A stretch of DNA of 64,000 bases, from NCBI RefSeq assembly GCF_002487355.1, contig NZ_NTMG01000085.1:62001-126000 (forward strand). The letters are read 5' to 3'. The translations under genes were made by a program, and so were the position numbers. Source of the DNA: Candidatus Methanoperedens sp. BLZ2. Its GTDB lineage: Archaea > Halobacteriota > Methanosarcinia > Methanosarcinales > Methanoperedenaceae. How positions within the stretch are numbered: the first letter of the stretch is position 1; every line of letters begins with the position of its first letter. This document shows positions 1 to 64,000 of this stretch, in pieces. The notes under the pieces are model-generated. The model was not told where the DNA came from. It searched no databases and worked only from the letters and a program-made list of their open reading frames with translations.

Positions 1-2
1 CC

Positions 3-110
3 GGAATGAGAGGAGGCCCTGAATCAGCGCTTGAAGTCCTGAAGAAAAGGTACGCAAGAGGAGAGATAAGCAAGGAAGAATTCGAAGAGAAAAAGAAAGA
101 CCTGATATGA
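3..110 (+). CDS. C-terminal end of a SHOCT-domain protein (partial)
   Basis: The reading frame is open from the window edge to TGA at 108-110. The visible tail contains ALEVLKKRYARGEISKEEFE, which is the SHOCT (short C-terminal) motif found at the end of many small membrane or oligomerising proteins. The rest of the gene lies outside the window, so the function cannot be judged. Confidence 0.7.
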   Translation, partial: GMRGGPESALEVLKKRYARGEISKEEFEEKKKDLI

Positions 111-184
111 AATCGCATTACAGCGCTAATATTTGTCATAAAAAGCGCTCTGCGTTCTTATATGAACAAATAAACAACTAACTG

Positions 185-241
185 AACGAACTGATACGAA
201 CTCACGCAATCGGAGTTCGTACGTGTTCGTATTAGTTCGTT
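185..241. repeat. Inverted repeat of gttcgt units (hairpin copy 1)
   Basis: The left arm starts aacgaactgatacgaact and the right arm ends gttcgtattagttcgtt, so the arms are near-perfect complements around a short loop. Similar structures occur at 11779-11847 and 25444-25490. It could be a transcription terminator for the upstream gene or a dispersed hairpin element. Confidence 0.6.
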
Positions 242-333
242 GTTTTTCTTTATATTTTTACATTGTCATACATGAACCCTTTTCATTGCAGAATTTGTGT
301 TTTAAATCTCACAAATATATCAATTTTTCAATG

Positions 334-401
334 CCCCATAGCCTGCCACTGGGTACGTCCGGTGTGACGCGCGGGAATCAACAGATATAATGAGCGCCGA
401 G
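334..401 (+). repeat. GC-rich direct repeat A, copy 1
   Basis: This is the leftmost and most diverged copy of an ~85-bp element recognisable by ccccatagcc, tacgtccg, gtgacgcgc-ggaatc and a gcgccgag end. Other copies, all in the same orientation, start at 1114, 1547, 2395, 2828, 3211, 3370, 3807 and 4834. Copies 1 and 2 bracket the first toxin-antitoxin module. The rest of 111-478 is AT-rich with no ORF. Confidence 0.75.
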
Positions 402-478
402 GTTTCAGTCATAAATGAAAAGATTTAAAGACTTCTAAACAAATATAGTATTAAATATAAATCTGCATACGGTGAAAA

Positions 479-694
479 ATGGTAAATGTTATTTTGAAAC
501 TCCCTGATGATCTAAGCTGGATAATAAATAATAAAGAAGGGTTAAAATGGGTAGAGGCAGCTGTCATAAATAGGCTAACAGATATTAAAATTGGAAATCT
601 GCTTGCCGAAAAAAGCGAGTTGCAGGATGAAGATGTAGACGAAATTGATCATATAACTAAACGCTCTCTCTACAATATGATACGGGCTGAATGA
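479..694 (+). CDS. Putative antitoxin of a PIN-domain toxin-antitoxin pair
   Basis: This 71-residue acidic protein overlaps the next gene, a PIN-domain nuclease, by 4 bp, the usual coupling of VapB and VapC genes. The first half (VILKLPDDLSWIIN) could form a small DNA-binding or strand segment and the acidic second half could wrap the toxin. I do not recognise the family. The role is inferred from size, charge and gene order. Confidence 0.6.
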   Translation: MVNVILKLPDDLSWIINNKEGLKWVEAAVINRLTDIKIGNLLAEKSELQDEDVDEIDHITKRSLYNMIRAE

Positions 695-1053
695 TGAAAT
701 TAGTTTTGGATTCAAATATCATATTTTCTGCCTTAATAAAAAAATCAAAAACAAGAGATATAATCCTGAGCGATTTATTTGAACTTTATGCTCCTGAATA
801 CATTTTCAACGAAATAACAAAGCATAAGGAACTCCTATTAAATAAATCCAAACTGGACAGAGGGGATTTTGATGCCCTTCTTTTGTTATTGCAGAAACAT
901 ATTCACCTTTTATCAAAAGATAAATACAACGAAAAGATGGCTATTGCTGAGGATATTTTAAGGAATATAGATATAACGGACTCGCCGTTCTTAGCTCTTG
1001 CTATGGCTTTGAGTTGCTCAATTTGGAGCAATGATGGGCATTTTAAACAATAA
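691..1053 (+). CDS. PIN-domain toxin, VapC-like, cut short by an in-frame stop
   Basis: The protein begins MMKLVLDSNIIFSALI, the first acidic motif of PIN ribonucleases. A second acidic cluster (YIFNEI) and a late one (DITDSPFLALAM, then SNDGHF) follow. These enzymes cut RNA, often tRNA, when the antitoxin is lost. The ORF stops with TAA at 1051-1053 right after HFKQ. The same frame then continues as DKVLVYTTKDLTIKIS to a second stop at 1102-1104, which is how PIN proteins of this group normally end. A single nonsense change therefore appears to have removed the last 16 residues. Confidence 0.8.
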   Translation: MMKLVLDSNIIFSALIKKSKTRDIILSDLFELYAPEYIFNEITKHKELLLNKSKLDRGDFDALLLLLQKHIHLLSKDKYNEKMAIAEDILRNIDITDSPFLALAMALSCSIWSNDGHFKQ

Positions 1054-1113
1054 GATAAGGTTTTAGTTTATACGACTAAAGATCTGACAATAAAAATCAG
1101 TTAAAATCATTAC

Positions 1114-1546
1114 GCGGCGTGCTCCCCCTGTCCCCATAGCTGCCCTGGGGCTACGTCCGCTGTTACGCGCCGGGAATCAATAGAGTCAGTGCGCGCCGAG
1201 CATATAAAGAAGCCTCAGCTTTGCAAACTTTGCGGTATAAGGAGCCCGTATTATCAATTTTGGAATATTAAACACACGGCGCCGGGTAACTGCTATAAAT
1301 CGAAATTAAAAAACCACAGAGTCCTCAGAGGGCACAGAGTAAAAACCACAACTCTCTGTACTCACCGTGTCCTCCGTGGTTATTCTCCTTACACGGGCGC
1401 AGGATATTTATTAAAATTTAAATATTAATTTCTCGGCGCGATAGGTTCCCGATGCAGCCGACCTGAATAAAAAACAGAGCAAGAGCACATTCGACAGGAT
1501 AACAGGATCAACAGGATTCGAACCACAGCTTTCATGAAATCCCCAA
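1114..1546 (+). repeat. Composite ~430-bp repeat unit, copy 1 (A element plus tail)
   Basis: The unit starts with repeat A (1114-1200). It continues with a block containing gctttgcaaactttgcggt, then a long inverted repeat (aaccacagag... to ...ctccgtggtt, 1312-1381), a cggcgcgataggttcccgat block, and a final acaggatcaacaggattcga block. Near-identical units occur at 2395-2827 and 3370-3806. No convincing coding potential is present; short ORFs inside are repeat by-products. The stretch 1105-1688 is entirely such repeat material. Confidence 0.85.
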
Positions 1547-1631
1547 GCAGCGCACTCCCCATGTCCCCATAGCCGCCCCGGGTTACGTCCGCTGTGATGC
1601 GCCGGGAAGCAAGCGAGTGATGGGCGCCGAG
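1547..1631 (+). repeat. Direct repeat A, copy 3
   Basis: This copy follows directly on the composite unit, so unit and extra A element stand in tandem. Together with the A copy at 2395 it brackets the DUF433/DUF5615 module. It carries the usual ccccatagccgcccc and gttacgtccgctgtga blocks. Confidence 0.8.
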
Positions 1632-1688
1632 ATTTTAGTTAAAATAACGCGCCCAAACCACAGATTTCCAGGAGAAGTATATGTACTT

Positions 1689-2039
1689 TCAGGCGTCCCT
1701 TATCTTAAAAACCTTATCTTTCAAAACAATAAATTTTTTATAGACGTTGGTCGATTTCAACAATGTTTCAAGTAAATGCATCCTTATAGCACTATTTGTG
1801 GTGGAAGTCCTAATCAATATTACTCCGCTTGATGGTTTTTCTAATCTGAAAACAAGTTCACCAAAATCCTTATCGTCGGTAATCAAAACTCTTCCTTCTA
1901 TGTTTGCTTTGTCCAGAACTTCATCATCAGGTGCAGACGGTTTCCAATCACCCACAAAAATAGTATCATATCCTGCAACATTCAATAGATTTGAAAGTCT
2001 CTTGCCTGTGCACTCATCTACCAGAAATTTGACTTTCAA
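1689..2039 (-). CDS. DUF5615 PIN-like putative toxin
   Basis: The protein begins MKVKFLVDECTGKRLSNLL and carries VLITDDKDFGELVF, the typical acidic signatures of DUF5615 (Mut7-C-like PIN-fold) proteins. Its length of 116 residues is normal. The start is TTG and overlaps the TGA of the upstream DUF433 gene (TTGA), so the pair is translationally coupled. DUF433-DUF5615 pairs are predicted TA modules, with this partner as the nuclease-fold toxin. Confidence 0.82.
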   Translation of the reverse strand: MKVKFLVDECTGKRLSNLLNVAGYDTIFVGDWKPSAPDDEVLDKANIEGRVLITDDKDFGELVFRLEKPSSGVILIRTSTTNSAIRMHLLETLLKSTNVYKKFIVLKDKVFKIRDA

Positions 2040-2272
2040 GCAACTTCCACCATCGGTATAATTTGTTCTCCTGCTATGACATGTGAAACATAAATCAATG
2101 CTGCCTTGATATCTTCTTCTGTAATATTCGGATATTCTTCCAGGATATCGCTTATGGTCATCCCATCCGCCAGTCTATTAAGTATGGCATCTACAGGAAT
2201 CCTGGTACCTCTAATAATAGGTTTTCCAACCATTATTTTAGGATTTACTACTATTCTTTCTTCCATATTCAT
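2036..2272 (-). CDS. DUF433 putative antitoxin
   Basis: The sequence IMVGKPIIRGTRIPVDAIL followed by LADGMTISDILEEYPNITEEDIKAAL is the DUF433 signature, a small helix-turn-helix-like fold. I chose the ATG at 2272; an upstream TTG at 2287 would add five residues. Its stop overlaps the start of the DUF5615 gene. Confidence 0.85.
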   Translation of the reverse strand: MNMEERIVVNPKIMVGKPIIRGTRIPVDAILNRLADGMTISDILEEYPNITEEDIKAALIYVSHVIAGEQIIPMVEVA

Positions 2273-2394
2273 AATAGTTGAATTCAAATCTATTATAGTT
2301 TTGTGTGATTATTTTGACATGGTTTGGCTTTAATGCAAGGGGTTTCTCAGATATTTCAATTCTGAAACAATTAAGCTATGATAAAATTACCATG

Positions 2395-2827
2395 CTGCGC
2401 CCTCCCCTTGTCCTCATAGCCGCCCCGTGGTTACGTCCGCTGTGACGCGCGGGAATCGATCCGTTCGGTGCGCGCCGAGTATCTAAAGAAGCTCCAGCTT
2501 TGCAAACTCGCGGTATAAGGAGCCCGTATTTATCACTTTATGAATATTAAACTCACGACGCCGAATAACTGCCATAAATCGAAATTAAAAAACCACAGAG
2601 TCCTCAGAGGGCACAGAGAAAAAACCACAACTCTCTGTACTCACCGTGTCCTCCGTGGTTATTCTCCTTACACGGGCGCAGGGTATTTATTAAAATTTAA
2701 ATCTTAATTTCTTGGCGCGATAGGTTCCCGATGCAGCCGACATGAACCACAACCAGGGCAAGAGCACATTTCGACAGGATAACAGGATCAACAGGATTCG
2801 AACCGCAGCTTTCATGAAATCCCCAAG
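2395..2827 (+). repeat. Composite ~430-bp repeat unit, copy 2
   Basis: This repeats the organisation of 1114-1546: repeat A (2395-2479), the gctttgcaaact block, the aaccacagag...gtggtt inverted repeat (about 2591-2661), the gcgataggttcccgatgcag block and the acaggatcaacaggattcga block. Identity with copy 1 is very high over most of its length. It immediately follows the DUF433 module. Confidence 0.85.
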
Positions 2828-2912
2828 CAGCGCACTCCCCATGTCCCCATAGCCGCCCCGTGGTTACGTCCGATTGTGACGCGCCGGGGGTCAATGAGTC
2901 GATGCGCGCCGG
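2828..2912 (+). repeat. Direct repeat A, copy 5
   Basis: As after composite unit 1, a further A element directly follows composite unit 2. The key blocks are ccccatagccgccccgtgg, ttacgtccga and a cgcgccgggg end. Confidence 0.8.
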
Positions 2913-3297
2913 GGTTTCAGTCAAAATAACGCATCTTGGCAATTTGAAACCGCGGATTAACGCTGATGAACGCAGATGTGAAATCCCATTGCGGCGCGAA
3001 TATTTGGAATAATAAGCACTCACGCTTTGCGTTATTTGCGAACTTTGCGGTGAAAAGCGCTGCATATTTATGCAAATTTTAATATAATTTTTTCGGGCGC
3101 AGACATTTTTCCGATGCAGCCGAGATGAATCAAAACCAGAACAAGAGCTTATTTCGACAGGATGGACAGGATTGACAGGATTCGAACCGCCGCTTTCATG
3201 AAATTCCAAGGGCGGCGCGCTCCCCCTGTCCCCATAGCTGCCCCGGGATTACGTCCGCTGTGACGCGCCGGGAATCAACAGATATGATGAGCGCCGA
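2913..3297 (+). repeat. Variant repeat block ending in direct repeat A, copy 6
   Basis: The first part contains blocks common in dispersed prokaryotic repeats (ccgcggattaacgctgatga, tttgcgaactttgcggtgaa). It ends with the same ttcgacaggat...ggattcgaacc module found at the end of the composite units. Repeat A copy 6 occupies 3211-3297. The next stretch, 3298-3369, is a short spacer resembling the ends of these blocks. No gene is visible. Confidence 0.75.
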
Positions 3298-3369
3298 TGC
3301 TTCCGTTATAATGACACGCTCTGGCAATCATAGATCGCTGATGAACCCAGATATTCATGAAATCCCAAG

Positions 3370-3806
3370 GGCGGCGCGCTCCCCCTGTCCCCATAGCCGC
3401 CCCGGGGCTACGTCCGCTGTGACGCGCGGGAATCGGATCCGTTCGGTGCGCGCCGAGTATCTAAAGAAGCCCCAGCTTTGCAAACTTTGCGGTGTAAGGC
3501 GCCAGTGTTTATCACTTTATGAATATTAAACTCACGACGCCGAATAACTGCTATAAATCGAAATTAAAAAACCACAGAGTTCTCAGAGGGCACAGAGAAA
3601 AAACCACAATTCTCTGTGCTCTCCGTGTCCTCTGTGGTTGATTCTCCTTAGACGGGCGCCGGATATTTATGAGAATATAAATATTAATTTCTCGGCGCAA
3701 TAGGTTCCCGATGCAGTCGATTTGAAAAAAAAACAGAACAAGTGTACATTTCGACAGGATTACAGGATTGACTGGATTCGAACCTCAGCTTTCATGAAAT
3801 CCCAAG
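3370..3806 (+). repeat. Composite ~430-bp repeat unit, copy 3
   Basis: Repeat A (3370-3457) is followed by the same series of blocks as copies 1 and 2, including the inverted repeat aaccacagag...ctctgtggtt at about 3569-3639. All three copies have the same orientation. Confidence 0.85.
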
Positions 3807-3920
3807 GGCGGCGCGCTCCCCATGTCCCCATAGCCGTCCGGGTTACGTCCGCTGTTACGCGCCGAAAATCCAGCAAGAATAAGCGCGCTGGAATTCATCA
3901 GAGTCGATACGCGCCAAGGG
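3807..3920 (+). repeat. Direct repeat A, copy 8, with a small internal insertion
   Basis: The element starts gcggcgcgctccccatgtcc and reaches gttacgtccgctgttacgcg as usual. It then contains about 25 extra bases before the final tacgcgcc. With the copy at 4834 it brackets the third toxin-antitoxin module. Confidence 0.75.
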
Positions 3921-3967
3921 TTTAGTCCAAAATAACCTGCCCAGAATCATAGATTGATATTATTCAA

Positions 3968-4492
3968 TCAGGCTTTTGATTTTTCTGGCTTATACAAGGT
4001 TATGGAATCCACTCGTTCAAAATCGGAATCATTTGTTGCGATATTGTTTATCCCATATTGCATTATTGTGGAAAGATGTATCGCATCTGTAGTCAGCAAG
4101 CCATATCGCGATCCAAGGTCTATTGATTTCGATATAACTCCTGCATCAACGATCAATATCTTCAAACCGCTGTAAGTGAGTTCTGTCAGATAATCACTGT
4201 ATTCTCTTACTGGTTTATAGACCTTTGACGAAAAACTGGATTTTTTCATTTCCTTTTTCAGATTTGGCAGAGTGAATTTTTCAAGGTGCTGCGACGCTTG
4301 CGCTATGAGTATCTTGAATAAGACTTCATCCATCAGGTGAGGAGTGATCACTGCCTTTATCTTATTGGTTTCGACTTTCCTCAGGAAATCAGTGCAGGAG
4401 TCCGCATAAATTGGATCATCCAGCGCATTATATATGAAGATGTTCGCATCAATAAATATGCGTTCATCGCCGACAAAATTGGAGAGAAGCAA
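3968..4492 (-). CDS. PIN-domain toxin (VapC family)
   Basis: The N-terminal motif IFIDANIFIYNALDDP holds the first catalytic aspartate. LLTTDAIHLSTIMQYG and IATNDSDFERV hold the later acidic residues. At 174 residues it is longer than minimal VapC but normal for archaeal PIN proteins of this type. The start is TTG at 4492, directly after the antitoxin stop; the next ATG would remove the first catalytic aspartate. It is predicted to be an RNA-cutting toxin neutralised by the product of 4493-4717. Confidence 0.85.
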   Translation of the reverse strand: MLLSNFVGDERIFIDANIFIYNALDDPIYADSCTDFLRKVETNKIKAVITPHLMDEVLFKILIAQASQHLEKFTLPNLKKEMKKSSFSSKVYKPVREYSDYLTELTYSGLKILIVDAGVISKSIDLGSRYGLLTTDAIHLSTIMQYGINNIATNDSDFERVDSITLYKPEKSKA

Positions 4493-4717
4493 CTATACAC
4501 CTTTAGAAGTATGATACAATTCATCCAGTTTTTCGACGGTCAGAGGCGTTTTCTTAACGATTCCCCGAACCCTATCGGTCATTGACCTGGATTTAATGAT
4601 AATTGTATGGTCTTTCGCAAATACATCCAGATCAGATTCCAATCCGGCTCTTTCTAACAGGCTGTGGTGTATTGTTAAACCCTTTTTGGTTAACTCATAG
4701 CCAATAACATCTTCCAT
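4493..4717 (-). CDS. VapB-type antitoxin, AbrB-like
   Basis: The 74-residue protein has a short swapped-hairpin-like N-terminus (YELTKKGLTIHHSLLERAGL, then DLDVFAKDHTIIIKSR) typical of AbrB/MazE-type DNA-binding antitoxins. The charged C-terminal tail would bind the toxin. It abuts the PIN gene with no gap, so the two form an operon. Confidence 0.75.
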   Translation of the reverse strand: MEDVIGYELTKKGLTIHHSLLERAGLESDLDVFAKDHTIIIKSRSMTDRVRGIVKKTPLTVEKLDELYHTSKGV

Positions 4718-4833
4718 TTCAAATCACTGTTATATTATAAGCATTGGAGGGTATAATTCTTATGGTAATTAAATAATTTTTACTGGAAATAGGTTTTTAA
4801 TGGTTCAAACCGCCGCTTTCATGAAATCCCAAA

Positions 4834-4920
4834 GGCGGCGCGCCCCCCACGTCCCCATAGCCGCCCCAGGGCTACGTCCTCTGTGACGCGCCTGGAGGTA
4901 ATCGAGTCGATACGCGAAAG
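4834..4920 (+). repeat. Direct repeat A, copy 9
   Basis: This is the rightmost copy, diverged at its 3' end. It is preceded by the aaaccgccgctttcatgaaa block that also precedes copies 5, 6 and 8. The remainder of 4718-5043 is AT-rich with no gene. Confidence 0.75.
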
Positions 4921-5043
4921 TGGGGAATTTTACAACATGTTGTTGACACTCATGATATTTGTTTTTTCCCCTTTATTTAATCAAAAATAAATATAAATAG
5001 CTGTTTTAAACAACAAGATGTATCATTCATATATGAGTCTAAT

Positions 5044-5895
5044 TCAGACCTCATAGTTTGTAATTACAAGTTCTTGAACTTTGTATCTCTTTCCATCAGC
5101 CCTTATTAATCGTACAACTTCAAGTTCGTGAATATAAAAATCATCTTTATATAAATATCTAATATATGGAACATCGGCATTAGAAATCATAATATAACAT
5201 CCCTTTCTATTTAGCATTTTGGCTACGGAAGCTAATTCAGCATGATTTTTTTTATCAAAGCCTTCTTTTGTATAATGTGTGAAATAAGATGTTCCGTTTA
5301 ATGGAGGATATGGGGGATCAAAATAGATGAAATCTCCTTCTTTCGCATCCTTAACTGCTTCTTTATAATTCTTATGAATTATTTTTGCTTTAGATAATAT
5401 ATTTGACAAATTTAATAAATCATCTTTTGTAGGTAGTGAAGGGGGCTCTTTGTATCCATATGGGACATTGTAAAAACCTTCTTTATTAACCCTCCAAATT
5501 CCATTGAAACTCGTTTTATTTAAATAAATAAAAAGAGCAGCTTTTGTGATTGATGGATTAGAAACATTATATTTTTCTCTCATTTTATAATAATAATCTT
5601 TACAATTGTTCGATAGATGTTGTTTAAGATACCTTGCAATTAAATCCGGGCGTTTTTTAATAGCTTTATAACATTCTATTAGATCTTTGTTATTATCTGA
5701 TAAAGTTGCTTTCGAAGTGTTCATACGAAAAAATAAACTTCCAGCTCCTAAGAAGGGCTCATAATACCTGTTACCATTTGTAAAACTTTGGGGTAGATGT
5801 TCTTCTAAAAAATTAGCTGTCCGAATCTTTCCGCCTGCCCAGCGTAGAAACGGTTTAGTCTTTTGACGACTTGATTCCGCATCAATTTCTTCCAA
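5044..5895 (-). CDS. DNA adenine methylase, Dam/M.DpnII class
   Basis: The protein is predicted to transfer a methyl group from S-adenosylmethionine to adenine N6. The SAM motif FLRWAGGK lies at residues 16-23, PFLGAGSLFF follows, and the catalytic motif DPPY is at 193-196, giving the standard D12-class layout. At 283 residues it is full length for the family. The start is TTG one base after the stop of the upstream DGQHR gene, so the two are one operon. A methylase partnered with a nuclease-containing protein suggests host-DNA protection in a defence system. A solitary regulatory methylase is the alternative. Confidence 0.9.
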   Translation of the reverse strand: MEEIDAESSRQKTKPFLRWAGGKIRTANFLEEHLPQSFTNGNRYYEPFLGAGSLFFRMNTSKATLSDNNKDLIECYKAIKKRPDLIARYLKQHLSNNCKDYYYKMREKYNVSNPSITKAALFIYLNKTSFNGIWRVNKEGFYNVPYGYKEPPSLPTKDDLLNLSNILSKAKIIHKNYKEAVKDAKEGDFIYFDPPYPPLNGTSYFTHYTKEGFDKKNHAELASVAKMLNRKGCYIMISNADVPYIRYLYKDDFYIHELEVVRLIRADGKRYKVQELVITNYEV

Positions 5896-5896
5896 A

Positions 5897-8221
5897 TTAT
5901 TCTACACCCTTTTTCAACCTTGGTATCAATTCGTCATATACACTTGTTAAGTAATCAAGTTGTGAATTACTTATGCCCCCTCTAGGTGGGTGCGCAACAA
6001 TTTTTCTGATTTCATTTAATTCTACTAACCACGCCAATTTTTTCTTTTTGCCATCATTTTGTTTTGCATTAATTGTAAAAATTTCTCCGAATAAATCTAA
6101 ATTGTGGGAGATAATCTCTTGCCAATCTATTAGATCTACGAACTTCTCAGGATGACGATATTCACCTGCATTTTGCGCTCTTTGCATAGATGGCACTCTT
6201 ATTTTTTCAGGGACCCCTTTATGCCACCATTGTTCTATATCTTTGCCAAATTCATCTTTTAAGCGAAAAGTGACATGGTTCATAATCTCTGTTTCAATAT
6301 TAGAAATCATTTCATAAGCACGGGGATTATTTAAATTGCTTTTACTTTGGATCCACTGTTGAAGACCTTGAGGTTCAAAGTTCTTATGAACTTTATTTAT
6401 TTCTCCCATCAATTCAAATGTACATGCTCTAAAGCCTGCTTCTCCATAATTGCTACGAAAATCTTGAATGATTTTTGGGGATGCAGTACCTAAATATTGG
6501 CAAACTGGCTTTTGATATTTCCAGATTTCTTCAATTACTTCAGAGGGCTTCATTTTTTGAATATCCTGATGATCGACATGTTCTATATGATTTAAAACTG
6601 CATAAAGAATACGAAGTAAAGCGATAAGACCACTATTTGTACAAATATAGCCACCCTCTCCACTTCCAACATCCCATTGTTTGCTTAGAGATTCATTAAA
6701 ATTAATATAATTGGAGAGATAGCCGGATATAATCTTTCTTGAATTAACTAGTGTTTTTTCTAAATCATCCACAAACAAAGGCCCGGGAGTGATAACTTTT
6801 GCACTTCTAGAGCCAATGCTGCCTATAAGGTTTCTTTTATAGATCTCTTCAATTAAAGCGGTCGGTGTTATATTCCTTAATTTAGTTTTCCTTCCTTCAA
6901 TATTTATTATCCTATCTCTTAAAGGTGAATCCGAATTTTCATTTAAATCCTTTACTAATCGCGAAGTTAAAGCTTTTAGCTGTTCGCCCGGATTTTCAGA
7001 ATTCCAATGGATTGTTGCCCAAAGATCACTAAGTAGATTTTTTGAAACTTTAACTTGTTCACCATTAATATCGATAAATAGTTTTGCTTGAATATTGGGC
7101 TCTAGATTTTCAAATGCTAATACAGGCAGGGTAGCCGTCTTTGCTTCTTCTAAATTAGAATACGCAAATAATCTATGTTGTCCATCAATAATCCAAGCTG
7201 TCTTGTATTTGTTGGGTATATAAAGAGTCCCAAGTATTGCATTTTTTCCAGCCATTTCAGAGGCAGGTTCAAATCTTAAAGGTCTATCTGTTTGAATATT
7301 TATTACGATATTTGTAGGAAAGATCCCCTCTTTTTTTCTAATGTAATCAGCTATTTTTTCTAATCGGTTCTTTTTTGCCATCCTTTGATAGGTTCTGAGG
7401 GACTCTTCATTTGATTTACCCCTGTGAGCTATATAAGCAATTTTTAATAATTTTTCCGGTTCAATCACAAAAGAATAAAAATCGGTCTTAGCCATCTTAC
7501 CCTTAATTGCAGGGATGGGTTCAATCAGATCAGGAATATCTCTACCCGGAAACATATCTGATAGAAATTGATATTTTGATGAACGACCAAAATGGTTTGA
7601 AAGGTCTAAATAATATTCAATCATTGACTCGTCCATCACTCTGATATTTGCTGAATTTGCACGTTCTTGGTCATTTTCACTTATATCAATATTTTTAAGT
7701 GCAAGAATCCATACTAATTTGAATTTATTCTCATATCCTAGATTCTTATAATGTGAGAAAATTGATAATTCTAAATCGTGGCGTATACCTGCTATCTGAT
7801 CAATATCTTTATCTAAAGATCGCTTAGTGTGAGGTTTTTCCGCAGATTTACATTCAATAATACAAATACATTGTTCATCCCTTGCGAATACATCAATTTG
7901 TTTAGTAAGAGTCGATCCTTTTCTTGATATAGAAAAATCATGATCCTTATTCATTTCATCGAATCCCATTTTATAAAAAATACACCATACTTCATCTTCA
8001 AACCCTACAGGGATATCTTTTAATTTTCTTAATCTAAGAGATTTCTTGCTGCCGCGTCCGATTTTTGCCCACCCTTCATCTAAGAACGGCTGAATGTCCT
8101 GTGGAACAATTGTTTTATAGATATATTTAACATTATTCTTTTTAAAAGCTTGAATTAAATCTTTTCCTGAAACAAGTCCATCTAAATTTATCGTCTCATT
8201 ATTCACCTCATTTTTTTTCAA
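5897..8221 (-). CDS. DGQHR-domain protein with N-terminal PD-(D/E)XK-like nuclease region
   Basis: This 774-residue protein has a putative nuclease core near the N-terminus: D110 in QIDVFA and E123-x-K125 in IIECKS, spaced as in PD-(D/E)XK endonucleases. The motif DGQHR sits at residues 346-350, followed by VLAFENLEPNIQAKLFIDIN, the hallmark of the DGQHR domain known from DndB-related proteins of phosphorothioate systems. The C-terminal part ends ELNEIRKIVAHPPRGG, resembling a HEPN-like helical domain with an R-x(4)-H arrangement. No other dnd gene is visible. Its operon partner is an adenine methylase, so I infer a restriction-type role. The exact function is unknown. Confidence 0.75.
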   Translation of the reverse strand: MKKNEVNNETINLDGLVSGKDLIQAFKKNNVKYIYKTIVPQDIQPFLDEGWAKIGRGSKKSLRLRKLKDIPVGFEDEVWCIFYKMGFDEMNKDHDFSISRKGSTLTKQIDVFARDEQCICIIECKSAEKPHTKRSLDKDIDQIAGIRHDLELSIFSHYKNLGYENKFKLVWILALKNIDISENDQERANSANIRVMDESMIEYYLDLSNHFGRSSKYQFLSDMFPGRDIPDLIEPIPAIKGKMAKTDFYSFVIEPEKLLKIAYIAHRGKSNEESLRTYQRMAKKNRLEKIADYIRKKEGIFPTNIVINIQTDRPLRFEPASEMAGKNAILGTLYIPNKYKTAWIIDGQHRLFAYSNLEEAKTATLPVLAFENLEPNIQAKLFIDINGEQVKVSKNLLSDLWATIHWNSENPGEQLKALTSRLVKDLNENSDSPLRDRIINIEGRKTKLRNITPTALIEEIYKRNLIGSIGSRSAKVITPGPLFVDDLEKTLVNSRKIISGYLSNYINFNESLSKQWDVGSGEGGYICTNSGLIALLRILYAVLNHIEHVDHQDIQKMKPSEVIEEIWKYQKPVCQYLGTASPKIIQDFRSNYGEAGFRACTFELMGEINKVHKNFEPQGLQQWIQSKSNLNNPRAYEMISNIETEIMNHVTFRLKDEFGKDIEQWWHKGVPEKIRVPSMQRAQNAGEYRHPEKFVDLIDWQEIISHNLDLFGEIFTINAKQNDGKKKKLAWLVELNEIRKIVAHPPRGGISNSQLDYLTSVYDELIPRLKKGVE

Positions 8222-8397
8222 TTTAACTCACCTTCTCTAATACCTAATTTTTGGGATTTGTATTTTTTTAGTACCGAGATACTAATAAGCATAATTATTA
8301 TATATTTCTGTTGTATCACAATATTTTTTAATATATTTTGGTTGTTAATATCAAAAAGTAGTTATTTGGGGAAATAAATATAAAGCTCCGCCCCAAC

Positions 8398-8612
8398 TGG
8401 AAGATCTCGCAATCCGCTCCCCCTCCCGAGGCGCGACTCGGGATGGTGGGTTCAGGCACAAAGCTTGTAGAATGCAAACTTCTTGGACGGCGCGCTGTGG
8501 GCGTGGGCATAAACACGGATGCGGTCATTGTGGCGCGAAACAGGCTGGACTTTTCTTACGCGCCGCTGGATGCTCGTTTAGACTTTCACTCATTTCTGCA
8601 CCGAGCTTATCA
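8398..8612 (+). pseudogene. DNA methyltransferase fragment 1 (SAM-binding motif region)
   Basis: A short stretch reads MVGSGTKLVECKLLGRRAVG, then INTDAVIVARNRLDFSYAPLDA. This is the SAM-binding motif I region of DPPY-type (N4/N6) methyltransferases. The start and about 50 residues before MVGSGT are missing compared with fragment 3 (11514-11776). Similarity ends at LDFSYAPLDA and resumes with the same words at 10293 after the AbiE-like module. The rest of 8222-8723 is an AT-rich promoter-like region with no gene. Confidence 0.75.
8547..8574 (+). repeat. 28-bp direct repeat bracketing the AbiE-like module (left copy)
   Basis: The sequence matches 10293-10320 at 26 of 28 positions. Both copies encode DFSYAPLDA in the methyltransferase frame and both differences are silent (gac/gat and tac/tat). 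The module 8724-10286 lies between the copies. Confidence 0.75.
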
Positions 8613-8723
8613 AGGATCATGCCGGCAGATGCAAAGTTCCCGGCGACTTCAAGATATTCGAGGCTTGATCATACATAGTGATATATATCATAATATCATA
8701 CTATATGTAATATTGTGATATAA

Positions 8724-9362
8724 ATGAGAATGAGTATCCTGCTCAAAAAACTTCGTATAGAAAATAAAGAGTTTGTCACGTCAAATGAGTTGGAACTATA
8801 CTGCAAATCAATGAAATTGGACTATACCACAGTGATCCGATATTTCATTGCACAGGGCTATCTGACAAGGATATTCAGAGGAATATTCTATATAAATACC
8901 CTTGATGAAATGAAGCTTGGAAGGAGCAAATACAGCCATCTGGAACTCGTAGCAAAGGGGCTGGAATTAAAGAATGTGAGAAACTGGTATTTTGGGCTGC
9001 ACACCGCACTGAAACTTAATAATATGACCCATGAATATTTTGCAGTGGAGGATGTTATCAATGATGCGCTGTTCAGGGCAAAACCAATAAACATAGCTGG
9101 CTACAAATTCAAGTTCACCAGGCTATCGCCTTCGATGGTTGGCTTTGGAATAAATAAAAAAGATGAGATGATCAGATATTCAGACCCTGAGAAGACTGTT
9201 CTTGACTTCATATACATTTGGAGGTATAACGGAGTCCCCAACGACAAGATAGTCCTTGATATATCCGAATGGGCTAAGCAGGGTTCAAAAGAGAAATTGA
9301 TGAACTACGCAAAGAAGTATCCGAAAACAGTGACTGAAATAGTGGGGAGAGTGATCGGGTGA
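8724..9362 (+). CDS. AbiEi-family antitoxin / transcriptional regulator
   Basis: The 212-residue protein starts with a winged-helix-like segment (EFVTSNELELYCKSM, then VIRYFIAQGYLTRIFRGIFY), the typical head of AbiEi antitoxins. It continues with the characteristic YSDPEKTVLDFIYI motif. AbiEi represses its operon and counteracts the AbiEii nucleotidyltransferase toxin in type IV TA and abortive-infection systems. Its stop overlaps the GTG start of the next gene. Confidence 0.8.
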   Translation: MRMSILLKKLRIENKEFVTSNELELYCKSMKLDYTTVIRYFIAQGYLTRIFRGIFYINTLDEMKLGRSKYSHLELVAKGLELKNVRNWYFGLHTALKLNNMTHEYFAVEDVINDALFRAKPINIAGYKFKFTRLSPSMVGFGINKKDEMIRYSDPEKTVLDFIYIWRYNGVPNDKIVLDISEWAKQGSKEKLMNYAKKYPKTVTEIVGRVIG

Positions 9363-10286
9363 GGGCTGATTTTGTAAATGAAGTTGCCAGGATCCTCGAC
9401 ATCAAGAGGAAGGATTTGATCGAGAAGGACCTTATCCTCCACCAGATATTACTCGACCTCTCAGGTGACAGGTTTTTCACTGTAAACGTACTCTTCAAAG
9501 GGGGGCACTTGCCTCATAAAGTCGTATTTCGGCTATCTGAGATTCTCCGAGGACATAGACTTCACATGGAAAGACCAGGGCGTGTTCGAAGGAATGTCGC
9601 AGAAGGCTATCCGGGCTTACTTATCCAGAGTAATTGACAATATAGGTGAAATTTTTGAGGAAATTGCCAAAAAAAGAGGGTTGGATTTTAAATGTGAAAA
9701 AAGCAATCCCGATTATATCGAGTTCGGCGGGAGCAACAAAACATGCACATTCAAAATCTGGTACATGGCTGAAGTACTCAAGCGCCGCAGCTTCCTTAAA
9801 GTGCAGATCGACTTTGTCGAAAGCATGTGCTTTCCTCCCGGGGAAGCAGAACTGAGCGGGTTGCTTACAGGCGAGCACGAGGAGCTTGAGGCGCTGTTCA
9901 CTGAATATGCAGACTATACCAGAAAGATAACTTTCAGCATTTACGACATTCGCGAGATACTGAGCGAAAAAGTCAGGGCACTTCTTACAAGGGAGGGAAC
10001 GAAGGCAAGGGATTTCCTGGATGTTTATTTTATTTGCAGGCGCTTAGGGATCAAATTGGAGGGTGTGGGGGAGTGCATAGTCAGCAAGACGAACTTTGCA
10101 ATTGAGCTCTATGACAAGTACCGGTTCAATCTCAAAGAGAAAAATGCCCTCTTACAATCAGGAAAGATCTTTGATTGGGGCAAAGAGCGGGACTTGCTTT
10201 TGTCAGAGATAGATGAGACGGATTTCTACTCCTTTCTCAGCGAGTTCCAGTTTTTCCTGAAGAGGATCATAAAGAATATAGGGTAA
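9359..10286 (+). pseudogene. AbiEii/AbiGii nucleotidyltransferase toxin with a +1 frameshift in a G run
   Basis: The first part reads to FTVNVLFKGG and then derails after a run of six G (9500-9505). With one G removed, the frame gives FKGGTCLIKSYFGYLRFS, then EDIDFTWKDQGVFEGMSQKA. This joins the downstream ORF (9582-10286) into one protein of about 308 residues. The restored sequence is the classic AbiEii pattern: GGT near the active-site start, the SEDIDF acidic pair, and REILSEKVRALLTREGTKARD downstream. The start is GTG, overlapping the antitoxin stop. The run may be a true mutation, phase variation or a sequencing error. Confidence 0.8.
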
Positions 10287-10292
10287 GAAACG

Positions 10293-10813
10293 GGATTTTT
10301 CTTATGCGCCGCTGGATGCTGATTATGTGGCGCCTGATTAAAACGTATGTTGGGGATGCGCGCTCACTTGACCTGGTCGAGCCTGAATCCATCGACCTCA
10401 TCGCCACGCATCCTCCTTATGCCAGCATCATCCCCTATTGCCATGACCATGAGGGCGACCTGTCAAGCGTTCATAACATTGCTGAATTCGCCGCAAAGAT
10501 GGGTAAGGTCGCAGGGGAGTGCATGCGCGTCCTCAGTCCGGGAAAGCACTGCGCCACCCTCATGGGTGATTCACGCAGGAACAAGCATTTTATCCTAATA
10601 ACGCCACGGGTGCTGATGAGTTTCCTTGAGGCGGGTTTCATTCTCAGGGAGGATATCATCAAGATGCAGTGGAAGATGAAAAGCACACGGGAGAAGTGGT
10701 TCGGGAAGAAGTACGATTTTTACCTGATAAGGCATGAGCACCTGTACGTGCTCAGGAAACCAGATGCGGGGGAGAGGACGACGAAATTTAAGGAGAGTAT
10801 GAAATGGTGGTAG
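10293..10813 (+). pseudogene. DNA methyltransferase fragment 2 (catalytic C-terminal part, frameshifted)
   Basis: The first bases encode DFSYAPLDADYVAPD in one frame. A frameshift near 10340 moves into the frame TYVGDARSLDLVEPESIDLI, then ATHPPYASIIPYCHDHEGDL. The catalytic (D/T/S)PPY motif is present as HPPY. The tail with LSPGKHCATLMGDSRR and EHLYVLRKP is typical of the family. It is the continuation of fragment 1 after the AbiE-like module, so the two would make one methyltransferase gene that is now split. Confidence 0.78.
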
Positions 10814-10872
10814 GCGGCAGTACATTAAATCATTCGAAAACTTTAGATAATATAAAATCCAAAGTGTTAGAT

Positions 10873-11130
10873 ATGACTGTTATACATATAAAAGACGATA
10901 CAAAAGAACTTTTAATGAAATTTATGGCAGAAATCCGACCCAAAGAGAAAAAAAGAGTCTCCTATGATGAGACTATAAAATATTTACTTACAAGGGGAAA
11001 ACAAAAAAATAAAAAAAGCCTATTACCTCTTTTTGGGTGCATTGAGAAAGAACAGGCTTATAAAGATCTGGAGGAGTTGAAATTACTGGATGAAAAAAGA
11101 TTTGAGCGATTATCCCGGAGTCGTAGTTGA
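10873..11130 (+). CDS. VapB-type antitoxin
   Basis: From the ATG at 10873 the protein begins MTVIHIKDDTKELLMKFMAE and continues with KKRVSYDETIKYLLTRGKQ, a ribbon/helix DNA-binding pattern common in archaeal VapB proteins. An upstream ATG at 10804 would add 23 unlikely residues. The 3' end overlaps the following PIN gene by 41 bp. Confidence 0.72.
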   Translation: MTVIHIKDDTKELLMKFMAEIRPKEKKRVSYDETIKYLLTRGKQKNKKSLLPLFGCIEKEQAYKDLEELKLLDEKRFERLSRSRS

Positions 11131-11506
11131 TACCGGCGTCTGGATAGAATATTTCATAGAAACAACACTCGGTAAAAAATTCAAAGAAAAAATAGTTGAA
11201 GGCCGAATTTCGATATACATAAGTGAAACCGTAGTTTCTGAGATATTTTATGTTTTATGCAGGCAGAAAGGGTCTCAAGAAGCAAAAAGGAAGCTTGATA
11301 TGGTTTTAGACGGGGCTGAAGTTATCGAGAGCAGAGAGATTCAAATGATCGCTGGAAAATATAAGTGTGAACGTGCAATTTCACTTTCGGATTGTTTCAC
11401 AATAGCCGTTTCGAAAAATATGGGTTATCCTGCACTGTTTAAAGAGGAAGACGAAATAAGTAAAGAACTCAAAAAAAAGCCTTTGATATTGAGCTCTTTT
11501 TCTTAG
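11090..11506 (+). CDS. PIN-domain toxin (VapC family)
   Basis: VVVDTGVWIEYFIETT holds the first catalytic aspartate. TVVSEIFYVLCRQKG holds the conserved glutamate and SLSDCFTIAVSKNMGYPALF the third acidic site. This is the standard VapC order in 138 residues. It overlaps the antitoxin gene and lies between two methyltransferase fragments. Confidence 0.88.
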   Translation: MKKDLSDYPGVVVDTGVWIEYFIETTLGKKFKEKIVEGRISIYISETVVSEIFYVLCRQKGSQEAKRKLDMVLDGAEVIESREIQMIAGKYKCERAISLSDCFTIAVSKNMGYPALFKEEDEISKELKKKPLILSSFS

Positions 11507-11513
11507 AAGATAT

Positions 11514-11776
11514 CTGAATTCGCCCCCTCCCTCTCCCCTCCCGAAATCACAATCGTCTGGAGATTCCTCGACCGCGGCGACCGGGCTAAACACGTTGGAA
11601 ATTTCAGGGGCAACTGGTCGCCATACATCCCGTGCAACCTCATTTTGCGCTACACTGCGCCCGGTGAGCCTGTACTTGACCAGATGATGGATTCGGACAC
11701 GATGCTTGTGGAATGCAAACTTCTCGGTCGGCGTGGGGGCAGATATTATAATTATCTGCCGAACTTGTGACAAAAA
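11514..11776 (+). pseudogene. DNA methyltransferase fragment 3 (N-terminal part)
   Basis: The frame reads EFAPSLSPPEITIVWRFLDR, then NFRGNWSPYIPCNLILRYTA and PGEPVLDQMMDSDTMLVECK. It is a longer version of the N-terminal region of fragment 1, with motif I mutated (DSDT where GSGT is expected). Similarity ends after LLGR, followed by unrelated residues and a stop. It sits between a VapBC pair and the DUF2281/MazF pair. Confidence 0.72.
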
Positions 11777-11778
11777 AC

Positions 11779-11847
11779 AACTAACCGAAACGAACTCAAA
11801 ACGAACTCTTGCGGCGAGTTCGTTTAAGTTCGCATGAGTTCGATGTT
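11779..11847. repeat. Inverted repeat of gttcgt units (hairpin copy 2)
   Basis: The left arm carries acgaactcaaaacgaactc and the right arm gagttcgtttaagttcg, around a gcggc loop. It belongs to the same family as 185-241 and 25444-25490. It lies about 100 bp upstream of the DUF2281 antitoxin gene. Confidence 0.6.
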
Positions 11848-11946
11848 GAAAAAAATGTACTGCGGGAAAAGATACTGCAGGACTGCACACTGCGGGAATT
11901 GCAGCATAACAATTATAACAGAATAATGATATAGAAATATAATACC

Positions 11947-12150
11947 ATGGCAAATCTGGCAAAAAAAGAATTAATAATGCGTGAAATGGAACATATTCCA
12001 GAGCCTCTTTTCAATGAAATACTGGATTTTATCTATTTTCTCAAAACAAAGGCATTGAAGGAGAAACTGGAAACAGCAATTGCCAGTGAATCTTCCCTGA
12101 AAAAAGATTGGTTGAGGGAAGAAGAGGATAATGCATGGCAAGATTTGTAA
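11947..12150 (+). CDS. DUF2281-type putative antitoxin
   Basis: The 67-residue protein contains HIPEPLFNEILDFIYFLKTK, the helical signature of DUF2281 antitoxin-like proteins, and an acidic tail ending EEDNAWQDL. It overlaps the MazF-like gene by 16 bp, which supports a TA operon. Confidence 0.7.
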   Translation: MANLAKKELIMREMEHIPEPLFNEILDFIYFLKTKALKEKLETAIASESSLKKDWLREEEDNAWQDL

Positions 12151-12350
12151 AAGGGGATGTAGTTGTCGTTCCTTTTCCATTTTCAGATCTATCACAATCA
12201 AAAAGACGCCCGGCCCTGGTCATTGCAGAGTTGACAGGGAAAGACGTAATTTTATGTCAAATAACCAGCCAATGGATAAATGATGAATATGGTATTCGGA
12301 TTGATAATAAGGACTTTGATGAAGGCTCTCTCAACCAAAGAAGCCCCTAA
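12135..12350 (+). pseudogene. MazF/PemK-like toxin, truncated by frameshift
   Basis: The sequence MARFVKGDVVVVPFPFSDLS followed by KRRPALVIAEL is the start of a MazF/PemK endoribonuclease, which normally runs to about 110 residues. The ORF stops at residue 71 just after DEGSLNQRSP. The expected tail is only hinted at in other frames between 12351 and about 12425. The toxin is therefore probably inactive and the next gene begins inside its remains. Confidence 0.75.
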
Positions 12351-12407
12351 ATCTTGGAAATATTTAAAAGGCCATTCGGCATACGAGGATAAAGTAAGTT
12401 TTTGCAG

Positions 12408-12671
12408 ATGGTGAAAAGCATTATTCGGGTATCAGAGCATGCATTGAAGAGAATAAAAGAGCGGTATATCGATCTTGAACTTATTGAGCAAGTCATTCAA
12501 GAGCCTCTTGAAGTCGTCGATGTCAAGTTTGGACGAAAAGCAGCTTGCAGAAAACTTGATGATCATTATTTGGTTGTAATTTTTGAAGAGCAGAAGGATG
12601 AAATAGTTATAGTAACAGTATTGAAAGTAGATGAAGTGAGATTAAATAGATATGGTTTCAGTAGAATTTGA
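12408..12671 (+). CDS. DUF4258-type putative toxin
   Basis: The motif SEHALKRIKERYIDLELIEQ followed by VIQEPLEVV is the DUF4258 signature (RelE-like fold), and HYLVVIFEEQKDEIVIVTVL forms the later strands. I chose the ATG at 12408; a TTG at 12402 is possible. The gene overlaps the DUF2283 gene by 20 bp. DUF4258-DUF2283 is a recurrent predicted TA pair. Confidence 0.78.
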   Translation: MVKSIIRVSEHALKRIKERYIDLELIEQVIQEPLEVVDVKFGRKAACRKLDDHYLVVIFEEQKDEIVIVTVLKVDEVRLNRYGFSRI

Positions 12672-12858
12672 CTCTGAAGTAAATGCAATGTACATTCGCT
12701 TTAAAAAGGGTAAAGTGGATAAATCTGAGCCATTAGCAGACAATGTCATCGTCGATATTGATAAAAATGGAAAAGCAATAGGTATAGAGATTTTACTTCC
12801 AAAAGAAGATTTAAGGATATCAAATATTGTTTCTGAGGCTTTGAAGGTAGAAGCATAA
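12652..12858 (+). CDS. DUF2283 putative antitoxin
   Basis: The 68-residue protein has the DUF2283 pattern: MVSVEFDSEVNAMYIRFKKG, then ADNVIVDIDKNGKAIGIEIL. It overlaps the 3' end of the DUF4258 gene in a different frame. Together they are predicted to act as antitoxin and toxin. Confidence 0.82.
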   Translation: MVSVEFDSEVNAMYIRFKKGKVDKSEPLADNVIVDIDKNGKAIGIEILLPKEDLRISNIVSEALKVEA

Positions 12859-12951
12859 TTGAGGCATATCCAGCCTAAGGTGTTTTTTCCAAATTACCAG
12901 GTACACACGTATGGCACGCCTGCCATACTTGGATGCGACGTCAACTGGCGC

Positions 12952-13032
12952 AACGGTTGTTTGGAACTACACAGGCAACTCTCCATACATTCTCTGCAAC
13001 CTCATTTTGCGCTGCACACAGCCCGGTGAAGG
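12952..13032 (+). pseudogene. DNA methyltransferase fragment 4 (short)
   Basis: A short piece reads GNSPYILCNLILRCTQPGEG and matches the middle of fragment 3. It is the third copy of this N-terminal region within 4.6 kb. Upstream, 12909-12928 holds a perfect 7-bp stem (gtatggc/gccatac) of unknown meaning. Confidence 0.6.
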
Positions 13033-13411
13033 GCATTCTTCACATATCCTGAAAAGGGATTCACAGAAAGTGAACTTGAAAGGATAGCGGGAATACCGCA
13101 GGCAAGCGTTCACAGGAACGTAAAATCTCTCATGGACAATGGATTGCTCGACAGAAAGCGAATCGGTAAAGCAAATCTATATTCACTGAACAAATATGAT
13201 AGAAGATATTTTTATAGTCTGCAAAGGAGAAAAGTCAAAATTAGATGATAAACTGACAGATCTGACAAATATTTCTCAAAATAAATTCGGCAATCCTGTA
13301 TCACTGATGATAAAATACAAGGAAGAACTTCAAGACTTGAAAACCAGATCAATTTTCAGGGAAATAAAAAACGGGGAAATCATCTTCAAGAGAGAGGGAT
13401 TAGAATGGTAA
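13033..13411 (+). pseudogene. HTH-nucleotidyltransferase remnant with internal deletion
   Basis: The first frame reads FFTYPEKGFTESELERIAGI and continues through QASVHRNVKSLMDNGLLDRK, a winged-helix DNA-binding domain, ending ANLYSLNKYD. An overlapping frame from 13196 reads MIEDIFIVCKGEKSKLDDKL and then NPVSLMIKYKEELQDLKTRS, which resembles the C-terminal half of MNT-fold nucleotidyltransferases. The catalytic GSx(n)DxD region between them is missing. I infer an HTH-MNT gene that lost its middle. Confidence 0.6.
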
Positions 13412-13440
13412 AAGGTATAGGACTCTTACGAGAGGTGTAA

Positions 13441-13512
13441 TGGACCCGGCGGGATTCGAACCCGCGGCCTTTGCGTTGCGAACGCAACGATCTACCCCTG
13501 ATCTACAGGCCC
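13441..13512 (-). tRNA. tRNA-Ala (anticodon CGC)
   Basis: The 72-nt cloverleaf on the minus strand has acceptor GGGCCTG paired with CGGGTCC, including the G3-U70 wobble that identifies alanine tRNAs. The anticodon stem TTGCG/CGCAA encloses loop TTCGCAA, giving anticodon CGC. The T arm is GCGGG-TTCGAAT-CCCGC. CCA is not encoded. Confidence 0.95.
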
Positions 13513-13542
13513 GAAAAATAGAGAAATGGGTTTATTCTTTTT

Positions 13543-13818
13543 CTACATCCTGCCCAGTTCTTCAACTGAAACGCTTTCTACACCGTTGACTTTGCTGAAT
13601 ACTTCTTCGACTTTCTCAGTTCCGCCTTCGATATCGCCGACTTTTACAACTACCATTAAGGCTTTCAAGCCGAATGCGACAGGTTCTTCTGAGAATCCGT
13701 GAATTCGCGCTCCTTTTGGGACAGCTTTTGTCAGGGCGTCTTTGAGCGTATTAAGATCAACATCCATGCCCGAAGGCATTACTCTTATTTTTGCTGCTAC
13801 TTCTCCCATTATACTCAC
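13543..13818 (-). CDS. Elongation factor 1-beta (aEF-1beta)
   Basis: The 91-residue protein has the archaeal EF-1beta core: [40 protein letters not shown] and a [19 protein letters not shown] tail. It is the GDP-GTP exchange factor for aEF-1A in translation. It overlaps the preceding small zinc-protein gene by 4 bp, the arrangement expected for these two translation-associated genes. Confidence 0.93.
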
Positions 13819-13988
13819 GGCCCTTCAAATCCGCATACAGGGCATTTATATGAATTGCTCTGGTGCCTGCAAGCTGTGCATCTTCCGATCTCATTACCGC
13901 ATTGCGGGCATGGAAATCGTGCATAACCACGTTCAATAAGATTAACTCCGCATGAAACACAAATTGTTGCTTTTTCTTTTCTTGGCAT
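13815..13988 (-). CDS. Small zinc-finger protein, HVO_2753 family
   Basis: The 57-residue protein carries four CxxC-type knuckles (CVSCG, CPQCG, CTACR, CPVCG). This is the archaeal HVO_2753-type two-zinc-finger family usually encoded beside EF-1beta. The ATG at 13988 is preceded by a strong ribosome binding site (taaggaga), so it is preferred over the upstream ATG at 14015. Confidence 0.88.
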
Positions 13989-14038
13989 AATATTCTCCTT
14001 ATGTTGGGACTTCAATACACATCCTAAAGCTATTAAAT

Positions 14039-14638
14039 TTATCCTTTAATAAGAGTTCCTGTAATATTGCCTTTTAATGCATTTACCACCCTTCCCGGAC
14101 AGTTTCCATTAATGATCTCGCAATTCATGTTATTCTTCATGAGAAAATCCGGAAGTTCCGCATCCACACAGGTCTTGATACCAATGAGTTCCTCTGCTTT
14201 GAGTTCATTTTGAAGTGCACCTTTCAGGTAAATACCATCAACATCTGTGACCTTGATATATCTTGCCCTGAGCTTGAACGCGACCCATGCAGCAATTGTA
14301 TCTGAGGTCACATCCCATGTGTGGGAAAGTTCATCATTGCTCTTAAGGAGGTTGTATGGAAGTAGAACGTAAGTGCCGCTTCCTGGAATTTTCAGGTTGT
14401 CGATTCGTTTTGCATCCGTTCCATCAGCCAGATAATATCCATATTGCTCCATAGCAAGTATTGCCATCCAGTGCGCAGCTTCTTGCGATGGATTGACCTT
14501 GCGCACGGTGTCCGCGAATATTGAGCCACCCGGGACGATGAGAATAGTTTCCCCGGTTGAACTGGTGTATTCAATCAGGTCTTTTATAATTCTTTTTGCG
14601 CTATGGATCAGGCTTCCGCCGAGTTTTAGTATTATCAT
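14039..14638 (-). CDS. mfnE: Amino-acid-kinase family protein, probable MfnE (methanofuran pathway)
   Basis: The N-terminus [11 protein letters not shown] and the loop [15 protein letters not shown] are nucleotide and phosphate-binding motifs of the amino-acid-kinase fold. [19 protein letters not shown] and [10 protein letters not shown] are further family motifs. At about 200 residues it fits the archaeal MfnE group, which phosphorylates the aminomethylfuran-methyl phosphate intermediate of methanofuran. Methanofuran is the first C1 carrier of methanogenesis and its reversal. The specific assignment rests on resemblance; another small-molecule kinase of this fold is possible. Confidence 0.65.
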
Positions 14639-14776
14639 GATTTTATGATCAGATTCATTCTCGCATTAATGTAACCGATGCTATGATTTATAGTTATATA
14701 AAATTTAAAAAAATAACTGTGCAGGTTGCTAAGCTAAATTTGATATAAAGCAACCTGCAATCAGCAATTAGACTTA

Positions 14777-15151
14777 CTATTTCCCCAATTCCTTCAATCG
14801 CTCAAGGTTTGCCTTTGCCTCATCAACAGCTTTTTTCTGCTGTTTTTCAAGCTGGGTAACAATATCCTTAAAACCAACTTTGAGCGAATATATCTTGTAT
14901 GGTCTTCCTTTTCCAGGCGTCTTCTCTTCCCGTTCATCTATCCAGTCGCGTTCTTTTAACTGCCTCATGGCAATACTGACTTCGGGCTGGCGTAACCTGG
15001 CTACTCTTTCGAGATCTACCGAGGTTGCAGAATTCATATTCTGAAGATAGGTAAGGCTCATTGCGACATTTCGGCTCATTCCAAGGGAAATAAGTATATC
15101 TGCGATCTCTTCGTCTTTTTCATCAAGCTGTTTAATCTTAAGGGCTTTCAT
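14777..15151 (-). CDS. Winged-helix transcriptional regulator (archaeal)
   Basis: The 124-residue protein has a helix-turn-helix region (SLTYLQNMNSATSVDLERVA, then LRQPEVSIAMRQLKERDW) and a wing (GKGRPYKIYSL), followed by a charged C-terminal helix (VTQLEKQQKKAVDEAKANLE). This is the pattern of small TrmB/MarR-like archaeal regulators. The target is unknown. Confidence 0.78.
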   Translation of the reverse strand: MKALKIKQLDEKDEEIADILISLGMSRNVAMSLTYLQNMNSATSVDLERVARLRQPEVSIAMRQLKERDWIDEREEKTPGKGRPYKIYSLKVGFKDIVTQLEKQQKKAVDEAKANLERLKELGK

Positions 15152-15229
15152 ATTTACTCCAGAAATATATTATGTTCCGATATTATTTTAATCTTTCGAT
15201 ATGAAAAATAATAACAGATGTTTGAAATC

Positions 15230-15766
15230 CTACAATCCCAATTCTGCTCTCTTCAAATCGCTCTTTTTCTTCTCAAGGAACGAATAAACAGGGCCATGGG
15301 CTGACCCTTCAAGAAGCATATTGATACCCGTTCTTGCTACGGTATTCTGCTCCGGATACCCGATCAAGCTTATTGTTTTCCCATAAACGGAGATATATGC
15401 GTTAGTCAGGGTCTCAAATATCTCCCTTGTTTTGCCATCCTTCCCGATTAGTCTACCCCTTATCCTCATGAGGTCTTTTTCTGTCCTTGCGATATTTGAA
15501 AGGTCTATTGTTTCAAACATAAGTAGGTCATGGTCAAACAATTTCAAAGCCTTTTCAGGGCTAAAACCCCTTGCTATAGCCTGTACGACTTCCTTTGCGC
15601 GCATTCCCATAAGAGGGTCAGTCGGGTTTGCAATTTCCACATCCCCGCTTTCACTATCAATATTTAATGTTGCGGTTGATTTTTTTTCAATGAGTTCTTT
15701 AGTCTGGCCTTTCGGGCCAACAAGGACCGCTATTCTTTCAAGTGGTATTTTAATATGCTCTGTCAT
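15230..15766 (-). CDS. KH-domain protein, archaeal Pno1/Dim2 (Krr1) homologue
   Basis: Two KH domains are visible: IPLERIAVLVGPKGQTKELI near the N-terminus and IRGRLIGKDGKTREIFETLT in the centre. The 178-residue length fits archaeal Dim2-like proteins that bind the 3' region of 16S rRNA in small-subunit maturation. It overlaps the upstream RIO1 gene by 17 bp, and the order aIF-1A, RIO1, KH is a conserved archaeal cluster. Confidence 0.9.
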   Translation of the reverse strand: MTEHIKIPLERIAVLVGPKGQTKELIEKKSTATLNIDSESGDVEIANPTDPLMGMRAKEVVQAIARGFSPEKALKLFDHDLLMFETIDLSNIARTEKDLMRIRGRLIGKDGKTREIFETLTNAYISVYGKTISLIGYPEQNTVARTGINMLLEGSAHGPVYSFLEKKKSDLKRAELGL

Positions 15767-16562
15767 TGTCTTCCTCTTTATTTTTCTTTATAATTGAAAT
15801 AATATCATCTTCATTTACAGGAATATTTAATTTTCCGAAAAAGCGAGCAATGTTTGCAACATCGCGCCGCAGGTAAGTTTCTGCATTGAAATGACTGGTC
15901 AGGACAGACTGTCCCATATCAATTATTACCGGTTCCATTTTATTCATGTCGACCAATATATTGTATTCACTAAGGTCTGCATGGACAAGCTTTGCCTTTG
16001 AATACAACCTGTTCATATAATCGACCAGCAAGTTAAAAATATGCGATGCTTCCTCTGTTGTCAGTTTAACATCTTTCAGTTGAGGCATCGGAACACCATC
16101 GTTCCCAATAAATTCCATTAACAATATGTTCCTCTGTGTGATATAGGGTTTTGGCACCCTTACCCCGGCCTCTTCTGCACGTTTCAGGTTTTTGAATTCT
16201 TTTTTCGTCCATGCAAGAATGATATCTTTCCTGGCATGCCTGATCCCCTGGAACCTGGGGTCTCCCAGAATGTAGTCTTTCATGGAATTAAAATTAGCAG
16301 TGGATATCATGTAAATCTTTACTGCGACTTCGGAGATATCATCTTTTTTTGCTATGGCATGGAAAAGATTTGCTTCTTTCCCTGTACTGAAACAACCTCC
16401 AAGCGCATCAATATAACCTTTTTTTGAAAGGTCATAGAGAGCCATCAATGTGGCTGTGTCAAAAACATCGTCAAATACTTGTTTCAGATCGGAATCTTTT
16501 AACCGCATGCGGAATTCATCGACTTTCTCATCCATGCGGGAAAGCTTCTTATCACTGGCCAT
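15750..16562 (-). CDS. RIO1-type serine protein kinase
   Basis: The 270-residue protein has the RIO nucleotide loop STGKEANLF at residues 59-67, the catalytic loop LVHADLSEYNILVD and the metal-binding motif IIDMGQSV. RIO kinases act as ATPases or kinases in late small-ribosomal-subunit maturation. It lies between aIF-1A and the KH-domain gene, both also ribosome-related. Confidence 0.94.
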   Translation of the reverse strand: MASDKKLSRMDEKVDEFRMRLKDSDLKQVFDDVFDTATLMALYDLSKKGYIDALGGCFSTGKEANLFHAIAKKDDISEVAVKIYMISTANFNSMKDYILGDPRFQGIRHARKDIILAWTKKEFKNLKRAEEAGVRVPKPYITQRNILLMEFIGNDGVPMPQLKDVKLTTEEASHIFNLLVDYMNRLYSKAKLVHADLSEYNILVDMNKMEPVIIDMGQSVLTSHFNAETYLRRDVANIARFFGKLNIPVNEDDIISIIKKNKEEDNDRAY

Positions 16563-16571
16563 AGGCTTAAT

Positions 16572-16886
16572 TTAACTTTTCAAAAATCCCTTTCTCTCAA
16601 GCCAGTTTACCTGTGGTCCGCTGTATTTCCAGATTATATCAGCTTTTTCGGTCTGGAAAGACCATGGCACAACTATAACAACATCCCCTTCCCTTATCCA
16701 GGTACTTTTTTTCATTTTTCCGGGAATGCGGGTGATCCTTACTACGCCATCCATACACCTTACGCGCAGTTTATTAGCCCCCAACAGACTTTCAACAGTG
16801 CCCAGCACTTCGCCCGCTTTTTTTTGCGGCACCCGAACTCTTGTAAATTCTTCTGGTTGCTGGCTGTTATTGTCTCGCCTATTCAG
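16572..16886 (-). CDS. eif1A: Translation initiation factor aIF-1A, probable CTG start
   Basis: The OB-fold core is clear: [40 protein letters not shown] and [20 protein letters not shown]. The first ATG/GTG start in frame (GTG at 16832) would cut off the family's conserved N-terminus. The frame continues upstream as [18 protein letters not shown] to a stop, with no ATG, GTG or TTG that would give the usual length. A CTG at 16886-16884 is preceded by gaggtg at normal distance and gives 104 residues, typical for aIF-1A. The factor places initiator tRNA in the ribosomal P site. Confidence 0.85.
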
Positions 16887-17031
16887 TTTAACACCTCTTC
16901 ATTCATACACTTTATTGTCTTGGCTGTATGTAAAGGTTACTGACAATATAATAAATAAAAATAATATATAAAAAATATTTAAAATTATCCGATACTTATT
17001 TTAGAAACTAATTTAATGAAGTCTTATAAAA

Positions 17032-18621
17032 ATGTCTGAAATCTCTATTCTTGGAATTGAAGGGACGGCATGGAACCTGAGCGCAGCAATTGTTGATGAA
17101 AAAGATGTTATTGTAGAAACTACGGCCACATATCGCCCCGCTGCTGGTGGCATCCATCCCCGTGAAGCTGCGCAGCATCATGCAGATCATATTACAAAAG
17201 TGGTAAGTGAAACCATGGAAAAAGGAGGACGAAAAGTAGATGCAGTGGCATTTTCCCAGGGCCCCGGACTTGGGCCTTGTCTTCGTACAGTTGCAACAGC
17301 GGCAAGAGCACTTGCATTATCGCTTGATGTTCCACTGATCGGGGTGAACCACTGCATTGCGCATATTGAGGTAGGGAGATGGAAAACGCAAGCTTTAGAC
17401 CCGGTGACATTATACGTGAGTGGCGCGAACTCACAGGTGCTTGCATACAGGAAAAGCCATTACAGAGTATTCGGGGAGACGCTTGATATCGGAATCGGTA
17501 ACGCCCTTGACAAGTTCGCAAGATCGGTCGGGTTGGCGCATCCCGGAGGACCAAAAGTAGAAGAACTTGCAAAGAAGGCTTCACAGTATATCCAGCTGCC
17601 GTATACTGTAAAAGGCATGGATTTCTCATTCTCGGGATTGACAACAGCTGCCCAGGAATCAGCCAAAAAATACCCTCTGCCTGATGTTTGCCGTTCATTC
17701 CAGGAAACTGCTTTTGCAATGCTTGTGGAAGTAACGGAACGTGCTGTTGCACATACAGGAAAATGTGAAGTCCTGCTTGCAGGCGGCGTGGGGGCGAATT
17801 CACGCCTTCGTGAGATGCTCACTATCATGTGTGAGGACAGGAATATTGATTTTTATGTGCCGGAAAAGAGGTTCATGGGCGATAACGGCGCAATGATCGC
17901 TTATCTTGGTCTCCTGATGTATAAATCGGGATACAGGACATCGATCGCGGAATCTAAGGTCAATCCCAGCTTCAGGCCAGATGAAGCAGTGGTGGGGTGG
18001 AATCCGAACGCCGTTGATGTTTTCAAAGAAGAAAAGCCTGGCCAGCAGGGAAAAATCGCAAGCGGCGCCGAAGCTGTGATCACACTTTCCGGGAATACGA
18101 TCGCCAAGACAAGGATATCGAAACGCTACCGCCTCAGGGATATAGATGAAACCTTACGCAGGGAAAGAACACGAAATGAAGCAAGACTTATTTCAGAGGC
18201 GCGGCGGTGCGGTGTTCCAACACCCATCATCAGGGACATTTCTGATTTTGAAATAAAAATGGAATACATAGACGGGATAGCCCTGAAAAAAGTAATTACG
18301 CCTTCGCTGAGCGAACAGACAGGAGAACTGATAGGGCGCCTGCACACATATGGAATAATTCATGGCGACCTTACAACTTCCAATATTTTATTCAGGGATG
18401 ATAAACTCTATCTGATCGATTTCGGGCTGGCTTATCTTGATAAAACTGTGGAAGCACGGGGGGTTGATGTGCATGTGCTTTTCCAGACATTTGAGAGCAC
18501 ACATGAGTTCCATGAAGAGCTTATTGAGGCTTTTAAAAAGGGATATGCACGGACTTTTGCGGGTGCGGATGAGGTTCTGAGCAGAGTGAGGGATATTGAG
18601 GGAAGGGGGAGATACGCGTGA
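17032..18621 (+). CDS. Kae1-Bud32 fusion: tRNA N6-threonylcarbamoyladenosine synthase and kinase
   Basis: The N-terminal part (residues 1 to about 325) is Kae1: GIEGTAWNLSAAIV, the metal-binding histidines in PREAAQHHADHI (about 44-54), FSQGPGLGPCLR and GDNGAMIAYLG. The C-terminal part (from about 335) is Bud32, with IIHGDLTTSNIL and LYLIDFGLAYLD as catalytic and metal motifs. Both belong to the KEOPS complex that makes t6A37 in ANN-decoding tRNAs. The fusion is known from several Euryarchaeota. It is transcribed divergently from the aIF-1A cluster. Confidence 0.96.
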   Translation: MSEISILGIEGTAWNLSAAIVDEKDVIVETTATYRPAAGGIHPREAAQHHADHITKVVSETMEKGGRKVDAVAFSQGPGLGPCLRTVATAARALALSLDVPLIGVNHCIAHIEVGRWKTQALDPVTLYVSGANSQVLAYRKSHYRVFGETLDIGIGNALDKFARSVGLAHPGGPKVEELAKKASQYIQLPYTVKGMDFSFSGLTTAAQESAKKYPLPDVCRSFQETAFAMLVEVTERAVAHTGKCEVLLAGGVGANSRLREMLTIMCEDRNIDFYVPEKRFMGDNGAMIAYLGLLMYKSGYRTSIAESKVNPSFRPDEAVVGWNPNAVDVFKEEKPGQQGKIASGAEAVITLSGNTIAKTRISKRYRLRDIDETLRRERTRNEARLISEARRCGVPTPIIRDISDFEIKMEYIDGIALKKVITPSLSEQTGELIGRLHTYGIIHGDLTTSNILFRDDKLYLIDFGLAYLDKTVEARGVDVHVLFQTFESTHEFHEELIEAFKKGYARTFAGADEVLSRVRDIEGRGRYA

Positions 18622-18775
18622 TTGAAATGCAAATTGAGATTTTCTTTTGGAACTAGCCGCAGGATCTTGCCTCTGTCGGTATCACGGTCACAACAACAAT
18701 CTTTATCTTATTCCAGCCTGAAATCAGCATGCAATGTTCATCAAACAGCTTGATTTTTTCAGGGAGACACTATAA

Positions 18776-21700
18776 ATGAAATTCGCCGCAAGCGCAGCAA
18801 TGCTTGCTTATTTTAGTACTCTGGAAACAGAGCTTAACCGCGCTATCGAGCTGGCCAATCGCGCACGGGTTAACGGCGCCGACCCGACTCCAGGCATCGA
18901 AATACCAATAGCAAAGGACCTTGCAGACAGGGTCGAAAAACTTCTTTCTATCGAGGGCGTCGCAAAAAAGCTCAGGGAACTTGAAACCACGATGTCGCGT
19001 GAGGAAGCAGCACTCCAGGTGGCAATTGCTGTTGCCAAGGGTGAGATCAAAACCTTTGAATCGAACAGGGATGCCATAGAAGCTGCTGTGAGGGTTGCAA
19101 TGGCAGTCCTGACAGAAGGCGTAGTGGCTGCGCCTATCGAGGGCATTGCCAAGATCGACCTGGCAAAAAACGACGACGGTACCGATTATATCAGGATATA
19201 TTATGCAGGCCCGATAAGGAGCGCTGGCGGCACCGCGCAGGCGTTGTCGGTGCTTGCTGCCGATTATGTGCGCGCGAACCTGGGAATCGCACGTTTTGTC
19301 CCGCGGCCCGAGGAAGTTGAGCGATATGTTGAAGAGATCACGGCATACAGGCGCGTAGCGAATTTACAGTATCTTCCGTCAGATGATGAGATCCGCCTCA
19401 TAGTCAGGAACTGCCCGATATGCATTGATGGTGAACCCACGGAGGAAGCCGAAGTTGAAGGACGGCGTGACCTTGCGCGTATAGAGACGAACAGGATCAG
19501 GGGCGGCATGGCACTTGTTATTGCTGAAGGCATTGCTCTCAAGGCACCAAAAGTGAAAAAGCACGTTGATAAGCTCAAACTTGAAGGCTGGGACTGGCTT
19601 GATAAATTCGTGGTCACTGTAAAAACCGATGATGCATCGGCTCAGCTTAAGCCTAAGGATAAGTACCTGCAGGATCTGATCGCGGGCCGGCCCGTTTTTT
19701 CATATCCTTCAAGACCAGGCGGCTTCAGGCTAAGGTACGGCAGGGGCAGGAACACGAGTTTTGCAGCCGCAGGTATCAGTCCAGCCACGATGGCATTGAT
19801 GGATGATTTTATTGCAGCTGGCACCCAGATAAAAGTCGAGCGCCCCGGAAAAGCCGCAGGTATAGCCCCTGTAGATACCATTGATGGTCCTACCGTGCGC
19901 CTGTTCAATGGGGATGTACTGAGTATCAAGACTGAAGAGGAAGCAAAAAAAATACGGCCATCCGTGCAGCAAATCCTTGATATCGGGGAGATACTGATCA
20001 ATTTCGGGGATTTTCTTGAGAATAACCATCCTCTTGTGCCATCATCCTATTGTTATGAATGGTGGCTCCAGGAGCTTGCTGCAAAAACATCAATAAAGGA
20101 ACCTGGCGACCTGAAAAATCCCAATGCCGAAAAAGCGCTTTTTTTATCAGATACTTATAAAGTGCCGCTGCATCCTAAATATACATACCTCTGGCATGAT
20201 ATTTCAATTGATGAGTTTTCCCGGCTTGCTGAATATATCAGGATAAATGGAAAATATTCTGACAAACTAACATTTCCGAATGATGACAAAATAAAAACCA
20301 TCCTTGAAGTCCTGCTTGTCCCTCATATAGTCCGTGAGAAGGTGGTTTTCATTGATGAACCGCTTCCCCTGATGAGATGTCTTGGGCTTGATACGACTCT
20401 TAAAAAGAACTGGATAAATACTGAATCCAATATCCTGGATACGGTCTCAAAAGCAAGCGGGATAACTATCAGAGCCCGTGCTCCTATCAGGATCGGGGCA
20501 CGGATGGGACGTCCTGAGAAATCTGATAAGCGCGAAATGAAACCTGCGCCGCATGTGCTTTTTCCCATCGGGGGAGCTGGAGGCAAGAGGCGCTCACTTG
20601 TAGATGTGAAAGATTTCGTGGATGATGAAGAGGACAAAGAGAAGAATAATGAATTCAGGAACAGCGAGTTCCAGACAGGACTTACATACCAGAAAGGAAA
20701 AGTCGGGACAATAAACGTCCAGATTGGAAGCCGCATATGCCCGGCATGTAAGAACAGGACTTTCAAGAACAAGTGCACATGCGGAAAGTTCACCCATCCG
20801 CTTTTTAAATGTGAGTCATGTGGAATTGAAATAAAGACGCCGTTTATGGGGACTAATACCAATCCGCCATGTCCTAAATGCAAAAAAGAAACTACCTCTG
20901 TCACTGAAATGGATATTGATTTCATATCAGAATACCAGAAAGCACTTGATAATGTTGGGGAAAGGGATGTTTACAAACCAAAAGGTGTTCTTGGCCTTAC
21001 TTCAAAGAATAAGACGCCTGAACCACTGGAAAAAGGGGTGCTCAGGGCAAAGCATGATGTCGTGATGTTCAAGGACGGGACTGTGAGGTATGACCTCTCG
21101 GATATGCCTCTAACACACATTAAACCCGGAGAACTCGGTGTTTCGGTTTTGAAATTTAAAGAACTTGGTTATATTAATGACACATATGGAAATCCGCTTG
21201 TTGATGAGAACCAGATCCTCGAACTTAAAGTGCAGGATATTGTTGTTTCAAAGGATTGCGCTGAATACCTTCTGAAAACCGCGAGATTCATTGATGACCT
21301 TTTAACGAGATATTATAAAGTTGAATCTTATTATAATATCGAAAGAATCGATGATCTGATCGGGAAATTGGTGATAGGTCTTGCTCCCCACACCTCGGCT
21401 GGAGTTCTTGCCCGTCTTGTGGGCTTTACTACAGCGTCTGTTGGTTATGGGCATCCGTTCTTCCATGCTGCTAAGAGACGTAACTGCTTCCAGGGAGATG
21501 AAAAATTATTGGTTCAAAGAGGAGAGGGTTTTGAACTTTTAACGATCCGCGAACTTGTTGAAAGCAACCTTATCGAAGATATCGAAACAGATAATTTTGG
21601 AACTGAATACAGGAAAATAAACGGCCTGAGAACATTTGCTTTTAACATAAAAATGAAAAAGTTCGAATTGGCAGATATAACACATGTTTCAAAACATATT

Positions 21701-23641
21701 GCCCCTGAAAAGCTGATCGAAATAAAAACCAAAAGCGGCAGAAAGATAGTGGTGACAAAGGATCATACTTTCCCGGATAGTTCAGGAGAAAAAGTGAGGG
21801 CGCCGGATGTAGACGAATTATTGATCCCCTGGAACATCAAAAGACCTCTTATCGAAGGTAAAGAGAATATTGACCTGCTCTCGATAACAGACGCGCAGGA
21901 CGTAATGATAAGAACAGATTGTGATGTTTTCGAGGATGACGTACAATTTTCGCAGATAAGCAATAATCTTGGAATGAGTTATAAGACATTTACTAATTAC
22001 ATTTACAGGAAATCATATCCATTAGAGATAATCAATAGATTCAATCATGGAGTGATCGATGCAGGCAATTATTTATTGGGGAGCAAAAGAGACAAGGCTT
22101 CTATAAAGCCCAGCATAACGGTGAACGAAGATTTCTTATCACTGTTAGGATTTTATTTAGCAGAAGGGTTTATTAAAAAGAATCAAAATAATTGTCATCA
22201 GGTATCTATAACCGCTACTAAAGAATGGGCCCGATGCATCTTAGAAGAAAAAATAAATGCTGTTTTTGGTTTGTCTCCCAGTATTTCAGGAAATCATGTA
22301 ACGATATGCTCAAGATTTGTCCTTGAACTTTTTGAAGAACTGAAGATCGGCAAAGATGCCAAAACAAAAAGGGTTCCAGACTTTGTGTATGCCCTGCCAG
22401 AGGAAAAAATAAGCGCATTTTTGGGAGGTTATTTCACAGGAGATGGCTCGTGTTCCCTGCAAAGCACTTTAGAGGTCAATGTAACTTCAGTAAATAAATG
22501 GCTAATTGATGGGATGTCTTTTCTCCTGATGTTTTCCGGGATCAAGCACTCAATTTATGAGGAAGAACGGGAAGTAAAAAGTGACCTCATTCTAAAATTC
22601 TACGGAAAACCGAAATTGATCCATTCGTATAAAATAAGAATCTATGGAAGTCAGGCAAGAAAATTCATTGAAGACATAGGCTTCCTTGGTGAAAAACAAA
22701 AGTATGCGCAAGATTTGCTCAAAAAATGGCTGGCTAAAGAAGGTCAGACAAGAACCAATTTTGATGAAGATGTGTTCATTGATAAAGTTGTAGAAAAAAA
22801 AGAGATTAAGTCTAATGATAAATATGTGTATAATCTGACTGTCGATACCCATCACACCCTCATTTGCTCAGGAATTACCACATTTCAGTGCGACGGTGAC
22901 GAAGACTGCGTGATGCTCTTGATGGACGGCCTCCTGAACTTCTCCCGTTCATACTTACCCGACAGGCGCGGCGGACAGATGGATGCGCCTCTTGTTCTGA
23001 CTTCGCGCATTGATCCGAATGAGGTGGATAAGGAGGCGCATAATGTGGATGTGCTTTTCCAGTATCCTCTTGCGTTCTATGAGGCAACGCTCAAGTTCGC
23101 AAATGCCAAAGACCTTGTCAAGATCATGGATACTGTTAGCGGACGGCTTGGCACTCCAGGGCAGTATGAGGGCTTCGGTTTCACCCATGATACTGCAAAT
23201 ATAGCAGCAGGCCCGAGGAACAGCGCTTACAAGACCCTGGGGACGATGATCGAAAAAATGGAGGCACAGCTTGGGCTTGCCAGGAAAATAAAAGCAGTAG
23301 ACCCGACTGATGTCGCAGAAAGAGTTATAAATTCTCATTTCCTGCCCGACCTTATCGGGAACCTGCGCTCCTTCTCGAAACAGAAAGTAAGATGCACTAA
23401 ATGCAATGCCAAATACAGGCGCCCGCCCCTGCAGGGGACATGCCCCAGGTGCGGAGGGAATATCGTGCTTACGGTGCATGAGGGCTCGGTACGAAAATAT
23501 CTTGAGACGAGCTTGCGCATCGCGGATGAGTATAATGTGCGGCATTACACGAAGCAGAGGCTTGAGCTGCTTGAGATAGAGATGAGGTCGCTGTTTGAGA
23601 GCGATAAGGTGAAGCAGAAGGGACTTGCGGATTTTATGTGA
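18776..23641 (+). CDS. polC: DNA polymerase II (PolD) large subunit DP2, with intein
   Basis: The precursor is 1621 residues; removal of the intein (904-1371) leaves about 1153, normal for DP2. It is the catalytic subunit of the archaeal replicative polymerase D. Typical pieces are [44 protein letters not shown]-free linker regions, a zinc cluster ([16 protein letters not shown]...CPKC) and a late zinc finger ([12 protein letters not shown]...CPRCGG). The extein junction FHAAKRRN / CDGDEDC is the invariant active-site region. An agggaga ribosome binding site precedes the ATG. A second copy of the last 232 bp lies at 24394-24625. Confidence 0.96.
21485..22888 (+). other. Intein coding region inside DP2 (with LAGLIDADG endonuclease)
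   Basis: The intein of 468 residues starts at Cys904 ([16 protein letters not shown]) and ends with GITTFQ before Cys1372 of the C-extein. Two LAGLIDADG-type motifs are present: LLGFYLAEG at about 1123-1131 and [10 protein letters not shown] at about 1212-1221. The protein can therefore splice and may carry a homing endonuclease. The last residue is glutamine in place of the usual asparagine, and the penultimate residue is phenylalanine in place of histidine. C-terminal glutamine is known in some archaeal PolII inteins. Confidence 0.92.
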
Positions 23642-23729
23642 ATATCATTCCAGAAATTTATAAATACAACCGAATTAATTTTCGACGCTTCGCAAAACCT
23701 CAAGATATGCAATAAATATATATTCTATA

Positions 23730-23745
23730 GTAACACATGTGTTAC
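23730..23745. promoter_or_regulatory. Perfect 16-bp palindrome at the start of the VapBC operon
   Basis: The sequence gtaacacatgtgttac is its own reverse complement. It ends three bases before the ATG of the antitoxin gene. VapB-type antitoxins repress their own operons by binding such palindromes. I infer that this is the operator. Confidence 0.75.
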
Positions 23746-23747
23746 AT

Positions 23748-23984
23748 ATGGATACTACGATACGGAATATTGATCCTTTTGTTTATAAAAAATTAAAAAC
23801 AAAAGCTGCGCAAGAGGGCATCTCCATCGGGGAAGCAGTAACAAAGGCAATCAGCGAATGGTTAGGGCTTCCAAAGAATAAGAAGAGAAGCATCATTGAG
23901 ATCAAACCGGAGCATTTTGGACACCAATATCGGAACCTGAGTGAAGAGATAGATGAAGTCTTATATAAACAGGAGCAAGCTTGA
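23748..23984 (+). CDS. VapB-type ribbon-helix-helix antitoxin
   Basis: The protein MDTTIRNIDPFVYKKLKTKA, continuing AQEGISIGEAVTKAISEWLG, is a ribbon-helix-helix DNA-binding antitoxin of 78 residues. I use the ATG at 23748; a GTG at 23739 lies inside the palindrome. The C-terminal half (PEHFGHQYRNLSEEIDEVLY) probably binds the toxin. The stop overlaps the TTG start of VapC. Confidence 0.87.
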   Translation: MDTTIRNIDPFVYKKLKTKAAQEGISIGEAVTKAISEWLGLPKNKKRSIIEIKPEHFGHQYRNLSEEIDEVLYKQEQA

Positions 23985-24388
23985 TATTCCTTGATTCCAG
24001 CGCGATCATCGCTTATAAGAATGCGGATGATATAAATCACAAAAAGGCTTCAAATATCTTTCAAAAACTTAGTGCAGGGGATTACGGAATCGGGGTAATA
24101 TCGGAATTCGTGTTCTCGGAAGTCACAACAGTGCTTGCACTCCGTAAAAGTATGGATGCTGCAAAGGAAGTGGGAAATGTCCTGCTTGAGGCAAAGGAAA
24201 TCGAAATAATGAAAGCAAGCGATGTGTTTGAAAGGTCATGGGAGATTTTTTCGAATCAAGAGAATACTGGTTTGAGTTTTGTGGATGCTTCAAATCTTGC
24301 CTGTATGGAGATAAGGAAAATCAGAAAGATAGCAACTTTTGATAAGGATTTTTTAAAAATAAGGTCGGTTGAGGTTGTGAATGGCTGA
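23981..24388 (+). CDS. VapC-type PIN-domain toxin
   Basis: IFLDSSAIIAYKNADD holds the first catalytic aspartate. VISEFVFSEVTTVLA holds the conserved glutamate, and LSFVDASNLACMEIRKIRKI with ATFDKDFLKI the later aspartates. The start is TTG in the overlap TTGA. The gene ends only five bases before the partial copy of the polD 3' end begins. Confidence 0.9.
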   Translation: MIFLDSSAIIAYKNADDINHKKASNIFQKLSAGDYGIGVISEFVFSEVTTVLALRKSMDAAKEVGNVLLEAKEIEIMKASDVFERSWEIFSNQENTGLSFVDASNLACMEIRKIRKIATFDKDFLKIRSVEVVNG

Positions 24389-24393
24389 AGATA

Positions 24394-24625
24394 CAAATAC
24401 AGGCGCCCGCCTCTGCAGGGGACATGCCCCAGGTGTGGCGGGAATATCGTGCTGACGGTGCATGAGGGCTCGGTAAGGAAGTATCTTGAGACGAGCCTGC
24501 GAATTGCGGATGAGTATAATGTGCAGCATTATACGAAGCAGAGGCTTGAGCTGCTTGAGATCGAGATGAAGTCGCTGTTTGAGAGCGATAAGGTGAAGCA
24601 GAAGGGGCTGGCGGATTTTATGTGA
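24394..24625 (+). pseudogene. Second copy of the 3' end of the polD large-subunit gene
   Basis: This 232-bp segment matches 23410-23641 with no indel and about 16 differences (93% identity by eye). It includes the TGA stop, after which similarity ends. Of 15 changed codons, 13 are silent; the exceptions are Arg to Gln and Arg to Lys. It has no start codon or upstream domain. It and the intact polD end bracket the VapBC module. Confidence 0.9.
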
Positions 24626-24649
24626 GTAATAGAAAAAAGGAGTTGTAAA

Positions 24650-25276
24650 ATGCCAGAATGTATTAAATGTGGTGAATTTACTAAATTCAATGGTGGACTT
24701 TGTTCAAAATGTTATGCTGAAAAACAAAAAACCAATGATAAATCCTATTATCCCAAAGAAAACGATGTAAGAGCAGATAATGGAGGCTTAACTGATCGCG
24801 ATTATAATTATCGATACGGAATGATTAAAGGCAGAATTGCTGAAACATTAGTACAAGAATTATTTTTGGCTTTAGGATATTCTGTTTTCAGGTATGGAAT
24901 GGAAAATACCATACCGGGAATTATGGAACTATTGAAGGGAGTTAGAACAGACGTAGCAAATGAAATACGAAGAATGCCTGATTTTGTGGTTCAAAATCCA
25001 AAGAACGGAGACGTATATTTTGTTGAAGTGAAATTTAGAGCAAGCGAAGAATTCAGTCTGAAAGATTTGCCTAAAGATTATCCTTATAGAAATGCCTATA
25101 TAATTCTTGTATCAAAAAAACATATTAAATGTGTAACGGTTGAGGAATTAGAAGCTGGAGAACAAATTACACCGAGTTCAAGAAATTATTTGGGAAATCG
25201 CAAAGAGTTTGATTTAGACAAACAAACAATCATAGACTTTTGTGATTTTGCAGTTCAATTTTTCCAGACAGTATAA
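24650..25276 (+). CDS. Zinc-ribbon protein with PD-(D/E)XK nuclease-like domain
   Basis: The N-terminus MPECIKCGEFTKFNGGLCSK contains two CxxC knuckles. The C-terminal part has GRIAETLVQELFLALGYSVF, then RRMPDFVVQNPKNGDVYFVE with VKFRA, which gives the E...D-x(n)-E-x-K order of PD-(D/E)XK nucleases. The 208-residue protein has a good ribosome binding site (aaaaaggagt). Its position just before McrBC suggests a defence or DNA-repair role, but the family is not recognised. Confidence 0.72.
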   Translation: MPECIKCGEFTKFNGGLCSKCYAEKQKTNDKSYYPKENDVRADNGGLTDRDYNYRYGMIKGRIAETLVQELFLALGYSVFRYGMENTIPGIMELLKGVRTDVANEIRRMPDFVVQNPKNGDVYFVEVKFRASEEFSLKDLPKDYPYRNAYIILVSKKHIKCVTVEELEAGEQITPSSRNYLGNRKEFDLDKQTIIDFCDFAVQFFQTV

Positions 25277-25807
25277 GTAATCTTTTTTTTGAGAAAAAAA
25301 GGAAGTGATGAAACAATAGAGCATTGATTTAATCATAAAATGTATCATTTCTAAATCCAATTAATTTAATTTGTGGCGCTTCAGCAAAACCCATTGCTTC
25401 GTCATATTACTTTGCGAACTATCTATATTCTGGAGAATTTAACAACGAACTCATACGACCAGAGTTATTACAAGTTCGTACTAATTCGTCAGATTGTGTA
25501 AAAACTCAAAATTTTGCAAAATTGGAAGCTTATTTTCGATTTAAAGGCTTAATAAGGCCTGTTTTTCAAACAAACATGACTTTTTACTACTTTTCACACA
25601 GCCTGTCGTTGTTGATTTTAAGTAAGCTGAGGTGGAGGTGTTGAATTAGTAAAAGGGATTCTCCGTTGAGTAGAGACTCTAGTATCGAATATAGAGTAGC
25701 TGTTTAATAGCAATACGTGAAGAAGAAGAGGATTTCTGATTTTATGTAACTTTAAAAGATATAAGACGAGAGATATTTATACTTATGTGAACTATACACA
25801 AAAGACT
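25277..25807. other. Intergenic region with hairpin copy 3 and a TATA-like element
   Basis: No gene is visible. A gttcgt-type inverted repeat lies at 25444-25490 and is more diverged than copies 1 and 2. A second hairpin (aggcttaataaggcct) is near 25542-25560. The element atatttatac at about 25772-25781 lies roughly 27 bp before the ATG at 25808, the spacing expected for a leaderless archaeal transcript of the McrB gene. Confidence 0.5.
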
Positions 25808-27181
25808 ATGTCAAAAATTGATGAAATAAGAACATTCATAAAAGAAGAAGCATTAAAATTTGGTGCAAATAATGAGAAAGATTATGTTGAAAGAAACAAT
25901 ACCGGGAATGATGCTTTAAGTCAAGGCGGAGCCTATTTTGGTTTTATTTCTCCAGATGAAGATAATTCGGGACCATACCATGATTTTTCTCTTACTATTT
26001 TACCAGATAAAGATGATAAACCATGGTTAGTTTGTTTGGGTATTGGTTCACTGGGATTCAAAAATGATTATGAGTTAGCTAGTTTCCCAGGAGTAAGAAG
26101 ATTATTTTTCTCATTAATTAGTTCAAAGGGATATTGCAAAACATCATTTATTGATATTGAAAATGGATTGCCACGATCATTCTTGGCTAAATTACCTCAT
26201 TTGAAAAATACATTAAAAACATACTCTAAGGTATTACCTGCTTGTGAAATTGTAGAGGATCCAACAAGTGTTGAAGGCAAAAAAATTATTTCGGCTTTTG
26301 TTGCAGGATATGCCGAATTAAGGAAATGGCCATCAAATAATGAACATAGAAAAGCTAAAACCACAGCAATTTCAGCTGTTAAGAAGGAGGAATCTCCTGA
26401 TGACGAAAAAGACGTTTTGAATTTAATACTATCAAGAAAATACGTTGTCCTAGAGGGCGCTCCTGGTACGGGTAAAACAATGTTGGGAAAAAAAATCGGA
26501 GAAAAATTAAATGCAGAAATATTTTTCACGCAATTCCATGCAGAAACGAATTATTCAGATTTTATTTATGGTATCAAACCAAATCTAAATCAGTCAAACC
26601 TAAACTACCAAGAACAAAAAGGGATTTTCTTACAAGCTCTTCAATTTGCAATTAGTAATCCTTTTAAGAATGTTCTACTTATTATTGATGAACTAAATAG
26701 GGCAAATTTATCAAACATTTTGGGTCCAATTTTCTATTTATTTGAATATCAAATGGATGATAATTCTGTAAATATTGAAATTTGTAATGGTTTCTCTGTT
26801 AAAAAAATTCCCAAAAACTTTTATGTTATTGGTACGATGAATACCGCTGATAGGAGTCTTGCGGTTGTTGATTTCGCTTTACGAAGACGTTTTGCATGGT
26901 ATACATTAAAACCCAGAATACTTGAAACGAAGGCATTTTTCAAAGATGATTTCTTAACATTTCAAGAAATATTTTATTGGTATGCAAGTAGTGAAGAACT
27001 GAATTTACAACCAGGGCATGCTTATTTTATAGCAAATTCAAAAGAAGAAATGACTCAAAGAATTCGCTATGAATTATTTCCTCTGATTAGAGAATATCTT
27101 TTAGAAGGAATTATGTTAAAAGCTAAAGAAGATTTCAACGAATACTTTTCGGATAGAATCAAGGATACGCTATTTAAATGA
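25808..27181 (+). CDS. mcrB: McrB-like AAA+ GTPase of a type IV restriction system
   Basis: The AAA+ core has Walker A GAPGTGKTMLGKKIG, Walker B LLIIDELNRANLSNILGP and the McrB signature GTMNTADRSLAVVDFALRRR. The N-terminal ~190 residues resemble the MrcB N-terminal (DUF3578-type) DNA-binding domain. McrB translocates DNA using GTP and activates McrC to cut modified DNA. I chose the ATG at 25808; a GTG at 25787 would add seven residues. It overlaps mcrC by 4 bp. Confidence 0.9.
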   Translation: MSKIDEIRTFIKEEALKFGANNEKDYVERNNTGNDALSQGGAYFGFISPDEDNSGPYHDFSLTILPDKDDKPWLVCLGIGSLGFKNDYELASFPGVRRLFFSLISSKGYCKTSFIDIENGLPRSFLAKLPHLKNTLKTYSKVLPACEIVEDPTSVEGKKIISAFVAGYAELRKWPSNNEHRKAKTTAISAVKKEESPDDEKDVLNLILSRKYVVLEGAPGTGKTMLGKKIGEKLNAEIFFTQFHAETNYSDFIYGIKPNLNQSNLNYQEQKGIFLQALQFAISNPFKNVLLIIDELNRANLSNILGPIFYLFEYQMDDNSVNIEICNGFSVKKIPKNFYVIGTMNTADRSLAVVDFALRRRFAWYTLKPRILETKAFFKDDFLTFQEIFYWYASSEELNLQPGHAYFIANSKEEMTQRIRYELFPLIREYLLEGIMLKAKEDFNEYFSDRIKDTLFK

Positions 27182-28575
27182 AATTTAGTGAAGATATATT
27201 TAGTAAAGATATATTTTTTGAAATGACTTGTTTAACCGAAAGTTCAACAAACATTTCTGGTCGTTACCTTCATAACAAGTTCAAAGGTTCTGATAAAAGA
27301 TATATTGGGCAAGCATTACAAAAATTTGTTGATTATAACCGAGTTAATTTCGCTTTTCTAAACGTCACTCCGATAATCTCTGGTAGCGATGCAAATACAA
27401 CATTATCCTTTAGATCCGACAAATTTGTTGGAACTATTCCATTAAGATCACCAGATACGGGAAAACAAATCGGTGATTTTGTTGTATCTCCAAGATTTTT
27501 AGCTCGCAAAGACAGATTTACAGATTATATCGAAATAATAGATTTAATTAGTAAGAAAATCGAACCGGAATTTAAAGATACTATTCCTCTCGTTTCCGGC
27601 AGAAACCTTAGTCCGCCATTATATTTTGAAGCTGTCAAATACTTGAAATTATTGAATGAATTGGTAAAAACTAACTGGAAAAAATTCCAAACCAATGAAA
27701 AAACCTATGATTTTCCAAAATCTCAGATTAATTGGAATAATTATTTAAAGCGCGAATTTGATCCGACGTATAAACTTAAATTTCCTTGCAAAGAAAATAT
27801 TTTATCCAAGTTTCATCTTGAATATTTTGAAATAAAATATGTGTATGAATTCGCAAAAAATGAAATTAATTCAGTAAATACTCCCCAAAAAATTCGCCTA
27901 TCTGTAGATTCATTAATTAGTTATTTAGACAATAAATTAAAGAATTTTAATGCAATTGAAACAAAAATAATCAAAATTAAAAATTCTGACCCAATTATTG
28001 TGAAGCATGTTAAAATTCAAGCTAATAAAATTCTTCAAAATAATATACAAATAAATAAAGCTTGGAGAGTTGATTTTTCAGATGTTTTTGAAAAGTATGT
28101 TCAATATATTTTCAAAAATATTTCTTCTGAAATTGGGGGTCATTTATTAACTAATTATCGATTAAAAAAATCATCCCATTTTTCACCGCTTTGGTCTTTA
28201 GAACATTTAGAACCAGACGCAATGCTAATCAAAGATGATTTAATGATTTTTATTGATGCTAAATATAAGTCTCACTTGTATAATACTACCAGTATTAGCG
28301 ATTTTCTAAAAGAAGAACACAGACATGATATCCATCAGATCTTATCATACTGCTCATTCGATCTAAATAAGAATAAAATCGGAATTTTATGCTATCCTTC
28401 TTATCAAGTAGATTTTCAATTTTTAAATTATACTAATCAGCATAATAAAGTTATAAATAAAATTGGGTTGCTTGGAGTTCCATTAAATAAATCCAAAATT
28501 AATGATTTAAAAAGTTTAATGATTAAAGAAATATCAAACTTGGAACCAAACACAAATTTAATATTGAATAATTAG
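27178..28575 (+). CDS. mcrC: McrC-like nuclease subunit
   Basis: The 465-residue protein follows mcrB with an ATGA overlap. It carries the PD-(D/E)XK nuclease core LEPDAMLIKDDLMIFIDAKY (D-x(n)-D-A-K) after the SDVFEKYVQYIFKN segment typical of McrC. With McrB it would cut methylated or otherwise modified foreign DNA. The gene is AT-rich compared with the housekeeping genes, which suggests transfer. Confidence 0.9.
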   Translation: MKFSEDIFSKDIFFEMTCLTESSTNISGRYLHNKFKGSDKRYIGQALQKFVDYNRVNFAFLNVTPIISGSDANTTLSFRSDKFVGTIPLRSPDTGKQIGDFVVSPRFLARKDRFTDYIEIIDLISKKIEPEFKDTIPLVSGRNLSPPLYFEAVKYLKLLNELVKTNWKKFQTNEKTYDFPKSQINWNNYLKREFDPTYKLKFPCKENILSKFHLEYFEIKYVYEFAKNEINSVNTPQKIRLSVDSLISYLDNKLKNFNAIETKIIKIKNSDPIIVKHVKIQANKILQNNIQINKAWRVDFSDVFEKYVQYIFKNISSEIGGHLLTNYRLKKSSHFSPLWSLEHLEPDAMLIKDDLMIFIDAKYKSHLYNTTSISDFLKEEHRHDIHQILSYCSFDLNKNKIGILCYPSYQVDFQFLNYTNQHNKVINKIGLLGVPLNKSKINDLKSLMIKEISNLEPNTNLILNN

Positions 28576-28584
28576 AAGTTTGTG

Positions 28585-28714
28585 AGAAAAAATCCGCGCG
28601 TATCCGCGTCATCCGCGCAATCCGTGTTCCATCCCCTGCCCCCGCGTACACAAACAGGCGCAGGCACAGAACATCCATGGCGCGCCTGCATCCGGCTTTC
28701 AGGGCAGACCGCCG
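28585..28714 (+). repeat. Dispersed-repeat block with left copy of a 33-bp repeat
   Basis: The first part (tccgcgcgtatccgcgtcat) resembles widespread prokaryotic dispersed repeats. The segment 28682-28714 starts gcgcctgcatccggctttca and matches 29407-29439 at 30 of 33 positions. The two copies are in direct orientation and bracket the BrnT-like TA pair. Confidence 0.65.
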
Positions 28715-28770
28715 ATACTGCGCATGATTTAATTACCAAAGATGAAATTTTAAAGTGAATTTGGGTAGTA

Positions 28771-28965
28771 TTACACATGTGATGCAGCCGATTTTTTCCT
28801 TGCCGCACCTGCTTTTTTGTGAGCCTTGCCTATATATCTTATCTCGACCACATGACCTTTTACGAGCTTTTCCCGTTCTAATTCTTTATCAAGTTCCGGG
28901 TCACTTTCAATTTGTTTTATAAGATCCTCTTCATCTTTGGCTATGTATCTTCTCATCTTATTCAC
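28771..28965 (-). CDS. Putative antitoxin of the BrnT-like pair
   Basis: The 64-residue protein is very charged (KDEEDLIKQIESDPELDKEL) with a basic Lys/Ala tail. It overlaps the 3' end of the BrnT-like gene by 8 bp. I do not recognise the family. In BrnTA systems the antitoxin gene also follows the toxin gene. Confidence 0.6.
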   Translation of the reverse strand: MNKMRRYIAKDEEDLIKQIESDPELDKELEREKLVKGHVVEIRYIGKAHKKAGAARKKSAASHV

Positions 28966-29248
28966 TTTTTAACTTTCCTCTATATAACTTCTTCTTGCTA
29001 TCTGGCGCATCAAAAGCCGTTATTAATAGCATTTCATTGGTTCCAGAGGGTTCCAAGATTACCACCAGCACCCTGCCATACGATTCACCAAGAACAAAAT
29101 ACCTCAAGGCTCCATTCACGTTTATCCTGTACGGAATGAAAAATCCATCAAAAACGTTATGCACTTCGGATAAACTCACTCTATGTCGTGCAATATGGTC
29201 AAGTGTATTATCGCCATATAATAACTTGATATTTTTCCAGTCTGGCAT
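28958..29248 (-). CDS. BrnT-like toxin
   Basis: The 96-residue protein has LDHIARHRVSLSEVHNVFDG, matching the 'x-H-x-V-s-f-e-E-a' region of BrnT RNases, and RVLVVILEPSGTNEMLLITA as the later strands. BrnT has a RelE-like fold and cuts RNA. The toxin gene precedes the antitoxin gene, as in BrnTA operons. Confidence 0.7.
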   Translation of the reverse strand: MPDWKNIKLLYGDNTLDHIARHRVSLSEVHNVFDGFFIPYRINVNGALRYFVLGESYGRVLVVILEPSGTNEMLLITAFDAPDSKKKLYRGKLKSE

Positions 29249-29406
29249 AGTTTATCACAGGGCTAAGATATAATCCTTGGTTAAAAACGTTCGGAAAGCG
29301 GGGCGAAAGTGAATTCTTGTATCGCTTCAAAAACATTGATTCACGCGCCCCAAGGAACATCTTTACAAAACGCACTCAGCAGGCACACACTTTCGGATAC
29401 CCCGGT

Positions 29407-29439
29407 GCGCCTGCGTCTGGCTTTCAGGGCAGCCCGCCG
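29407..29439 (+). repeat. Right copy of the 33-bp repeat bracketing the BrnT-like pair
   Basis: The sequence gcgcctgcgtctggctttca and following bases match 28682-28714 at 30 of 33 positions in the same orientation. The remainder of 29249-29578 holds no gene. Confidence 0.65.
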
Positions 29440-29578
29440 CTCCTGCCCGGCGCCGAGGATTTTAATAATTAACATACAATACAAACACTGACGACGTCTG
29501 CATCTGTTATACTTCCATCTAAAGATACGTCACATAAGCGAAGAACATATATTATCAAAAACAAATTACAAAGTATTC

Positions 29579-29995
29579 ATGATACTATATGAAAAAGAAT
29601 TAAAAGAATATTTCAGCAGCAAAGATAGCGTAATACTTGCTTACATTTTCGGTTCAACTGTCAGGGGCGATGCAGGCAGGTTGAGCGATGTTGATATTGG
29701 AGTCCTGCTGGATGAAAATTTATCCAAAAAAGACCGCTTCGAGTTGGAATTAAGATTGATGGGTGAAATAGCCGTTTTAATTAATAAAAACAAAATAGAC
29801 CTGATTGTTTTAAACGAAGCGCCTTTGCTTCTGGCATATAATATTATTAAAGATGGAATTATTTTAAAATCCGGTGAAACACAGAGAGTAAAGTTTGAAA
29901 CAAAGATCCTTTCCATGTATCTGGATGAAAAATATTACATAAAAAGGCACACGGAAGAAACTTTGAAACGGATTGCTGAGGTTGGTTTTGCATGA
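29579..29995 (+). CDS. mntA: MntA-type minimal nucleotidyltransferase antitoxin
   Basis: The active-site signature GSx10DxD is intact in IFGSTVRGDAGRLSDVDIGV. MntA proteins attach AMP to the partner HEPN toxin (HepT) to silence it. The 138-residue length is normal. The stop overlaps the ATG of the HEPN gene (ATGA). Confidence 0.88.
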   Translation: MILYEKELKEYFSSKDSVILAYIFGSTVRGDAGRLSDVDIGVLLDENLSKKDRFELELRLMGEIAVLINKNKIDLIVLNEAPLLLAYNIIKDGIILKSGETQRVKFETKILSMYLDEKYYIKRHTEETLKRIAEVGFA

Positions 29996-30276
29996 ATGAC
30001 GAAATTGCATCTAAACTTGAACACCTCAGGGAATATGTGACCATATTAAAAGGCTATCAACATCATCAAATAGAAGAACTGCAGACAGATCACACCCTTA
30101 AGGGAGCAATTGAGAGATATTTAGAGGTCGCATTAGAATGTACGATCGACATTGGTGAAATGATAATCTCACGAGAAAAACTGAAACGGCCGGAATCTTA
30201 CCAGGAGGTATTTTTAATCCTTGGGGAGCAAGGAATTTTGCCAAAAAATTTTGCTATATTGAACTCACGACTTTAA
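29992..30276 (+). CDS. HepT-type HEPN protein lacking the catalytic RxxxxxH motif (damaged)
   Basis: The N-terminal helices (LEHLREYVTILKGYQHHQIE, then TLKGAIERYLEVALECTIDI) and LILGEQGILPKNFA match DUF86/HepT. The protein ends at residue 94, where a normal one continues with the 'FRNxLVHxY' active site. Out of frame, the following bases still resemble the family's C-terminal helix (DFK-VYPYF-YLASIQKH with stops). I infer an internal deletion that removed the RNase motif, so the toxin is probably dead. Confidence 0.75.
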   Translation: MNDEIASKLEHLREYVTILKGYQHHQIEELQTDHTLKGAIERYLEVALECTIDIGEMIISREKLKRPESYQEVFLILGEQGILPKNFAILNSRL

Positions 30277-30324
30277 ATAAGTTTATCCATATTTTTAATA
30301 TCTGGCGAGTATTCAGAAACACAA

Positions 30325-32775
30325 ATGCTCTCTGTTATCATCCACCCGCAGGATTCCAAAATAATCGTTTTGCCAATAAAAGATAATGCAACTGAGCCTG
30401 CGTTCTATGGTATCCTTACTTTGAAAAAAACACCGCGTGGAGCGCGCGTAGGAAAATTCAGAATCAGGCAGGGAGAAAAGGATGATTTCAGGGCGCCCGA
30501 AGAAGTAATTGAACTCTTGCGGCTTGCTGATAAAATCCTGATCGCCGAAGGAAATGAAAAATCTGAAGCAGAATTTAAGGAACTTTTGACGGCTTTCCAG
30601 CTCGATTATGGTTATACGGCAACATGCCGCCTCTGCCTGCTGGCTGGCAAGTATACCACAATGGGCGATAATTCCATCCGGTTTCACAACGAATCGGTGT
30701 GCGAGTATTGTGCGAAAAAAGAACTGATAAAGGAAGCAAAATCCATCAAACTCGGAAGCCTTGGCCAGGAACGTCTCATCCAGATCCTGCTCAAAACAAA
30801 GAACCTTGACAGGGTGCTTGCAATGCTAAGCCCCGGGAAACTGGATTCGGGATTGACCAGATTTGACACCATGGCAGCATGTAAAGTTGATAAAACGATA
30901 AAGGTGAAGGACCTGCCGCTGCACGATGAACTTAAAAAGCTCCTGTTAAAACAGATGGAAGAACTCATGCCAGTCCAGGCGCTTTCTATTGAAGCAGGTC
31001 TTCTTGAAAGAAAGAACCAGCTGATCATTTCGGCTACAGCAACAGGAAAAACGCTTATCGGTGAGCTTGCCGGACTTTCCAACATCTTGAACAAGAAAGG
31101 CAGGATGCTGTTCCTTGTTCCCCTTGTTGCTCTGGCCAACCAGAAATATGAACAATTCACGCGCCGGTATTCTTCGATTGCAACCACGTCACTGCGCGTG
31201 GGAACAAGCCGCATAACCAAAGGAATTAAAGGTATCCGCACTACCCTCTCATCTGATATCATCGTAGGCACTTATGAAGGAATTGATTTCATTCTGAGAT
31301 CAGGAAATGCGCATACGCTTGGCAACATAGGAACTGTCGTTATTGACGAGGTGCATACGCTTGAGGATAAAGAAAGGGGGCACAGGCTCGATGGTCTTAT
31401 TGCCCGCCTGAAATTCATTGCATCCGATGCCCAGTACGTTTATCTCTCGGCAACAGTTGGCAACCCTGGCTGGCTTTCGGAAAAACTGAACGCAGGATTA
31501 ATAGAGTTCGAAGAGAGGCCTGTCCCGATAGAGAGGCACCTGATATTCGCGCCCGAATACGAAAAAAAGCGAATGATCGAACGGCTTGCCAGGCAGGAAT
31601 TTGATAAGAGATCCTCTAAGGGTTTCCGGGGACAGACTATCGTATTTACCAATTCGCGGCGTAACTGCCATATGCTTGCAGAAGGGCTTTCAATAAAAGC
31701 GCTTCCGTACCATGCGGGTCTATCCTATCCTGAACGAAATAAAGTGGAAACGCAATTCGGGAAAGGAGAGCTGCCTGTGGTCGTGACAACAGCGGCGCTT
31801 GCGGCAGGTGTGGATTTTCCCGCATCGCAGGTCATATTTGAGTCACTTGCCATGGGTATCGAATGGCTGACCGTGCGTGAGTTCCAGCAGATGCTGGGAC
31901 GCGCAGGAAGACCGGATTACCATGACCTTGGCATCGTTGTGCTTCTTGCTGACCCGGAAAGAAGGTTCGGAAAGGGAGATTCGGAAGATGAAGTCGCTTT
32001 CAGGCTGCTTCGCGGCGTACTTGAACATTTTGGCGTGGATTACGGGGATGATGAACAGCTTGAGGAGACTCTTTCCAATATCGTGGTAGCGCATTCTCTT
32101 TCTGACATCACTAAATTAAATGAAATGCTGCTTGGTAAAGGAAACCTGGAGTTCCTTCTGGATAAACTGAAGGAACATGGTTTTATCGAGAAAAAAGATG
32201 GTGAATACCGTCCCACAAAACTTGGATTTATTGTCGCATCACATTTCCTGAGCGTGGAACAGACATTCTTGATAAAGAATGCAATTTTTAAAGGAATTAA
32301 GCCACTAGATATTGTTACAGGCCTTGAAACCCTGGATTCTGTCTATTTCAGGTATGCATCGCAATTATCGGATGCACTCGGGACAGATATCCCGACAAGA
32401 GTTTTCGGCGCAGGGCTTGATATCATTTTTTCGGCAGATGGTTTTTCAAAACTCAAAGAGAACCTGCGCCGCACCATGCTTGATTTTGCCCGGGAATTCA
32501 TGTCATGCATATGTAAGGATTCACCGTACTGCGGCTGCGCCGAGCGAAAATTCTCAGCAAGGGTCATAGAATTATGTGCCGGGGGTCGCGCCCCTGACGA
32601 GGTTATTAAGGAACTGGAGAAGCAGTACGGGGTTTATGCATACACAGGCGATGTCCTCAATTATCTTGACCAGGCTGCAAGGAACCTTGAGGCTGTGGAA
32701 TTGATAGGCGGGATTTTCGGGAAAAAGGAGATTAGCAAGATGGCAAGGGAGTTAAGGGAAAGGATGGAAGGGTAA
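30325..32775 (+). CDS. Archaeal superfamily II helicase (COG1202 type)
   Basis: The 816-residue protein has the helicase core from about residue 210: Walker A SATATGKTLIGE, DEVHTLED, SATVGNPGW (motif III) and motif VI QMLGRAGRPDY. Before it lies an unusual N-terminal region with a CRLC...CEYC zinc cluster (about 100-135). After the core comes a winged-helix part and a Cys-rich tail (CICKDSPYCGCAE). This is the archaea-specific helicase group related to Ski2/Hel308, probably in DNA repair or RNA processing. Confidence 0.88.
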   Translation: MLSVIIHPQDSKIIVLPIKDNATEPAFYGILTLKKTPRGARVGKFRIRQGEKDDFRAPEEVIELLRLADKILIAEGNEKSEAEFKELLTAFQLDYGYTATCRLCLLAGKYTTMGDNSIRFHNESVCEYCAKKELIKEAKSIKLGSLGQERLIQILLKTKNLDRVLAMLSPGKLDSGLTRFDTMAACKVDKTIKVKDLPLHDELKKLLLKQMEELMPVQALSIEAGLLERKNQLIISATATGKTLIGELAGLSNILNKKGRMLFLVPLVALANQKYEQFTRRYSSIATTSLRVGTSRITKGIKGIRTTLSSDIIVGTYEGIDFILRSGNAHTLGNIGTVVIDEVHTLEDKERGHRLDGLIARLKFIASDAQYVYLSATVGNPGWLSEKLNAGLIEFEERPVPIERHLIFAPEYEKKRMIERLARQEFDKRSSKGFRGQTIVFTNSRRNCHMLAEGLSIKALPYHAGLSYPERNKVETQFGKGELPVVVTTAALAAGVDFPASQVIFESLAMGIEWLTVREFQQMLGRAGRPDYHDLGIVVLLADPERRFGKGDSEDEVAFRLLRGVLEHFGVDYGDDEQLEETLSNIVVAHSLSDITKLNEMLLGKGNLEFLLDKLKEHGFIEKKDGEYRPTKLGFIVASHFLSVEQTFLIKNAIFKGIKPLDIVTGLETLDSVYFRYASQLSDALGTDIPTRVFGAGLDIIFSADGFSKLKENLRRTMLDFAREFMSCICKDSPYCGCAERKFSARVIELCAGGRAPDEVIKELEKQYGVYAYTGDVLNYLDQAARNLEAVELIGGIFGKKEISKMARELRERMEG

Positions 32776-32838
32776 AGAAAAAGCGTTTATAGTTCCTATA
32801 ATATAACTCAGGACAAAATCATAACAAGAGATGATAGT

Positions 32839-33315
32839 GTGGTTGACAAAAAAATTCTAATAACTTATGCATCTTCAACAGGCAGTACCGAAAAACTTGC
32901 ACAGATAATCGCGGAGGGAATTAAAAAAGTGGACGGCGTATCATTTGAAATGAAGAGGGCAAAAGACATCAGACCGGATGATGTGGCTTCAGCTAATGGC
33001 TACGCATTTGGCTCACATTCTGCTTCTGAGTATATGGACGGAGAAATTAAAAATCTCTTTGAAGGACTCTCTTCTGTAAAAGAGAAAATGAGCGGCAAAC
33101 CTGTATTACTTTTTACAACAGGACAGGGTAAACAGGCTGCTGCGCTTGCATCAATGGAAAAACTGGTGGCTGTATTCAATCCCGGGTGGATCAAACCGGG
33201 TCTGGCGGTTAAAGGTATGCCGGGAGAATCTGATAAAGCAAACGCTATTGAGATGGGAGAAAAACTTGCAGATGCGGTAAAAAAAACACAAAAACCCACA
33301 TATATTGTTGCGTAA
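32839..33315 (+). CDS. Flavodoxin-domain protein
   Basis: The FMN phosphate loop is ITYASSTGSTEKLAQIIAEG at the N-terminus. AFGSHSASEYMDGEIKNLFE and VLLFTTGQGKQ match other FMN-contact loops. The 158-residue length fits a short flavodoxin that carries electrons between redox enzymes. The start is GTG. Confidence 0.85.
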   Translation: MVDKKILITYASSTGSTEKLAQIIAEGIKKVDGVSFEMKRAKDIRPDDVASANGYAFGSHSASEYMDGEIKNLFEGLSSVKEKMSGKPVLLFTTGQGKQAAALASMEKLVAVFNPGWIKPGLAVKGMPGESDKANAIEMGEKLADAVKKTQKPTYIVA

Positions 33316-33375
33316 CAGGAATGGAAAAAATAATTCTTTTAACTTTAGTTTCCAGCGATATGATGGGTTTTAACC

Positions 33376-34635
33376 TTAGCTCTTGCGTATCCTTACCGCA
33401 TTTGCATGAGCAAAAAGCCCTTCAGCTTCGGCAAGCCCAATAATTGTATCGTTCATTCCCTCAAGACCTTTCTTTTCAATGATCTGCACGCTTGATTTCG
33501 TTACGAAATGGTCAATATTCAAACCTGAGAACATCCGTGCATATCCTGCTGTTGGAAGGACATGGTTCGTGCCTGATGCATAATCACCAGCAGATACAGG
33601 CGCATAAGAACCGACAAAAATCGAACCTGCATGCCTGATCCTGCCAAGAATATCTTCCTCGGTCATTATTTCAAGATGCTCAGGCGCAAACTTATTTGAA
33701 AAATCAATGCATTCATCAAGTGTTCCAGTGAGTATGGCTGCATTCTCAAGCGAGGTCTTGATAATTTCTGCACGTGCCACATTTTTTATCTGGATCTCTA
33801 TCTCCTGCATTACTTGTTTTGCCAGGTTTTCTGATGGGGTTACAAGCACGCAAACAGCGTTCGGGTCATGCTCTGCCTGGGCTATCATATCAGAAGCTAT
33901 GAAATCAGCTCTTGCCGATCCATCTGCAATTATCAGCACTTCACTTGGGCCCGCAGGAAAATCAATAGCAGTTCCGCAGGCCATTTTGGCTGCTGTGACA
34001 TATACATTGCCAGGCCCAACTATTTTATCTACTTTTGGAATGGTCTTTGTCCCATAAGCCATAGCAGCTATTGCCTGTACGCCTCCTGCGCGAAAAACAC
34101 GGTCTGCGCCTGCGATATGTGCGGCTGCCAGTGTCAGTGGGTTTACTGTTCCATCCGGGTTCGGGGGAGTGCATACAATAACCTGCCTTACGCCTGCGAC
34201 TTTTGCAGGGATAACTGTCATAAGAGCAGTACTTGGATAAGATGCCCTTCCGCCAGGGACATAAGCGCCTACGGACCCAAGAGGTGAAATACGCTGTCCC
34301 AGCCTGATCCCGGGTGCAAATTCCTTTATCCAGTCCTTTGTGGCCTGGGCATCATGGAACGCACGAATGTTTGACGCTGCTTTTTTAAGATGTGTCAGGA
34401 GCTTTTTGTCAAGTGAAAAAACTGCTTCATGTATTTCCTTATGGGAAACTTCGATATCTTTTAAGGCTGCTTTATCAAATTGCATTGTATATTTTAATAG
34501 AGCAGTATCGCCATTCTCTTTTATATCGTTCAGAATGAGTGTTACAGAAGGCATTACTTCCTGTAACTCATCCTGGCGCTTTAGAAGGCTTTCAATTTCA
34601 ATATTTGTGAGCATACTAATGGAATTTAATAACAT
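33376..34635 (-). CDS. hisD: Histidinol dehydrogenase
   Basis: The protein oxidises L-histidinol to L-histidine, the last step of histidine synthesis. Typical segments are [60 protein letters not shown] and [13 protein letters not shown] with the catalytic Glu-His pair. At 419 residues it is full length. An internal ATG at 34614 ([11 protein letters not shown]) is an equally good start. No other his gene is adjacent. Confidence 0.95.
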
Positions 34636-34723
34636 TACATACTGATTTCAGGGTGTAGAGAGATAAATGTTTGTGTGAAGTCGTCAGGTAACAATACGTT
34701 CAATATGTACTGTGAGCAGCGAT

Positions 34724-34877
34724 AACTTTTTATATCATTATGCTCATTATGATATTCCTGTTATCTCCCTGTAATTGAAAAACGGGAAGTAATTGCGGGT
34801 TGATATTTATATTAATAATGTGGCACTACGTCACATTATCGCAGAATTATGAATAAAACAATGAGATGTGAGTAGTT
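34724..34877 (+). promoter_or_regulatory. Structured 5' leader, copy 1, with 8-codon upstream ORF
   Basis: A TATA-like gataactttttatat is followed by a stem cctgtaatt / aattgcggg (two G-U pairs), then a hairpin aatgtg...cacatt. A mini-ORF at 34849-34875 encodes MNKTMRCE. Its TAG ends two bases before the ATG of the next gene. The same layout occurs at 35275-35428. I infer a shared regulatory leader. Confidence 0.7.
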
Positions 34878-35030
34878 ATGATCGAAAAACAATATGTATG
34901 CCCTAATTGTAAACAGCCAATACCGTTAAGAAGCGCAGATTTCATTAAGGGAATTGCGATGGTTTCATGTGTGGACTGTGGCAGGGGTGCTTTTACTATT
35001 GAGGATAATCTTTTGGGGTTGGAAATTTAA
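34878..35030 (+). CDS. Tiny zinc-ribbon protein (50 residues)
   Basis: The protein MIEKQYVCPNCKQPIPLRSA continues with VSCVDCGRGAF and so has two CxxC knuckles of a single zinc ribbon. It directly follows leader copy 1 and its mini-ORF. Because it shares a leader with the PHA operon, it may be co-regulated with it. No family is recognised. Confidence 0.7.
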   Translation: MIEKQYVCPNCKQPIPLRSADFIKGIAMVSCVDCGRGAFTIEDNLLGLEI

Positions 35031-35031
35031 A

Positions 35032-35121
35032 ATGGATGAAGAAGAAACATATAAATATCAGGAAAATGACGATGAAGAAGACCTTCTGAGATTCCTTCGC
35101 GGCGGATTTGGGGCGAAATAA
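35032..35121 (+). CDS. Possible 29-residue acidic peptide
   Basis: The ATG lies one base after the stop of the zinc-ribbon gene. The peptide MDEEETYKYQENDDEEDLLR ends RFLRGGFGAK: an acidic stretch and a basic tail. Its tight spacing suggests co-translation, but the coding call rests only on position and composition. Confidence 0.45.
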   Translation: MDEEETYKYQENDDEEDLLRFLRGGFGAK

Positions 35122-35274
35122 ATTTCACGTTTATAAATAATTGATCGTTCTGGATCTAAATATTTGTATAGTGTTAATATAATACAGTATACTGGCCTGC
35201 TTTATAAAAAGACAGGCTATGCATTCATGTTAATTCAATTGAATCAATCTATTTTATAAGCATTAACAAACTGA

Positions 35275-35428
35275 GATAACTTTTTATATGATTACTATCA
35301 TAAGTATAATGCAGTTATCGACCTGTAATAAAAAAAACGGGATGATGTTACAGGTTTGAATTAAATTGCATCAGTGTGGCGGTCACAGATCGCGGAATTA
35401 TGAACAAAACAATGAGAAGTGAGTAGTT
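35275..35428 (+). promoter_or_regulatory. Structured 5' leader, copy 2, upstream of the PHA operon
   Basis: The TATA-like gataactttttatat repeats. The stem is here perfectly paired (cctgtaa / ttacagg), followed by tgtg...caca and cgcggaattatgaacaaaac. The mini-ORF at 35400-35426 encodes MNKTMRSE and ends two bases before the ATG at 35429. The last ~40 bases are nearly identical to copy 1. The structure suggests RNA-level or translational control of PHA synthesis. Confidence 0.72.
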
Positions 35429-36511
35429 ATGGTCAAGAAACATGATAATAGCCCAGAATTTGAAGTAAATAAAGATGCATATAAAATGTGGTCAGATACC
35501 TATGGCGATGTCTCAAAAATGTGGGACGAATCCCACTCAAAAATTTTAAAACCATGGGTTGAATTAATGGGAGAAATGTCTGATAAGACAAAAGAGATCT
35601 CCTTAAATTCGGCGCCGAAAAATTATAAGGAATTTTATGATGAGTGGATGAAAACATACGAGAATTCGTTTGGGAAATTTTATCCTGTTTCGATCCCTGC
35701 GCCCAAAGAAACACTTGAAAACTTCATAAAAATATCCGGTGAATCAAATAAACTTTACAGGTCATGGATAGAAGAATCAGAAGAAAATACGAAAAAGACC
35801 TCTGAACTACTTAAAAATGGGGCTGACCCTGCAAAATTCAAAGAGTGTTTTGAAATGTGGATGAAGTCCTATGACAAAATGTCGAATGATTTTATAGAAC
35901 AACCCGCAGTTAAATACCAGAAAGAGATATTTGTAAATTATACCGGCATACCCGATTTTTATTCGGAAACCCTGTTGAAAATGTCAACAATGTGGAGGGA
36001 TTCTTTTAATAAATTGTATAGTCCGTGGGTCGAATCCATGCAGAAGCTTTCCCGGAATATAGAAAAGATTTCAAAAGGCAATGCAAGCCCTGAGGCTTAT
36101 AAGGAATTTTTTGATATGTGGGCAAATACTTATAAAGAAAACTATAAAATGTTTGACCCGCGGTCTGCGATCTCATCTAAAGAAGCGTTCGAGAATTTCA
36201 TAGAGAGCAGCAATGTCAGCCTGAATCTATATAAATCATGGATTTCGGCCATGGAAGGAATGCATGAAAAATTCAAGGACCATTCTAAGATCACAAATGA
36301 CCCCGAAGCTTGCAAAGAATTTTTCAATCTATGGGTAAAGATGCATGAAAAGGCTATCGAAGATGTCTTTGATAGGATGCCCATGGTATCTCCTGTCAAA
36401 GAGATGATAGAACCTATCAGGGATGCATGTAAGCTCTATGCCAATGCGTCCATAAAAATGTCAAAAATGTGGATGGATTCGTATACACGCGCTGCACGAC
36501 CCAAGGTTTAA
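35429..36511 (+). CDS. PhaE-related protein with four internal repeats
   Basis: The 360-residue soluble helical protein contains four related segments near residues 67, 137, 226 and 297: YKEFYDEWMKTYENSFGKF, FKECFEMWMKSYDKMSNDF, YKEFFDMWANTYKENYKMF and CKEFFNLWVKMHEKAIEDVF. The same pattern (NKEIYNIWIETYSDTFKEF) occurs once in the downstream PhaE. It is the first gene of the PHA operon. It may act as a PHA synthase subunit or as a granule-coating phasin; the role is inferred. Confidence 0.7.
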   Translation: MVKKHDNSPEFEVNKDAYKMWSDTYGDVSKMWDESHSKILKPWVELMGEMSDKTKEISLNSAPKNYKEFYDEWMKTYENSFGKFYPVSIPAPKETLENFIKISGESNKLYRSWIEESEENTKKTSELLKNGADPAKFKECFEMWMKSYDKMSNDFIEQPAVKYQKEIFVNYTGIPDFYSETLLKMSTMWRDSFNKLYSPWVESMQKLSRNIEKISKGNASPEAYKEFFDMWANTYKENYKMFDPRSAISSKEAFENFIESSNVSLNLYKSWISAMEGMHEKFKDHSKITNDPEACKEFFNLWVKMHEKAIEDVFDRMPMVSPVKEMIEPIRDACKLYANASIKMSKMWMDSYTRAARPKV

Positions 36512-36513
36512 AC

Positions 36514-36987
36514 ATGAACATTGGCGAAATACCTGCTGTTGGCCCATCAAGAGAGAAAACAGAAAAAATGATGAAGTTTTTCCCTCTCTTTATGAATTTT
36601 TATAATGTGTGGATGGACTCTATTTCTGATTTTTCGAATATCTCCCTTGAAGCAATGAACAGGATGCATGACAAAACCGCAAATATAGGGTACGAGATCA
36701 GTCCAGAGAAAAATAAAGAAATATATAACATATGGATAGAGACCTACAGCGATACCTTTAAAGAATTCCTGGGAACAGGTCATTTTGCCCGGGATATGGG
36801 TAAAATCACCTCACTTTTGATCGACGCTCAAAAATACAATCGGGAAATGCTTGAGGAAAATTTACTAAAACCTATGAATCTACCCACAAGTACCGATATT
36901 GATGAAGTGAACAGGGAGCTGTATTCTCTTAAAAAAACAGTAAGAGAATTGACCCGGAAAATCAATGAATTATCACAGGAAAAATGA
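36514..36987 (+). CDS. phaE: PHA synthase subunit PhaE (class III)
   Basis: Starting at MNIGEIPAVGPSREKTEKMM (ATG 36514), the protein has the PhaE segment SLEAMNRMHDKTANIGYEIS and ends in a coiled coil (DEVNRELYSLKKTVRELTRK). PhaE activates PhaC in class III synthases. An upstream in-frame start at 36469 lies inside the previous gene and is less likely. It is followed by phaC. Confidence 0.82.
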   Translation: MNIGEIPAVGPSREKTEKMMKFFPLFMNFYNVWMDSISDFSNISLEAMNRMHDKTANIGYEISPEKNKEIYNIWIETYSDTFKEFLGTGHFARDMGKITSLLIDAQKYNREMLEENLLKPMNLPTSTDIDEVNRELYSLKKTVRELTRKINELSQEK

Positions 36988-36994
36988 TTATTTT

Positions 36995-38164
36995 ATGATT
37001 CAAACAATGAATGGACTTAATTTAATTGAAGAACCTTTTATAAAATTTACAAAAAGTTGTGAAGTAATTTCAGAGTTAACTGAAATTTCAGTGGGAACAA
37101 CCCCTCATGAGATAGTATATAGTGAAGATAAAATGAAACTTTTTCACTATAAACCAGCAGTGGAAAATCCCTGTCAGGTTCCTGTTCTTATGATATACGC
37201 TCTTGTAAACCGATATTATATCCTTGATCTTTCGCCTGATAAGAGCGTAATAAAGAACCTCCTGGATAAGGGCTTTGACGTTTATGCAATTGACTGGGGA
37301 TACCCCTCAGGGATGGACAAATATCTCACGATAGATGATTATGTGAATGGCTATCTGAATAATGCTGTGGATTATGTCAGGAGAGAATCGGGAGCAGATA
37401 AAATTTCCTTATTAGGCGTATGTGTGGGCGGAACTTTATCCGCAATGTATGCCTCACTTCACCCAGAAAAGGTAAAAAACCTGATAAGTTTTGTTGCACC
37501 TATCAACTTTGATACCGATAAATCCCTGCTCAATATCTGGGCAAAAGAAATGGACGTGGACAAAATAGTGGACTATTATGGTATAGTTCCCGGAGATTTC
37601 CTGAACATGGGATTCCTTCTTCTTGATCCTTTCAGGCTTATGATCGATAAATATGTGGGATTTTTAGAACGGATCGATGACAAGAAAACCGTAGAAAATT
37701 TTCTACGCATGGAAAAATGGATATTTGACAGCCCGGGCCAGGCAGGTGAAGCTTACAGGCAGTTCATGAAAGACTGTTACCAGAAAAACCTCCTGATTAA
37801 AAACAAAATGGAAATCGGAGGAAAGAGGATCAATTTGAAGAAAATTTCCATGCCCTTGCTTAATATTATGGCACAATTTGATCATCTTGTTCCAAATGAA
37901 TCAAGCCAGCCCTTGACAGAGGCTGTATCGAGTACTGATAAAGAATCTATGGTTTTCCCCACAGGTCATATCGGTATGTTCGTTGGCTCAAAATCCCAGA
38001 ATGAGGTTTGCCCGAAAATTGCACAATGGTTAAAACCAAGGTCTATTACCAGTAAAGATGAAACTCCCAAAAGTACAGATGCAGATAGAGATCAAAATAA
38101 AACCGATGTAAAGAAAAGCAAAAGTAAGAAAAGTAATCGCAAATCGAAGGAGATCAAGAAATGA
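36995..38164 (+). CDS. phaC: Class III polyhydroxyalkanoate synthase PhaC
   Basis: The lipase-like box LLGVCVGGTLSAMYASLHPE holds the catalytic cysteine. AQFDHLVPNESS holds the aspartate and PTGHIGMF the histidine. The N-terminal GFDVYAIDWGYPSGMDKYLT is typical of PhaC. With PhaE it polymerises hydroxyacyl-CoA into storage polyester. The C-terminus carries a lysine- and serine-rich tail ([18 protein letters not shown]), which is unusual. The stop overlaps the next ATG. Confidence 0.93.
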   Translation: MIQTMNGLNLIEEPFIKFTKSCEVISELTEISVGTTPHEIVYSEDKMKLFHYKPAVENPCQVPVLMIYALVNRYYILDLSPDKSVIKNLLDKGFDVYAIDWGYPSGMDKYLTIDDYVNGYLNNAVDYVRRESGADKISLLGVCVGGTLSAMYASLHPEKVKNLISFVAPINFDTDKSLLNIWAKEMDVDKIVDYYGIVPGDFLNMGFLLLDPFRLMIDKYVGFLERIDDKKTVENFLRMEKWIFDSPGQAGEAYRQFMKDCYQKNLLIKNKMEIGGKRINLKKISMPLLNIMAQFDHLVPNESSQPLTEAVSSTDKESMVFPTGHIGMFVGSKSQNEVCPKIAQWLKPRSITSKDETPKSTDADRDQNKTDVKKSKSKKSNRKSKEIKK

Positions 38165-38901
38165 GAGTTGAAAACAAGGTCGTAATAATAACAGGATCAG
38201 GAAGCGGTATTGGCCGTGAGACTGCAATATTGTTTGGAAAAGAAGGCGCTAAAGTCGTAGTGGCGGATGTGAATGAAAAAGCAGGCCAGGAAACAGCAGA
38301 ATTAATAAGGAATAACGGAAGTGATGCATTCTTTGCAAAGCTTGATGTATCCGACAGGGAACAGTCAAAAGAAGTTGTAAAGGATACACTGGAAAGATAT
38401 GGAAAGATCGATATCCTGATCAATAATGCAGGAATTATCCAGGATGCATTGATTTCTAAAATGACTGAAGACCAATGGGACAAAGTTATTACTATAGACC
38501 TGAAGGGGCCTTTTAACTGCATCCAGGCAGTTGTAGAAGCAATGACAAAACATGGAACTGGCGAGATCATCAACGTATCTTCAATTGTAGGATTGTACGG
38601 TAATATCGGCCAGTCAAATTATTCAGCAGCCAAAGCAGGGCTGATCGGATTGACAAAAACTCTTGCCAAGGAACTGGGAAGGAAAGGAATAAGGGTCAAT
38701 GCGGTTGCTCCGGGATTTATATATACTCCGATGACAGCAACCGTACCTGAAAAAATACTTGAGATGATGAAGGAAAAAACACCGGTAAAAAGGCTTGGCA
38801 GGCCTGATGATATCGCGTATGCACTGTTATATCTTGCTTCGGATGAAGCAAATTTCGTTAATGGCGCGGTACTTTCTGTTGATGGCGGACTCCTCCTGTA
38901 A
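38161..38901 (+). CDS. phaB: SDR reductase, acetoacetyl-CoA reductase PhaB/FabG-like (first copy)
   Basis: The cofactor loop is [52 protein letters not shown] and the catalytic Y-x3-K follow, with [11 protein letters not shown] downstream. At 246 residues it is a normal FabG/PhaB. In this operon it would reduce acetoacetyl-CoA to (R)-3-hydroxybutyryl-CoA for PhaC. Confidence 0.88.
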
Positions 38902-38915
38902 TCCGGGTGGCAACT

Positions 38916-40094
38916 ATGAAGAATGTAGTAATTGCTGCTGCGACCCGTACCGCAATAGGAAAATTCGGTGGAAGTCTTAAAGATTTTAATCCGGCACAAC
39001 TTGGTTCTGTGGTATTGAAGGAAGCATTAAAGCGGGGAAATATAGCAGGAACCGAAGTTAATGAAGTCATAATGGGAAATGTACTTTCTGCAGGGCATGG
39101 CCAGAATGTTGCACGCCAGGCAGCGATTAGCGCAGGTATCCCGGTCGAAGTATCCTCATTCAGCGTAAATAAAGTATGCGGCTCAGGCTTAAAATCAGTT
39201 GTCCTTGGCGCACAGGCTATAATGCTTGGTGATGCTGATGTTGTACTGGCAGGCGGCATGGAGTCAATGTCAAACACTCCTTATGCCTTAAGAAAGGCCC
39301 GCTGGGGAGCCAAAATGGGCAATGACGAACTTGTGGACCTGATGGTTCATGACGGTCTCTGGGATATTTTCAATAATTATCATATGGGCGTTACAGCAGA
39401 GAATGTAGCGGCAAAATTCGGAATTTCCAGGGATGAACAGGATGATCTGTCAGCAAAGAGCCAGAATAAAGCGGAGGCTGCCATAAAAGCCGGGAAATTC
39501 AGGGATGAGATCGTTTCTGTGCCAGTCCCTGTTCCAAAAGGCGAACCTGTTCTTTTTGATACTGATGAATTCCCGAGGTTCGGGACAACCAAAGAATCGC
39601 TTGCTAAACTGAAAAGCGCATTTAAAAAGGACGGTACTGTGACAGCAGGCAATTCTTCGGGGATTAATGATGGTGCGGCTGCTTTGCTTTTAATGTCCGA
39701 AGAGAAAGCAAAAGAAAAAGGAATTGTTCCCCTTGCAACCATCAAAAGCTATGGTTTATCAGGGGTGGCTCCCGATATTATGGGCACAGGCCCGATCAAT
39801 GCAAGTAAAAAAGCTTTGCAGCGGGCGAATCTTTCCGTGAGCCAGCTTGACCTTATTGAGGCAAATGAAGCATTTGCGGCGCAAAGCATTGCGGTCAACA
39901 GGGAACTTGGTCTTGATCCTGAAAAGGTTAACGTGAACGGCGGCGCCATAGCCCTGGGACATCCCATAGGGGCAAGCGGCGCAAGGATACTTGTTACACT
40001 TCTCCATGAATTAAAGAGAAGGAATGGCACATATGGCCTTGCAACCCTCTGTATAGGAGGAGGGCAGGGTATAGCCGTTGTTGTAAAGAGGTGA
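38916..40094 (+). CDS. phaA: Acetyl-CoA acetyltransferase (thiolase) PhaA
   Basis: The nucleophilic cysteine is in [20 protein letters not shown]. The C-terminal motifs [20 protein letters not shown] and [17 protein letters not shown] hold the histidine and second cysteine. It condenses two acetyl-CoA into acetoacetyl-CoA, the first PHA step. The ATG at 38916 has a gggtgg ribosome binding site; a GTG at 38907 is the alternative. Confidence 0.94.
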
Positions 40095-40098
40095 AATT

Positions 40099-40956
40099 AT
40101 GGGTTGCAGGAAGAAAGGCAGATTGGACGGTAAGGTTGCCCTTGTTACCGGAGGCTCAAGAGGTATCGGAAAAGCTATCTCTTTACGCCTCGCGGAAGAA
40201 GGAGCAGACGTGGTAATTAATTACCAGAATACGAAAGAGCATGCTGAGACGGTTTCAAAGCTCATTGACATGATGGGCATGGCAGGCAAGCTTGAAAAAA
40301 TTGCCTCACAGATACACAAGATGGATAATAAAGAACATGCAAAAGAGTTCTCAAGACAACTGGATGCCATTGAAAAGCACTCTTATATATGCCAGGCAAA
40401 TGTCAGTAATTTTGAGCAGGTAAAAAAGATGCAGGAAGAGGTCATAAAACAATTCGGGAAACTGGACATCCTGATCAATAATGCCGGAATAGTAAGGGAT
40501 AAATCTTTTGTAAAAATGACTTCTGACATGTGGGATGATGTTATGCATGTGAATCTGGATGGATCTTTCTATTGCACCAAGGCTTTCATAGAAGGAATGC
40601 TTGAGAGAAAGTATGGCAGGGTTATAAATATTTCTTCAGTCGTCGGAAGAATGGGCAATTTCGGGCAGGCAAATTATACTGCATCAAAAGCAGGAATGAT
40701 TGGCCTCACAAAGGCGCTTGCAAAGGAATTTGCAGGGAAGGGGGTCACCGTGAATGCAATTGCACCCGGATTTATTGAAACCGATATGGTAAAAGGTGTC
40801 CCTGGTGATGTAATGGATAAGATTCTCGCAAAAATTCCTCTCGGCAGGCTTGGTAAAGCTTCCGAAGTCGCAGGAACCGTTGCTTTTCTTGCATCTCAGG
40901 AAGGGGATTATATCACAGGACAGGTTATTGACATAAATGGAGGACTCTATATCTGA
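40099..40956 (+). CDS. Second PhaB/FabG-like SDR reductase with a ~35-residue insertion
   Basis: The SDR core is intact: ALVTGGSRGIGKAISLRLAE, INNAGIVRDKSF, NISSVVGRMGNFGQANYTAS and APGFIETDMVKG. Compared with the first copy it has an extra helical, charged segment (about residues 50-85, including KLEKIASQIHKMDNKEHAKE) between the NYQN strand and the ICQANVSN strand. It ends the PHA operon. It may differ in chain-length or cofactor use. Confidence 0.85.
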   Translation: MGCRKKGRLDGKVALVTGGSRGIGKAISLRLAEEGADVVINYQNTKEHAETVSKLIDMMGMAGKLEKIASQIHKMDNKEHAKEFSRQLDAIEKHSYICQANVSNFEQVKKMQEEVIKQFGKLDILINNAGIVRDKSFVKMTSDMWDDVMHVNLDGSFYCTKAFIEGMLERKYGRVINISSVVGRMGNFGQANYTASKAGMIGLTKALAKEFAGKGVTVNAIAPGFIETDMVKGVPGDVMDKILAKIPLGRLGKASEVAGTVAFLASQEGDYITGQVIDINGGLYI

Positions 40957-41024
40957 AAATGGATTTTCGGGCGGCGGACAGAAGTGAATTATTCCGTCGT
41001 TTCGCCCACTTTGTCGCTGATAAC

Positions 41025-42986
41025 TCATTCTTTTACCCGTGAGCTCCCAGGCGGTAAAAACATCGCTATCCTGTCCGGCGAAGCTATCGTTTTTATGAGC
41101 TTTTTATCCTCGAATTTTTCATTCAGCAAACGGTATATCTTCTTTGAAATGTCGTTCTGGTTGAACTCACCCGGTTCAACCTCCAGGATGAACTGAGCTG
41201 TTTTCTTTACAGCACTCAATGGTCCTCCGATCAGCCTTTTCTCTTCACCAAGCTCAAGACCAAGCGCCGCGCCCAGTATTACATCCTTGAAGTAATTTCG
41301 CTTTCCCCTTATCACAAAAGCGCCTTTTGCCACATATTCACCTGATTCAGGGGTTTTTGAGACCTGCTCAGGTAACACCCAGTAAGCGTCCCCGCTTACC
41401 TGCCCTGATTTCCAGATGCCTGAATATGAAACAGTGAACTGCGCAGCTTCAAGAAGCGTGGTTTCAGGCACCTCTTTTCCTTCTGTTTTGATTACAACAG
41501 CAGGAGAACCTGATACATGGGCATGGAAGAAAATATCTTTTTTCTGGAGGTATTTTTTCACGATATCCTCGTTACTCTGGGCATCCCTTCCCCCGATAAC
41601 AAGGAATCCATCAGATGAGAAAAACCACCGGAATTGCTCAAACCACTTTTGTTTTGGTTTCTGGATTTTCTTACTTATTTTCGGAGCTTCTTTTTTCCCT
41701 GTCAATTTCTTTGTATCTTCTATCGCAGCAAGCGCACCTTTTATCTTTCCCGATAATTTTTTTGACCTGTCATAATAGACCTGGGAATTCTGTGTTACCG
41801 TGAGACGTACATCGAGCTCTACTTCCTCATTATCCAGCAGCACATTGATCAGGCCTTTTCCGGGATTAATGGATTTGATCACTTTTGCTTCAGGCATCTC
41901 TGATGTTTTCAATATGTTCTTGATATCGTCCCATGAATATCCTTTCTCCCTGGCATTATTGATGACCTTTAAGATCCCATCGCATGTCTGGTAATGCGAA
42001 TAGATCAATTCTCCTTTATGAACAAGCTTTTGCTCATCTTCCCTGAATTTTGCTAGCGCAAGGATCTGTTTCTGGAGGCGGTATTCGTATGAACTCGTTT
42101 TTTCTTCCTTTGCTGCTTTTACAACTTTGACGGCTTCATTTTTCTTTTTTGCCTCGCTGCTGAAATATTCATCAAGCGCCTCATTGAAAGTGCTAAAAGA
42201 TATCTTCTCATTTTTCTCGTAAAGGGAAATAGGGAAAGGAAGCACGTCTATTTTTATCCCATCTTTCAGGGTTATTTGTGGTTTCAGTTCCGTGCTTAGC
42301 GGTTTAAAAACATCCTGTAGCGCATTTTGCAATGAAGACAGATCCTTTATATCCTTCGCTGGTGTATTTTTCTCAATTCCGGCGCGGATGCAAAGCTCTT
42401 CTGCATACTGGCCCCCAATATTCATTTTTGTTGCCACAGTTCTGACGATGTCTGCATCAGAATGTGCGAACATTTCTTTTAGCTGATCCTGCGTGGCAGT
42501 AATGGGACTGATCTGTGCCTGCGGCAACTCATAAGGCTCGCCTCCCCGGACTTTCCTGTCCCTGAAGCTTATGGATTTTAATGGCAGTATTATCTGCTTT
42601 TCAGAGTTCAATAAAACGATATTCCCCCTTGAAAATAGTTCTATGATAAGGATGGTCTTATCCTCGCCGCGCTGGATATGCATCTCGATTATCCTGTCAA
42701 AATCATACTGTGAAACATCTGTTATCCTGCCCCCTGTCAGGTGTTTTCGAAGAAGCATCGGGAATGACTGCGGGAATTTCGGGGCAACCTCAGGATTTTT
42801 CGTGAGATGAAAGCGTTTTCCTGCCTCTATGACAAGATTAGTCCTTCCTTCTTTGAAAATATGTAGCCCAACCCTGATCTCATCCGGTGAATGCTGGTAT
42901 ATCTTTGTGATCTTGGCATCAAGAAGACGGGGATGCAATTCCCTTACCAGCGCTGCAACGTCCACGCTTGACATTTCCTGTTTCAT
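41025..42986 (-). CDS. rqcH: RqcH/NEMF-family ribosome quality control protein (NFACT)
   Basis: The 653-residue protein has the NFACT-N domain (MSSVDVAALVRELHPRLLDA, then KRFHLTKNPEVAPKFPQSFP), a coiled middle and the NFACT-R domain (KWFEQFRWFFSSDGFLVIGG). It binds stalled 50S/peptidyl-tRNA complexes and adds C-terminal tails. An internal ATG at 42974 (MSSVDVAAL) is a possible start. Confidence 0.92.
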   Translation of the reverse strand: MKQEMSSVDVAALVRELHPRLLDAKITKIYQHSPDEIRVGLHIFKEGRTNLVIEAGKRFHLTKNPEVAPKFPQSFPMLLRKHLTGGRITDVSQYDFDRIIEMHIQRGEDKTILIIELFSRGNIVLLNSEKQIILPLKSISFRDRKVRGGEPYELPQAQISPITATQDQLKEMFAHSDADIVRTVATKMNIGGQYAEELCIRAGIEKNTPAKDIKDLSSLQNALQDVFKPLSTELKPQITLKDGIKIDVLPFPISLYEKNEKISFSTFNEALDEYFSSEAKKKNEAVKVVKAAKEEKTSSYEYRLQKQILALAKFREDEQKLVHKGELIYSHYQTCDGILKVINNAREKGYSWDDIKNILKTSEMPEAKVIKSINPGKGLINVLLDNEEVELDVRLTVTQNSQVYYDRSKKLSGKIKGALAAIEDTKKLTGKKEAPKISKKIQKPKQKWFEQFRWFFSSDGFLVIGGRDAQSNEDIVKKYLQKKDIFFHAHVSGSPAVVIKTEGKEVPETTLLEAAQFTVSYSGIWKSGQVSGDAYWVLPEQVSKTPESGEYVAKGAFVIRGKRNYFKDVILGAALGLELGEEKRLIGGPLSAVKKTAQFILEVEPGEFNQNDISKKIYRLLNEKFEDKKLIKTIASPDRIAMFLPPGSSRVKE

Positions 42987-43068
42987 GTAAGGGGGCTATA
43001 TGAAGGGGATGTTAATTTAAGTTTGTCATCAAAAATCTGCGGATTTTTGATGTTTGTTGGGGCAATGA

Positions 43069-43203
43069 CTACAGGTGCATTTTCTCTATCTGAGCTTTTG
43101 CTTTTTGGGCTTCATTCTTTAGTCCGATTTTCTCAAATATATCGAGAGCTTTTTGTGTTGATTTAAACCGTCTCAAAAAATCGGTAATTTCAAATAATAT
43201 CAC
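43069..43203 (-). pseudogene. Small remnant resembling the tail of a TPR protein
   Basis: A 44-codon frame ends with KSTQKALDIFEKIGLKNEAQ and then KAKAQIEKMHL, which resembles the last helices of archaeal TPR proteins. No further repeats are upstream on this strand. The nearby aaaaatctgcggatttttga is a hairpin that could end transcription. Confidence 0.4.
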
Positions 43204-43245
43204 TTAACATATCTCCATATATCAAAATCATCCGGAGTAAAATTT

Positions 43246-43803
43246 ATGCCCCGTCTTCCCCCACACCAACGCCTGACAACAGATTTCCCTGTCCTTCATT
43301 TCGGAAAAGTACCGGAATTCGATAGCAAGACCTGGGATTTCCGTGTTGAAGGGCTTGTTGAAAATCCCGTCAGGCTGACATACGATGAATTACTTGCGCT
43401 TGAAAAAACGGTGGATGTAAGCGACTTTCATTGTGTGACAGGATGGAGCAGGTTTGAAAATAAATGGGAGGGGGTTCGATTCAGTGACCTGGCAAAACTC
43501 GTAAGACCAAAAAGCAATGTCCGGTTCGCTACGATAGAGGCTGACGGTGGATATACAACCAGCCTTGCACTTTCGGAACTCATGGAGCCTGATGTCATTC
43601 TTGCATACAATTTTGAGGGAAAGCCCCTTGAAGCATTGCACGGCGGGCCGCTCCGGCTTGTCGTCCCGAAAAAATACGCTTACAAGAGCGCCAAATGGGT
43701 GAGAAAAGTTGTATTTACGGAAAAAAAGGAGTTGGGCTTCTGGGAACAGAGGGGATACAGCGACAGCGCAGACCCGTGGAAAGAGGAAAGGTATTCGTAT
43801 TAA
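43246..43803 (+). CDS. Sulfite-oxidase-like molybdopterin oxidoreductase (small, YuiH-type)
   Basis: The 185-residue protein matches the molybdopterin-binding domain of sulfite-oxidase-like enzymes: WDFRVEGLVENPVRLTYDEL, the Mo-ligand cysteine in SDFHCVTGWSRF, and LHGGPLRLVVPKKYAYKSAK. It has no signal peptide and no dimerisation domain. The substrate is unknown. Its last 370 bases recur at 44541-44910 on the far side of a RelE-like gene. Confidence 0.88.
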   Translation: MPRLPPHQRLTTDFPVLHFGKVPEFDSKTWDFRVEGLVENPVRLTYDELLALEKTVDVSDFHCVTGWSRFENKWEGVRFSDLAKLVRPKSNVRFATIEADGGYTTSLALSELMEPDVILAYNFEGKPLEALHGGPLRLVVPKKYAYKSAKWVRKVVFTEKKELGFWEQRGYSDSADPWKEERYSY

Positions 43804-43937
43804 TTAAACAATTCCTGGGATGCCCGGTTGAAGATATGCGGCGCGTCTTTTGGCTGGCGATCTGAATGCATAAATACAAAAATATAAACGGTGGATGGTA
43901 GTAAAACTATTTAAGTTTCAAAATAGGTAATATAAGT

Positions 43938-44153
43938 ATGCAACAGGAAATTTATTTTAGCTTTGATGAGAAAAGAGTAAAAGACATCTCAAAGAGCATA
44001 GCTAGTGAAGTGGCAAACAGAATTTATGATGAATTTCTACTTGCAAGATATATTCCAGAAATTATATCAATAGAAAAAGGCAGTGTTGTACCGATAAAAA
44101 CTGAAGATTTTAAAAAACAAATAGCACAGAGAATAAAGTCAATGGCTGAATAA
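43938..44153 (+). CDS. Small protein, possible antitoxin (convergent to a RelE-like gene)
   Basis: The 71-residue protein reads MQQEIYFSFDEKRVKDISKS and ends TEDFKKQIAQRIKSMAE. It is helical and charged. Its 3' end overlaps the 3' end of the RelE-like gene on the opposite strand by 15 bp. Convergent order is unusual for a TA pair, so the antitoxin role is only a guess. Confidence 0.5.
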   Translation: MQQEIYFSFDEKRVKDISKSIASEVANRIYDEFLLARYIPEIISIEKGSVVPIKTEDFKKQIAQRIKSMAE

Positions 44154-44489
44154 TTCCATTATATTCTTTATTCCACCTTCAAATGCATATTCCAGTTTTC
44201 CAATAAGCTGATTTATTACTTTTTGCTGCTTTTCCTTGTGTTCCCATCTGACAATGTAAAATTTTTCATTTTCTTGATTGAAAATCACGTAAAGCCTGTA
44301 AGGTGGACGCATGAATTTAATTTCGCCTAAAACGTATTTGTCTCTCACATGAAGTAGCTTGATTGCATTTTTGCCCATTCTTTCTATCTTTTCTATTGAT
44401 TTGCAAATCAGTTCCAATTGTCTTTTTTCTTTTATACTTTCGATTTCTTTTTGAAACGATGGAACGATTATTACTTCAAAGCCCTTCAT
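44139..44489 (-). CDS. RelE/ParE-like toxin
   Basis: The 116-residue protein has the RelE/ParE pattern VPSFQKEIESIKEKRQLELI, GEIKFMRPPYRLYVIFNQEN and KFYIVRWEHKEKQQKVINQL. RelE-type toxins cut mRNA on the ribosome. It lies between the two copies of the sulfite-oxidase-like gene's 3' part. Confidence 0.72.
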   Translation of the reverse strand: MKGFEVIIVPSFQKEIESIKEKRQLELICKSIEKIERMGKNAIKLLHVRDKYVLGEIKFMRPPYRLYVIFNQENEKFYIVRWEHKEKQQKVINQLIGKLEYAFEGGIKNIMELFSH

Positions 44490-44540
44490 TCCTGCAAGTT
44501 ATTGTAGTCCGAATATAAAGATGTTGCGAGCAAATGAAAC

Positions 44541-44910
44541 TGTGACAGGATGGAGCAGGTTTGATAATAAATGGGAGGGCATTCGATTCAGTGACCTGGC
44601 AAAACTTGTAAGACCAAAAAGCAATGCCCGGTTCGCTACAATTGAGGCTGATGGTGGTTATACAACCAGCCTTGCACTTATGGAACTCATGGAGCCTGAT
44701 GTCATTCTTGCATACAATTTTGAGGGAAAGCCCCTTGAAGTATTGCACGGCGGGCCGCTCCGGCTTGTCGTCCCGAAAAAATACGCTTACAAGAGCGCCA
44801 AATGGGTGAGAAAAGTTGTATTTACGGAAAAAAAGGAGCTGGGCTTCTGGGAACAGAGGGGATACAGCGACAGCGCAGACCCGTGGAAAGAGGAAAGGTA
44901 TTCGTATTAA
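44541..44910 (+). pseudogene. Second copy of the 3' two-thirds of the sulfite-oxidase-like gene
   Basis: This segment matches 43434-43803 without indels, with about 13 base differences (96% identity by eye). Similarity starts just after the Mo-ligand cysteine codon and ends at the stop codon. An ORF from 44521 would give 129 residues but lacks the cysteine. Seven of 12 changed codons are silent. Confidence 0.88.
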
Positions 44911-45437
44911 TAAAAATCTTCTTTTTCCTCCTGATCATAATCCAGAATCTTATATTTCAAACCTTCAAAAACATTGAATACGATCGGGCAGATTGAACAA
45001 TTTACAATTACATTTATTAATCTTGAAGTGAAATCATTCTTATGCAAATGAGGATAAGCCACACAATCTTTAGGCCGATAGGCATAGCATGAACACGAAT
45101 TATTTTTGAGGAAAGGGCATGGCATCTTATCAAAAGTATAATCGTTTGATTCGTGATTTTTTATAAGATACTTGCTTTTCAATTCAGCAACAGGAATCCC
45201 TGAACCTTTTGAGAATTTATCAATATCTTCATTATCCAGGGTTGGTACCATTTCTATACAGCAATTGGCACATTTTTGACAATCTATTTCTGAGACTATA
45301 TCACGATATAATCTATGAACAATTGAATCTATTTTTTCATCCGTTATATCGCAATTTTTCAAAAACGACCGGAATTCCCAGTTCTCTTTTTCTTTTTGTT
45401 TTGATATCTTCTTTATCTTACTGATGTCAGTTTCCAT
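44907..45437 (-). CDS. YkgJ-family cysteine-cluster protein
   Basis: The Cys pattern CQKCANCCIEMVP, then MPCPFLKNNSCSCYAYRPKD and NCSICP, is the YkgJ (UPF0153) zinc- or iron-cluster family. The 176-residue length fits. The ATG overlaps the end of the pyrE remnant (GGAAACTGA), so it once belonged to that operon. The biochemical role of the family is poorly known. Confidence 0.82.
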   Translation of the reverse strand: METDISKIKKISKQKEKENWEFRSFLKNCDITDEKIDSIVHRLYRDIVSEIDCQKCANCCIEMVPTLDNEDIDKFSKGSGIPVAELKSKYLIKNHESNDYTFDKMPCPFLKNNSCSCYAYRPKDCVAYPHLHKNDFTSRLINVIVNCSICPIVFNVFEGLKYKILDYDQEEKEDFY

Positions 45438-45686
45438 GCAACAACTCGCCGATCCTCACAAGTGGTATTAATTCAACACCTTCATCTTTTAGGAGTTTGA
45501 TCGCTTTCAAAACAGAACCTCCTGTAGTGGCAACATCTTCGACCATGAGTGCAGTGCTGTTTTTTATAAAATCTCCTACAATCTGCCCTTTTGTCCCGTA
45601 TTCCTTGGCTTCTTTCCCGAGGAAAGGGTAAAATCCCCGGATTTAATTGCCCCGCATTCTTTCAGGGAATCTGTAAGTGATGTCAT
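45427..45686 (-). pseudogene. pyrE: Orotate phosphoribosyltransferase (pyrE) with two internal deletions
   Basis: The start [20 protein letters not shown], continuing LSSGKK, is a PyrE N-terminus; its ATG overlaps the carS stop (TAATG). The sequence then jumps, out of frame, to KEAKEYGTKGQIVGDF and the PRPP loop ALMVEDVATTGGSVLKAIKL. It then joins directly to LKDEGVELIPLVRIGELL. About 60 and about 24 residues are missing compared with the usual ~180. The first junction carries a shared ggaaagaa, as expected for deletion between short repeats. Confidence 0.82.
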
Positions 45687-46252
45687 TACCATGGCTCCTT
45701 TTTTAATCTGGCATAATATCCGATAATATTGGTCAACCGATGCAGAAGCGGTGTGAAAAAAACAACAGTGACCATTATCCACGGCTCTGCAAGGAAGTTA
45801 TCTGAAAACCACACCGGGTCAAAGGCATATGTTAATATCCAGGCGCCTGCCACAAAATCAAGCTGGTCAACAATGGGAAATTTTGCGCCGCGTTCATACC
45901 CAAGCCTTCTTTTAAAAAAGCTTTTTGTCATATCACCAAGAAGAGCGCCAAAAGAAAGCGTGAATATCGATATATAAGTGAACGTCCCAAGATTGTGCAG
46001 TGGCGTGACCTGCATCTGGATAAGACCTGTGATAACGCCGCAAATTGTTCCCCCGATAAGGCCGCGAAAGGTCTTGCCGTCACCGAATATTCTTCTGCCG
46101 TCTTTCCAGTTCTTCCCCAGATCAATGGGTGTCCCGCCTCCGAAAACAACAGCAGTCGGATTTGCCATGTAAGCAGGAAGCATCAACCATGAAGCTTTCA
46201 GGATCAACCCGAAAATAGTTACAAAAATTTCAAACATAGCCTCACTGCTCAT
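45686..46252 (-). CDS. carS: CDP-archaeol synthase
   Basis: The 188-residue membrane protein begins with a hydrophobic helix ([20 protein letters not shown]). It carries the CarS signatures [27 protein letters not shown] and [20 protein letters not shown], ending the core with PIVDQLDFV. It makes CDP-archaeol from CTP and unsaturated archaetidic acid for ether-lipid synthesis. Confidence 0.93.
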
Positions 46253-46700
46253 GGGTTATGGGTGTAAATTGCTCAACCTTAACACCAGCTTTATCAAAAA
46301 AAACCAGGGATTCCTTATCAGGATATACGGTCCCGAATACCACTTTTTCAATTCTTGAATTGATCAGCATCTTTGCACACAGGATGCATGGCTGGTGAGT
46401 ACAATAAACAATAGCGTTCTCTATGCTGACACCATGAAGCGCAGCCTGGATAATGGCATTCTGTTCCGCATGGACGGCGCGGCACAGTTCATGACGCGTC
46501 CCCGACGCAATATTGTTTTGCTGTCTGATGCATCCTATATCAAGACAGTGTTCAAGGTTCCTTGGTGCGCCATTATAACCTGTGGAAAGTATCCTCTTAT
46601 CTTTCACTATTACCGCCCCTACCTGGTTCCTGAGGCATGTGGAGCGTTTTGCAACAATCGTTGCTATTTCCATGAAATATTCATCCAGTGTGGGTCGCAT
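46242..46700 (-). CDS. Deoxycytidylate (dCMP) deaminase family protein
   Basis: The zinc motifs are [17 protein letters not shown] and [38 protein letters not shown] is the usual N-terminal strand. The 152-residue length matches ComEB/dCMP deaminases, which provide dUMP for thymidylate synthesis. I prefer the ATG at 46700 over the TTG at 46706. It overlaps carS by 11 bp. Confidence 0.9.
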
Positions 46701-46759
46701 CGGCAATTAATAACCACCAAACGATAAATATTTACTGCTTAAAGAATCAATTGTTCAAT

Positions 46760-47440
46760 ATGAAATCCATAGTTTTACTTTCATCTGGTCTTGATTCCAC
46801 AGTCGCCTTCAAAGAAGCATATGATATAAGTGATGAAATCCTGTGTGTGACTTTTGATTATGGCCAGAAAGCACGGGAGAGAGAGATCTCATTTGCAAAG
46901 ACGATTTGTGAGCGATATAAAGCAGGGCACATTGTTATAGAACTTCCATGGTACAGGACGTTCCGGGGCGCACTGACAGGAGGGAGCGCTTTGCCGGAAA
47001 TATCAGAGCATGAACTCGATGATAAGGAAATTACGAAAAAATCAGCGGAAAATGTCTGGGTACCGGCACGCAATGTTGTTTTTCTTTCAATAGGAGCAGC
47101 ACTTGCCGAGAATTTTAAATATGACACAATTGTCACGGGTTTTGATGTCGAAGAAGCTGCAACGTTTCCGGATAATACAATCGAATTTGTTAAGCGTTTC
47201 AATAAGATGTTAGAATTGGGAACCCTCACCAAAACTTCGGTCTATGCCCCTTTAATATCCATGAATAAATCTGATATCGTAAAGCGCGGTCTTGAAATAG
47301 GAGCGCCTCTTGAATGGTCATGGTCATGTTACAATGGGTCGGAAAAACCATGCGGAACTTGCGAATCCTGTCTCAGGAGAAAACGTGCTTTTGAAATTTC
47401 CGGTACAAAAGACCCTTTACTTGAAAGATTAGGAGCATAG
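46760..47440 (+). CDS. queC: 7-cyano-7-deazaguanine synthase
   Basis: The PP-loop LLSSGLDSTVAFKEA is at the N-terminus. The zinc cysteines are in SWSCYNGSEKPCGTCESCLR. The 226-residue length from the ATG at 46760 is standard. In archaea this enzyme makes preQ0, the precursor of archaeosine at tRNA position 15. The in-frame extension upstream to 46688 is not part of the family. Confidence 0.94.
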   Translation: MKSIVLLSSGLDSTVAFKEAYDISDEILCVTFDYGQKAREREISFAKTICERYKAGHIVIELPWYRTFRGALTGGSALPEISEHELDDKEITKKSAENVWVPARNVVFLSIGAALAENFKYDTIVTGFDVEEAATFPDNTIEFVKRFNKMLELGTLTKTSVYAPLISMNKSDIVKRGLEIGAPLEWSWSCYNGSEKPCGTCESCLRRKRAFEISGTKDPLLERLGA

Positions 47441-47649
47441 GCTAATGTTAATGTCCACTGACCTGCTGGGGTAAATTTGATATTTTTGTAGCCATAACTT
47501 CTAAAGGATTTCTGTAGCCAATAACTTCTTACGGAAAATAGCGATGAACATCTTCCCAACGATATACACTCAAGGTCATAACCAATTATTTATAATGTTC
47601 AAAATCAGCATTACAGTAATTATGTCAGATTAATCCATGGAGGAGAAAA

Positions 47650-48450
47650 ATGAAGAAAAAAACAATATTTTTCATCGCATTTGCAGTCTTTGCAATAATT
47701 GTACTGGTATGGTTTGCTCCTCTGCAAAAAAGTAAATATGTACATATTGTTAGAGAAGTCGGTATTTCGAAGGAGACAGTAGAAAATAATGCAGAAATGG
47801 AAAGCATAAAGGTACACGGGACATTCTGGAATGACGGGAGTCTGATTGCTAAGAATTTGACTGCCACAATAATATTTGCAGACGCTGCTCACAATAAAAT
47901 CGTCAGGAAGAATGTTCCGGTCGGAGGGGACTTACTTGCGAACAAAGGGAATGTAATGGAATTTGATTCGGAATATTTAAGAGAGAAGACCATACCAAAA
48001 ACAGATGTAAACGTATCGGTCCAGTTCGATTGGATGGAAAACGGACAATTAAAAACAACAGAAACATTATTATCGGGCGATGAATCAGATTCTACGAACA
48101 AGGGGAATAATAACACTGGCAAATTTAATTATGGCAATGCCACTGTTGAGAGTATTGAAATAATGGTTCTTGAATCATTTCCTGTTCAGATAAAAGTCAA
48201 TGCCAGAGGCTATCTGCCTGATGGCTGCACAAAGATAGACGAAATCACGAAAGAAAAAAAGGATAACACTTTTTCAATCAGCATTAAAACAGTTCGACCT
48301 GCGGATACATTTTGCACAGAGGTTATTGTACCCTTCCAGGAAGTGATTTCGCTTGACGTTTATGGACTGAAAGCGGGAATATACACAGTGGATGTCAATG
48401 GTGTAAATGGAACATTTGAATTGGTGACAGACAATATCATCCGGGAATGA
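47650..48450 (+). CDS. Membrane-anchored extracytoplasmic protein of unknown function
   Basis: An N-terminal hydrophobic helix (IFFIAFAVFAIIVLVWFAPL) anchors a 240-residue outer part. The first domain (SIKVHGTFWNDGSLIAKNLT, ATIIFAD) looks like an FxLYD-type beta-sandwich. A linker rich in Asn, Ser and Gly follows, and then a second beta domain (VESIEIMVLESFPVQIKVNA). A good ggaggaga ribosome binding site precedes the ATG. The function is unknown. Confidence 0.75.
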   Translation: MKKKTIFFIAFAVFAIIVLVWFAPLQKSKYVHIVREVGISKETVENNAEMESIKVHGTFWNDGSLIAKNLTATIIFADAAHNKIVRKNVPVGGDLLANKGNVMEFDSEYLREKTIPKTDVNVSVQFDWMENGQLKTTETLLSGDESDSTNKGNNNTGKFNYGNATVESIEIMVLESFPVQIKVNARGYLPDGCTKIDEITKEKKDNTFSISIKTVRPADTFCTEVIVPFQEVISLDVYGLKAGIYTVDVNGVNGTFELVTDNIIRE

Positions 48451-48486
48451 AAATCATGCGTAGAATAACTACCTTTTTACAAAATA

Positions 48487-48558
48487 TGGACCGGTCGGGA
48501 ATTGAACCCGAGGCCTCTCCCATGCCAAGGGAGCGATCTACCCCTGAGCTACCGGCCC
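48487..48558 (-). tRNA. tRNA-Ala (anticodon GGC)
   Basis: On the minus strand the acceptor GGGCCGG pairs with CCGGTCC, including the G3-U70 alanine identity pair. The anticodon stem CTCCC/GGGAG encloses TTGGCAT, giving anticodon GGC. The T arm is CTCGG-TTCAATT-CCGAC-like. Length is 72 nt; CCA is not encoded. Confidence 0.95.
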
Positions 48559-48685
48559 TAGAAGGTGAGTTGCATAGTGCTTAATAAATGATAAAGGTAT
48601 CGATTAGTTTTGAGTTCTGGCGGCTCGATATTTGTTTCACAAAGATAAGGTTTAAATTGGATGGCGTAATATGGGCGGTAGTCTC

Positions 48686-48759
48686 GGGCCCGTAGCTTAG
48701 CCAGGTGGAGCGCTCGGCTGATAACCGAGAGGTCTTGCGTTCAAATCGCAACGGGCCCA
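48686..48759 (+). tRNA. tRNA-Ile (anticodon GAT)
   Basis: The acceptor GGGCCCG pairs with CGGGCCC. The anticodon stem CTCGG/CCGAG encloses CTGATAA with anticodon GAT. The T arm is TTGCG-TTCAAAT-CGCAA. Length is 74 nt. It is divergent from the tRNA-Ala 127 bp away. Confidence 0.95.
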
Positions 48760-48896
48760 TCATTTTTAGAGAAAGGGAACAAAAACCGTACCATACCCAG
48801 GATTCTTCAAAGTCAGATTTTGTGCGTTTTCTCAGGGTTTGATAGCACTTGAATTAGCGATTAAGATTAATTATCTTTTAACACAATGGTAACACT

Positions 48897-49619
48897 ATGA
48901 ATAGGGAAGTTAATAATCAAATTATTTTTTTTATTCTCATTATATCATTTATCAGTGCTTTAGGTTGTGTTTCGCTAACACCAGATGAGGGTGAAAAAAT
49001 TCATTCAATTACAATAAATGCCGATGAATATACTGCTCCTTTGATATTCACAGCCTTGAATAATACTGATCTCAGCATTTCCAGATACATTAAATCTATT
49101 AATGTTGTACCATCAGACATTTTGAATTCAATGTGTCCCCAAAAAAATAATGGTTATATGGAAAGCGTGGGATGTTCTAATAGATCTTTTTTCTCAAATC
49201 AATTAGATCATGCTGATATTTATCTTGCCTATTTAGATGAATTTAACGATTATTATTCATTTAATTTTACTTTATATCATGAAATAGGTCATGTTGACCA
49301 TTCAAAAAAAGTAGGATTCCTTAATGACAGCTTCCAATCCTCCATAATCAGAGAAAAATATGCTGATGAATATGCCTACATATATGCATTAGAATGTAAT
49401 ATTGATGTATACACTGATATAACCAAAAAGCTCCAGGAAACAGAAGATAAGCTCAATGAACAAGCAAAAAATCATTCGTATGATGAACAATATGAAGCAC
49501 TACTGGTTGAATTAGATAAATTACTGACAAAACAAACACTCTGCATCAATCAAACAAAAATAGATGAAAAATTGTATAGAAACAGAACACAAAAAATATA
49601 TTTTTATAATTTAAAGTAA
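48897..49619 (+). CDS. Predicted lipoprotein-like zinc metallopeptidase
   Basis: A hydrophobic N-terminus (IIFFILIISFISALGC) with a cysteine resembles a lipobox. FTLYHEIGHVDHSKK gives HExxH, and REKYADEYAYIYAL about 30 residues later gives the third ligand and the usual (E)xxAD pattern of ImmA/IrrE-like and other gluzincins. The rest is helical and charged. It is probably a surface-anchored protease; the substrate is unknown. Confidence 0.7.
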   Translation: MNREVNNQIIFFILIISFISALGCVSLTPDEGEKIHSITINADEYTAPLIFTALNNTDLSISRYIKSINVVPSDILNSMCPQKNNGYMESVGCSNRSFFSNQLDHADIYLAYLDEFNDYYSFNFTLYHEIGHVDHSKKVGFLNDSFQSSIIREKYADEYAYIYALECNIDVYTDITKKLQETEDKLNEQAKNHSYDEQYEALLVELDKLLTKQTLCINQTKIDEKLYRNRTQKIYFYNLK

Positions 49620-49798
49620 ATAAGGAAATATTATAGCATTTTTTATGATAGCATCTCACGCCTTTGTCTTGAGCGCTGCTACCTGGTCTTTATCTCCCAA
49701 TTGCAATGTTCTCAGATCAATCCTATGTTGGATACAGTAAATTGCATATTTCCATACCAAGCTATAGTAATTAGCTCCAAAATTTAGCAAAATTAATT

Positions 49799-50140
49799 TT
49801 AAATTCTTTTATTATGTGTTTCTTTACTGCATAACCTAATTTTTTTCTGGTTCTCAAAGAGCCTGTAGGTGATGTTTTCTCTGGAACTCTTCCAGCCTTG
49901 CTCCATTGAACTAAGTTCAGGCAATCTCTTTGGTATTGGCCATATGATGATGTTGCCTTTACATTTCTTAACGAACATCTTTACCTTATTTGATTTTACA
50001 TGATGTGTTGCCCTATCTACTATCAGCACCACTTTTCCATGCAATCTCAAAAGATATTTTGTAAATCGGATAAAGTTGTCTTCATTTATCCAATCTGCGA
50101 TGCGACAGTAATTTATTTTGAGACATGGACGGCAAGACAA
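49799..50140 (-). mobile_element. IS630-family transposase remnant
   Basis: The segment KVVLIVDRATHHVKSNKVKM, then IIIWPIPKRLPELSSMEQGW, is the second half of an IS630 DDE transposase, with the second aspartate and final glutamate. The N-terminal half and the first aspartate are missing. Upstream and downstream (49620-49798, 50125-50223) lie further gene scraps. It is a dead insertion sequence. Confidence 0.75.
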
Positions 50141-50223
50141 TAGCCACGTCAGGTTTTGGCTCGATCCAGAACCTGGTGGTTATGAGAAAGATGTTCGAAG
50201 GGTTTCAGATAAAGACAGTTTGA
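50125..50223 (+). pseudogene. Unidentified gene 3' fragment
   Basis: A 32-codon frame reads MDGKTIATSGFGSIQNLVVM and ends GFQIKTV. It has the smooth composition of real coding sequence but no upstream part, because the IS630 remnant replaces it. I do not recognise the parent gene. Confidence 0.35.
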
Positions 50224-50251
50224 GTAAACATTAATATAAATTCTAAATTTT

Positions 50252-51373
50252 TCAAATTTGTTTCAATTTCTCTATTTCGTGCGGTAATAAAGGATGGTTG
50301 GCAAACTCATTTAATATTATCAACTTATTTATTAATTTTAATAGCTTTGCATCGTATTCCTGTATTATCAAATAATTTCTTCCTTTTATTACAGACGACT
50401 CAATATCTGGATGGTAATATTTTTCAATATAGATTATCACGGCACTAATATTAGTAAATTGATTTACAGTCTCCTCCAAGCTATTTATGAAATTTGCGTA
50501 AAAAAGTTCTTTATTATCTAAATGCCATAAAAAAGAATCAAATATCAGTAATACATTGGGATTTTCAGATATTAGTTGTGCTTCTTTGCTTTTAATTGTA
50601 CCTTTGATTCTAGAAAACTCATCAAATTCCGATGTCCTGCCTTGCATTACTCGTTTTTCTTTAGGAACTTTATCAACATTTTCATTCTTACAAATATAAA
50701 TATCAATAATATTGGGTTCATGATACTCTTCAAACCCACTCTTTTTGGCTTTTTCCAATAAATCTCCACATATTTTTATTATTTGGTGTGTTCTAGGAGT
50801 TGATAATGGTCTAAGAATGTCGAAATAGAATAATAAATTATTAGTAATTGTATAATCTTTTGATAAAAAAAACCAGCTAATTTTCTGGAAATTTTGTAAG
50901 GATTTTAAAGGATCTTCGGGATTATTTTTTGTAGTGATTTCCAAAAAAATTTCTCTGTTATCCATATTTATCACGATATCTGGTGTTTTCTTTTTCTTTA
51001 TTTTACTTGGTTTCAAGAATTCAAAAGAAAAGCCTGAGTTAAGTAACGAATATCCGATTCGAAGTTCAGAATATGTTTCTTCGAAATCATTACTTAAAAA
51101 AAGCCTTTTTTTAATTTGATCAAAATTTTCTTTTTTATTCAGAGATTCAATAGCTAAACCTAATTCTCCTACCCATTTTAAACACCATGGGGCATTATTA
51201 TAAAAATAATCCATTAAAGGATGTGACTTATTCTCTTCTTTTTTAAACCATTCTTCTCCAAGAAATTTCCTAAGATATCCCCAATTTCTTAGCAATTCAT
51301 TCCTTTCTATCTCATCTATATCCTCTTGTTTAGTTACTATGGATATAAAGAAATCCCAGTTTTCATTGAACAT
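50252..51373 (-). CDS. Hypothetical protein with PD-(D/E)XK-like nuclease region
   Basis: The 373-residue protein has ETYSELRIGYSLLNSGFSFE followed by KKKTPDIVINMDNREIFLEI with TTK: an E...D-x(11)-E-x(2)-K-like series as in PD-(D/E)XK folds. The remainder is unassigned (helical, with IDIYICKNEN and NVLLIFDSFLWHL strands). It is AT-rich beside an IS remnant, which suggests an acquired defence or selfish gene. The function is unknown. Confidence 0.6.
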   Translation of the reverse strand: MFNENWDFFISIVTKQEDIDEIERNELLRNWGYLRKFLGEEWFKKEENKSHPLMDYFYNNAPWCLKWVGELGLAIESLNKKENFDQIKKRLFLSNDFEETYSELRIGYSLLNSGFSFEFLKPSKIKKKKTPDIVINMDNREIFLEITTKNNPEDPLKSLQNFQKISWFFLSKDYTITNNLLFYFDILRPLSTPRTHQIIKICGDLLEKAKKSGFEEYHEPNIIDIYICKNENVDKVPKEKRVMQGRTSEFDEFSRIKGTIKSKEAQLISENPNVLLIFDSFLWHLDNKELFYANFINSLEETVNQFTNISAVIIYIEKYYHPDIESSVIKGRNYLIIQEYDAKLLKLINKLIILNEFANHPLLPHEIEKLKQI

Positions 51374-51378
51374 ATGGT

Positions 51379-52578
51379 TTAAGTCGTATACATCGCATTG
51401 ATCTTTATATAATCATAGGTCAGATCGCAGCCCCAGGCAATCGCGCCGAAATTCCCAATACCAATATCCACTTCAATGATGATTTCCTTGCTTTCCATAA
51501 TTCCCTTTAGCTCATCGAGCTTTCCCTCTACGATTTTTCCTGAATCAACAAGCACAACCTCATTTTTAGTATCAGAAAACTTAAGCGATATCTTATCCTG
51601 GTCGATATCGGCGCCTGAATATCCGGCGGCTGCGACTACCCTTCCCCAGTTGGGATCTTTGCCGAATATCGCAGTTTTCACAAGCGGTGAGCGCACTATC
51701 GCCTTAGCGGCCTTACGTGCATCTTTTGCGCTTTTTGCTCCCGTAACTCTTACCTCGATCAACCTGCTTGCTCCCTCTCCGTCTTTTGCTATCATTTTTG
51801 CAAGGCTGATACACACATGGTCAAGCCCTTCCTGGAAAACATCTTCTTCGCATTCATTAAATCCCGTTGCAGTTAACAGCGCCATATCATTTGTGCTCGT
51901 ATCACCATCAACCACCAGCATGTTAAAACTCTTATCAACTGCCTTTCTAAGGCAGGCATCAAGAGTAACTTTAGATAAAGCGGCATCAGTAAATATAAAA
52001 GCAAGCATCGTACCCATATTCGGTTCGATCATCCCTGAACCTTTCGCGATACCCCCGATCCTCACACCATTATCTAGCTCTATGGCTATCTCTTTCATGG
52101 AAAGATCAGTTGTCATGATGGCTCTTGCGGCAGCTCTGGCTGATTCTTCAGTATCTGAAAGCTGATTATAAACCTCATCCAGATGCCCTCCGATCCATGC
52201 CCTGTCAAGATTTCGCCCGATCACGCCGGTTGAGGCTACTCCTATATCATAAGGTTTGCAATTCAATTTTTTTGAAAGTATCTCAGCCATCCATTTCGCA
52301 TCTATTATGCCTTTTTCACCTGTGAACGCATTTGCGCATCCGCTATTGGCAATTATCGCTTTTAGATTCCCCTTTTCAAGATAGGATTTTGTTACAATAA
52401 GCGGCGCAGCTATCACTTTGTTTCTCGTAAAAACACCCGCGGTTTCAAGTTCCCGGGCATCTGCAACCATGATCGCAAGCCCGTTCTTTCCCTGCTTTAT
52501 CCCATTAGCTCTTATGCCTTTTACGGCGCATATGCCGCCTGTGATCGTTTTCATTGTCACTGCCATTGTCATAGTCAT
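51379..52578 (-). CDS. argJ: Bifunctional ornithine acetyltransferase / N-acetylglutamate synthase
   Basis: The self-cleavage site is in KGSGMIEPNMGTMLAFIFTD, where the threonine becomes the new N-terminus and nucleophile. NSGCANAFTG and VVDGDTSTNDMALLTATG are further signatures. It moves the acetyl group between ornithine and glutamate in arginine synthesis. The start region has a cluster of ATG codons (52578, 52572, 52566, 52554). The first overlaps the CBS gene stop (ATGA); MKTITGGICAVKG at 52554 is the family-like start. Confidence 0.94.
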   Translation of the reverse strand: MTMTMAVTMKTITGGICAVKGIRANGIKQGKNGLAIMVADARELETAGVFTRNKVIAAPLIVTKSYLEKGNLKAIIANSGCANAFTGEKGIIDAKWMAEILSKKLNCKPYDIGVASTGVIGRNLDRAWIGGHLDEVYNQLSDTEESARAAARAIMTTDLSMKEIAIELDNGVRIGGIAKGSGMIEPNMGTMLAFIFTDAALSKVTLDACLRKAVDKSFNMLVVDGDTSTNDMALLTATGFNECEEDVFQEGLDHVCISLAKMIAKDGEGASRLIEVRVTGAKSAKDARKAAKAIVRSPLVKTAIFGKDPNWGRVVAAAGYSGADIDQDKISLKFSDTKNEVVLVDSGKIVEGKLDELKGIMESKEIIIEVDIGIGNFGAIAWGCDLTYDYIKINAMYTT

Positions 52579-53048
52579 TGCGCCGATCCTGCCATGCCCC
52601 TTAATATATCACTTCGGGCAACTATTCCGACGAGCTTTCCATTATCGATGACTGGCAGCCGGTTAACTTTATATTTTACCATAATACTTGAAGCATCTTC
52701 CAGTTCATCCTCCGGGGAAATTGCATGGACATCCTTTGTCATTATATCCTCTACAGGCCGAAGCTTAAGATTTTCAAGGGCTTTCTTAGTCTCTTCGATC
52801 CTGACAAGATTCCGTATGGGTATCTCGATTATTTCAAAAGGACTTGGAAGCCATAACTCATTTGAAAATTCCGGCATCTTGAATAACTTTAAGAGGTCAG
52901 TTTCGGAAACAAGTCCTACTACTTTTCCGTTATTAACAACGGGCAATCCGCTTATATGGTTCTCTTTGAACAAGTTCGAAATATAGCCTAATGAGTCACC
53001 AGGCGCACATGTGATAACATCTTTATTCATAACATCTTTTATTTTCAT
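52575..53048 (-). CDS. Two-CBS-domain protein
   Basis: Two CBS domains are clear: MKIKDVMNKDVITCAPGDSL with ISGLPVVNNGKVVGLVSETD, and VEDIMTKDVHAISPEDELED with VNRLPVIDNGKLVGIVARSD. CBS pairs bind adenosyl nucleotides and often sense energy state. A gaggtg ribosome binding site precedes the ATG. Its place between argC and argJ suggests a regulatory link to arginine synthesis. Confidence 0.9.
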   Translation of the reverse strand: MKIKDVMNKDVITCAPGDSLGYISNLFKENHISGLPVVNNGKVVGLVSETDLLKLFKMPEFSNELWLPSPFEIIEIPIRNLVRIEETKKALENLKLRPVEDIMTKDVHAISPEDELEDASSIMVKYKVNRLPVIDNGKLVGIVARSDILRGMAGSAQ

Positions 53049-53057
53049 AATAACACC

Positions 53058-54068
53058 TCACGGAGCAAAACCTGGCGACCAGAGACCTGTTGTCTCAGGA
53101 AGGCCAGACATCAGGTTCATATTCTGGATAGCCTGGCCTGATGCTCCTTTTACCAGGTTGTCAATTGCTGATATCGCAACTATCCTGTCGCTTCCTTTTT
53201 CAACCTCAAAACCTATGTCGCAGAAATTGGAACCGCGTACATTTCCCAGCATGGGTATGCCTTTTATCAGCCTGATGAATGGTTTATCATTGTAAAAATC
53301 ATTGTATATCGCGCTGACATCTTCCTGGCTTAATTGTTTCTTCACGAAAATATGCGCTGTTGTGAGAATCCCCCGCACTGAAGGAATAACATGCGGCGTA
53401 AAGCTGATGCTTTTCAGGCTGCCATCAAGACGTGTGAGTTCCTGTACAATTTCGGCGCGGTGGCGATGTGTTGTGAGCTTGTATGCCTGGATATTCTCGG
53501 CCATGTTCGGATAATGGGAAACTGCACTTGGTTCTACTCCAGCGCCTGATATCCCGCTTTTTGAATCAAACACTACGCGCTCTATCAGTCCTGCACTGGC
53601 AAGGGGTGCGACAGCAAGCGAGGCACCGGTGGGATAGCAGCCTGGATTTGCGATAAATTGCTGTGACGATACTTCCGGGTGGAGTTCCGGTATTCCGTAT
53701 ACCGCTTCGCGCGGATCTGTGTGTTTGAGTTTATAGGTTTTTTCAAAAACATCGGTTTTGAGACGGTAATCGGCGCTAAGGTCTACGACCTTGATACCTG
53801 CCTTAATAAGTGCAGGAACAACCTGCATAGCTGTGCCATGAGGAACGGCTGTAAAAACGATGTCGCAACGGGAGGCAACTTCAACGGGTGTCAGGTCTTC
53901 AAATTCAAGGTCAACAATTTTTCGAAGATGGGCATGTGTATCACTGATTTTTTGTCCCTTTTTGCTGCGTGAAGTAACTGCTTTGATGTTTGCTTCCGGA
54001 TGCTGGGAAAGAAGCCGCATCAATTCACCGCCTGTATATCCGGAGCCTCCGATAATTCCTATGTCCAT
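53058..54068 (-). CDS. argC: N-acetyl-gamma-glutamyl-phosphate reductase
   Basis: The NADP loop is IIGGSGYTGGELMRLLSQHP. The catalytic cysteine is in FIANPGCYPTGASLAVAPLA. Later motifs are SGISGAGVEPS and FTPHVIPSVRGILTTAHIFV. At 336 residues it is full length. It heads a short operon argC-CBS-argJ. Confidence 0.95.
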   Translation of the reverse strand: MDIGIIGGSGYTGGELMRLLSQHPEANIKAVTSRSKKGQKISDTHAHLRKIVDLEFEDLTPVEVASRCDIVFTAVPHGTAMQVVPALIKAGIKVVDLSADYRLKTDVFEKTYKLKHTDPREAVYGIPELHPEVSSQQFIANPGCYPTGASLAVAPLASAGLIERVVFDSKSGISGAGVEPSAVSHYPNMAENIQAYKLTTHRHRAEIVQELTRLDGSLKSISFTPHVIPSVRGILTTAHIFVKKQLSQEDVSAIYNDFYNDKPFIRLIKGIPMLGNVRGSNFCDIGFEVEKGSDRIVAISAIDNLVKGASGQAIQNMNLMSGLPETTGLWSPGFAP

Positions 54069-54075
54069 GTAATCC

Positions 54076-54513
54076 CTACATGCCGGGATAAATAATTATA
54101 CTTTCGTTTCCTGCAAGCTTATTGGCGATCCTTATTAGATCGTTCGTGATATCCGATTCATGGAAAAAAAGATGCGATTTGCATGTGCAGTCACTGCACC
54201 CAAAGCCCGGGATGAATTGCGAAAATTCCAGTAGCGTTTGTGCAGCTTTGCATTCAAGAGCTTCACATGTCGGCAATAGTACGGCGCATATCACTTCCGA
54301 CCGGGGAAGAAGGTGATCTATGTGCCATTTTCTCGTGCTGTTCGAACCTGAAGCCACATTGAAATGTCTTGTGACACGTTTGAATCCTCCGGTTCCAAGT
54401 GCTGAGCCGATGTAATAGTAATATCCGGACTTGAAATGGAAATCTCCAAGCTTTCCTATGGTCAGGTCGATGTTGTGATTCAACCTGAGGATAAGAACAT
54501 ATGTACCTTTCAT
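54076..54513 (-). CDS. DUF123 / GIY-YIG-like protein
   Basis: The 145-residue protein starts GTYVLILRLNHNIDLTIGKL and contains GYYYYIGSALGTGGFKRVTR and RKWHIDHLLPRSEVICAVLL, the signature of DUF123, a GIY-YIG-related endonuclease-like family. It lies 7 bp upstream of argC. The function is not established. Confidence 0.85.
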   Translation of the reverse strand: MKGTYVLILRLNHNIDLTIGKLGDFHFKSGYYYYIGSALGTGGFKRVTRHFNVASGSNSTRKWHIDHLLPRSEVICAVLLPTCEALECKAAQTLLEFSQFIPGFGCSDCTCKSHLFFHESDITNDLIRIANKLAGNESIIIYPGM

Positions 54514-54561
54514 TTTTGAACTTTATAGTTACGATCCTTTATTTAATCGTAAGCGTTGATG

Positions 54562-54768
54562 TTTTTGGTTTTCATCCGGTGTCTAAAAAAGGTCTTAGTG
54601 TTCCAGTAGTACTCTTATGATAATTAGCTATTTGTGGGTGCTACTACACAATATGATTGTAGTGCTCCGGCAGGTTTGGGGAGTGGGGATTAAGAATAAA
54701 ATCGGTTACCTGCCCGCGCACATCATAATTATTTCTATTTTAAGAATATTCCGGACTATTCCAAATAT
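54562..54768 (+). repeat. ~206-bp direct repeat R, left copy
   Basis: The segment starts tttttggttttcatccggtg and runs through gggtgctactacacaatatg and cggttacctgcccgcgcaca. It matches 58654-58859 in the same orientation at roughly 90%. The copies bracket 3.9 kb with a haem-motif surface protein and two other membrane proteins. A short ORF inside (54617-54862) is not convincing. The rest of 54514-54958 has no gene. Confidence 0.8.
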
Positions 54769-54958
54769 TCGACATTTACTTTTCTGGCTGGATTGTGACC
54801 TGCAATATGAGACAGCACTCAAATTGTTATTAAATCTGAGACATTGGTTTGTGCTACACTAATTAGCATAAACGCTATACCCGAACTGTAAAAAGTAAAA
54901 AGTATCCCACCACTCAGGTGGCGGGATTAGCCTTGAATTTTTTCCGGATCGTTTATGC

Positions 54959-57376
54959 TTAACTTCTAAGCCATTCATCAATCAAGGAAAGCAGCTGCTG
55001 CGTTGTTATAGGAAGCTCAAAACCAGCGGGCCCTCTGCTGCTTACCCAATCATCTATGGCTGTTAACACATCCGCAGTCTCTATTACATTAGGATCACTG
55101 CCAAGTCTGCCGTAATACGCTGTAATATCAAGAGTGATGGTTTTATCTCCTTGTACAATTGCTACCACTTCACTTGATGTAATTACTGTTCCGTCAATGT
55201 GATATGTTCCAATAGTAGCATTGCCTGGGGCAGTCAGTCTATAGACAACTGTCTTGTTAACTCCTGGCGTCACATTGAACCATATCCATTCATTGGTGCT
55301 ATTCTTGAAAGCATCTGCATCGTCAGAAATTTGTGTCAAATTCCATCCCGCCGGGATAATTTCCTGAAGGGAGAATGCTTGATTTGTAGAACTGCTGATA
55401 TTAACAGTAACAGTGGTTGATTCTCCTATGCGTAGAGATTCTTTCTCGATTGTACGTACAGCAACGGTAACATTCGTTGGTGATGGTGCCATGGACAAGT
55501 TGTTGCCGAAGTCTATACCTGTTATACTCTCATTGCCTGTGATGGTTACATTATAAGTTCCATTTGTAGGGAATGTCTGTATCCAACCCGTCTTAAGAAC
55601 CTCTGCCACAGTGTAATTGCCAGGTATCAGACCGCTGAAGGTATAGTTACCATCATTGTTCGTAGCAGTAGTTTCATTGCTGCCATTTTGATCTGTTAGA
55701 GTGATTGTCCAATTCGCAAGTCCGGGTTCGTTCGCGTCCTTCGCTGAATCATTGTTGAGGTTGTTGAACTTCATGCCTGAGATACTGCCATTTCCGATTA
55801 TTGCTGTCGATGGTGCAAAAACAAGTTTATTCGCTCCATTATCATAGCTGTGCCTTGTCTGCGCGTTATCGAAGACCGCAGTCCCAAATAAATATTCCTT
55901 TGTTATATCTGAGAATTGAACATCATACTGGCTTTCTGTTATCAGTTTTCTGCCATATTCCAGAGTCCAATTGCCATCCTCGTAAACTGTTTTGCCCCCG
56001 ATATCTGCCCTATCCCCTGTCGGGGGTCTTACTATAATGCCTGCAATTTCATCGCTAGCATTATATATGTCATTGAATGGCTGTTTCTGGTCATCAAATA
56101 TCCAATAAGGCGGAGCTGGCTGGTCTGCTGAGGTGAAATTCGGTGCAGTTTCGTTCGCATCTATGTTATTATAGTACGGCACAAGCCCCGGGTCGCTATG
56201 TCTACCTGCATCTGCTGTAACATTGCTATAACGTATAGAGTCCAGATATTGGTCATCCACAAAGCCAGTTGTATTGGTTCGTACTATTTTCATATGCCAC
56301 AGATCGCCTATTTCTCCGGGATTTGCTGTGTACATATTACCATAAGCTTTCACATCAGAATTTTCACCTGCATGGCAAGTAGCAAAACAACCACCGGTTT
56401 CAAAGTCAGTGATATTTATATTCCACAACTGTGAAAACTTATCTTCATAATAAGTTTCTTCTCCTCCCTCTTTAACATTAGGTGTTCTAAGCTGCTCCCA
56501 TGTGCCGTTAGGCTGTTTCTGCCAGGGCATACGTCTTAAGCTTTCTGTAGGATCGTTCCACTTTGCAAGGAAATATACTGAATCATTAGTATAAATGCTC
56601 TTTAAAGTAACCGTATGTGCTCCTGTGTTCGCCCCTCCGGATATATTGATAGTCATGGCGGTTGCCTGATCCCATATTGCTTCAGGTAAGCCGTCTATGA
56701 CTGGCGCTGTTGCCACTTTTACAGAAGTAAGATTACCAACCGATGGTATTGCAATCGTGAGATTATTGCCGAAGTCCATACCTGTCATACTCTCATTGCC
56801 TGTGATTGTTACATTATAAGTTCCATTCGTTGGGAATGTCTGTATCCAATCCGTCTTAAGAACCTCTGCAACAGTATAATTGCCAGGTGTCAGACCGGTG
56901 AAGGTATAGTTACCATCATTATCCGTAGCAGTAGTTTCAGTGCTGCCATTTTGATCTGTTAGAGTGATTGTCCAATTCGCAAGTCCGGGTTCGTTCCCAT
57001 CCTTCGCTGAATTATTGTTAAGGTCGTTGAACTTCATGCCTGAGATACTGTCCCCTACAACAACTACAGGTGGATCGCTTGAATTCCCTGGGAAAGTCAG
57101 ATTATTGATTTCGTCGATGTTGATAAATCCGTCACCATCTGAATCTAAGGACTCTATCACTGTAAAGTCTATTGCATTGTTTGACAGGTCTGTACCGTAC
57201 GCATTAAAGGACGGAGGACCTGTATGGCATGTACTGCATGTATCAAGCCTTGATCCCGTTGTGCCATATATTGCGTTGAAATCGTTATTAATATCGCTAT
57301 TAGCTAAAGAATTCGGCACGCTTACAAGAGTTACAAATACTAATAGCAATAGCATAAAACTTATTTTTCTTTTCAT
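54959..57376 (-). CDS. Secreted haem-motif protein with ethylbenzene-dehydrogenase-like and SdrD-B-like domains
   Basis: The 805-residue protein has a signal peptide (ISFMLLLLVFVTLVSVPNSL). C47-S-T-C-H51 is a CxxCH haem c site. DSDGDGFINIDEI (EF-hand-like) and an SdrD/Cna-B-like domain (SGMKFNDLNNNSAKDGNEPG...GNYTVAEV) follow. A middle domain (APVIDGLPEAIWDQATAMTI) resembles the haem-binding gamma subunit of ethylbenzene dehydrogenase and contains C330FATCH335 (CxxxCH). A second SdrD-B-like domain, nearly identical to the first, and a beta domain precede a C-terminal IETADVLTAIDDWVSSRGPA segment. It may take part in extracellular electron transfer. Confidence 0.8.
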   Translation of the reverse strand: MKRKISFMLLLLVFVTLVSVPNSLANSDINNDFNAIYGTTGSRLDTCSTCHTGPPSFNAYGTDLSNNAIDFTVIESLDSDGDGFINIDEINNLTFPGNSSDPPVVVVGDSISGMKFNDLNNNSAKDGNEPGLANWTITLTDQNGSTETTATDNDGNYTFTGLTPGNYTVAEVLKTDWIQTFPTNGTYNVTITGNESMTGMDFGNNLTIAIPSVGNLTSVKVATAPVIDGLPEAIWDQATAMTINISGGANTGAHTVTLKSIYTNDSVYFLAKWNDPTESLRRMPWQKQPNGTWEQLRTPNVKEGGEETYYEDKFSQLWNINITDFETGGCFATCHAGENSDVKAYGNMYTANPGEIGDLWHMKIVRTNTTGFVDDQYLDSIRYSNVTADAGRHSDPGLVPYYNNIDANETAPNFTSADQPAPPYWIFDDQKQPFNDIYNASDEIAGIIVRPPTGDRADIGGKTVYEDGNWTLEYGRKLITESQYDVQFSDITKEYLFGTAVFDNAQTRHSYDNGANKLVFAPSTAIIGNGSISGMKFNNLNNDSAKDANEPGLANWTITLTDQNGSNETTATNNDGNYTFSGLIPGNYTVAEVLKTGWIQTFPTNGTYNVTITGNESITGIDFGNNLSMAPSPTNVTVAVRTIEKESLRIGESTTVTVNISSSTNQAFSLQEIIPAGWNLTQISDDADAFKNSTNEWIWFNVTPGVNKTVVYRLTAPGNATIGTYHIDGTVITSSEVVAIVQGDKTITLDITAYYGRLGSDPNVIETADVLTAIDDWVSSRGPAGFELPITTQQLLSLIDEWLRS

Positions 57377-57623
57377 TTATTTACCCCCATTTCTTATACG
57401 AGACCTCTAAATTACGTGTTAGTGTTGATTGGATTGAGATTTAGAGCGTTGCTTTAGGGAGCATAACTTCCTTATGCCCTATTTCTAATATTACTAACCC
57501 GAATTAAATGTCTTCGTAATTATGCACAGCTTTATGGATTGATAAGCCTTACGGTCGGTTTATATTTATATATAATTCCGAAAAATTGATTAGAGTATTT
57601 TTGTTTGATTCCAGTATCTATAT

Positions 57624-57660
57624 ATTCGAGAGCAACATCCACTAAAATAAGGATTGAAAC
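57624..57660 (+). CRISPR. Solitary CRISPR repeat (37 nt, Methanosarcina type)
   Basis: The 37-nt sequence starts attcgagagcaacatccact and ends taaggattgaaac. The attgaaac end and overall pattern match CRISPR repeats known from Methanosarcina. No second repeat or spacer is seen nearby and no cas gene is in the window. It stops four bases before the ATG of the next gene. Confidence 0.6.
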
Positions 57661-57664
57661 AAAA

Positions 57665-58243
57665 ATGAGTAAAGATGGAATGAACACGAAAGTCACAAGT
57701 GCAATTCTACTGGTACTTGCGATAATTGTAGGAAGTTTATTGGGAGCATATCTATTAGCCTCTGTTACAGGTACCGAATCATATCAAGAATCGTATCAAG
57801 ATCCTGTGTATAAGAACTATACTTATGACGAACCCATCTATCGAAATGTATCCTATCAGGAACCTGTATATGGAACATTATATACAGGAACAATAGGTAA
57901 ATGGAATTATACTTCTGGCGATGTGAAACAAGCACAGGAGTATACAATTACTAATGCAATTTCAGGAGTATGGAATGAGAGTGGAACCAATCATGGAGCT
58001 AAAAAATATACTGTCTATATATGCTGGAGTCTATCTGACTGCCAATACTATTACGATATAGAGTTTAGTAATTTGAAAGAATCTCGTGGAGTTATAAGAT
58101 ACGATACGAAAACAAATCCGGCGGTAGACCATTATGAAACAAAGTCGAAAGATGTAATAGACCATTATGAAACGAAATATCAAACTAAGTATAAAATAGT
58201 GACAAAGCAAAGATGGGAGTGGATTGTAGGAGTAAGCCCATGA
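57665..58243 (+). CDS. Membrane-anchored protein with Tyr/Pro-rich repeats
   Basis: From the ATG at 57665 the protein reads MSKDGMNTKVTSAILLVLAI with a single transmembrane anchor. Tyr-rich repeats follow (ESYQDPVYKNYTYDEPIYRN, VSYQEPVYG), then a soluble domain and a C-terminal repeat (VDHYETKSKDVIDHYETKYQ). The frame remains open upstream through the CRISPR-like repeat but that part is unlikely to be translated. The function is unknown. Confidence 0.65.
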   Translation: MSKDGMNTKVTSAILLVLAIIVGSLLGAYLLASVTGTESYQESYQDPVYKNYTYDEPIYRNVSYQEPVYGTLYTGTIGKWNYTSGDVKQAQEYTITNAISGVWNESGTNHGAKKYTVYICWSLSDCQYYYDIEFSNLKESRGVIRYDTKTNPAVDHYETKSKDVIDHYETKYQTKYKIVTKQRWEWIVGVSP

Positions 58244-58314
58244 TCAAGATCAGGCTTCGTGTCCAGAAACCTTCCGCAATATTTATCGGATAGTAAGCCT
58301 CATATTAATATTAA

Positions 58315-58626
58315 ATGACATTAAATGATATCGATGCTCTTAAGAAGATCTATCCTGAGATATTCGCCAATAACGTAACAGTCGTCGATATAACCGTTTG
58401 GATCTTTGTTTTCATACTGCCTTTTTTAATTCCATATTTATATATAAGATTTTTTGAGAGCAGGACTGTTTTATTTATCAGGAGTAAGTTAATACCATTC
58501 ATTAAATACAGATTGCACCTGGTAAAACTTATTATTTTTATGAAAAGAGTGCTTGAGTACCCGATAATCAGGGCTCCGAAAGTGAAGATCTTGCCATCAT
58601 CGTCAAGAGACAACGGTTCAAAATAA
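58315..58626 (+). CDS. Small hypothetical membrane protein
   Basis: The 103-residue protein has one strong transmembrane segment (VVDITVWIFVFILPFLIPYL) and a basic tail. It lies just upstream of direct repeat R. No family is recognised. Confidence 0.5.
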   Translation: MTLNDIDALKKIYPEIFANNVTVVDITVWIFVFILPFLIPYLYIRFFESRTVLFIRSKLIPFIKYRLHLVKLIIFMKRVLEYPIIRAPKVKILPSSSRDNGSK

Positions 58627-58653
58627 TCTGGATTTAATAAATCTTTATAAGAC

Positions 58654-58859
58654 TTTTTGGTTTTCATCCTGTGTCTAAAAAAGGTTTTAGTGTTCCAGTA
58701 GTACTCTTATGATAATCATCTATTTGTGGGTGCTACTACACAATATGATTGTAGTGCTCCGGCAGGTTGGGGGAGTGTGGTTTAAGAATAAAATCGGTTA
58801 CCTGCCCGCGCACACCATAATTATATCTATTTTAAGAATTTTCCGATTATTCCAAACAT
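58654..58859 (+). repeat. ~206-bp direct repeat R, right copy
   Basis: It matches 54562-54768 in the same orientation. It is followed at 36 bp by a truncated tRNA-Leu and then by the intact tRNA-Leu, the sort of site that integrating elements use. Confidence 0.8.
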
Positions 58860-58894
58860 CAAAGCTTTATGTAATAAGAATCATCTCAAGGCTC

Positions 58895-58942
58895 GCGCGG
58901 AGGTCGCCCAGCCAGGTCAAAGGCGCAGGATTTAGGGTCTTC
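58895..58942 (+). pseudogene. 5' half of a tRNA-Leu (truncated)
   Basis: The bases gcgcggaggtcgcccagcca and then ggtcaaaggcgcaggattta reproduce the acceptor 5' strand, D arm and start of the anticodon loop of a leucine tRNA. The matching 3' half (ending tccgcgc) is not found before the intact tRNA. An 11-bp inverted repeat (cgtaagattta / taaatcttacg) follows. Confidence 0.6.
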
Positions 58943-59044
58943 CACCAATCATCACGTAAGATTTATGACTATGCATAACGAAAAATAGCATCTAAAAATA
59001 GGAATTTATCCGATTTAAATCTTACGAAATATATTACGCAATAT

Positions 59045-59129
59045 GCGAGGGTCGCCCAGTCAGGTCAAAGGCGTTAGCTTTAGGGGCTAATCTCGAAGGA
59101 GTTCGTGGGTTCGAATCCCATCCCTCGCA
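59045..59129 (+). tRNA. tRNA-Leu (anticodon TAG)
   Basis: The acceptor GCGAGGG pairs with CCCTCGC. The anticodon stem TTAGC/GCTAA encloses TTTAGGG, giving anticodon TAG. A long variable arm (TCTCGAAGGAG) marks it as class II leucine. The T arm is GTGGG-TTCGAAT-CCCAT. Length is 85 nt; CCA is not encoded. Confidence 0.95.
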
Positions 59130-59285
59130 CTCAATATCATTTTTTCCACAAATATCCCAGAATAATCCCATCATAACCTATAGTAGAAAAACACAACTCC
59201 CCATCCTGCGCCTGAATTTCAATCAGAAAAATCTATGTTATTTGGCTTTTAAAAAATAGTATCGCTATTGAAAAACAATCTTTCT

Positions 59286-60899
59286 TCATCTCTTTCTTTT
59301 CAATAAATGTGTTATCATGACCAGCCCGGCGATTGCAAATATTATTTCAAACCCCGGTGCTTTTTGCAGCTTCGATGCCTTATCAAATGCTTTATTTGCT
59401 TCTTCAATTCGTCCAAGATTCTTAAGAGAAGTTCCTTTGTTATACCACGCATCGGCATATTTTGGATTAATCTTTATTGCTTCTTCAAAGGCTTTGATTG
59501 CTTCTTCGTATCTTTCAAGATTGTCAAGGGTAATTCCTTTGTTATTCCATAGCTCTTTATAATCTGGATCTATAAATATAGCTCTATCATATGCTTCAAT
59601 CGCTTTATCGTACTCACCTAAATCTCCGAATGCAACTCCTTTGTTATTCCATGGCTCTTTATAATCTGGATCTATGGCAATTGCTCTATCATATGCTTCA
59701 ATTGCTTTATCGTACTCACCTAAATTTCTGAATGCAACCCCTTTGTTATTCCATGGCTCTTTATAATCTAGATCTATGGCAATTGCTCTATCGTAGGACT
59801 CAATCTCTTTTCTATAATCACCCAAATTCGAAAATGCTACACCTTTATTGTACCAAGCCTCCTTTAAATTTCTATCTATGGCAATTGCCATGTCAAATGA
59901 TCTAATAGATTTGTTATATTCCCCTAATCCAGCAAGTGCAAGCCCCTTATTATACCAAGCCTCCTTAAAATTCGGATCTATAGCAATTGCTCTATCGTAT
60001 GACTCGATCTCCTCCACATATTCTCCCAATTCAGCAAGTACAAGCCCCTTATTATACCAAGCTCCTTTATGCTTTGGATTTATAGCAATTGTGTTATCAA
60101 ATGACTCAATAGATTTATCATATTCACCTAAATAATAATATGCAATCCCTTTATTGTACCATGCGCTCTCAAAATTTGTATCTAAGGCAATAGCCACATT
60201 GTATGACTCAATCTCTTTTCTATAATCACCCAATTTCGAAAATGCTAAACCTTTATTGTACCAAGCGTCCTTAAAATTTCTATCTATGGCAATTGCTTTA
60301 TTAGACGCGTTTATAGCATTCTCGAATTGTCCCAATTCTACAAGTGCATATCCTTTGCCAGTCCAAGCAATTTTATCGTTCGGGTCTAAAGCTAATGCCC
60401 TATCAAAAGCTTCAATCGCTTTAAGATATTCACCTAAATAAAAATATGTTTGTCCTTTATTGGACCATGCCTCTTCGTAATTTCTATCTATTATGATTGC
60501 TTCATCATAAGCTTCAACTGCTGTTTTATAGTCTTTTTGCCTATAATAAGATAATCCTTTACCAAACCAAGCTTCCTTATTATTTGGATCTACAGCTATT
60601 GCCCTATCATATGCTGCTATAGCCTTCATGTACTCGCCCGAATAATGAAAAGCTATACCTTTGTTCAACCACGCATTAACAGACTGTGGGTTAATATTTA
60701 ATTCTTCATTATAGGCTTTGATTGCTTCTTCATATTTTCCTGCATTAACCAAGTAATTGCCTTCCTTGTTCCATTCATCAACGGTTTTAGCTTCCACTAA
60801 TGACGGAAATATTGCAAATAATATCAGACATAAAATAAAAATGTATATTCCATTCGTTTTCAATCCCTCCTGCGCGTAAAATTTTTTTATATATTTCAT
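59286..60899 (-). CDS. Secreted TPR-repeat protein with PGF-CTERM-like anchor
   Basis: The 537-residue protein has a signal peptide (GIYIFILCLILFAIFPSLVEA) and about 14 tandem 34-residue TPR units of the form AWYNKGxAxxxLGEYxxAIxS. It ends PGFEIIFAIAGLVMITHLLK plus a basic tail, which fits the PGF-CTERM sorting signal of archaeal surface proteins. TPR units make protein-binding surfaces, so it is probably an envelope scaffold. A clear aaaggaga ribosome binding site precedes the ATG. Confidence 0.88.
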   Translation of the reverse strand: MKYIKKFYAQEGLKTNGIYIFILCLILFAIFPSLVEAKTVDEWNKEGNYLVNAGKYEEAIKAYNEELNINPQSVNAWLNKGIAFHYSGEYMKAIAAYDRAIAVDPNNKEAWFGKGLSYYRQKDYKTAVEAYDEAIIIDRNYEEAWSNKGQTYFYLGEYLKAIEAFDRALALDPNDKIAWTGKGYALVELGQFENAINASNKAIAIDRNFKDAWYNKGLAFSKLGDYRKEIESYNVAIALDTNFESAWYNKGIAYYYLGEYDKSIESFDNTIAINPKHKGAWYNKGLVLAELGEYVEEIESYDRAIAIDPNFKEAWYNKGLALAGLGEYNKSIRSFDMAIAIDRNLKEAWYNKGVAFSNLGDYRKEIESYDRAIAIDLDYKEPWNNKGVAFRNLGEYDKAIEAYDRAIAIDPDYKEPWNNKGVAFGDLGEYDKAIEAYDRAIFIDPDYKELWNNKGITLDNLERYEEAIKAFEEAIKINPKYADAWYNKGTSLKNLGRIEEANKAFDKASKLQKAPGFEIIFAIAGLVMITHLLKRKR

Positions 60900-60995
60900 A
60901 TAGTTCTCCTTTTCAGATCAAATTGACACGCCAATGAACGTTTTTTTATCAACACTTTAACGATATCAACTGCATAAGTTGCTCTGACTTCAAAA

Positions 60996-61526
60996 TTAAT
61001 CGGCACGACACTTCTCCCATAGACCCATACTGTTATTTCTTGCAAACTCTTCTTCAAAAGAAAACCATTTCATGAACTGGAACGGTTCATAAATATAATT
61101 ATAGCCATATCCGTTTTTGATCAAATAATCATTAACAAATTCACCATTGGATAAGAAAACATACCTTAGCAATCGTCCATATTTATCTTTATCCGAACTC
61201 ATGGGATCCGGTATCAGGTATACCTTCTTTCCATCAAGAAGTCGCTTTGTTTCCGCTGAAGATTCAGGTCCATAACACTGCACAGGCTTTTGTGGATGGA
61301 CTGTTTCCGGCGTATCTAAACCGAGGAGCCTGACCCTCTCTGTTGTATGCCCTAATGTAACATCAATTGTATCACCATCTATAACCCTGGAGACTGTATA
61401 TAGCTGGGGAACTGCCAGTTCCTTTGGAAATAAATTAAATGTAAGAACAGAACCCACCAGAAGTCCTGATACAAACATCAGCCCAATAAAAAACAAAGAT
61501 TTTCTATTTTGTTGAATATTGATCAC
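60996..61526 (-). CDS. Membrane-anchored thermonuclease (SNase domain)
   Basis: After an N-terminal transmembrane anchor (FFIGLMFVSGLLVGSVLTF) comes the staphylococcal-nuclease fold: VSRVIDGDTIDVTLG, RVRLLGLDTPETVHP and KDKYGRLLRYVFL with the catalytic acidic and arginine residues. The GTG start overlaps the previous stop (GTGA). It would cut nucleic acid outside the cell. Confidence 0.88.
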   Translation of the reverse strand: MINIQQNRKSLFFIGLMFVSGLLVGSVLTFNLFPKELAVPQLYTVSRVIDGDTIDVTLGHTTERVRLLGLDTPETVHPQKPVQCYGPESSAETKRLLDGKKVYLIPDPMSSDKDKYGRLLRYVFLSNGEFVNDYLIKNGYGYNYIYEPFQFMKWFSFEEEFARNNSMGLWEKCRAD

Positions 61527-62110
61527 TTTATTTTTACCTGGTCTGACGATTTGATAATTATTTCGGCATTTCCTTGATATGCTCTAATAAGGCCAGTAAT
61601 TTCAACATTTTTACCAGAATACTTCTGAGGGTTTGGAATTTCACCACTGTCAGAACTAAATATTACAGCCGAAAATGGACAGGTTTTATAATTGGAACAA
61701 TAATTTAGAAAGGTATTGCCTGCAGCGGATGTAAACACCTGTACAACTTCTCCTTTTATACATCCAGTTTCACCAATATGTGACCTTGCTTCTTTAAAAC
61801 TATAACAGGTTGTTGATTCAGTCTTGATCAGGGGTAAAACCTGCGGATTGGATCCGGAACATATATCGGGGTCATCAACTTGCCGCCCATCGGAACAAAC
61901 ATACTTTGTTTGAAAAGAATTACCAAAAAAAACAATAACAACTATCGCTAATACAACAAATCCAAATAGAAAATACTTTATTTTGCTTTTTTTAAGATGT
62001 TGTGCTTCGAGATCACGTGAACTTTCAAATTCTTCCATAACATCCCGGTACTCTTTGGATTTTGTATCAATGATACTAATAATTTTGACACCACCTAAAC
62101 ATAGTACCAC
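61523..62110 (-). CDS. Membrane protein with extracellular OB-fold-like domain
   Basis: A central transmembrane helix (YFLFGFVVLAIVVIVFFG) precedes a domain with GETGCIKGEVVQVFTSAAGN, a cysteine pair (YCSNYKTCPFSAVIF) and YSGKNVEITGLIRAYQGNAE. This strand pattern is that of nucleic-acid-binding OB folds. It is coupled to the SNase gene, so the two may together process extracellular DNA. The start (GTG 62110) is uncertain. Confidence 0.7.
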   Translation of the reverse strand: MVLCLGGVKIISIIDTKSKEYRDVMEEFESSRDLEAQHLKKSKIKYFLFGFVVLAIVVIVFFGNSFQTKYVCSDGRQVDDPDICSGSNPQVLPLIKTESTTCYSFKEARSHIGETGCIKGEVVQVFTSAAGNTFLNYCSNYKTCPFSAVIFSSDSGEIPNPQKYSGKNVEITGLIRAYQGNAEIIIKSSDQVKIK

Positions 62111-62200
62111 AATTTTGAGGTGATATTTAAATATTCCTATTTTCCGTTTATCCTATTTCATTGTATTCAATTTTTAAGATAATATATTAACAATAATTCC

Positions 62201-62374
62201 ATGAAAGAAGAACGCATTGCTCAATCAAAGATTACCCGTAGAAATCAGATCACACTTCCTAAAAAGGTAATAGATAAATTAGGCAAGTTAAGAGAAGGAG
62301 AGTACATATTATTTTATGAAGATAACAACCGTATCTGGATAAAAAAAGGGGAGCTTGTGGAGACACAACGGTAA
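62201..62374 (+). CDS. Orphan AbrB/MazE-type DNA-binding protein (57 residues)
   Basis: The short protein reads MKEERIAQSKITRRNQITLP and continues KKVIDKLGKLREGEYILFYE, the swapped-hairpin AbrB/SpoVT fold typical of antitoxins. No toxin gene follows; the downstream region is a GC-rich stretch without a convincing gene. Confidence 0.75.
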   Translation: MKEERIAQSKITRRNQITLPKKVIDKLGKLREGEYILFYEDNNRIWIKKGELVETQR

Positions 62375-62789
62375 CAAATAAGTACATCTGGGTTTGCCAA
62401 TGTTTTCTCTTATTCACGGGCGCCGCTTTTTGCGGTTGCTGCATTGTTGTCCTTACGCTCCAATCACCGCATCCTTCAATGCGCTCAACGCTTGCTTCGC
62501 GCATTTCAGGCACGGCTCTCGCCTTGCGGTAATTGTCGCTGCTGGCTGTGGCGACACTCTTGCGCTCTTGCTCCAGAGAGTCGCCGGCATCGGTGATCAT
62601 GTCATTTTTTCAGGTTGTAACGGTTAACTGAGAATGGGCGCGCGGGAGTATGCTGTGATAAGGGGCAGGAAGATATCGTTCACGGGGCAGCAGGTGGAAA
62701 GGATATTGTGCCTGCCCTGCTGTAGCTGGCTTTAAAATAATGGTCTTTATGCCGCTTACCATCACCATAATTTGAAGTGGTTGCCAATT
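62375..62789. other. GC-rich intergenic stretch with gene scraps
   Basis: The base composition is much more GC-rich than its neighbours. A 33-codon scrap on the plus strand (62634-62735, MGAREYAVIRGRKISFTGQQ...) looks like the end of a real but unrecognised gene. No complete gene is seen. Confidence 0.4.
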
Positions 62790-64000
62790 TTAGACATTTG
62801 TTACCAAGCCGTTTATATTGCCCGTTGGCTTCTTTATAAGTTCAATATCCTGCAATACAGTCGTTCCAGATACAATAGTAACAGTAACCGAGCTATTTGT
62901 ATAGAACTTGGGTTCGCTGGTCGCAGTGAGATTATAGGCTCCAGCAAGGACAAGTATTGAATATTTGCCTGATTCATCTGTATTTGTTGTGATGTTGGTA
63001 TTTGTGGAAATAGTAACACCTGCAATCCCTGTGCTGTTGTTTAACACAGTACCGAAAATATAGCTATATCCAGATGGTATTGTCAATGGTAGTAAATCGG
63101 AATTGTTCGCATCGAGAACATATGGAGAGTCGCAAATCCCATCTTTGTTCGCATCTGTGCACATCTGGCTGAAGCCTGTGCCATTGGGATATGCCCAGAA
63201 GTTTCCACCGAGGGATGGGGCGCCGATAATGTTGATGCCTGGTGTTTTGGTGGTGTTCCAAGTGTTGCCAGAAATTATCCCTTCTTGGATGTAATTATTA
63301 GTATTGTTGAAATAATTATTATTAATATTGTTGGTGATAGAATTCCAGAGATAGACTCCAATATTATTATTTGCGACATTGTTACTATTAACTGCGTTAC
63401 TATCGGAAGATTCCATATAAATGCCCTGATTGTTTTTAGATACGCTATTCTCACTTAGAATATTGGTAGATGATCTCAAAAAGATCCCGGAGCCATTGTT
63501 CAGGTTTGCAGTGTTGCCACTTAATGTATTGTTATTACCCCAAGAGTTTATTCCTATACCGTCGCCGCGACCAAGACCATAACCGTTGTTAGAGCTAGCG
63601 ATGTTTGCAACGAGTATATTATTGCTGGAAAGCCCAGCCACATTGATACCATAGCTGTTGTCAGAAGCATTATTCCTTTTTAGAATATTATCATTAGAAT
63701 GTACAAGAACGATACCTAGGCGGTTATTAAATGCTTTATTACCACTTAAAGTGTTATTGCTGGAATAGTCAAGCTTGATGCCAAAATAGTTACTCATCAA
63801 AATATTATTTGAAATATTGCTATTACCACCATTTCCAATATAGATTCCAGCCATACTCAATGCATTTTTTAATGTAAATCCACTGATGTTCACGGAATCC
63901 ACACTTACATTTATTACATCCTCGCTATTGATTGGAGATTCCAAAATTGTATAATTAGGATTTCCAGATGTTGAGCTTAAGGTTATCTGTTTATTCACTT
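62790..64000 (-). CDS. NosD-type right-handed beta-helix surface protein (partial)
   Basis: Many short repeats of the form NNxxxGIxLxxSSNNxLSGN (for example SGNKAFNNRLGIVLVHSNDN) form a parallel beta-helix as in NosD/periplasmic copper-binding repeats. After it comes a carboxypeptidase-regulatory-like beta domain (NSTGIAGVTISTNTNITTNT). The protein ends LVTNV at 62790. The frame is open to the window edge, so the N-terminus is outside. It is probably a cell-surface protein. Confidence 0.8.
   Translation of the reverse strand, partial: VNKQITLSSTSGNPNYTILESPINSEDVINVSVDSVNISGFTLKNALSMAGIYIGNGGNSNISNNILMSNYFGIKLDYSSNNTLSGNKAFNNRLGIVLVHSNDNILKRNNASDNSYGINVAGLSSNNILVANIASSNNGYGLGRGDGIGINSWGNNNTLSGNTANLNNGSGIFLRSSTNILSENSVSKNNQGIYMESSDSNAVNSNNVANNNIGVYLWNSITNNINNNYFNNTNNYIQEGIISGNTWNTTKTPGINIIGAPSLGGNFWAYPNGTGFSQMCTDANKDGICDSPYVLDANNSDLLPLTIPSGYSYIFGTVLNNSTGIAGVTISTNTNITTNTDESGKYSILVLAGAYNLTATSEPKFYTNSSVTVTIVSGTTVLQDIELIKKPTGNINGLVTNV

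Follow-up and report, generated by a model that had tools for sequence, protein, structure and literature searches.

Two neighbouring transcription units in a 64,000-nucleotide stretch of the Candidatus Methanoperedens sp. BLZ2 genome (the window), one for a 50-amino-acid zinc-ribbon protein (ZnR) and the other a class III PHA operon, have in common an untranslated leader of about 120 bases. The question that this locus raises is whether the leader is a regulatory device and, if it is, whether it acts as RNA, as a leader peptide or merely as part of a promoter. Methanoperedens, an organism that takes methane out of freshwater and soils, stores carbon and electrons as PHA, and cis-regulatory RNAs are few in archaea. 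In the open literature searched we found nothing on PHA control in Methanoperedens, and a literature search for riboswitches or leaders in Methanoperedens returned nothing either. A leader that PHA genes have in common with a gene for a small zinc protein offers a concrete, mutable handle on PHA control. We find that the 5' leader is real, restricted to one lineage, reused and constrained at the RNA level, and its sequence suggests that it probably tunes translation of the PHA and zinc-ribbon messages.

Two copies of one promoter and leader

Contig C5, one of 85 in a 3.7-Mb genome (G000), contains the window. Proteins encoded in the window share 94-98% identity with their counterparts in 'uncultured archaeon LFW-24' (G024), and Ca. 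Methanoperedens MnB_21 is a more distant named relative. To the left of leader 1 is hisD, which points away leftward. Copy 1 of the promoter and leader (34721-34880) stands upstream of ZnR and copy 2 (35275-35431) upstream of the PHA operon; the two are 74% identical over 167 bases (E=2.6e-22 in the 3.7-Mb genome), a likeness far beyond chance. The features of the locus are as follows.

34721..34735, + strand: copy 1 BRE/TATA box GATAACTTTTTATAT, with the 14-mer ATAACTTTTTATAT at 34722-34735
34736..34760, + strand: copy 1 putative operator, AT-rich repeats ATCAT..TCATTATGAT between the TATA box and the predicted transcription start
34750..34814, + strand: copy 1 possible outer helix P1 around P2, 34750-34755 with 34809-34814, 6 pairs; the same in G005
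34768..34799, + strand: copy 1 hairpin P2, CCUGUAAUU/AAUUGCGGG with loop GAAAAACGGGAAGU, 9/9 pairs; folding z=-1.79, p=0.056
34817..34837, + strand: copy 1 hairpin P3, AAUGUGGC/GUCACAUU, 8 pairs; z=-5.5, p<0.001 against shuffles
34844..34880, + strand: copy 1 conserved ribosome-binding block with 3' end GUGAG-UAGUU-AUG, defined by sequence constraint
34849..34875, + strand: copy 1 mini-ORF, MNKTMRCE and stop; ORF not conserved
34878..35030, + strand: ZnR, 50-aa zinc-ribbon gene, CPNC...SCVDC, two Cys pairs; zinc ribbons are the top Pfam hits, under the cut-off
35032..35121, + strand: 29-aa acidic ORF 3' of ZnR, 93-97% identity in G005 and G024
35275..35289, + strand: copy 2 BRE/TATA box GATAACTTTTTATAT, with the 14-mer ATAACTTTTTATAT at 35276-35289
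35290..35314, + strand: copy 2 putative operator repeats ATCATAAGTATAATGCAG at the predicted transcription start; ATCATAAGTATGATGCAG in G005, ATCATAATTATGATGCAG in G012/G004
35309..35371, + strand: copy 2 outer helix P1, AUGCAGUU (35309-35316) with AAUUGCAU (35364-35371), 8 pairs
35322..35354, + strand: copy 2 hairpin P2, CCUGUAA/UUACAGG with an A-rich CGGGA loop, 7-8 pairs; z=-2.84, p=0.012
35375..35387, + strand: copy 2 short hairpin P3, UGUGG/UCACA, 5 pairs; unstable on its own
35395..35431, + strand: copy 2 conserved ribosome-binding block, defined by sequence constraint
35400..35426, + strand: copy 2 mini-ORF, MNKTMRSE and stop; ORF not conserved
35429..36511, + strand: phaE-like subunit 1 (PF09712, E=2.8e-9, 37 bits, cut-off 25.7)
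36514..36987, + strand: phaE-like subunit 2 (PF09712, E=2.5e-17, 64 bits, cut-off 25.7)
36995..38164, + strand: phaC, class III PHA synthase (TIGR01836, E=2.1e-145, 484 bits, cut-off 365)
38161..40956, + strand: SDR reductase, thiolase and SDR acetoacetyl-CoA reductase-like genes, in the same operon as phaC

The layout agrees with the original prediction. The same TATA-like start heads both leaders, and its 14-mer occurs exactly twice in the window, where 0.01 occurrences are expected by chance. The stem described as CCTGTAATT/AATTGCGGG lies at 34768-34776/34791-34799 and its partner CCTGTAA/TTACAGG at 35322-35328/35348-35354, TGTG...CACA hairpins are present at 34817-34837 and 35375-35387, and the two mini-ORFs end two bases 5' of the ATG codons at 34878 and 35429. 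The genes downstream are a 50-aa zinc ribbon and phaE-phaE-phaC-SDR-thiolase-SDR.

The assignment to class III rests on a PhaC that scores over the TIGR01836 cut-off and a PhaE partner over that of PF09712. As in other class III operons, phaE and phaC are accompanied by a thiolase and reductases; unlike them, this operon has two phaE-like genes and a leader module in common with a zinc-ribbon gene. The consecutive phaE-like pair occupies 35429-36987, and the first member carries internal WxxxY/F-rich repeats (direct repeats D1, D4, D7). ZnR, with two CxxC knuckles in 50 residues, resembles the small zinc-ribbon proteins Zn_ribbon_3, TackOD1 zinc ribbon, Elf1 and ECs_2282 CxxC, but every one of these matches falls under its curated cut-off, and ZnR represents a Methanoperedens family with many paralogues. 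Homologues are found in 23 of 34 genomes of the family.

Distribution, constraint and likely structure of the leader

DNA and covariance-model searches of all 31 genomes of the genus recovered, with the copies in the window, 11 leader copies in seven Methanoperedens species, and a pattern and model search over the 238 genomes of the class gave no copy in the 207 outside the genus. The covariance-model search of Methanoperedens genomes had been suggested originally, and copies exist in six other species. The TATA region, with CTTTTTATRT, is kept in 8 of 11 leader copies. Among the 31 genomes, full copies are also present in G005 (two, at separate loci), G024 (one), G012, G004 and G030 (two, in tandem). 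The tandem pair of G024 consists of one full leader and one deleted leader: at L069:9260-9340 (G024:C45) the ZnR leader is cleanly deleted for P2 and P3, so that the promoter is joined to the ribosome-binding block, and the gene is kept. The LFW-24 ZnR leader is in this sense a natural mutant. G023 has a diverged copy fused to a ZnR gene, and in G006 and G028 the orthologous PHA operon lies behind a short leader that does not contain the element.

The genes that follow the leaders are phaE (five copies), ZnR (four) and small acidic ORFs (two), and one leader-borne acidic ORF ends in DYVWWLI and is PhaE-like over its first dozen residues. Since leaders precede such different genes, one of them PhaE-like at its start, the copied unit would comprise promoter, leader and first codons; the likeness of the DYVWWLI ORF to PhaE1 suggests that leader and N-terminal codons may move together. 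A match of model R1 at G017:C60 was not counted as a copy, as it covers the last 40 bases only and has an ORF upstream. Small acidic ORFs ending in DYVWWLI at L111 (G017:C60) and L070:4905-5069 (G030:C58) have the first dozen residues and the ribosome-binding block as in PhaE1.

Between this genome and G012/G004, fourfold degenerate sites are 56% identical in phaE1 and 53% identical in phaC. Over the same comparison, 35 of the 37 bases of the ribosome-binding block (G000_pha) and 10 of the 12 in the P2 hairpin loop AAAAACGGGA are kept, and the P2 arms are identical at 4/8 and 4/8 positions. Loop and ribosome-binding block are constrained above the neutral rate. A constant loop carried on arms that drift and can still pair favours an RNA hairpin over a DNA operator at P2, and the pattern suggests a cis element that acts at the RNA level, close to where translation starts.

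P2 can be drawn in 9/9 copies checked, with P1 around it in most. Copies other than copy 1 and that of G005 have a P1 of different sequence at the equivalent place, and the last pair of P1 in copy 2, U-A, is A-U in G012/G004. P3 forms with at most one mismatch among the copies checked, except in the upstream copy of G030, where it is replaced by UUUAAUCCC/GGGAUUAAA; that copy has a perfect P2 with different inner pairs, CCUGCUUU/AGAGCAGG standing in place of CCUGUAA/UUACAGG. On the column alignment 88% of cells are paired, compared with 25-46% for slid versions. The original prediction had made further copies with paired changes its test, and the outcome is divided: the copies exist, but the column alignment holds no strict double (compensatory) changes, pairing persisting through G-U pairs and one-sided changes. 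The covariation score of this alignment was matched by shuffles in 417 of 500 cases, and re-paired arms in G030_2, G012 and G004 are seen with hand alignment only. Single-sequence folding of P2 against shuffles gave p=0.003 for G030_2, 0.012 for the PHA copy of the window and about 0.06 in several copies; in G012, G004 and G030_x the P2 segment folded no better than shuffles, and P3 folding was strong in ZnR copies only. The thermodynamic z-scores are modest. Because pairing is in excess yet strict double changes are absent and folding p-values are mixed, we regard the P2/P3 structure as likely rather than proven.

How the leader may act

We favour a model, with a probability of about 0.5, in which promoter, structured leader and first codons constitute one module that controls translation initiation or message stability. 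According to this model, the module would have been copied between the PHA synthase operon and genes for small zinc-ribbon or acidic proteins within one Methanoperedens lineage. Transcription would start about 25 bases 3' of the TATA box, a spacing that supports the leader as a predicted transcribed 5' UTR, and the RNA would fold into P2, with its constant AAAAACGGGA loop, and P3 (TGTGRC/GTCACA), followed by the 37-base ribosome-binding block. That this block is a ribosome-binding site is indicated by the second copy of G030 (G030_2), which has GAGGUGAG in place of the GAGAWGUGAG of the others. The 3' arm of P3 (GUCAC) has two possible partners, the 5' arm of the same hairpin and the Shine-Dalgarno-like GUGAG, and a putative factor that recognises the P2 loop or stabilises P3 would switch the start site between open and closed. 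In all nine copies with GUCAC, the UCAC of this arm is complementary to GUGA of the ribosome-binding site over 4-7 consecutive pairs, and therefore P3 and sequestration of the site are alternatives. In the predicted ensemble most ribosome-binding sites are largely paired, with partners that differ among copies.

The proposal that PHA and the zinc protein are controlled together is plausible for the window, for LFW-24 with its tandem copies and for G005 with copies at separate loci, but the ZnR copy of LFW-24 has lost both hairpins and the PHA operons of G006 and G028 have no element. Co-regulation of ZnR and PHA is something we infer. A bolder version of the model, which we consider unlikely, would make the leader a new archaeal translational-control RNA. 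A factor, perhaps a member of the ZnR family, would read its AAAAACGGGA loop and P3/Shine-Dalgarno switch, with PHA and ZnR in one post-transcriptional regulon and the ZnR family elsewhere under a programmed +1 frameshift.

A possible, if less favoured, explanation is that the promoter is the shared part that matters: a transcription factor would bind the ATCATNNNNATGAT repeats between TATA box and start, the leader would be passive, and ZnR and PHA would be co-regulated transcriptionally. The 25 bp that follow the TATA box retain an ATCAT..ATGAT pattern in most leader copies, as inverted or direct repeats at the equivalent place. In G012/G004 this interval holds a perfect 14-bp palindrome, ATCATAATTATGAT, between TATA box and predicted start, and ATAAGTAT persists in the phaE promoters of G006/G028, which have no leader. 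However, a promoter alone leaves unexplained why the loop and the 37-base ribosome-binding block are frozen alongside drifting arms, and the repeats differ in spacing and type among copies.

We consider it unlikely that the copies reflect nothing more than recent duplication of a promoter, leader and ribosome-binding site, in which the signals would be ordinary expression signals and the conserved block simply a good ribosome-binding site. Such a view would accommodate the G024 ZnR gene, still there after loss of both hairpins, the PHA operons of G006 and G028 that do without the leader, and the modest folding significance. It fits poorly with copies that are retained in several species separated by neutral distances, with a 10-base loop held constant well away from the ribosome-binding site and with the reuse of the module ahead of different genes.

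Whether the leader belongs to a larger class was approached through known families and wider motifs. It is comparable to riboswitches and other cis-regulatory leaders in Rfam as a predicted structured 5' UTR with a conserved loop, before a ribosome-binding site and metabolic genes; it differs in that it has no Rfam match, is confined to one genus and shows no strict double changes on the column alignment. Rfam 15 at gathering and relaxed thresholds gave no match in the leaders, the best relaxed score being 19.6 bits where 100 are required. Elsewhere in the window, positions 57624-57660 match the Rfam CRISPR-DR7 direct repeat at 50.5 bits.

At L102/L197 (G000:C48:43022-43098) and the orthologues L198-L203, a lipoprotein-gene leader contains a hairpin whose core, GTTAT..GTGATRAAAAACGGGAT, is nearly that of the PHA leaders. 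It is quite doubtful that the two form a wider RNA class with a common GUGA..RAAAAACGGGA..UCRC hairpin. The lipoprotein leaders (G000:C48 and orthologues) do have GTTATYNACGTGATRAAAAACGGGAT, in sense 5' UTRs of six genomes, but the orthologues count as one case, and G011 and G026 have lost the loop. Moreover, they were found by model R1, and under model R3, built without them, their best match (E=2.5e-4) does worse than a chance hit within a coding gene (E=1e-4), so that they were rejected as family members and are kept as a lead only. The wider motif GTTATN(8-18)AAAACGGGA occurs over the class at background level except in the lipoprotein orthologues, the remaining R2 matches lie inside genes, and four pattern matches in viral contigs are coding-sequence coincidences; those contigs yielded no relatives of PhaE or ZnR.

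The 8-codon ORF was the other half of the original prediction, which allowed for either a cis-acting RNA or a leader-peptide device. The RNA half is upheld by the copies in six other species, the constraint on loop and ribosome-binding block and the pairable arms; the peptide half is not, since only 6 of the 11 copies keep the ORF intact. CAG replaces the stop TAG in G005_pha and G024_pha, where the frame continues past the phaE start; a 2-base deletion destroys the frame in G030_x, and in G030_2 and G023 the ORF is absent. Where it is intact or nearly so, changes are mostly non-synonymous (C/S, K/R, M/I, T/I). The nucleotides of this region are constrained and the peptide is not; the mini-ORF is a local rather than a conserved feature and is probably not the device. 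As in trp/his-type attenuators, a short ORF precedes structural genes, but here it is not conserved and has neither a run of regulatory codons nor a terminator: a scan of the + strand at 34600-35600 with a bacterial-type consensus found no terminator-like hairpin. Attenuation or uORF control by translation or stalling on this ORF is thus very improbable, even though both copies in the window place TAG two bases 5' of the next ATG.

A candidate +1 frameshift in ZnR paralogues

A separate observation concerns the paralogues of ZnR (loci L242-L262, among them L246 and, in this genome, L244 at G000:C21). The 21-mer AGAAGGGRTTTACTTTGYCCC, allowing two mismatches or fewer, is present in 19 of 31 Methanoperedens genomes and 0 of 207 others of the class, and at those loci that were examined a ZnR homologue follows it. 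An ATG, mostly after GGTGAT or GTGAT, opens frame 0 at 19 of 21 places, and this frame reads M-T-x-Q-E-[KN]-RR[GD]LLCPR and then stops. This ORF of 6-18 codons is overlapped in the +1 frame by a conserved, start-less ORF with the motif [KIT]EG[VI]YF[AV]P; at the same 19 places the +1 frame contains no ATG, GTG or TTG from the preceding stop to the conserved EG[VI]YF[AV]P. The +1 frame either ends in [YNFTL]VWWLI, overlapping the ZnR start, or is fused to ZnR. One copy, L261, has an in-frame ATG, and another, L256, has ACG in place of ATG.

In this genome (C21, L244) and in G005 (C36) the +1 frame is fused directly to ZnR, which thus lacks a separate start. The fusion is also present in G024 (C97), although there the frame leaves ZnR midway. 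L262 (G030) has TGA instead of AGA at the junction, so that the shift would occur no later than this codon. Sequencing error is excluded, because the arrangement recurs at orthologous loci of some 18 assemblies. The simplest reading of these sequences is a candidate programmed +1 frameshift at AAN-(A/T)GA-AGG in ZnR paralogues of about 18 Methanoperedens genomes, including this one, with non-AUG initiation as the alternative. The ZnR of the window itself has a normal start and no frameshift.

This side finding is possibly stronger than that of the leader. For archaeal cellular genes, passages of a 2021 review name a single -1 frameshift case and, in those passages, no +1 case (PMC8211752). If shown, the event in the ZnR paralogues would amount to +1 frameshifting in a cellular gene of an archaeon.
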